Assembly (NCBI RefSeq): GCF_954871325.1
Contig: NC_088777.1
Location: 42,447,366-42,511,365 of the forward strand
Direction of reading: 5' to 3'
DNA length: 64,000 nt
From: Gordionus sp. m RMFG-2023
Taxonomy: Eukaryota > Nematomorpha > Gordioida > Chordodea > Parachordodidae
The notes under the pieces were generated by a model, which saw nothing but the letters and a program-made list of their open reading frames with translations, did not search any database and was not told the origin of the DNA. Shown one piece after another: positions 1 to 64,000 of the stretch (position 1 is its first letter; each line of letters begins with the position of its first letter). Position numbers and translations under genes: made by a program.

Positions 1-78
1 TTAATTTTATAAATCTTGGCAACACTGTATATCATATTAAGATTAATTATTATATTTTAAAAAAAAATTTGAAAAAAG

Positions 79-3000
79 ATTGTTGATGTACAAAGACAAA
101 ATAAATCATTTTGCGATGAATTAATCGAATCCTTTTCAGTAATCGAGAAAGGTCTCAAGGCGAAAATAGAGAATTTGACTCAGCAACTAAAAATCCAAAC
201 GCGCACCGATCTCATTGGCACTTTACAGAGAAAGAATGAAAATGCCAAGGTTTTGATAAAAATGCATTTATTGCTGGTAAGGACAAAAAAATTGATTAAG
301 AAAGAGGTGATATATTTTCTAAAGCAGCTTCTATGAGGCGGTTTTTTTATACAAATATATTGGTCATTTAAAATATTAAAAAGAAACGATTTTGTTTTAT
401 AATAAATGTCTTATTTGAAATCCGACATAGAATATAGTTCAGATAGAAGGGGGGGGGGGGCTTTCTGATTAAAAAATTACGATTGGAATAGAAGTTTTAA
501 AAAGAATGAAATCGGGAAAATAGAATACATGTTACCCCTGATAATGTAAAATACTTATTTGCTAAATATCCAAGGAATTCAATGTTGTCCATTTTTAAAT
601 TATTTTTCAATTAATTATTAAAAAGAATCTTTGATTTATTTTATTTTGACATTAAATTTTTATAATAAATGGGTTATAATATAGAAAGTTAACAGTCTCA
701 TAAAATCTCTTTCAAACGCATTCAAAGAACAAGATTCCCAATTAGACCAGGATATAAGTACCCTTCAAAAATTGACCGATTCAAGCTTACTGAGTGTCGA
801 GGAGTTGGACTCGGATATAAAAAAGTTTGGGCCAAATAAATTAATGTTCGTAGAATCCAACTTAAAATTAGAATAAGGGAAAAATTTTAAGTCAGTTATG
901 AAAACTATTTTGGTAATCTAGTTATAACAAAGTAAGTGGGAACATTGTGAGCCATTGTGTTATTTTTCAACTTTAAATCAATTTTTAGCCTTTTTTAAAA
1001 TCTTATTTTACCGGAAATGTATTTTTTACATATTTGGAATACCTCCCCTACCTTTGAATTGTAGACTCTTTTTCTGATAACCTTGAGTCATTTAAGATGT
1101 ATATAAAAAATCTATTGAAAAAATGAATATAAATTATATTAAGCTCAAATTTTTATAGCAAATTATGTGAAATACATAGAGTAGGTATTCCAAACATGTT
1201 AGAATACATTTCTGGTAAAATCTAATTTCTAAATTTAAAAAAAAAATTTATAGTTGAAAAAATAATACAATGACTCACAATGTTCCAACTTACCTAACAT
1301 AACAAGTCAACTTCAATTAACATACCAAAATATCTCCCTGAGTTAAGATATCTTCATTTTAATTTTAAATTACTAATAGTTAATTGTGGGATAATCTCGG
1401 TACCATCCTAAAATGGATATTATCTCTTGATTAGTCTATAGTTCTAAATCCACTTACTGGAAAACAATTAAATTAGGGTCGAAATATCTCCAAAATAATT
1501 TTTATATATTTTTTATTAATAAAACATAAGCGGCCATAAGGTTTTTTCTAAAAAAATTCGCTATTCAATAAAATTGATTCGCGATGAAATAATATTATTT
1601 CATAAGCATATTTAATTTATTTCGATAATTAAAAATTCCATAGCCATTTTAATGCACAAACGGTCAACATAAAGCGCAAACTAAAACAAGAAAACGAAAT
1701 TATTATAAAGAATGATGCCTCAATAAATTTGTCTCATGAACAAGTTTTCTTAATTTAATTTAAATTCTGATATAAAAACATCTTCAATTTTTTTTCGTTT
1801 TACAATTTATATTCCATATATTATGGTTTATTGCAATTTTTTTGACTTTTAGTTCTCAGATACACATCGTGATATATAGGGCTCTGCTGATCCGCATATT
1901 TTTTCACCGATCCATTCGATACTACTACGATCCGTTATTTATATTGACTTTTATTTACCTTGTGGAACGATGTCATAAAAAAAATCAATTTTATATTCAA
2001 AAAACCTAACTAACTTTCACGAATGATTAAATGTATTTTGTTTTTTTATTGCCCAAGGAGATGTTTATTGATCGCTTATTTTTAAAAACGGCGAAATCAA
2101 GATTTTAACCAAAATATTATTACTTATTGAAAATTTACCAATAGATGTCCTAACTTTTCTGCCATCTATGTGCGAAATATCCAAGCTTATCTAAAAAAAA
2201 ATTGGCTAAATCTTGAGTTAGCCATTTTAAAAATTCAGATAAATGAGCCGTTTAAAAACACTACCCGAATGTGACTCTTTCAATATTTTTGAATCCTTTT
2301 CTTGATGCAGATAATATAACATCATATTTTTCTTTTAAAAGAATTCAATTTTTTATAAATATTACAAATATTATAATATTATGAAATTTTATATAAAATT
2401 TCATAATGTAATATTATATACAATCAGAAAATAACTCAAAGTAAAAATATCGGATCGGTTTTTTCGAAAATATCGGCATAGCCTCAGTAATATAGTTCCA
2501 AATGAACACTAAAAGATCTATACAAAAAAAATTGAAGACATAGATAGACAGGGATTGGCAATTTACGTTTAAAGAAAATTGATTTTAGGAAGCTTTTAAA
2601 ATATTTTTTAATAATCTTCTTTTAATCATTTTTTTTAAAAATCAATGGAATATCAAATGCATTAGACAATTTTTGAAGACGATTTTTTTTTCATGATATT
2701 TTCGTCATAATTAAAATAGAAATGATCTCTTAAAGCTTTTCTTGATGATCATAGACATCTTGAATTGCTAAAGCATCGCCCCAATTAGCATCATTGAGAT
2801 CTATTAGTGACATAATTTTTTAGATACAATGTCATATATCACTATCATAGGGTCTTTTATCTAAGAAGTGTCTTTTTTCCTTGTTAACAAATTAATTTGA
2901 TTTAGATCAAATTTTTTAATAAAGTTTTATTTACTAAATTTGATCAAAATATTTAATATAATTAAGGACAAAGACTTAGATTTTTCCATAATCAGATAAT

Positions 3001-6000
3001 TTTTATATGAAAAATATTAAATTGCAATAGTCATCATTACTTATTAGATTTTTAAAAAAGTACCTAATTTATTTTGATTTTCGTTGTTTCAATTTTTGTT
3101 ATAATGTATAAAATTATTGTTAACTGATTAATTATAATCTCAAATGTAATTATAAATTATTTAATATTCAAATTATAAAACCTAAACTAATAATATTTTT
3201 AAATTTTTTTATAATGTTTTAATGTAGTGCTACCTGCTTCCCTTTACAGTAAAAGAAATAATTAGTTTTTTAAAATTAAAAAATCATTTTAATAATAATT
3301 GATTTAATAACACAAGCAATCGTCATGTCCTCAGCATTGGTGAATTTAATTGTTTAATATAAAACTATTTTCCCTAAAGAATTCCTAAGTTTGGAATGCA
3401 CTCCAAAAGATATAAATATTCCCTCAACTGAAGCTTTTGATTGTTTTGCTAGGATTCTATCCTAAATTAAATGTTCCTGCTACCATCCTTCAATTTTATA
3501 CCTCATTTATTATTTCATTTGAAAACATAATTTTATTAAACGGGTAGATGTAGCATGGAATTTTACCATGATAGATAAAAGGTGACACCTTGATCTCATT
3601 GTAATTAAATTTGAAACATATTTTGGGGTTGGAAGATAGGATAAGAAATGTGTCGGTGAAGGTATTATAATAATGACGATTTTTAGGATGATGGGTTACA
3701 AAAGAGAACCATATATAAAGTAAATAACGAACTGTATTAGATATAATTGCTTATTTGATTTGCTTAATTTGTACAGATTTAGATTGAAAAATAACATATA
3801 TTATAAATTTTTTAAAAACATATTCATAATATAATCTAAAAACTAACCACTAATGGAAAAGGGAAGAGAGGGAGAGTTCTAAAAAATGCTTGATTTCTGG
3901 GACATAGGCCCAAAAATAATAATCAAGATTATTTTTAATTAAGGGTATTAATATTAACGGATGAACGAATATTACCCTAGCATTTTAAATTGGGTTAATG
4001 ACCCAATTAGGAAATAACAGTAGCTAAAATTAAAAATAATAAAACTATTTTTATTTAATAGTCAAAAAAAATTTTTTAATTTGGTTTAACAGTCTTATTT
4101 GAGAACATTCATAATAATATTCGTTTTAGAATATTGAATGATTTTATTTCTCACTCACTGATATCGACTATTTCGATATTTTTTAAAACTCCATATCAGA
4201 GTATTGCAAATGGCAAAAGTTTCAGGCCTGGCCCATCCAAATTTTTACACGGCCTGGCTCGTTTCCAAATTTTTTATTAAGGTGGCTTGGCCCAGTTTTT
4301 TTAAATACAAGATCTAACCCAAAAGCACACCAAAATAAACAATCATTTATAATAATGAGGAGTTGAATTAAAAGCACTACACTTTCTGGATTATCACTTC
4401 TATCAAGTATCATAATTCATCAATAATCCAGCCCAATGATTTTTTTGCCTGGCCCAACCTGACCCAAATAAAAAAATTCAGACATTGCCCCGCCTTGGCA
4501 TTACAGGCCCAAATGTATAATCGAATTTTTAATTGACAGTCGGCTTTTTATACGATAAAATATCAAATTAGCTCATGATTTATCAATATATTTTTTTTTC
4601 AGCAATTTCCCGAACAGGTCTCATGAGAAACATTAACTTTTTACTTGCAAGTTAAGGTAAAAAAAAAGTTATGATGATATTTTTCAATCTAAATCTGTCC
4701 TTCTCTGATTGAATAGTTGATATTTAATTTACATCAGAGTTTAAATTAAATATGACTAAAAAGATAATTTTTTTTTAAAAACTTTAAATAGTCAAAATCA
4801 AAATGTATAAAGCTATATTTTCTTATCTATAATATAAATTTATAAAAAATTTGAAAATAAATTTAGCTATTCATTTATAATGGCAATGGCAGAATTGGTC
4901 TTAACTCTAAAATTAACTGCCATTTTTTTGTACATTACATAAAATTTATCTATATCCTTATCTTATAATTTACAAATATAAAGTTTAGTGAAAAATTGGA
5001 ATCTACTCGCAAAATATTGGTATCAAATAACGAAGATGTGGCCAAATCAATGCAGAATTTAAGATCGGTATATTGAAAAATAATATTATATTAATTTAGT
5101 TATACTAATTAATACTTAGAAGAACACCATAACTTTACAGGACTGGTGAATAATTTTTTTTAAATATTTAAAAAATTATTAATACTTAAAAAATATTTAC
5201 ACTTAATCAATTTGCCGAAATTGGCTGTTTCTAAAGCCCATAGATTCATGAACCTAACATTTTTTATAAAGTTAAATTGTATATAGATATTTCTGACAAT
5301 TTTTAAAGATCATTTAAGAAAATATAAGAAATCACATATAAATTTTTGTTACGTGACTGTTTAAAATTTTTTTTAAACATTCTTTGGCAGGCAATTTTCA
5401 GATTAATTTTTTTTAACATATAGATCAATACACACGAAACCAAAGATATAATAACATGTTTATCGCGGCATCACGATACCATTAAAATTGGTTTAGAAGA
5501 TACCTCAAAAATTATAAAAGTGAGTTTATAAAATATTCTCTCTTTGTAACCCTAAAAATATAAATATAGCAAATTTAATTTTTATGAAATGTTATTTAAT
5601 TATGAGAATTCTCTTAAATTTTTGATATAAGGTACTTAAAAAAACATCTTATATAAAATAAAGGAAGCGTATGATAAGAACCATGAACGATTCAAAGAAC
5701 AAGATGTTATCTTTTGTAAAACCAATGAATCTTGTATCGAGGAAAATACTCAACAATTTTTAAACATCGCAGCTTCTTTAACTGAGAGTCACGTCAATTT
5801 AGAGAACGTCATAAATGGCTATCTACCACAAGCTAGGGAAGAGTGTCTTGAACTTATAAATTCTTGGAAATTCGATATTAAAACTGGTTATATGGATATT
5901 TTTTTCTTCTAAACTTTTTATTTGAGGTTTGAACAAAGAGTCAAAAACGGCATGTTTTAATATCTCAGTATTAAAGATGTATGGGATCCAATTTTTTCAT

Positions 6001-7813
6001 CAGTACTCTACAGTAGTTATCTTTATCTACATAGGCCCTAATTTTTTAAGCCTGGCCCAGTCCTAAATTTTTTTAAAAAAGTTTTGCCGGCCTGATCTTG
6101 GAAATTTCTTTTTATAGCCCAACCAGAAATTTTTAAAAAAATTATTTGTTCGCCCGACCCGTCCCGAATTTATTTAAATATAGAAATTAATTTTTTTTAG
6201 TTTTTTACTATTAGCAGCTTTTTGTTTATTTTTAATTTTGATTTTTTTAAATAAATGGGCCAAAAGCCCTTTCGAACTGGGTACGAGCCAGGCCTACTTT
6301 TGCAGATCTCTACTCTACATATCTTAAAAAATATTTATTAACCTTTCTTACGCATGGAATATAAATATAATTAATCGAAAATTTTGTTAGAGATGATTAA
6401 ATTTTTTTGTTAAAGTGGCTGAATTCAAATAAGGATGATCCTGGCCATTGATCTGGTACATCTCTAGTTATTATTTTTTGAGTGATACTATATCTATAAA
6501 CACGCGTGTCCTAAGTCACGAAATATTGTTTTAAACATTTATTTTAATAAAAATCAAATTAGGAATGACCCCCTGTAGAAGAGACACACTGTACAGGAAT
6601 GTTCTAGCTAAAAGAAGCGAAACGATGCTTAATGAGTCGAGCGATTTTAATCTCAATGAAAATGTTAGTTTGATAAATTGTTTTTATATAGATCAGAGAC
6701 TTGCAGAGGTACATTTCCATGGCGTGGCACAAATTTTTTTTTAAAACAATTTTTTCGTCCTGGCCTGGGTTTTATATTTTCACACCTGACCCCGATTTTT
6801 TTATTATATTACATTTATTTTTAATATTTATAGCTAATAATGGTGATTTAAAATATACTGCCCGGCCTGGGTATATTTAAAAAATTAAAATACAGCCGGC
6901 CCCGTGTACTCTGACCGGGTCTGCAGGTCTTTGATAGAGAGAACGATTAAGTTTTTTTTTTAAAAAAATATTATAAATTGTGGTTGTAAATATATTTTGA
7001 TTGTCGTATTGTTTATCTTCCGGAATTCTATATATTTTATTAAAATTGCTAGATTTAATTGATCGCTAATTTTTTGGGAAAAAATGTGAACCAGGTCATA
7101 TAAGTCAGATTAATGAAGATTATCCTAATTGATTCTTATTAAAGTTTTAATTCTATTCATTTAAGAACAGAATAAAAGGTATACTTATATAATTTTTTTT
7201 TTAATTTTAATCTAAAAATGGTTTTAAAAGTAAATAATTATTTAATTAGAATAATTTTTGTTATAAAATTTGTGAATGTTTTTATCCCCTATATTTGTGA
7301 ACAAGTTAAAAAGAGATAAATTCAGTACATTCTTAAAAATTTATAATGCTAACTAGTACAAAATCCCTCCATTTGAGCCGATTTTTAAAAACGGCTAACT
7401 CAATATTTTAGCCAGAAAAATATTGCCTAAGCCTCAAGATTTCATTAATAGATGTCCAAACCTTTGTACGATATATGAGCAAAATCTTCAAGCTTGCGTA
7501 ATATTTCTCTGGACATAAGAGTAGCTGTTTTTTCGGCTCAAATGGAGCGATTTTGCATCATTAATGCTAACCATAAAGCGGTATTTAAAAATATAAGGCA
7601 AAATTTACATTGAATTTTATAGCATATCTGTTTTGTATGTAACAGGAGATCAAGGATTCTACAATTACCACAACAGTATCAAACTCGAACGATTCCACAT
7701 CAAAGTCCTCTAAAAATGTAAAGTTTAAACAGAACCACGAAAATGACTTTCTTATAAATAACGCCGATTGCCCAAAAGAAATAAAAGAAAATAATGGGAA
7801 TTTTAAAATATAA
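79..7813 (+). CDS. KIF11: Kinesin-5 (KIF11/Eg5/bimC) heavy chain, 3' eight exons, partial
   Basis: Kinesin-5 is the homotetrameric plus-end motor that slides antiparallel spindle microtubules. Only the distal stalk and tail are in the window; the motor domain lies upstream of base 1. Exons, with consistent phases, are 79-276, 685-824, 1644-1743, 4984-5067, 5424-5519, 5664-5886, 6563-6663 and 7646-7813 (stop TAA 7811-7813). Together they encode 369 residues. The first six exons give polar, helical sequence with no other recognisable domain. The decisive motif crosses the junction 5886/6563: TGMTPCRRD, the bimC box, whose Thr is the conserved CDK1 site needed for spindle targeting. A Ser/Thr/Asn-rich tail of about 60 residues follows it and ends the protein. 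The intron after exon 3 is 3.2 kb and repeat-filled; the last two introns contain short inverted-repeat elements. The family call rests mainly on the bimC box; the first three exons are the weakest. Confidence 0.78.
2061..2262. mobile_element. Short inverted-repeat element, family H, copy 1
   Basis: This is a roughly 200 bp palindromic element. The left arm contains TTTTTAAAAACGGCG and the right arm contains GAGCCGTTTAAAAA. The core reads AATAGATGTCCTAAC, and the same core recurs in four other copies in this window (7358, 23016, 29859, 32378). There is no coding capacity, so it looks like a non-autonomous DNA transposon (MITE) of unknown superfamily. Confidence 0.6.
4225..4515. repeat. GC-motif dispersed repeat (family G)
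   Basis: Islands of GGCCTGGCCC and CCTGGCCCAACCTG are embedded in A/T-rich sequence, ending near GGCATTACAGGCCC. The same pattern occurs at about 6030-6310, 6697-6930, 31310-31460 and 34660-34860. It is probably a degraded short non-autonomous element. No coding frame is present. Confidence 0.45.
6030..6310. repeat. GC-motif dispersed repeat (family G) in kinesin-5 intron
   Basis: This intronic stretch carries repeated GC islands (AAGCCTGGCCCAGTCC, GCCGGCCTG, CGCCCGACCCG, GAGCCAGGCC) separated by T/A runs, ending near TTGCAGATCTC. It resembles the better-bounded copies at 6697 and 34660. Confidence 0.45.
6697..6930. mobile_element. Family G element with CTGCAG ends, kinesin-5 intron
   Basis: The sequence starts with AGACTTGCAG and ends with CTGCAGGTCT, an imperfect inverted pair. 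Inside are GC islands such as CTGGCCTGGG and CCCGGCCTGG. The copy at 34660-34860 has the same ends (GACCTGCAG ... CTGCAGGTC). The length is about 234 bp with no coding capacity. Confidence 0.55.
7358..7556. mobile_element. Short inverted-repeat element, family H, copy 2 (best ends)
   Basis: The terminal inverted repeats are nearly perfect. The left end has CTCCATTTGAGCCGA and the right end has TCGGCTCAAATGGAG. The core AATAGATGTCCAAACCT is shared with the other family H copies. It sits in the last intron of the kinesin-5 gene. Confidence 0.7.
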
Positions 7814-10800
7814 TTTTATAAATATCTTATTTTTTAAACTACAATAAACAAAAAAATTTATAATTATTTATATTTTATTTTAGGATTATCTTTATTTATT
7901 TATTTTTATAATTTTTTTTAGTATAAATATTATAAACAACGATACAGGTCAAAAGAATCGAAATGGTGAACATTAAATATCATTTATTCCCATTGAAATA
8001 TTTATTATGTTTATAAATATCGAAATTTAAATAAAATTATCATCCGGAAAATTTATATCTACCCTGTAAATGCGTTACATTGACAATCTTTGTGAATGTG
8101 GTAGTGTTTACTTTCCTTACTTTTTATTGGCTCCTTAAATGTAATATAACCATCACATCATTTTTTTTTACTTAATCGGTTATTTTATTTTATATCAGAA
8201 TTACCTTTAGGTTTCATGTTCTTATTATATTTTAAATATACGGAGAAAATTAGACAAACAAGTTTCAACTTTCTAAGTCAACTGCGGATATTTATTTATT
8301 TAACTTTTAGTTTTTGGGATCAACAAGTACTTTTGTCAGCTACTTATGTCCAGGTACTTTGTAGCTATTTAATTCTTTATGGAATAAAATATAATAGGCA
8401 TCAGTGGTCTGCAATAGAAAGAGAAAGAAAAACTATTTTTTAAATAATTTTTTTATTTTTATTAATTCATCAAAATCATGATTATGTATTATTAAATAAG
8501 AATGCATAAAATCATTATAAAATAACTGTATACAAAATATCAATAAATATATAAAATTAATTTATAAAATAAAATAAGATCTAAGGCTTATTTGATACAA
8601 TATTTATTTGAATTTCCCCGGTCAAATATAGGCCAAACCGAACTGTATTCGACCAAAATACGCACCTGATTTTTACAAATAACTATTTTTTTATAAAAAA
8701 AATGATAATTCATAATTTTAAAATATGAGTTTAATTTTGATGAATTATACTGGATCGGATAAAAAATTTAACGAGCCAGACATGTACATGAAAAAAATGA
8801 CTGGTTAGATAAGACATTATCGAAAAGGCAGAAATTCTTTAAAAATACAAATTTGCTGGCCTCGCCAATACAGGGTTCATATCAATTGTTACCAATACTT
8901 TGTTCGGAAGTGAGGCCCTGAATTTTATTAAAATCAAAGGGGAAAAAAATGAGACAGATTGGGTACCCCAGGATTTTACCTTCGTCAGCAGATATTTCTC
9001 GAAATCTGTCAGTCCAATTTTTTAAGTTTGGGTAATATGTATCATTTCCTACTGACCCATTTTCATTAAAAAAAATTTTCCAAATCAATCACATTACAAC
9101 TAATTAGAATTCATAGTTTCATTCTAAACAAAAATGATAAAAAAATTAAAAAATCACAAAGCAATGCTAGACAACACATATCCAACGAACTACTGAAAAA
9201 TTGCTCGAAGATATTATCCACACCATCTCCTGCTACAAAATCGTAATTTTATATATAAACAAATCATTCAAGACATCGGGAAATACATTGATAACTGCTT
9301 TGCATCCTTTAGATTTGGTCATAACACCTATTGAACTAATATCTGCTCTAAAAATCAGGCTAGAAAAATCTATAATTTACAAAACTGATGCCTACACAAT
9401 TATTATCGACATATCATCGATTCTATAAACCAATTAATATGAATATACTTTTTGGTTGTTGCATCTTTCGGGGGCCATATTTTTCTATTTTATTTTTTTT
9501 TATCTTATTTTTTTATGTAATATTTTTTGTTTATTTTTTAAAAATTGTCTAAAAAATGGGTTAGGTGGGTTCAGTGAAAAATCTCTGAACCCGATTCGGG
9601 TTCAGGTGGGTTCCATGTTCGGAGACCAGAAAAAGAAAAGTAATGAATGACTTATTAAAATTAGTTAAAATAACAGAAACATCATTTTTTTTTAAAAAAA
9701 TTTATTTTAACACGATAAAAATTATTTATCATCATAATTATAATACTACAAATACAATTTAAAAAATTACTAAATATATAACAAAAATGATTACATGCAA
9801 AAATGATCAAAAAATGTTTTTTAAAATTAAAAAAAAAAGCTGTAACCCTCAACCCTAAATTTTAAAAAAGGGTTAGGGTTCAGTGAAATATTGAGGGTTC
9901 AGAGTTTTGGTTCGCTCGTACCTTTTTCTGATTGGTTAATTTATTTTAAAATAAATATATATTGTTTCAAAATTTTTTTTGTAAGTATTTATTTTTTAAA
10001 AAAAGTTGTAAAATATATCTAAATATAAATATTATCACTTCCCAGTTTTTGAATTTTTAACATATTTAGAGCCATAATTCTTAGTTCCGATTGGGTAGAA
10101 AAAAACAAAGGGAATTCTCTTCTCTCTTTTCAGCTAAAAATTTATTAACCCCAAAAAATTTATAGCCACAGTGCTCTAATCACCTCCCCCCTCACAACAG
10201 AGTAAACGCTGCATATATATTTTAGAAAAAATAAAAATATATATTTATTTAAAAATAAAATAAAAATTAACCAATCATAAAAAAGAACCAATCCAATATT
10301 GATATTAAAAAAAAAATGAATAATATGCCCCCGAAAGAAGCAACCCTACTTTTTAAGTATAAAATTAATACACACGTAATAAAAATCATAATGTCCTTTA
10401 AAATGAAATTTGGCATTAAACAAGACTATTCTATCTCCCTCTATTTTTAACCTATTAATTATTACCTAATGTAACGTTTATACATCAGGAATTTAAAAAT
10501 TAACTTTGATAAAACCAAAATCCTATCTAACTTATATTTACATCACGAATTAATAATTGATAATAGAAAAATTTAATTCACAAGATCATAGAAATATCTT
10601 GGAGTTATAATTGACTATAAGACCACATCCAGGGTGGAAACGGTTCGAGTTTTACATTCGTTCCGTCAGAAGTCAATATTCGTCTTAAAAATGGATCCGG
10701 CAAATTTGAAGTTAAAATATACTTTTTGATCCGGCAAATTACTAAATTCTTTTTAATGCTAAAATTTTTTAAATTCCAATTTCTAATAGAGTAGACGTAA

Positions 10801-11007
10801 GTATTAAATATTTTTATATATGATACTAAAATTTTATATATAAACTTAACTAGATTTAATGAATCTCATAGACAAGATTACAAAATATTCTAAATGTAAT
10901 CAGAAATTTAGGAGAGGCAGCATAAAAATGCAAATGATAAAGACAACTTAATAAACAAACTTATTTTATATATATTTTTAATGATAAATAATTTATACAT
11001 TGTATTA
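7814..11007. other. Intergenic, no gene supported
   Basis: After the kinesin-5 gene this 3.2 kb has only short open frames without family similarity or exon structure. It includes two small GGGTTCAGTGAAA-containing patches (9568 and about 9880) that look like fragments of one repeat, and low-complexity A/T sequence. Confidence 0.5.
7843..7848 (+). terminator. Poly(A) signal of the kinesin-5 gene
   Basis: A canonical AATAAA lies 30 bp after the TAA stop and is the first one downstream, so it is the likely 3' end signal of the kinesin-5 transcript. Confidence 0.55.
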
Positions 11008-11134
11008 TATAGGGTAAATTATTTTAAAAAAAACAAACAATTAAAATAAAATAACAATATGTTTTTTTATTTTTGCACAACCCTCAAAAAATAAATGACA
11101 ATCAAATATATAATATATAACAAAACAGATTTAA

Positions 11135-11255
11135 AAAATACATACGGTAATTTTTTTTCATTTACAATTTTATATAATTTAATTTTTTTTATAAAATACA
11201 TTCGGTAATTTTTTTGCATTTACAATTTTTATATAACTTAATTTTTTTTATAAAA
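11135..11255. repeat. Tandem duplication inside the inverted-repeat element
   Basis: Two copies, about 60-65 bp each, contain CGGTAATTTTTTT, CATTTACAATTTT and TTAATTTTTTTTATAAAA in the same order. The pair lies immediately upstream of the element's open frame. Confidence 0.6.
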
Positions 11256-11277
11256 AAGAGTTTAATATTTTTTTCAA

Positions 11278-11559
11278 ATGTTTAATATACGACTAATTTT
11301 ATCTAGTAATACAAATTCATTTACATTAAATCCTGATCCTGCCACCCTATTCGCCGCAACTAAACCCGATAGAAAATTTTTTTGGAGTGTTAAAAACAAA
11401 TATAGGTCGATCAATCCCCGACCAAATACTCGAAACGAAATAATTAATAATGTAACATCAATTCTTAATGAATTTACTATTCCTTTTGATTTTTCAAATT
11501 ATTATAATAAAATGCATCAATTTTTGGAGATTGGTTATCGAGGACAACCAATGAATTAA
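11278..11559 (+). CDS. 93-residue protein inside the inverted-repeat element
   Basis: This ATG-initiated open frame fills the unique centre of the 11008-11798 element. Its composition is protein-like: it has Pro, Trp and charged residues and is not a pure A/T translation. The segment FFWSVKNKYRS followed by NYYNKMHQFLEIG and a terminal GQPMN could be the C-terminal piece of a DDE transposase, but no catalytic triad is visible and I do not recognise the family with certainty. It could be a deletion remnant of the parent transposase or a small protein of its own. Confidence 0.4.
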   Translation: MFNIRLILSSNTNSFTLNPDPATLFAATKPDRKFFWSVKNKYRSINPRPNTRNEIINNVTSILNEFTIPFDFSNYYNKMHQFLEIGYRGQPMN

Positions 11560-13287
11560 GGTAAATTTATAAAAATATAATTTATATTGAAATATATTTT
11601 AAAGGAATTTAGAAAAAGGAGAATATATATATAAAGAAAAAACGAAAATTAAAATATCCAATTTTTAATGTATTTTTTAAATCTGTTTTGTTATATATTA
11701 TATATTTGATTGTCTTTTTTGAGGGTTGTGCAAAAATAAAAAAACATATTGTTATTTTATTTTAATTGTTTGTTTTTTTTAAAATAATTTACCCTATAAA
11801 TATCACATATTATCAATAAAATTTAATGTAAAATATTAATTTTATAAAAATAGAAACTATATTTCTTAGAAATTTATTCTAAAAATATAAATAACTTTTC
11901 ATATTATTAAAAGATAGTGTAAGAATTAAACAGAATGCCACTTCAAAACTATTAAAAGCTCCTATAAATACTACTCCATAAATATTATCTCAAATAAATA
12001 TAAAAATTAAAATTTATATAATAGCATCATTAACCTACTACGATGAATCTATTCTTATTTAATGTTAATGGAAACAAATGTATATTTACTAACTTATTAT
12101 ATCTCAAATTTTATTTTTCAATTTTTAATATAATAAATTTATCTCTTAAATGCATAAATATTAAAAGAAATTATATTAGGAAGCCTAAATGATTATTAAT
12201 TAGCACTTATTTTATATTTGGGTGTGAATACATGTGGAAAACCTAAAAAATTATAAAAAAGGGATAAGTTTCTTTGATAATTAATTTTTGAATAAGTTTA
12301 GAATCGAAAAATAACCTTAAACTTGTAATGCTTACATTGTTGGCGTTATTGATCCAAATATCTTCATTTTTGTTTTCTATACTTTTATTTACTGTAAAAC
12401 ATTATCTCCAATAATATTTTAGAAATATTGTGATTTGACTGGTAACCGACTCAAACCGACCGCTTACTAAATATTTGATGGTCAGCATTCTTAGTTTTAT
12501 CCAGAACTTTTGTTTTTTCTGGCAATCTACCCTATTGGAGTTATAATAATTGTTGTATCTATTCATTTTTTTAAATAATTAATTCCTTTTTTATTAATTT
12601 TTTTATATTGTTATGTAATTACAATTTTTTGAATATTATAATTAGTTATTATTGTGGTGTTTATTCATTTTTTTAAATAATGAATTCTTTTTTTTTATAT
12701 TTTGAATATTATAATTAGTTATTATTATTAGATTATAATTTTAGTTGGGCATTGTTAGTATATGTTAAAATTATTAATTTCTTTCGTTATTCAAATTTTT
12801 TTTTGGTTAAAAAATGTCATTTGAATATTAAAAGAAAAAGATATATATACGAACGAAACAAACTCATTTTAAAAATTATTCACCAATTATTATTCAATTA
12901 ATTCTATTTCAAAATAAAGTTACCCGTACTTCTAAATACAAAAAAGGTTTGAAGTTATATATATTTTAATATTTAATCTTCCTTTTTTTTATAATAATCA
13001 ACTTCAAAACTAAACACTGGTCCGAAGTAAACATATTCAGGGACAGCAGATATTCAGTCTAATAAATAGACTATACAATTAAATTTAGAAGAAATAAATT
13101 GTGATTAAAAGTCAATTTTTTTTATATATCAGCGTATTTAAGGTAAAAAAAAAATATATATATCTTTTCTTTTATTTTTAATGCCTTTTTATGCTTTTAT
13201 TTTAATCATAATATTAATTACATTGTTGTATAATTTTGGCCGCAGCATTAAGTTATTTGTGATTAAAATTATTTTGAATTCTTTGTA

Positions 13288-13698
13288 ATGTATCTAAGTC
13301 AAGTTATTTTAAGGAATTTATTGTTGGAAAATATAATGGTAATAATATTTTCGGTAATAGTTTTAACATTTTTATTAGGTTTAATTTTAGGTAGAAATAC
13401 ATCGTACATCAAAATAGAAAATAAGGAATTAGATAAGATAAAAAGTATATTAAATGAGGAAAATAAGGAGAGAAACATAAACATTTTTAGAAGTACAGAG
13501 AATTTCAGACGAGTTAGTTGTTATAGCTGTGGTCAGCCAGGCCATATGTCGCGTGATTATGATTTAACAAAGGATTTGAAATGCGCGAGATGTGGCAGGA
13601 ATGGCCATTTAGCTATAAGATGTAGATTAAACAATATGATTGTGGGATGTAATATTTGCGGCCAGGATGGACACACTCAAGAGAAATGTAACAAATGA
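13288..13698 (+). CDS. Zinc-knuckle (CCHC) protein with an N-terminal hydrophobic segment
   Basis: A single-exon frame of 136 residues. Residues 17-35 form a strongly hydrophobic stretch, a likely membrane anchor. A charged helical linker follows. Three CCHC-type knuckles come next: 78-91 (C-x2-C-x4-H-x4-Y), 99-112 and 121-134. Knuckles 2 and 3 are intact; in knuckle 1 the last ligand is Tyr instead of Cys. CCHC knuckles bind single-stranded nucleic acid in CNBP-type proteins and in retroelement Gag proteins; joining them to a membrane segment is unusual. The frame ends in TGA at 13696-13698, but the same frame stays open for 139 more codons (next entry). Origin is unknown: possibly a domesticated or decayed retroelement protein. 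Confidence 0.5.
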   Translation: MYLSQVILRNLLLENIMVIIFSVIVLTFLLGLILGRNTSYIKIENKELDKIKSILNEENKERNINIFRSTENFRRVSCYSCGQPGHMSRDYDLTKDLKCARCGRNGHLAIRCRLNNMIVGCNICGQDGHTQEKCNK

Positions 13699-14118
13699 CT
13701 AAGCAAGAAATATTTTAATAATGAATTTTGTAATAATAATAATTTTTTTAATGTTGATAATTTAGTAGCAAATAAGAATAAATATTTTAATTTTAATAAT
13801 AAATTTGGTAATAATAGTTTTTCTAATTTTAGTTCAGGTAAGAATAAACATTTTAATTTTAATGATAGATTTGATAATTATAATAATTTTTTTAATGTTA
13901 ATAATTGTAGTAAAAATAAGTATTTTAATTTTAATAATGATAATTTGTATAATGTTGATAGTGTTAGTGCAAGTAAGAATAATTATTGTAATATGAACGA
14001 TAAATTTTGTAATAATAAAAAGTGTTTTAACGTTGATAATTATAATTCAAGCGATATTAATAGAAGTATAGGTATAAGGAGTGATATAAAAATAAAAAGT
14101 TTCCTTTTTTGCAGGTGA
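13699..14118 (+). pseudogene. Asn/Phe-rich peptide-repeat frame, in frame after the UGA
   Basis: Directly behind the TGA of the zinc-knuckle frame, the same frame remains open for 139 codons until TGA at 14116-14118. It encodes about five imperfect units of 21-27 residues, each starting like KYFNFNN and ending like SKN or GKN. Cys and His are scattered in it. Maintenance of this peptide period in one frame suggests that it was or is translated as a C-terminal extension of the zinc-knuckle protein. This could occur by stop readthrough, by splicing around the stop, or in an ancestral intact copy. A purely A/T-driven tandem repeat is the alternative. Confidence 0.4.
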
Positions 14119-14430
14119 ACGTTAAACATGAACGCGTTCGATTTTTACCAATGAAGATGAACGTTGAATGCGAACGCCCTCGATTTTTTGGAAATATTTA
14201 GAGTACTAATAAAAAAACTGATAATTATTTAGCTTAATTAAATAAATGCAACTAAATCAAAAAGATTATTTAGATATTTTGCATACTAAAATATAGAAAA
14301 TAGGAATGCTCAAATACTATATGAAACAGAAAGATTGTGAATCAATTTAAGTCATAGTGACAAAATTAATACATATTTCTTATGGATATTAAGCAAATAT
14401 TTTGATCATTTAACTATAAATAACGACCCG
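14119..14430. repeat. Dispersed GAACG-rich repeat
   Basis: The block starts with GAACGTTAAACATGAACG and continues into a sequence whose second half (about 14330-14430) recurs inverted at about 41080-41160. The GAACG motif clusters also recur at 48980-49030 and 49840 in a myosin intron. It is probably a low-copy non-coding transposon remnant. Confidence 0.5.
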
Positions 14431-15706
14431 ATATGTTAAAATATGTAAAACACTACAAGGAAAAATGTAAAAAAATGTAAAATTATTTATTTTATTTTGC
14501 TTAAAACCGGTTTAACTTTTTTTATAAATGTTTGTTTTACTCTTTCAAACAATTAGCTGCCTTTATTTTAATTTTTATAGTACACAAAACAAAATCAGCT
14601 ATAAGAAAATTATAAAAATTTATTATCATTTTACTAGCTTTTAACAGTTCTAAATTTCTAATAAGCCGGCACGCCTCAATAAGCAAATACTCAATAATAG
14701 CACAAGAAGGAAGAGGGGTAATGTATTTTATAAAAATGTTTTTTTTAAAAATCGTTATATATATAATTTATTTTTCTAAAATTATAAACTATTCATCAAG
14801 GCAAACTCTAAATCCGTAAAATCGTTTACTTTTAAGGTGTTTAGATATAGTTTTATAAAAACTCTCACCTTTAAGGGTATTCAAGGTTTCTGCCAAAGGC
14901 TCCATAACCTGAAATTTATTAATTTAGGAAAATAGCAATTATATTAATATTTTGTTCTCTAATAAATTTACGTTCCTCAGAGTAAAAGCGTATAAGGCCT
15001 ATGTTATCACATTAATTATCAAGATCTTATAGTTTTTTGCTTAATATTTTATTTTAAAATACCATGGATTCATAATATTAAATTTATCAGCTTATATTTG
15101 GACATATCAAATATCTCTCCAATTTTTTAAATATATTATCAATCATATTTGTGAATATAAAATCTAACAAACACTTTTGAAAAGAGCTTTAGGATATAAT
15201 TTTAAATCTTATATTTTTTAAAGCTTCCACATAAACATTTGCCACTAAATTGTTGTGGTAGGCTCAGATGAATGTTGTGGTAGAAAATCATAACTTTCTA
15301 GTCTGTTAATCTAAAAGAGATAAAATGATTGAGCATAAAAGTTCTGAAAATGGATGAATTTCAACAAATATATTAATTAAGATTATTTTTTAAACTATTT
15401 GTAAAATAAAATTAAAGGAGCGCCACTTTTTCGCTCTATCCCAAAAAGAAGCTACATTCCTTTCCCGAGTTTCGAAAAAAAGTAAAAATACAGGTGTTTT
15501 CTAAAAAATGTTATGGCACTTTTTAACAACACTGATTTTTTTTTTATTAATGGGGAAAAATTCCATGTACTAGTTTGATATGAACATACGATAAAAGAAA
15601 AGAATTTGGTAATCACATATAATACCTAATTGATTTTATTATATAGATAATGAATTATAAACATAACTTATTTCATGAAGTCTCAAATCATATTATTCAT
15701 GCAATA
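14431..15706. other. Intergenic, nothing recognised
   Basis: A/T-rich sequence without a supported gene, RNA gene or bounded element. A short GC-balanced stretch near 15420-15490 is not coding in any frame for a useful length. Confidence 0.4.
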
Positions 15707-16607
15707 TAGGGGAGACAAGGGATGGTCGGCGCAAGGGGCTTGTCGGTTCAGCAGATTTTTTCTAAAAACCAGGCAGAAATTTAAATTTAATTATGTAATA
15801 GCATTGTATAATATGTATATTTGAGTATAAAAATATTTTATACCCCTCAGCTATTTAAATTTAATTATGTAATAGCATTGTATAATATGTATATTTGAGT
15901 ATAAAAATATTTTACACCCCTAAGCTATTTAAATATTTTTATAATAAAATGTGTTCTTTAGGAAAAAATCAAAATGTTTTCACACCACATTTAGGTGGTA
16001 TTAAAATATGAAAGGTTTAAAAATAATAAAATTGGCATTATATGAAATTTAAAATCCTCTTTTCGTATTTCAGAATTTTTAATAGTCATATATCATATTT
16101 AAATATATTTTTCAATGGAATTAATAATGGTAGTAACTAAGGGCTAGTAGACTCAGGGCTAATCGGACCAATCAAATTATGCTTACAAATATTATATTAT
16201 AATATATTTATGTAATAATATAAAATAAATATTCATTGGTTATTATTATATATATATTTAAATCAAATAAAAAAATTTATTGAAAATTTTACACATTTAA
16301 TTCAAATACCTATTTATATTAATCATTTTTATGTAAATGGTATATTTGTATCAATACTAAACAATTGTCCATGAAAATAATGGTATAATAATGTTAATTA
16401 ACTTATCGGAGACTTAATAAAATAATTAAATTTCCAAGCCCTGGCTTGAGGCTTGTTGGTGAAAATTCACTTTTATTAGGATAAATCTTGAGAAAAAGAT
16501 ATATAATTTTAAAAATCAATGTATAAGGTTAGGTAGTTGTTTTCAAATACATCAATTATTTTAGGACATATGAGAACAAAAATTGCGCTGACTAGCTCTG
16601 TCCCCTA
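15707..16607. mobile_element. 0.9 kb inverted-end element, family L, copy 1
   Basis: The left end reads TAGGGGAGACAAGGGATGG and the right end, reverse-complemented, reads TAGGGGACAGAGCTAGTC; both then run into CGGCGC or CAGCGC. A second element of almost the same length (26717-27621) has related ends (GGAGACTGGGGTTAG on both sides) and a related internal GGGGCTTG motif. No long open frame is present, so it is a non-autonomous element. Confidence 0.55.
15781..15928. repeat. Two tandem copies of a 74 bp unit
   Basis: The unit contains TTAATTATGTAATAGC, TATAATATGTATATTTGAG and ends in CCCCTCAGC or CCCCTAAGC. The two copies differ at only a few bases, so the duplication is recent. It lies inside the family L element at 15707. 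Confidence 0.8.
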
Positions 16608-18049
16608 CATAAGATAATATTTATAATTAAAAATTGCTAACATGGAATTATTCCTAAACTAAAAATTATTTAAGCTTCGGTAAATTATATATTTTTAAAA
16701 AAAATAAAGTATCAAACAAAGAGATAATAATATTTAATTCGCGAGGTGGCGTTTATTTATATTATTAAAAATTTTTTAAAAAAATTCTTTTTATAATATA
16801 ATATTTTTGATTTTCTTACTTTCTACTATTTGTTTCATACCTTTAAAAGATAATTCGATCGCATAATAACGAAAAATTGAATTGGAGTGGAAATATCTTT
16901 AAGATAACATTTCAAGATATTTAACTTTTAAAATTTATAGTCTAACAGTGCGGCTAATATCCTGCTAAAATATAAAATATGTAAATGATTCAAAGATTAG
17001 TTATTGAAATCTGTGATTCAATTAATAGTGTATATTTTGCTTGGTGATAGCGATCAAATAATTGGATATTTAACTAATGTATAATCAGAGCCGTGCTAAA
17101 TTTGTGGCATCCCGGGGCAAAAATAAATTCAGCGGCCATTTTAAAAAATGTTCGCCATAGCCATTCGATTAGTAAATCGAAATTATCAGAAAAATTTTAA
17201 TATTAATGGGGAAAAAAAGGAAATCTAAATTTTGCGACCAAAATTTGCTGCTACCGCATATGCTCTTACATTTACAAAAATCTGAAAGAGCTAAATTTAA
17301 GCCAAATTTATTTGAAATAATAATAAATTCACTGAATCTTTAATTTCATTAAATCCTAATCAAGATTAAATAATTTAAGTTTATGCACATTTCTCCAATC
17401 TATTCAATCTAACATAGTAAAATAATTTGACTTTTATTGGTTCCATCACACTTTCTAGATTTTAAAGTTTTAACTTTTTTCATCGTACGAAGGTTTATCA
17501 TCCAGATCTATTTGCTTCTTCGTATTTTCTATTTTCAAAATCGATTGCATCTATTAAATCTGAGTTTTAAATTTTAATGAAACAATAATTATTAATTTTA
17601 AAAAGCTTTGATAGTAAAAAAATAAATCACTTTGATATCATATTTTTATCAATGCTTACACCTAGTTTAGATTATTTAAAATAGATAATTATAGCTGTAA
17701 TGAATCATGATATGTTTGCTGGAATCTCATTAATACACTTTACATTTAAATAAAACCATTATATTTTATATTTTTTTTTTCCTAGGGTAAAGAAAAATAA
17801 AATATGTTAAGCATATATGTAATTCGATTATCCTAAAAGCTTAAGATCAGCTCAAATTCGGTTTTTTCTAGAACCTTCAGGCCTCTTCAGATTCTATGTT
17901 AAATTTCCTGATAAGATTTCTCAAATTCCTTGGAAGAGAGGCCAATCCCTGGTCTAGGATAATTCTTGAATTAATCGATTGGCTCCCTCCATAAAACTCC
18001 GAACATCCTTGAGGATAAGAAGGAATTGAAAATTACAAAATTTTCAATT
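16608..18049. other. Intergenic, nothing recognised
   Basis: Low-complexity A/T-rich DNA with no supported coding exon. The end of this interval (17840-18049) becomes more GC-balanced and leads into the retroelement-like fragment. Confidence 0.4.
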
Positions 18050-18247
18050 CCGCAAGACAAATCCTGATAATTTTCACTACCTTAACAACCTTTGGAAATC
18101 TCACTTTTTTTTAAGGAACTTGGTTCTCACATTCATAAACTTACGGATAAATCCAGCGGAAGCTTCTTCTTGAGGCAATTAGCCATTGCTATTCACAAGG
18201 ATAGTTATACCAGTTTTGTGGGTAGCCGCATCCCACAAGATGATTAT
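18050..18247 (+). pseudogene. Fragment of a retroelement-like protein, frameshifted
   Basis: Two frames joined at the T run near 18107 read as protein. The first gives NPDNFHYLNNLWKSHFF; the second gives KELGSHIHKL, then SFFLRQLAIAIHKDS and GSRIPQDDYF before a stop. The spacing of ELG, FFLRQ and IAI resembles a conserved segment near the C-terminus of some eukaryotic retroelement polyproteins; this is pattern memory and was not searched. The frame change and missing flanks indicate a dead fragment. Confidence 0.35.
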
Positions 18248-19001
18248 TTTTAATATTATGTATATATTATTTTCTAATATTAATTATAAACAATTTTAAA
18301 TATTAGAATATTTTTTTATCTAATTTATATGATTAATATGATTGGGTAAATAAAATATATAAAAAAAAAAATTTCATCGAATATTAAGAAATTTGATACT
18401 TATATTGAGGTCGACTTTGTAAGGAAATGGTAAGCCTTAAATACTGATTTATTAAAATTTCACTAAATTTATATTAAGTAAATAAAATAAAGACATTTTT
18501 GAAATATATACCAGTTAAATACCTGTTTCACATTTAGGAGAGAGTCAAATATCTAAAATGTTATTTAAAAAAAATCTATAATTATTTTTTCTTATTAATT
18601 AAAATTTTTATTTTAGAAATAAAGAATAATTTAAATTTTTTTATTATGCCGTTCATACACCTTATGATCCTATTATTTATATATTCTTTCAATTTGTAAG
18701 TAAATTCATTAAAACTATGACCATTGACTTAGATCGCCCTTAAAATTCTATTAAAGTGTTATATAATTTATATAAATCTCACAACCTAATTGTATAGCTG
18801 AAATTGGTGCAAACTTTTGTCATAGTGATTTATACACATTTTCTGATTTTTTTTATCCTTGTGAAACTATTGCTGCATTTATTTTAACTTTATAAGAGAA
18901 TTGAGTTTATTTACTTAGTATAGTAGCAATTAACAATTTTACAATTCTTATGTGTTGTAATGGAAATGGTCTATACAGACCCATAGCCAGAAAACTTCAG
19001 T

Positions 19002-19050
19002 TAGGGGAGGGGGTTATTTGGGGATCAATATTTTTTGGGGGGATTGGCCA
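19002..19050 (+). other. G-rich run with quadruplex potential
   Basis: Four runs of at least four G occur within about 40 bases (GGGGAGGGGG, then GGGG, then GGGGGG). The loops are 1, 6 and about 13 bases. In such an A/T-rich region this is a clear compositional outlier. Confidence 0.5.
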
Positions 19051-20115
19051 AGTTTTTGAGCCGAGGGTTTCAGTTAATAGCTTATGTTATTAAAGCACTA
19101 GCTATAAAGGTTACAAAAAAAAGTCATGCATATTTTTTATGGAAAAAATAGAATGAAATAAATATTTTCAATTAGAAGGGCAAAAAATATTCGAAACCAC
19201 CATTATGTTTAATTGTAAATATAATTTAAACCTAAATTATTTTGGTCGTGCAAAAACGCCTTCTATTCTTTTAGATTGTATATTGTGTAGCCACGCTAAA
19301 CAAATATCAGTAGTATCTAGCTAGATTCTTAGACACGGAAAACTTAAATCTAGAGTAAAGAAGCATTTAAAATTCTTTTTTTTTACCTCTTATAAGAAAC
19401 ACGGGAGAAGACTTATAATAAATATTTTAAAATTGTTTGAAATTTATGAACTTGATATAAAAAATTTGTTAGGCTAGGGTAATGATAGTGAGGCCAATAT
19501 GAGAGAAGGAAATAGGCTCCAAAATGTTATCTTAAAATATGAAGTACAGAGCCTTTTACATCTGCTGAACTTTGCAAATGCCATTAAACAGTTTTTTCCC
19601 CTATTATAAATAATATATATTTTTTCTCAGCTTAAACGTTATGAATAATATTAACAGTGTCAAATATAAGAATAATATTTAAGATTGATTCAAGGATAAG
19701 AAAGAGGTATAAAGGCCCTTTACTCGTTGGAAGAATATATGACATTTTATATGAAATCATAACAAAAATTGAAAAAATACAAATAAACTAGTGTTTGGTT
19801 GAAATAACATTGTCGATCAATCTGAAGAATTAATATAAAAAAAAGAAATTTTTTAAAATTTATATTATATATCGTCAAAAAATGAATAGCAAAATTTCCA
19901 ACAAAATCTCACAAATATAGGTGAATATATTTGCAAATATTTCTAAAAAAAAATTTTAAACTCGTTAAGCATTTAAAAAAATTATAGACTGCCCATTTTA
20001 CTAATAAGATGTATACCTTTAAAAATGTCAATTTTAGTTGGAGAAATTTGTATGTATTGTAATTAATGAAAACCATTATGATTATGAGTATTAAAATATA
20101 TTTTATTTCAATAGA

Positions 20116-21107
20116 ATGGCATTTCAAGAGTTTGACCCCTTGGTTGATTGTCCATGTTATGACAAAACTCCTAGATGTGGAATTACTGCACCCAAAAACT
20201 GTACAGCCGGATTAGTTTATGACCGCTGCAGATGTTGTAAAATTTGTGGAAAGGTCGGTCACTTTTATAAATAATAATTTTAAAAAAAAAGATTTATCAA
20301 ATAATTTATGGTCTCAAAGAAATTACGGTTAAAACAGCTATATTATCATGTATACAATATATAGTTTAGAAAAAAAGAAAATACAAAAAAGGACTAAAAA
20401 AATTGCATGATAAATCTTGTAAAGAACTTAAGATAGCACAAGTACAACTTCACCAAAAAATCTTTATTTTTACAAAAGGCTTCTTCAGATTCTTCTTTAT
20501 GTTCAAAAATAGTTGATAATACAACTTTACTGAGATTTAAATTTATACCAAAAACGTCCATCTAAATAAAAATCTATCTACAGAGTTTATGTTCAATTGA
20601 TATATTATTTATGGTATATACTTAATATTCGTATTATAAATCTAGATGAAAAATACTAGATAAATTTAGGTATTTTTATGGTACATAAACATATATTTTA
20701 TAGCTTAAGATTTATATTATAAATTTAAACGAAGTTTATTAAATATTTAGTTATTTTTAGGGTATATAAACCTTATATCATAATTAATTAACAAGGTTAA
20801 TTTTTAAGATTTATAAGTTCAAACTATATTATTTTCAATATAAATGAAAATTGTCCTATGTGCCCTTGGCATCCAATGTCTCGATCTTCCCAATATTTAA
20901 TTTTCATAAAACCGTTATTAAAAATCTGTTTTTTTTTAAATTCGACACAATTTAAAATACATTAACACATCATATCAGACTAAGAACCAAAGGTGTGAAG
21001 GAAGGTCTAACTGGCAAGGAACATGCGGAAAAGGTTTGTATTGCCTCCACGACGATGACGATCATTTGCTAAATTACCCAGGAAAATGTGCCAAAGTCAA
21101 AAATTGA
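20116..21107 (+). CDS. Single IGFBP-N domain protein, copy A
   Basis: Two exons, 20116-20253 and 20979-21107 (stop TGA), encode 88 residues with 12 cysteines in the IGFBP N-terminal domain pattern: CPC, spaced single Cys, CRCCKICGK, then GTCGKGLYC and PGKC. Single-domain proteins of this kind are small secreted factors in invertebrates. Exon 1 ends in phase 0 after GGA AAG and exon 2 starts TKNQRCEG. The ATG is directly preceded by CAATAG, which is conserved in copy B, and no signal peptide follows it. An upstream exon carrying the secretion signal is therefore likely and this start may not be real. Copy B lies inverted on the far side of POMK. Confidence 0.75.
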
Positions 21108-21649
21108 TTTGTATTGATAAAATATATATTTAAAAAAAAATTATTATGTTGTTTTATTATAAACATCATTTATTCAATTAATATATTATAAAGTTTATAT
21201 AATATGCACGAATTAATATAATTATATTAAATTGTTTCAACCCAATAATTTATTGGATATCATAAGTTTTTATAAATTCTGCAAACGAAAAGCGAGTACT
21301 GGGAAGAAATATTAGGTCTTTTAGGCATAAGATGAATCCATATAAAATAGATAATTCATTTTTGTCATATAATTATTTAAAATTATTAATTTTTAAGTTA
21401 TTTTGTTTAATATTTATCATATTTATAAATAGTGGCCCTATTTATATATCACGCATAGAACTCGTAATTTTTTTGTCCAACAATGTATAAAGGACGAGAT
21501 TTTAAAATTAAAAGAACTTTTTATGTTTTTTTTGTAATGTTGGCCAATAAAATTTGAAATTTAGAATTTATTACCTTTAGTTTTAGAGTTGTGGTGGTAA
21601 ATTGTATCAGTATTAAATAACGTTGTACTGGTAGAGTGTTTTTTCCAGT

Positions 21650-21748
21650 GCCGTGACCGAAACCTATGGGGAATGTTATAGTGTTGCATTAATAAATTAT
21701 ATTTAAAGCGGTGAATGTGACCTAAACCTATGGGGAAAATTATAGTGA
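21650..21748. repeat. Imperfect tandem pair, 65 bp period
   Basis: GTGACCGAAACCTATGGGGA and, 65 bp later, GTGACCTAAACCTATGGGGA are each followed by a TTATAGTG block. This is a simple local duplication in non-coding DNA. Confidence 0.6.
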
Positions 21749-22774
21749 GGTTAGTTAATAGTTGTGATGCTAGTTTTTTTAAAAAAAATGTAATTTGGCT
21801 TTAAAAAAAAGTATTGTTGAAATTTTTGAGTGGTTAATGCATATTAATTTTTGAAAATAAAGTGTACAAATGCTGTGTTGAATTAAATTGGAGAGAACGA
21901 AATAAATTATATAGAGAGCGCAAAACGCTCTAGTTAAATACAATTGTGGGAGAGATTTATATTAATAGAGAAATAAATAAATATTAGAGTGAAAATATTT
22001 AAGTGGAGAAATTTAGAGTAGTGCCAAAAATTAGTATTCGAAGGGGAAAGAAAGATCTCAAATTCGAATTTATGGGGAAAATATACCTAATAGTGCCACC
22101 CCCCTCCCTCCCCTTCATAGGAAAGTCTTTGATACTGATATATGTCTCATAATCAGAGAGTCCATCATCCTTCGTATACCACCAGATTAGTATAACCTTG
22201 AGTATGGCATGTGACGAATGCTTTTTATTATGGCTAGTGATAGATGTACGTTATATAAATTGAGCCAAATAAGACTGAGTGTTATAAGAATCTTTAGGAA
22301 CATTACCTTGATTTTAGTTAGGTAGAATTTCCTTAGAACCTTTAGAGATTTTCTAATTTTTATCATTATTTTATCATACAATATAATAAATCATTCATAT
22401 GTTTGAAATTTGTTGGAAAAAATAAATTCCAAAGACTTGCTTTTGTTTCAGAAATAACTCGAGATGAAATATTTTCAATTAAACCTAAGCAATCGAATAG
22501 GTATCCTAAGCACCATAAATAATTTTTTAAGATCGATATGGCTTAAATAAACCAGAACCGCAAAGTTCCATCTCTGCCAGATGTGTCATCAAGACCCTGC
22601 CAGATATTTTAACAAGCATCTTACTAAAATCAACAGTAATGCTGGAATACCCTGGATACTGCAATGATGGCTCCTTTAGATATTTGTTTAATTTGATCCT
22701 TGCCAATTTTTTCTCTCGATTTTGATCAATCTGTCCAATATTGTTGAACGAAACTGAATGAGGGATCCGATCCG

Positions 22775-22950
22775 ACACAATTTAACAGCTGACCTATTTT
22801 TAAAATCTGTTTATGAGATCGATTTTTTAAAATAAAAATTTATTTTATTTTTAATTCTATTAATGTTTCTAAGAATTATTCTATGATAAAGAAAAATTGA
22901 TCTCAATAAAGAAAATTTTTAAATGGCTCATCTATTAAAGCGCGTCGAGC
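22775..22950. mobile_element. Short element, family S, copy 1
   Basis: The sequence starts TTTAACAGCTGACC, followed by AATCTGTTTATGAGATCGATTT and later GATCTCAATAAAGAAAATTTT. The same order of motifs is found at 34370-34525, where the inverted ends are clearer. Confidence 0.4.
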
Positions 22951-23015
22951 GAATTCCGAATCCAATCTGTAAGGAGCGTTCTCTTTATGGATTGCGGGCA
23001 TTCACCAGTTTTGGC

Positions 23016-23190
23016 AGTAGTATTGTTAAACAGCTCGATTTAATCGATTTTGGCTATGTCCAAATTTTATCCTAAATAATATTACCTAAGCCTCGATATT
23101 TCACTAATCGATGTCCAAAACCTCTATGCTCTCTATAAACAAAATTTTTAGCCATTTTTATAAAATCAACTAAATAGAGCCGTTTACAAA
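23016..23190. mobile_element. Short inverted-repeat element, family H, copy 3
   Basis: The left end is GTATTGTTAAACAGCTCGAT and the right end is AGAGCCGTTTAC. The core contains CCTAAGCCTCGATATTTC and AATCGATGTCCAAAACC, matching the other family H copies. Confidence 0.65.
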
Positions 23191-23870
23191 TTTGTATTCA
23201 TTTTTTCTAGAGCATGGCCTGGGTTTTTATTTTTTGATCTGATCAGGATTTTTAAAAAATTTTGATCTTTTAATTGCCTGAAATACTTTTTGTTTTTGAC
23301 TTTGAAAATTGAAATAATAAGCAGTAACACGTTAACTATTACTTTTACTAGCATAAAATATCTTATGAAAATAGGCGTTAATGATCTAAGCTCTTCCACC
23401 CCTCCCTTTTAAAGGATTACCTGCTGTATTATCATTTGTTGAAGGGAAGGTTAACTTACAATTAAAAGTATTCCTCCCCATATATAAATCATTTTTACAA
23501 CTAGTTAATTGATATAATTAAAATTTATTTTCAAAAATACGTCTTGAACCAGGTTTTACTTCTAGGCTCAGCCCAGATTCGTTATTTGTTTTTTTAAGCA
23601 GGGTAGATTTCTAATATCTTATTATTAAATTGACCGCTCCGGGTTGGCTCCGGACTTATTCTACAGGTCTTTTATAATTCGTTTATAACTTTTGAGGGGT
23701 ATATATTATTGTTACCATCTCATTTAACACAAAAGGTTAAAAAGTATAATAATATTATTAAATGTACACGAATCAATTATTTCAAATAAAAATTAATCCT
23801 CCCTCCTACCTGACTAATAATTATTAGTTTATTGATATATTAAATATTTCATTTTATTTAAAATAGAAGA

Positions 23871-23893
23871 TATAATAATAATAATAATAATAG
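23871..23893. repeat. ATA microsatellite
   Basis: A run of about seven ATA triplets in A/T-rich intergenic DNA. Confidence 0.8.
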
Positions 23894-24809
23894 TTTAAAA
23901 AAATTATTTTTATTAACCTGATTTTTCTTTCCCATTATTTATTCTCATAAAATATGATGCATGCTTAATGACCTACTATAACTATAATGAGAAAACTGTT
24001 AATAATAAATAAAATAAAGAGATAGAAAATTTACATTTAAAGAAAAATTTCTTTTTTTTTAATAATAAAAACTAAAATTTATTATTAATATTTCCTTATT
24101 TTCTAAAAAACTTTATACTATTTATTACTAATGAATTGAAGATCAATTGTAAGAATTTTATTTTATTTTTACTTATAAATATCCTTTTATTTGAAAGTTT
24201 TCCACCATTTTTCAATTTTTACAGTAATATAAGAACTTATATTTTATTATAAGTAGGAAAAATATTTCAACATTAAAACATGGTGTTTATTTTGCTTAGT
24301 TTGAAGCTGGCCTGGGGCCTAGTGGGCTAGTAAAGGGGTGGATGAAATTACTAAAGATACAGCAGATATACGATTTTTACACTAACTAAATTTCAACTAA
24401 AATAAATAATTATAATCAAAAAAATAAAAATAATCAAGATAATATATTATTTGCATCATAATTATATTTTTATAAATAAATTATAAATATGAAATTTGGC
24501 TCAATCGTAGGCGTTATTTGGTTTATTTCCATAAAATTTTTTTTATATAAATTAATTATTTATTTATATCCTCTAATTACTTGACTATTTTCTTAAATAT
24601 TTTATATATTCTAGGTGCCATATATTGTGAACGCCATCTATCAAATAGGTCACATTCTTCCACCTTGTTTATAATAGAAATATTGGTTATTTCTATTTTT
24701 TTATGTAATCAGTCATAATCGCATATCATTTATAAAACATAATATAAACCTTACAAATTCACGGTTACTCAATATAAAAGCAATTTATTATACGCATTGT
24801 AATGACCTA

Positions 24810-27800
24810 ATGACATGTCCTTTCGTGGTGCATAAAAAATATATTCTCATTATCCTATCCTTTCTACTAATATACGCTTTATACTTGTTGAGGCATTTTG
24901 ACCAAAAATATTGGATTAATTATATAAACGTTAATTTTAAAAATAATTCCATAAATTCGGGAAAATTATTTAAACATGATGATGAATATAGCGAATACGT
25001 TAATCTTCTACCTACTACATCAAGATTTAGCTTTGAGAGCAAAAATATAGATATCATATGCGAACCGGATTATATTAAAAATAATGGGAAGCCTATATGC
25101 AGACCCCGGTAATATTCACATAATATTGTTTTAACTTCGATTCGATTGGGTCATCCAAAATTGAAATCAAATTTATTATTATATATATAAATTATAAGTA
25201 TATGACAATTATAAATATAAAAAAAAATTAAATTAGCCTACCCTCTTAAAAAAAATATTTTTTGAACTTTTTAGATTAGTTATAAATTATAATGATCGAA
25301 TCAAAGCAAATTATTTTAAAAATATCAACACAGTTTTAGTAATAAAGCTTTGGTTAGCTTGAGAAATGATCTTTAGTTATTTTTTGTTTAACCTCAAACC
25401 CATATAAATCATTTATAAGGCCAATGAATATAAGTTTTTATATTTATATTTGGATTCTAAGGATGTATATCATTCAGTTTCAAAAAGTAAGATACGGGTG
25501 AATAAACTTGTGAATTTATAAAGAAGTGCCGAATGTGGGTATCTCACAATTGTAGGTTTGTAAATTCTAAGTCAAATTTAAATGATAGTTTTTGCGTGAA
25601 TGACAAAATCTTCAGATTAAAAAAAATATCCCTCTTTATGAGTAGTCAATCGCTAATGTATCTTATTAGGGATAACAAATTCAGCATAATTTTTTTTGTT
25701 TTATAAGATGCCCAAAAGGTTACTTTTACTTAAATGAAATGATAGCATGCCACCCATGGTTAAGCTGCAGTGATATACGGAGTGATGTCAGACTCGGGCC
25801 TAAAATTGGTAATGGAAACATCAAAAAAGTAAAAAAAAATTATAATCCCTATTCTGTTATCTAGGATAAGGATATAATAGGCAATTTTTTTAGAAGAAAG
25901 TGTCAGAAGTTAATTGTATAATGAATAACAAATAAACTCGCATTACCTATTATACATTATAGTATAGAGTTTCTGAAACCGAATTCGAAGAACTCCAATT
26001 TGACGAATCTTTAATCAAGAATTCGGATTTAAGATTTACCAGAAGATTAGATCTAACTAAAAAAAATTTTAATTAATAAAGCTTTTCATAAATCCTTTAA
26101 CGAAGACCAACTTGTTTTATTTAAACTCATATTTTTTTAATCATAAAAATCTAAACGCTAAAATTAAATAATATTACAAAGCGTATTAAGGAATGTATTA
26201 ACCCAACTTTAATAAATATCTCGAAGTGCCTTTAAGATATGAATATGGTTCCGTCCAAACAAACATTGAATTTAGTAGCTGAAACTAAGTTTAAAAAAAA
26301 TCTTTGAGACAGATAGTAATACTAATTCCATGGCTTGCAAATAAAAATGATTATATTTCGCAGATAAATTTTTTTTTGATCTACAAAGAACGAGATGTGA
26401 CTATAAAAATAGAAATATAACTTGATAATAAAAGAGTGAGAAGGATGAGCAACGGAAGAAACATATTACACAAATTTAAGCAGGTTTTACTTTGTTTAAA
26501 AATACTGAAAAGCGTAAGGGAAATTGTATAATGCAATTTGTATGATAGAACCGACCTCAACATTCTGAAAGAGTTTTCTCATTGTGTGCAAACTTCTACA
26601 CTTAAATTAATTCTAAATTATCCAACTAATTACTAAATTCATTGGCTTTTCTTCGAAATTTGATTATTTAATTTAAAAAAATTTTTTTTTATAAATAAAT
26701 GTAAATTAAAGCCACATGGAGACTGGGGTTAGGTAAACCCCGGGGCTTGGCAAACCACTTAATCTCATTTTAAAATTAAATACACCAGAAGGTTAAAATT
26801 TTATCTTAATATAGTTTTCATATCTATGGACAAAATATATTTTGAAATAATTAATTAATCAAAATTTTATTTCGATGAAATTTTCAAAAGATTTTTACAT
26901 GACAGAATTTTAATTTTTATTAAAATATATAACCATTTATATATAAATTATATTTTATTACAAAGTTTAAACATTCTTCTATAATTTGGGTAAGTTTTAT
27001 GAGTATCTATTAAATCTAGATATTATTTCAATAATAATTTGTCAATTTAGAGCTAGCGGGGTTTGCTAAACTATAGACGTCAATTAAGGCAATTAATAAT
27101 GAAATAAATTTCAAAATCTTGAAAAGGCAATTGGCTGTTTATGATTGATATTTAGGATTTATGATAAGAAATCTTAATCTCTCCTTGAAATTCATATTTT
27201 TTTATGTTCTAAATGTTTATTAAATTAGCCAAAATTAAGTTTCAATTTTTATAAATAATTAGTTTCAATTTATAATTATTATGATTTTTGAACAATAAAA
27301 CAATAAAATTATTCTATACATATCATTATTAATAAATAAAAATGCATTTCAATTTATTATGGCCAAACAAAACCAATGGTTTAGGAAGCCCCTTGAAGTG
27401 GTTTGCCTCACCCCGCTATTGGGGCTTGATGAACAAAATTTTCACTTTTACAAAAAATAAAATTTAAAAATATGATTATATTCTTAAGATTTTTTATAAG
27501 GCACCTTTATAGAGTATAGTTTTAGGTATCCAATCATATATTATTTTTTATATTATCTTTAAAACAACAAGAGCTATAGCCAATTTTGTAAAAATTGGTT
27601 CGACTAACCCCAGTCTCTCTACTTAGTGAAAAAAAAATGTTACTAAATTAAAATAAATTTTTTGTATATCTTAAATTTTAAAATTCAGATTCATCGAATC
27701 TCAAAATTTCGAATTTAGAAACCCTATATATATTTGTAATCTTTTTCTAAAAATATTTGAATGTCCACTTTCTAGGTTTATATAGCAAGATGGAAAAATA

Positions 27801-30204
27801 TAGTACTTGTAGTTAATCGTGGAAATCCATCTTTCTTCAAGTCCTATTTTAATCCAGGTATTAAAAGCTTAATGGCAATGCAACCTAGTCCACACATTAC
27901 TCAGTATATCGGTAAAAAACATCAAAAATTTTATATTTATAATATTTTATCACTTTTTTATTGTAAAGTTTTTACCCATTTTATAATCAATTTTAAAAAT
28001 TATAGTTTTCAAAAGTTATTCATATTATTATAATTATTGGGATGCAGCTTCTTGCACTCATCCTATCTTAATATTAATTCACCAATAACGAAAACGACTT
28101 TTACTATATTATTATAAGTAAGAAAATATTAAAATAGATGCCAATAATAGCAGTATATATATTACATCCATTTTGATATAAGATTTATTAAGATATTATA
28201 TGTATAGAAAATTCTGTCACTTTGAGGATCATAATTCATCTAATTTTTTTTTACAGTTATTATAATATAAATTTTTTTTGGAAATTAAATATTAGGCCAT
28301 TGTCGAAACTTCCTGTTAACTGAATTTCATCCTTTAGGGGACTTAGGCAAGCTAAACATAATTCTATCCCAATCATTATCTCATTTGGATACCTTGTTGA
28401 CTCGTTTCCAGATATGTTTAGATTACGCTACTATTCTATCCTTTCTAACCGATCCTGAAAAAATGTCTGGAGGCGTCAGAATAATGTGCGATACTTCATC
28501 ATTAAAAAAGTTGTTAGGTCAATATCTTCTGACAAATAGTTTAAGGATCATACTGAACGACGTAGAAAGTTTACCTTTTATTAACTACGCAAAAGGTCAC
28601 AACACAACTAAATGCGGAAAGAAGCCTAAAGTCGGACTCTTTTCAGCGCCGGAACAAAGATGGCCTATTGGACTCAGTTACAAAAAGTCTCGCCAGATTT
28701 TGTACGATGAGAAAGCAGACATATGGAAGTTACCTGACGTCTGCAATTACATTTTGGGTAATAATTATCTACATCTACCTTTTAGTATTATTCCATACTT
28801 TAATCATCATCCTCCCAAATAGAAAACATTTTTAAATTCTTGATATAATTAAAAATAAGGATGTATAATCCTAGATGCACCCAGAATTTTAGCCCGAATA
28901 CGAAGTGTGAAATCTAAGTTTTGACTCGAACTGAACCCTTAGAATTTATAGCAACTAAACCCAACCTGATTTTTTTTTGAACCCGGATTCAAAACGGCAA
29001 AGTATTAAAACCATTTTTGGGTATAACATATAAAATGAAGATTTAAATTGATAATGAACGTAATTAAAATTATTAAATTCATTTGAGCATATTGGAATAT
29101 GCGCTCTACTATAAAACCAGAAAAATGAGAGCAAAGTTTTAGATTCCATTTTTTGTTAAATATTTAGGTTATAATTCTTTTTAACTAGAAACTCTTTAGC
29201 ACCATTCTTATAATATCTATTTTAAGCTCATACTTTAAAAATAAAGATCCGCTTATTTTAAACTTACCTGTTCACTAGACATACAATGCTAAACTGTGTA
29301 AACCTTATTATTTTTGAGTTTGGACACATACTCTAAATATAATATATCACCATTAACAATTATTACAATTATGAAGTCCTTGTTAATATTTTTTTAGTAT
29401 GGGTAGTCCGGCTTTTTACTCATAAAAGTCAGATGCCTAAAATTTGGTCCAGATGTATTTAAATATAATGATACAATAAGCTTCTTGTAGGATGAGAAAC
29501 CCTCTATTGGCAAAGAACATTTTTTTGAAACATTACCCCGGCTATTGGGTAAATTCGCACAAAAATATTTTTTTTAAACTTTTATAATAACGACCACATT
29601 ATATAGGTTAAGAGACTCGGTTATATATCTTTTAATTAATGCTTGGGCTATCGGTAGATACAAAATTGTATGAATTTAAATATTGATTTTATCGCTAATG
29701 AGCAAAACATGCTGGAATGCCCCTGTCCCTATGTTTTCTCATTTGTATAGCCAAATATGCAAATATTTCATACGACCCGAACCTGGTAACAATATTTTTA
29801 TTTTAAACTTAACTCGAATCGCAGTACTTTACCTTAAACAGAACCCATACAATTGAGCAGTATTGTTAAACGGCTCAAGCCTTAAATTAATATTTTAGCC
29901 TAATTAATAATACGCATGCATCGAGATTTCGTTAATAGATGCCCAAACCTAGCAATATTTTTTGGCTTAAATATTGGGTTAACCGTTTAATCGAGCCGTT
30001 TAACAGCACTATTTTAGTGGTTTTACAAATCTTGACGCTTTAATCATTCATTTTTTAGGCAATATCAATGGTAGTCGACAATTCAAAAGGTATTTGCTAG
30101 AGAAAGTTCATCTTCAATGCAAGAATAAAGACCCCAAACTTCGTCCCAGCGCAATTCAAATTTTGCGAATTTATAAAAACATATACAATGAATTAGTTGA
30201 CTAA
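24810..30204 (+). CDS. POMK: Protein O-mannose kinase (POMK/SgK196), complete
   Basis: POMK phosphorylates O-mannose in the core trisaccharide of alpha-dystroglycan in the ER/Golgi lumen, enabling matriglycan assembly. Exons 24810-25108, 25708-25828, 27776-27911, 28296-28757 and 30059-30204 join in matching phases to 387 residues (human POMK is about 350). A type II membrane segment lies at residues 10-28. The luminal kinase fold follows: CPKGYFYLNEM and WLSCSDIRSDVR (101-130), glycine loop IGNGNIKKVYIARW (133-146), LTEFHPLGDL (193-202), and the POMK-type catalytic loop MCDTSS with Asp251 replacing HRD. Next come QYLLTN, the metal-binding NDVESLP with Asp274, APEQRWP and ADIWKLPD. The C-terminal helix contains LRPSAIQIL. 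The ATG opens exon 1 just before the membrane segment. The family call is firm. Confidence 0.92.
26717..27621. mobile_element. 0.9 kb inverted-end element, family L, copy 2, in POMK intron 2
   Basis: The left end is TGGAGACTGGGGTTAGG and the right end, reverse-complemented, is AGAGAGACTGGGGTTAG. Internal GGGGCTTGG and GGTTTGC motifs recur in both orientations. The length (905 bp) nearly equals that of the related element at 15707-16607 (901 bp). It has no coding frame and lies within the intron between POMK exons 2 and 3. Confidence 0.65.
29859..30010. mobile_element. Short inverted-repeat element, family H, copy 4, in POMK intron 4
   Basis: The left end AGTATTGTTAAACGGCTC pairs with the right end GAGCCGTTTAACAGCACT. 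The core contains CGAGATTTCGTTAATAGATG. It ends about 50 bp before the last POMK exon. Confidence 0.7.
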
Positions 30205-30245
30205 AAAAAACTTGTGCATATATACTTCATATTTTATTATTATAA

Positions 30246-30251
30246 AATAAA
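30246..30251 (+). terminator. Poly(A) signal of POMK
   Basis: An AATAAA lies 42 bp after the POMK stop codon. It is only about 50 bp from the opposing poly(A) signal of IGFBP-N copy B. Confidence 0.55.
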
Positions 30252-30299
30252 CAGTGCTTATCAAATAAACTACGATAATTATTTCTAAAAAAATATATA

Positions 30300-30305
30300 T
30301 TTATT
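30300..30305 (-). terminator. Poly(A) signal of IGFBP-N copy B
   Basis: TTTATT on the plus strand reads AATAAA on the minus strand, about 86 bp after the copy B stop codon. The POMK and copy B 3' ends therefore converge and probably overlap. Confidence 0.5.
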
Positions 30306-30391
30306 ATCATGAATTTTAAATAAATTATACAATGTGTTATTCATAAATGAGGCAAAGTGTATTTGACTTTGACAACATCATACCGCGCAAT

Positions 30392-30993
30392 TTAGCCAGA
30401 TTTGACTTTGACACATATTCCCGGGTAATTCAACAAGCTGTCATCATCACTATGGAGGCAGTACAAACCTTTTCCACATGTTCCTTGCCAATTACTTCGC
30501 CCTTCACACGTCTGATTTAGTTTCTACTCAGTTTTTTTTTTCACAATAAATTTAGGTAAAAATTTATTAAATAAATATAGTAGTTAATTATTTTTATGGT
30601 TTTAAGGAGAATTTCGTATTTTGACGTTCTTAAGAATCAGTATTCATTAAAGTGTGTTAATAAAACGCTTGATTTCAAATTAAATGAAACCCTTTAATTT
30701 TTAGAATATCAATTTAATATTTTTAATTTAATCATGAAGAAAAGAAATTCCAAATGAAAAATCATAAACAAAAATTAATATTGTTTTTTTAAAAAACAAT
30801 TAAATTTAGATTAAAAGGCATTTTTTTAAATTATTATTTATAAAAATTTACCCACCTTTCCACAAATTTTACAACATAAACATCTGTCATCAACTAGTCC
30901 TGCTGAACAATTTTTGGGTGCAGCGATCGTGCATCTAGGAGTTCTGTCATAACATGGACAATCAACTAAGGGATCAAAATCTTGAAAGACCAT
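30392..30993 (-). CDS. Single IGFBP-N domain protein, copy B
   Basis: Exons 30856-30993 and 30392-30523 (minus strand) encode 89 residues. The protein aligns along its length with copy A at 20116: both begin FQ(E/D)FDPLVDCPCYD, both contain CCKICGK at the exon junction, and the second exon has CEGRSNWQGTCGKGLYC in both. All 12 cysteines are kept. The intron is shorter (332 bp against 725 bp), but its first 40 bases resemble those of copy A. As in copy A, the ATG follows CAATAG without a signal peptide, so a 5' exon is probably missing from this model. The copy is tail-to-tail with POMK, 187 bp apart. Its acidic loop (HSDDDS) differs from copy A (HDDDDH). Confidence 0.75.
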
Positions 30994-32377
30994 TCTATTG
31001 AGTCAATAAAATATTTTTTATTATTCTTTCATTTAAATAATTAATTTACTAAATAATAGTCGACTAAGAGTATTTTTTTAGGCTTGTATTTTACATATAA
31101 TCCCATCTAATAAAATAAATATTAATTTGTTTAAATTTTTCCACTAGACCAGATAGAAAGTGATCTCTAAATATAAATGAGATCTGCAGAATACAGGCCG
31201 AGCTGGTTGATTTTAAAAATTGAAGTCTAGGTGATAAAACAATAATTACATCCTTTTTTCTGAAACATCATGACTTAAAAATCATTTTTTTTTATCAGAA
31301 GTGGTCATAAACTGGGTTGCAAAATAAATTAAAAGGGCTGGGTCTATTAAAAAACATTCAAATCGAATTTTAATACAGCCAAAATGATTTAATTGGAAAA
31401 AATTATATAAAAATCCGATCAGACTGAAACAAATCATACATTTGGGCCGGGTTGGAATTTTTAAGAAATTTTAATTTTAATTGTAATTTGAATTTATAAT
31501 TTTTTTTTGTTAATAATATTTTTATAGATGTTTTGGAATATTAGCGTTTCATTTTTAAAAAAATTCAATTTTAACGATTTCAAAAATAAATAAGTTTTTT
31601 AATTTTTTTCCAAGATATAAATTTTAAAAATAAATTATGATGTGCCGATTTACGCCTTCGATTAAGTTTAAAGAAAAAAATGAGACCGCCAATCGATAAA
31701 AGTAGGATGAATATTAAAGTACATAAATTTTTAATATTTTATGGGGTAAAAAAAATAAAATAAGATGATGAGGAAAATGATCCAAATATAAAATTCATAA
31801 AAACTAATTAAAGAGTTCAAGGACTATATTGGTCATTTCTACATTACTTAGGCTTAGACGTATAGAACACTTTTAAATATTAGTGGATTGATAATTGTGC
31901 GAGTGAAAAATGTTTGAATTGGCTTTTATTATAAATATAAATTCATTTTAAAATAAATTTAATTGAATTCTATACCCGTTATGTTCACTTTTACAAGATA
32001 TATAAAGTAAAAAAAAATTCTTCAAATATATAAGATTAATTTTTAAAAAAAATTAAATAGTATTCATAACTGCAGCTCATACCCCACCAAAATTTGTAAT
32101 ATTTTATCCATAAACTAAAAGAGAACGCTATTATTTAAAATGGTTAAAGTTATATTAGTAAGTGTGTAGAACTGGAAGTGTGCAAATGGCAAATTTTTAA
32201 CCCCGGCACTGGTGGGAGTTAGTTTTTACTTATCACGGGGAGAAATAAATATAGTTATATCAGAATTCATTAATAAGCCTAATACATTACATAAAATGTC
32301 TTATTTTAGTCAGTGATGATTCGATCATGTTTTAGGATTAAATTCAAATATTATTTTGATTAGTAAAATCACTTGCC

Positions 32378-32548
32378 TTCAGCCGATTCTTAAAAATGAC
32401 GACCTCGGTATTTTATCCAGAGAAATATTATGCAATCTTGAAGATCTTGCTCATAGATGGCAAAATGGTTTGCTTAGCGAAATCTCGAGGCTTATGCAAT
32501 ATTTTTCTGGTGCGTTTTTAAAAATCTGCTCAAATGGAGCGATTTTCA
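32378..32548. mobile_element. Short inverted-repeat element, family H, copy 5
   Basis: The left end contains TTCAGCCGATTCTTAAAAA and the right end contains TTTAAAAATCTGCTCAAATG. The right tip CTCAAATGGAGCGATTTT is identical to that of copy 2. The core is partly inverted relative to the other copies (CGAAATCTCGAGGCTTATGC). Confidence 0.6.
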
Positions 32549-34369
32549 CCACTAATTATGATCAAGATATTATGATTAAAAAAACCCATAAAATAATCTA
32601 GATTGTATTTTTATTTTATTAATTTGTAAAATTCAGATCCGGCCCCAGGCCGGACATTGCAGATCTAATTGGAATACGGGCTAATCCGGAGATCTCTCAA
32701 GATGATTCCGAATCTCTCAATTTTAAACTATTTAATGAGGACGATTACTAAATTTGAAAATGTTAGGTACTCTATTATGCATGCTAGAATTTCATTCCAA
32801 TAATATCAGATTTTTTAGATTTAAAATTGCCCCTCAGTAAATGGTTTAAAATTGAGTGATTTAGAATTCATCAAGGCGAATTTCGAACTAGTTCTTATTC
32901 CAGATAAACTTATTATATAGCATATACAAAATTTATAGTGGATAATATATTATACTTACAAATTGAAGGAATACAGAAATAACACTATGAAAAGATGTAT
33001 GAATAACATAATTATTTTTAAATTATAATTTGTTCTTGAAATTTAAAAATTTGATAATAAATTTTAAAAAATTTTTTTTATATTTGACCCTCTCATAAAT
33101 GTGAAACAGGTAGTAACTAGTAAAAATAATTTTACATTTCTTACAAAACAATATTTACTTAAAAATTAAAACTATACTCTTTAGCGTTTAATTATCATTC
33201 ATTTAAAACTTTATAGTAGACCTCAGAAAAAAAAGGATCAAATTTCTTACTTATTTTATTATTTTTTTTTACCCTAAGCGAAACAATAAATATACTATGG
33301 TTTTATTATGTACATGTACAATAGTAATTTAAATTATGAAAAACCAGCAAAATCATATAGGATACGCAATTATTTATTACCAAGTTTAATGCTATTAAAA
33401 ATATCATATTTCTTAAATAATCAATTATGCTAACCATAAAATAATGAGTGGTTGAAAATATTTATATTATAGTAATTTTACTAACAATGGGTTCATTAAA
33501 TTAATCTTAAAGTATTTTTAAAATAGAGAAAAAGAAAAGAACTAAAATAGCAAAATATCCTTACCATACGGAGAGCATCATTTCATCCCTTCTTTTATGC
33601 CTAGCTTGTCAATTCAACTAAACTTATATCGCGCATTATACTTTTAAGGTGAATGCCGTTTATTGAGAAGGAATTTTAGAACAAAAGTAAAATCGCGAAA
33701 CAAATTCCTCAAATTTTCTTCCGCCATACATTTACAGAGAAAATAATATCGTTAACACATTAATACAAATTTATTTCCGCGAACACTTTGTATTGAATGC
33801 ATTTTAACGACACTCGCAGTCGCAAACCCTTTATTGCGATATTTTTTTCCCCAAAGATATAAGGTTATTTTGGGAAATGATAAAAGAAGATATTGCGTGC
33901 GTTGCCCATAAAACGTGATACCAAAAATGAAAACAGATATATACGGTTTTATAGATGTAAATCTAAACCTCCCATTTTCGTAAGTCTGAGAAACTTTAGT
34001 TAAAACTCCACATTTAATATTTAAGATATTTTTTAAGAAAAAACTTTTTAGTAAAAGTATATCCTAGTAAATATCTTCCAAGCCTAAAAAAAGTTATTCT
34101 TTGAACACCTGGCAGTTGGGGAAAAAGCTTAAAGTTTAATCAAAAATATATATTTCACCCTTTTTTTAAATTAATTTGAAACTCCAAAACTTATAACTTA
34201 TAAGGGATTTGAATTTTAAAAAAAACGTATTTCGAGTATATTTACAATAGAGCCCCATTTATATAGAATTCAACTCTATATTTTCTAAAAAATAATAATA
34301 ATATAGATAGTGCGTTTTAAATATATTTTCTAAGACTTGATTCATAGTGGAGTCCGAACGGAAACGATT

Positions 34370-34525
34370 TAACAGCTGATCGATTTCAAAAGTCTGTTAT
34401 TGAGAGATCAATTTTTCTTTTATTTTTGAATCTATTTAATGAAAATGTTCTAAAAATTATTGATTTAATAAACAAAATTTATCTCATTAAAAGATTTTAA
34501 AAAATCGCTCAGCTGCGAAATCATG
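34370..34525. mobile_element. Short inverted-repeat element, family S, copy 2
   Basis: The left end CAGCTGATCGATTTCAAAAG pairs with the right end, which reverse-complements to CAGCTGAGCGATTTTTTAAA. Inside, GAGAGATCAATTTTT mirrors ATTTATCTCATT. It is about 155 bp long and non-coding. Confidence 0.6.
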
Positions 34526-34659
34526 TTTGGATCCCACAATGGATCCAGCTTGAAGGAAGTTCAATAATAAATATTTTGTTTGATAGGAAATTTTAAATGT
34601 TTTTTCGAAAATATTTTATTAGTAAAAATTGAGACCTATGTGGAAGAAATTAATTTCAA

Positions 34660-34860
34660 GACCTGCAGGCCGACCCTAAGCCCGCCACGACGGTATATTG
34701 ATTTTTTAAATATACCCGAACCGGCCTGAAATTTTAAAAAAATATTTGAAATAGCCATTATTTATAAAAATCATAAATATATTTAAAAGAAATCAGTAAA
34801 ACCTGGGCCGGCCCGAAAAATTTTTTTTAAAAAAATCCGAACCGGCTAATACTGCAGGTC
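34660..34860. mobile_element. Family G element with GACCTGCAG/CTGCAGGTC ends
   Basis: The ends are perfect 9 bp inverted repeats. Within 200 bp lie CCGGCC, GGGCCGGCCCG and CCGAACCGGC islands in A/T-rich surroundings. This is the best-bounded copy of the GC-motif family. Confidence 0.7.
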
Positions 34861-35488
34861 GTTGATTAATTTATATATAAAACTTTTCCCATTTTTAGGA
34901 AATTTTAAAAAAATTAATAAAAGTTGGGCATTTTTGCCCAATAAACCCATTTCTCATTTTAAAAACTCCCCTAAACTGTCATTTTTATTAGCCTGTGATA
35001 TTCATGAAATGAGACAAATTTTAGAAGCAAAACATCCCGCAAAATTGTTTTTGTTGAATAAAATTTAAAAAAGAACAACGTTCTAATTTATATTTTGATT
35101 TAACACAATTTATATTATTATTTATTTCAAAACGAATTTTCGATATATATAAATAGACTAAAAATATATTTGATATAAAATTTAAATGAAAAAATGTTAT
35201 TTGTAATTTATAAAAAGAGCATGTGAAAGCATTTTTTAATTCACGTGAAACAAGAAATTCTATTTGTCGATTATAAAAATGAGCTCGTTTTTGATTGGAT
35301 CAATAAAGGCTCGCCTCTTTTTTAATTTTTTTTAAAGCTGATAAAATGTTAAATAGATTTCACCATAAATTCTAGGAACGAGACGATGATTAATATATTA
35401 TTCAAGTATTAATTCTAATATATAAAAAAAAAACCACTCCCATTATTTATTATTTTTAATTGTTCTATTAGCTTAAACCTTTTATATA

Positions 35489-36509
35489 ATGTGGGAAACA
35501 ATTCCTATACATGATAGATATAATTCTAACTATCAAGTATTCTAAAATTTAAAAAAATGTTCTTCTACATTATTTATAGGATGATCCCCCAAATCTTTTG
35601 CTCAATCACCAATCTAAATATCAACCTTCTGATATAGATGCCATTGAAAGTCTTTTGTTGATTAGCCAATATGGTTCATCTTCTATCAAGCAAAAGACCT
35701 TATGGACTAAAAGTTGGGAGCTAAATTCAAATGGATCTAGTCAAAGTGAGAAAACTTTTTCAGATGATGAAAGTGAAAAAGTAATATAGGTTATATAACA
35801 TATTTGTAAATAATTTTATAAGGTTTATGAGACTTTATCTGATAAATGTATTAATAACACATCTGAATGTATTGCAATAGCATCTGATAATGACACTCAA
35901 CCTTTTATAATACCACCACAAGCCCTTGACACATCTTATATCTCTCATCAACCAAACCATACATACATAGCTCCTAAGCAAACAGAAAATGCATATATCA
36001 CTTTATTACCTGTTCATATAAATTCAACAGCAAATATAGAACAAAACAATACATCATACCTTTTATTATTGCTTGAAAATCATCCAAATAATCCTCCCTT
36101 TAAAATTTTAAATTCAAAACCTCAAATAGTTAATTCAGAAATATACAGCACTAGACATCAATTAATTCTTAATAGACCAAAAAATTTTACCTGTAATTTT
36201 ACAAGTTGCCACAAATCATACTTTAAAAGTTCTCATTTAAAGGCTCATATGCGGATACATACAGGTAAATAGACAAATTTTTTAAAATGATTTTTTACAG
36301 CAAATATTATAGGTGAAAAACCATTTGTATGCTCCTGGGATGAATGCAATAGAATGTTTGCAAGGTCAGATGAACTCTCAAGGCACAAACGTACCCACAC
36401 TGGTGAAAAAAAATTTATCTGCCCTTTATGCCAAAGAAAATTTATGCGTAGTGATCACTTATCAAAGCACATTAAAAGACATGCCAAAAAGAAACAAAAA
36501 TTATGTTAA
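35489..36509 (+). CDS. KLF10: KLF10/11 (TIEG/cabut)-type zinc-finger transcription factor
   Basis: Exons 35489-35536, 35580-35780, 35823-36264 and 36313-36509 join in phase to 295 residues. Three C2H2 fingers of the Sp/KLF type end the protein: 207-229, 237-259 and 267-287, with linkers TGEKPF and TGEKKF. Finger 1 has [10 protein letters not shown], finger 2 [10 protein letters not shown], finger 3 [10 protein letters not shown]; these are the GC-box contact helices and match KLF10/11 best. Residues 34-48 ([15 protein letters not shown]) resemble the Sin3-interacting motif of KLF10/11, which points to a repressor. The middle is Asn/Thr/Pro-rich and disordered. The first exon (16 codons) is inferred from an ATG, a GT donor and matching phase. 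Introns are only 43, 42 and 48 bp, unlike any other gene here. Confidence 0.85.
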
Positions 36510-36646
36510 TAGGCAATAATTTTATAAAAATGCAAGAAAAAAATTTATTTATATACTTCCTATTATTATATAGTATTTTTATTTTACTGTAATTAGATGT
36601 TTAAAAAATGTATTTATTATATCATTCTGTGGAATTAGAATTACTG

Positions 36647-36652
36647 AATAAA
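36647..36652 (+). terminator. Poly(A) signal of the KLF10/11-type gene
   Basis: An AATAAA lies about 140 bp after the stop codon, before the start of the minus-strand myosin 3' end. Confidence 0.5.
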
Positions 36653-37192
36653 ATTCACAAAAATTGTCTTTATTGGTTATGAAAATTTTATAAATACATT
36701 AATAAAAACAAATGTTTCTGGAAATAAAAATCAAGGATATATAAATTTACAAGAGGTTAGAAAATTGATATAATTTTTGTATAAAATGATGAGCATATAT
36801 ATATTTTCTTTAATATTTTAAAATACAAGTTGAATTCAGAATCACATTTAGATATAATAAAAAAAATGTTCATTACTAATGAAATTATCAAAAAGTATGT
36901 TATAAAAAAAAAGAAGAAATACTTAATTTAAATCACAAAGTTGAGCTAAGCTTAAATATGGGTCCTGGGTGCATGGTCCTAATTTGAAAAATAAATTTAA
37001 AGTTTAATAACTTGATTTGATTCACAAAAATTAATTTTGGGTACATAAGATTTTTAACAATTATTTGTTATCAGTGAGCAGTGAGAAAAATATATAAAGA
37101 TAGGTATAAATTTATAAAATAAATTGGCTCTTTTCACATGTATTGGAGGAAAAAAACACCTTTATAAACATCAAAAGGTCACATGAAATAAT
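36653..37192. other. Intergenic between convergent KLF and myosin genes
   Basis: About 540 bp of A/T-rich sequence separating two genes that face each other. No feature was recognised apart from the poly(A) signals at both borders. Confidence 0.5.
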
Positions 37193-37198
37193 TTTATT
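37193..37198 (-). terminator. Distal poly(A) signal of the myosin gene
   Basis: TTTATT on the plus strand (AATAAA on the minus strand) lies immediately after the TGA of the last myosin exon. Being that close to the stop it may be fortuitous. Confidence 0.3.
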
Positions 37199-37199
37199 T

Positions 37200-62661
<25,462 letters not shown>

Positions 62662-64000
62662 CTGTATAAATAATGACATAAAAATATATATAATTTTGGT
62701 ATAAAATGTAACTAATATCTGTAATTTGATGGTAAAACTTAGATCATCTAAGTATTTAAGACCACGCTCTGTCTTTTTAGTATCATATAAAATATAACCC
62801 AAATGACCTATCAGCCTTAAAGGCAGTCCCAGCATCCTTTTCCAACGAATTAATAAATTGCAGGCAATATTTTTATCATTAGCTGATTCAAAAAATTGAA
62901 ATGTGAATCAAGATTTGAAGCTACTCTTATATCTAAAAGAGTAAACGGCTGTGGAGAAAAAGCTAGTTTAGGAGAGCTACTTATAAGTTTATATGCTTCC
63001 TTTATGCTATTTATATACATTTTTTTAAATAATAATGATGCATTTTAAGTTGCAATTGGGCACAAGACTGACAGTAACCTAAAGTTTGGAATCAATTCTA
63101 AAACTCTCAAACGGTGTTGTAAAACTTTTGCCTATTCGACATGATCCAGATATTGGCAACCTTTTTCCAAAATTATCATTTCGGTTGAATACCATGGGTA
63201 GGTTTATCTGCTCCAAATAATCCTACCTTTCTTCCTTATTTTTACGCCCAATAATCAACATAATAAGCATAGCCCTTGCTTTCTTGCAAGCTTTAGGGAA
63301 AAAATAAGCAGCCTTTAAAATTAAGAATGGAAACTGTCCGGGGTTCAAATGTTTTTCTTCTCCCAGACTATTATATATTTTAAAAATAACGCAATACCAT
63401 GTGACGAATGATGTAAAGCCATTAAATAAATTAGAATAGTAATTTCTCAGCAATTATTTTAAAAAAATTGCCTCGTAAATATCTTCTTCATTTAACCCCC
63501 CTCCCCCCATAAAACAAAAACTAATAAATCAAAGATTATAAACTATTTTTATCATTTTTTTAAATATATATATTATCAATATTAAATCTACTAATATACC
63601 ACAAAATCTATAATCATACGCAACTTCTTAACTTGAATAATTTTAATGCTTGTGTACTTATTATATTAGACATACACATAGTATGTAATGGTGTTTTATT
63701 AATAGTACATTATTTGGCTATGCTTTTTCATAAATCACCCTTCGATAATCGATAAATAATTAATGCCAGCTGTAAATATATTTTTATGAAACAAGATCTA
63801 TCTATATAAAAGGGCTAAAAAAATTAAAATTTTTGTATGTATTTGTAAAAATAAATTTTTTTTTATTATTCTTGAAAATAATTGGAAGTTTTCAATAAAA
63901 AAAAAGTATAGTGTAGTACAGCCAGTGACTTCTATTCAAGGTGGGGATTTATAATGCAAGATAGCCATTGAAATTTAAGGGAGGTAGTATATGACTGCTA
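62662..64000. other. Region upstream of the first visible myosin exon; degraded coding-like patches
   Basis: The expected earlier motor exons (the segment ending ITDxAYRxML) were not found here on the minus strand. Instead, minus-strand patches read like decayed protein: about 62695-62860 (KRMLGLPLRLIGHLGYILYD) and 62900-63020 (SPKLAFSPQPFTLLDIRVAS), in different frames and broken by stops. A third patch, around 63090-63210, contains RLPISGSCRIGKSF. They may be remnants of one old mobile element, but the type is not recognised. The rest is A/T-rich. Confidence 0.35.

Follow-up and report, generated by a model that had tools for sequence, protein, structure and literature searches.

The window analysed here is a 64,000-nucleotide stretch of contig NC_088777.1 (positions 42,447,366–42,511,365, forward strand) from the nematomorph Gordionus sp. 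m RMFG-2023 (assembly GCF_954871325.1). Judged from its sequence, the region 12551–14100 of the window is the 5' part (long terminal repeat, leader, ORF1 and the beginning of the pol frame) of an LTR retrotransposon of the Ty3/gypsy type that is truncated at its 3' end. The surrounding DNA is ∼79% A+T (12001–14000). The features of the copy are as follows.

12551–13016, plus strand: 5' LTR (TG...CA); the BLAST match to copy L010 begins at 12551 and the stretch matches both L010 LTRs, while the end at 13016 is placed from the LTR end in copy L028
13018–13035, plus strand: candidate primer-binding site, TGGTCCGAAG..., positioned by analogy with L028
13288–13698, plus strand: ORF1, the protein in the gag position (136 residues), with a membrane-type N-terminal helix, a helical stretch and zinc knuckles
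13333–13389, plus strand: hydrophobic segment, ORF1 residues 16–34, Kyte–Doolittle value 3.14
13519–13560, plus strand: zinc knuckle 1, with the last ligand cysteine lost in this copy
13582–13623, plus strand: zinc knuckle 2, CX2CX4HX4C
13648–13689, plus strand: zinc knuckle 3, CX2CX4HX4C
13696–13701, plus strand: UGA-CUA context of the putative gag–pol-type junction; ORF1 closes with TGACTA at 78 of 81 distinct places
13699–14100, plus strand: in-frame repeat linker rich in Asn and Phe, with which the pol frame begins; the frame is open
14101–14118, plus strand: non-element DNA past the breakpoint, holding the last codons of the frame; homology ends at 14100

The ORF1 protein has at least 150 matching places in the 287-Mb genome (150 of 712 candidates were scored), some of which are fragments or stop-bearing copies; a single host gene with a novel tail is ruled out by this number. 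The window copy matches the family over 12551–14100 only. Its homology to the four copies compared (L009, L010, L012 and L017) ends at 14100, and the DNA beyond is unrelated. The copy is damaged: its frame is cut before the protease, and the protease, reverse transcriptase (RT), RNase H and integrase are all missing. Because of this truncation, the 275-residue membrane protein with a low-complexity tail that the initial annotation had proposed is an artefact, namely the 5' stump of a gag–pol-type polyprotein. The same annotation had envisaged a family unlike any known; the family is instead of the Ty3/gypsy kind, with an atypical ORF1, and is no unknown host family.

Several other features were observed in the window. 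Myosin-tail coiled-coil stretches (Pfam PF01576) lie on the minus strand at 44906–45298 and 50187–50585 and are probably exons of a host muscle gene. A 152-codon open frame at 35814–36272 contains a single weak C2H2 zinc finger that scores under the Pfam cut-off. Tandem repeats occur at 39070–39419 (units of ∼52 bp, TTTATTTTACCTTTATAATATATTAATT...) and at 15779–15934 (a pair of 74-bp copies with 97% matches).

For the anatomy of the complete element, 20 loci of 9.9 kb were fetched. The order in the longer copies is LTR, ORF1, UGA, linker, protease, RT, RNase H, integrase, a further frame (ORF3), purine tract and LTR. Pfam scans of pieces of copy L022 returned RVP, RVT_1, RT_RNaseH, Integrase_H2C2 and rve in that order, and the best match of the RT piece among solved structures is Ty3 (4ol8, 1.2e-16). 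In L028 the element occupies 4004–9604, with 540-bp TG...CA LTRs, a 5-bp target duplication (TAGAC), a leader of 187 bp between LTR and ORF1, and a purine tract ahead of the 3' LTR; neither the pol nor the ORF3 frame is intact in this copy. Clean ends and a target duplication occur together only in L028 among the eight loci displayed, several of which are cut by the locus end. Terminal direct repeats are present in 13 of the 20 long loci (L010, L012, L015, L016, L019, L020 and L022–L028), and in ten of these 13 the LTR pair is present over at least 300 bp. Nine of these ten pairs are 96–100% identical and that of L010 is 92% identical. The near-identity of the pairs in L026 (100% over the 423 bp present) and L022 (99.6%) indicates that the family moved recently. 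The family thus has the terminal repeats, target duplication and purine tract, and the protease–RT–RNase H–integrase order with an RT closest to Ty3, that define Ty3/gypsy elements (Metaviridae). A quick tree places the RT pieces of four copies together with P0001 and P0002 at a support of 99, and P0006 as their sister at 98. Animal `K02A2.6-like' Ty3/gypsy elements (four hits, 35–43% identical to the RT/RNase H piece) fall on the same side of this tree, apart from the Gordionus branch, to which P0006 is sister. TGG stands just after the LTR, at the putative primer-binding position. A 12-base pattern complementary to the candidate primer-binding site matched 14 places in the genome, fewer than the 24 of the reversed control, and resolved no tRNA; nine of the 14 adjoin known ORF1 copies. 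A pol segment of ∼110 bp between protease and RT, repeating SEIIRSDFDRFKLPIIEDKQELVLDKLRNRTTEF, is tandemly duplicated in L012 (5975–6313) and in other copies, and its copy number differs between elements. In L011, read on its minus strand, two ORF1 copies (3800–4207 and 5839–6246) lie ∼1.6 kb apart in converging orientation.

ORF1 (13288–13698) encodes 136 residues with a strong hydrophobic segment at residues 16–34 (Kyte–Doolittle mean of 3.14 over 19 residues). The corresponding values are 3.03, 3.03 and 3.14 in L022, L023 and L028, so that the range of 3.03–3.14 comes from four copies, one for each of the groups A–D. The whole protein matches zf-CCHC at 6.3e-12. The initial annotation had described a hydrophobic segment and three CCHC knuckles followed by a TGA; the segment and the TGA (13696–13698) stand, while just two of the three knuckles fit CX2CX4HX4C in the window copy, the first having lost its last cysteine. 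Knuckle 1 is complete in L022, L023 and L028. Residues 94–135 match retroviral nucleocapsid chains among solved structures (best 2.3e-05), the likeness being to the zinc knuckles of proteins such as HIV-1 NC. Where retroviral Gag has matrix and capsid domains, ORF1 has a membrane-type helix, which the three knuckles follow. An AF2 single-sequence model shows one long helix (residues 2–68) at a mean pLDDT of 57.6, with high confidence for residues 1–30 only. ORF1 is conserved as a protein, with a pooled dN/dS of 0.28 between subfamilies A and B, 0.21 between B and C, and 0.34–0.65 inside subfamilies. The N-terminal halves of the A and B proteins differ strongly and the knuckles and linker are nearly alike, a pattern that suggests recombination between the two subfamilies.

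The Gag with a capsid that is usual for Ty3/gypsy elements was not found. Ahead of the first knuckle there are 77 residues in the window ORF1 and 71 in L028, including one hydrophobic helix, which is too little room for the usual capsid domain. No capsid family was detected in ORF1 at E ≤ 1, where the only hits were to zinc-knuckle models and, weakly, to unrelated families; that the element has a highly divergent capsid in another part is a residual possibility. A search of ORF1 against 5.8 billion proteins gave 16 candidates, none at E ≤ 1, and viral contigs gave no match to ORF1 or to the RT piece.

Downstream of the TGA, no stop interrupts the same frame for 139 codons, to position 14118 of the window, and the in-frame repeat is real (TRF periods include 66 bp). 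The initial annotation had reported both, and its description holds except that 14101–14118 lies outside the element. The window linker has no stop in this frame, while its two other frames contain 8 and 60. That the frame is open merely by chance, in A/T-rich repeat DNA behind an ordinary zinc-knuckle gene, is a reading for which the low-complexity tail and the A+T content of the region might speak, but it can be dismissed: none of 5000 dinucleotide shuffles of the linker was open (mean of 16.5 stops), as the initial annotation had anticipated, and elsewhere in the genome the frame continues to the protease and in several copies past it to RT. The protease motif was sought in 18 copies with a strict pattern, which misses, for example, the form in L010. 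It was recognized in 13 and unrecognized in the window copy (where this part is absent), L009, L010, L012 and L018. Five of the 13 (L022, L023, L024, L025 and L028) are open from the UGA to the motif, and the other eight have a frameshift or a stop ahead of it.

The residues of the linker appear to be under little constraint. Its pooled dN/dS is 0.66–0.73 in A and B, 0.99 between B and C, and 1.90 inside C, a value that misaligned repeat units may affect. The linker is 82 codons long and has no array in L027 and L028; in 11 other copies it runs for 168–225 codons up to the protease motif. Given the weak constraint and the copies that lack the array, we read it as a spacer of variable length in which the frame is kept more than the residues. 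In pairwise, non-independent counts within subfamily A, multiples of three make up 24 of the 42 indels in the linker, 26 of the 31 in ORF1 and 103 of the 518 upstream; the linker indels of B, C and D (3 of 6, 7 of 13 and 1 of 2) show no clear excess. Pooled counts across subfamilies (539 of 811 in the linker, 57 of 422 in ORF1 and 733 of 2830 upstream), which speak against codon-sized gaps in ORF1, were set aside on account of the poor alignment of divergent A/T-rich DNA. The initial annotation had named indels in the repeat frame as a refutation. Such indels do occur (18 of the 42 linker gaps in A are not multiples of three), but we attribute them to decay of the copies once inserted, given that the frame is still open as far as the protease in five of them.

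The end of ORF1 is nearly invariant. Alignment placed this end in 78 of 82 sequences, with TGA at the anchored stop in 74 and TGACTA in 73 of them; after re-anchoring within 12 bases, TGACTA was found in 75 of the 78 rows. Five loci with short alignments were read directly and all have TGACTA, giving 80 of 83 rows. Two rows are duplicates by their coordinates (L005 lies within L011 and L069 within L023), so that 78 distinct places out of 81 have TGACTA at the end of ORF1; the 81 are a subset of the at least 150 ORF1 matches, with shorter fragments mostly left out. The exceptions are L080, with one change inside CTA, L057, which has lost the motif, and L070, where the same hexamer stands 13 bases further on. 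In none of the 83 rows has a substitution turned the stop into a sense codon, which gives no support to the stop-less alleles or copies that the initial annotation had allowed for. Among 72 unbroken rows, the ORF1 C-termini form nine clusters, of which eight have TGACTA in at least one row (36 of 37 and 15 of 16 rows in the two largest); the ninth is a single row, L070 by its sequence.

Over the 78 aligned rows, which were re-anchored on TGACTA, positions 1–6 are 97–99% conserved and positions 7–10 are 63–78% conserved. The codons after CTA vary (AGA, AGC, GTA, TAT, AAT, GAA and GAT among them). CUA makes up only 33 of 376 leucine codons in the frames of five copies but directly follows the stop in 80 of 83 rows. 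This pattern points to selection on an RNA signal at TGACTA. Common descent accounts for part of the conservation, because the copies are related, the rows were re-anchored on the motif, and nearby positions (−3, −1 and +11; 97–100%) are conserved equally to the hexamer.

We consider the UGA to be a gag–pol-type junction, because the same frame runs via the linker into protease, RT, RNase H and integrase, and programmed readthrough of the UGA is well supported on the sequence evidence. Readthrough, as first suggested in the initial annotation, thereby gains the backing of both the TGACTA count and the same-frame pol. A small share of ribosomes would read UGA-CUA as sense, yielding an ORF1–linker–protease–RT–RNase H–integrase polyprotein that the protease may then cleave, and the level of the enzymes would be kept low relative to that of ORF1. 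The linker would serve as a flexible spacer, the knuckles may bind the RNA of the element, and the ORF1 helix may anchor the protein to a membrane. UGA-CUA alone is reported to give 1.5% readthrough in a reporter in HEK-293T cells (PMC4132726), and CUA after UGA is reported as sufficient for readthrough of the fungal tpi1 gene (PMC4207609). A stem-loop stimulator on the 3' side was rejected: no stable structure was found after the UGA in six copies, where the folding energies are mostly weaker than those of shuffles (z from −0.15 to +3.4). Readthrough would therefore rest on the short context alone. As a whole, the explanation by a high-copy Ty3/gypsy-type family, a truncated copy in the window and UGA readthrough into pol is in our view very probable.

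It is improbable that the UGA is an ordinary stop, its CUA kept by descent alone, and that ribosomes reach the pol frame through a spliced transcript, by initiating internally or by reinitiating after ORF1. Some pol stretches of L022 are missing from the annotated protein P0001, as splicing might produce, and we infer that these are predicted introns; methionines shortly before the protease motif in some frames are compatible with internal initiation. Such routes would not account for a TGACTA that is kept in nearly all distinct places while positions 7–10 vary. Moreover, no methionine is common to A and B in ∼115 aligned linker codons, and initiation near the protease would make the open linker frame needless. 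Selenocysteine at the UGA, which an in-frame UGA and the long open frame behind it might bring to mind, is highly implausible, as the window (whose copy lacks the 3' part) has no Rfam match of any kind at gathering thresholds and the context is a known readthrough context.

Readthrough of this type is already known, and we do not claim it as new; a search of the open-licence literature for UGA CUA readthrough in a retrotransposon gave no match. Among the closest counterparts are the fission-yeast Ty3/gypsy chromoviruses Tj1, Tosmo1–3 and Tcry1, which are described as having an in-frame TGA between Gag and Pol followed by a strictly conserved CTA or CTG (PMC10085805). The Gordionus family shares with them a TGA-CTN at the gag–pol junction. 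It differs from these fungal elements in its animal lineage, an ORF1 without a visible capsid, a repeat linker and the extra ORF3; the fungal elements carry a chromodomain, and the Gordionus integrase piece that was scanned ended before the end of pol. Tca2 of Candida albicans also has a UGA between gag and pol, with a potential 3' pseudoknot according to its report (PMC2194720), in contrast to the absence of a stable 3' structure in the copies folded here. The mammalian genes OPRL1, OPRK1, AQP4 and MAPK10, in which UGA-CUAG is read through and 12 nt 3' of the stop are reported to suffice (PMC4132726), share the hexanucleotide, but they are host genes and not gag–pol junctions, and the G that follows CUA in them is not generally kept in the Gordionus family. 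A 2003 survey, as related in a later paper (PMC5009743), counted 28 animal elements, out of 51, whose pol lies in the −1 frame.

ORF3 is a conserved frame of ∼108 residues after the integrase (9112–9435 in L022). It has a single knuckle, CX2CX3HX4C, in the copies displayed and at least 150 matching places in the genome (150 of 402 candidates were scored). One protein search found no relatives beyond Gordionus, its two candidates both being Gordionus proteins. Family scans gave nothing significant, and the fold prediction was too poor for use (mean pLDDT of 38.7).

The unusual part of the family is ORF1, with its ∼136 residues, membrane-type helix and three CCHC knuckles, and not the type of recoding. 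We tentatively suggest that this recently active animal LTR family does without a capsid. The membrane-anchored three-knuckle protein would gather the element RNA and, via UGA readthrough, the polymerase at a membrane, and together with the single-knuckle ORF3 protein would replace the virus-like particle. No capsid-less or membrane-type Gag in an LTR element was found in the open-licence literature by title and abstract. Elements that borrow Gag are known in general, and the ordinary knuckles and RT would be in keeping with an ordinary Ty3/gypsy lineage whose own capsid was lost and is now supplied by another element of the same genome. We regard such borrowing as rather unlikely: the family is itself high-copy, with recent insertions and a conserved ORF1, and a genome search with Retrotrans_gag (PF03732) returned nothing at E ≤ 0.01, though the search was weak, as none of 14 control genomes matched either.

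The UGA-CUA gag–pol junction of this animal Ty3/gypsy family, kept in groups A–D, would provide a natural test of a minimal readthrough context without 3' structure. LTR elements are generally considered to need capsid shells for reverse transcription. A high-copy, recently moving family without a visible capsid would make it a testable question whether membrane tethering can replace the shell.
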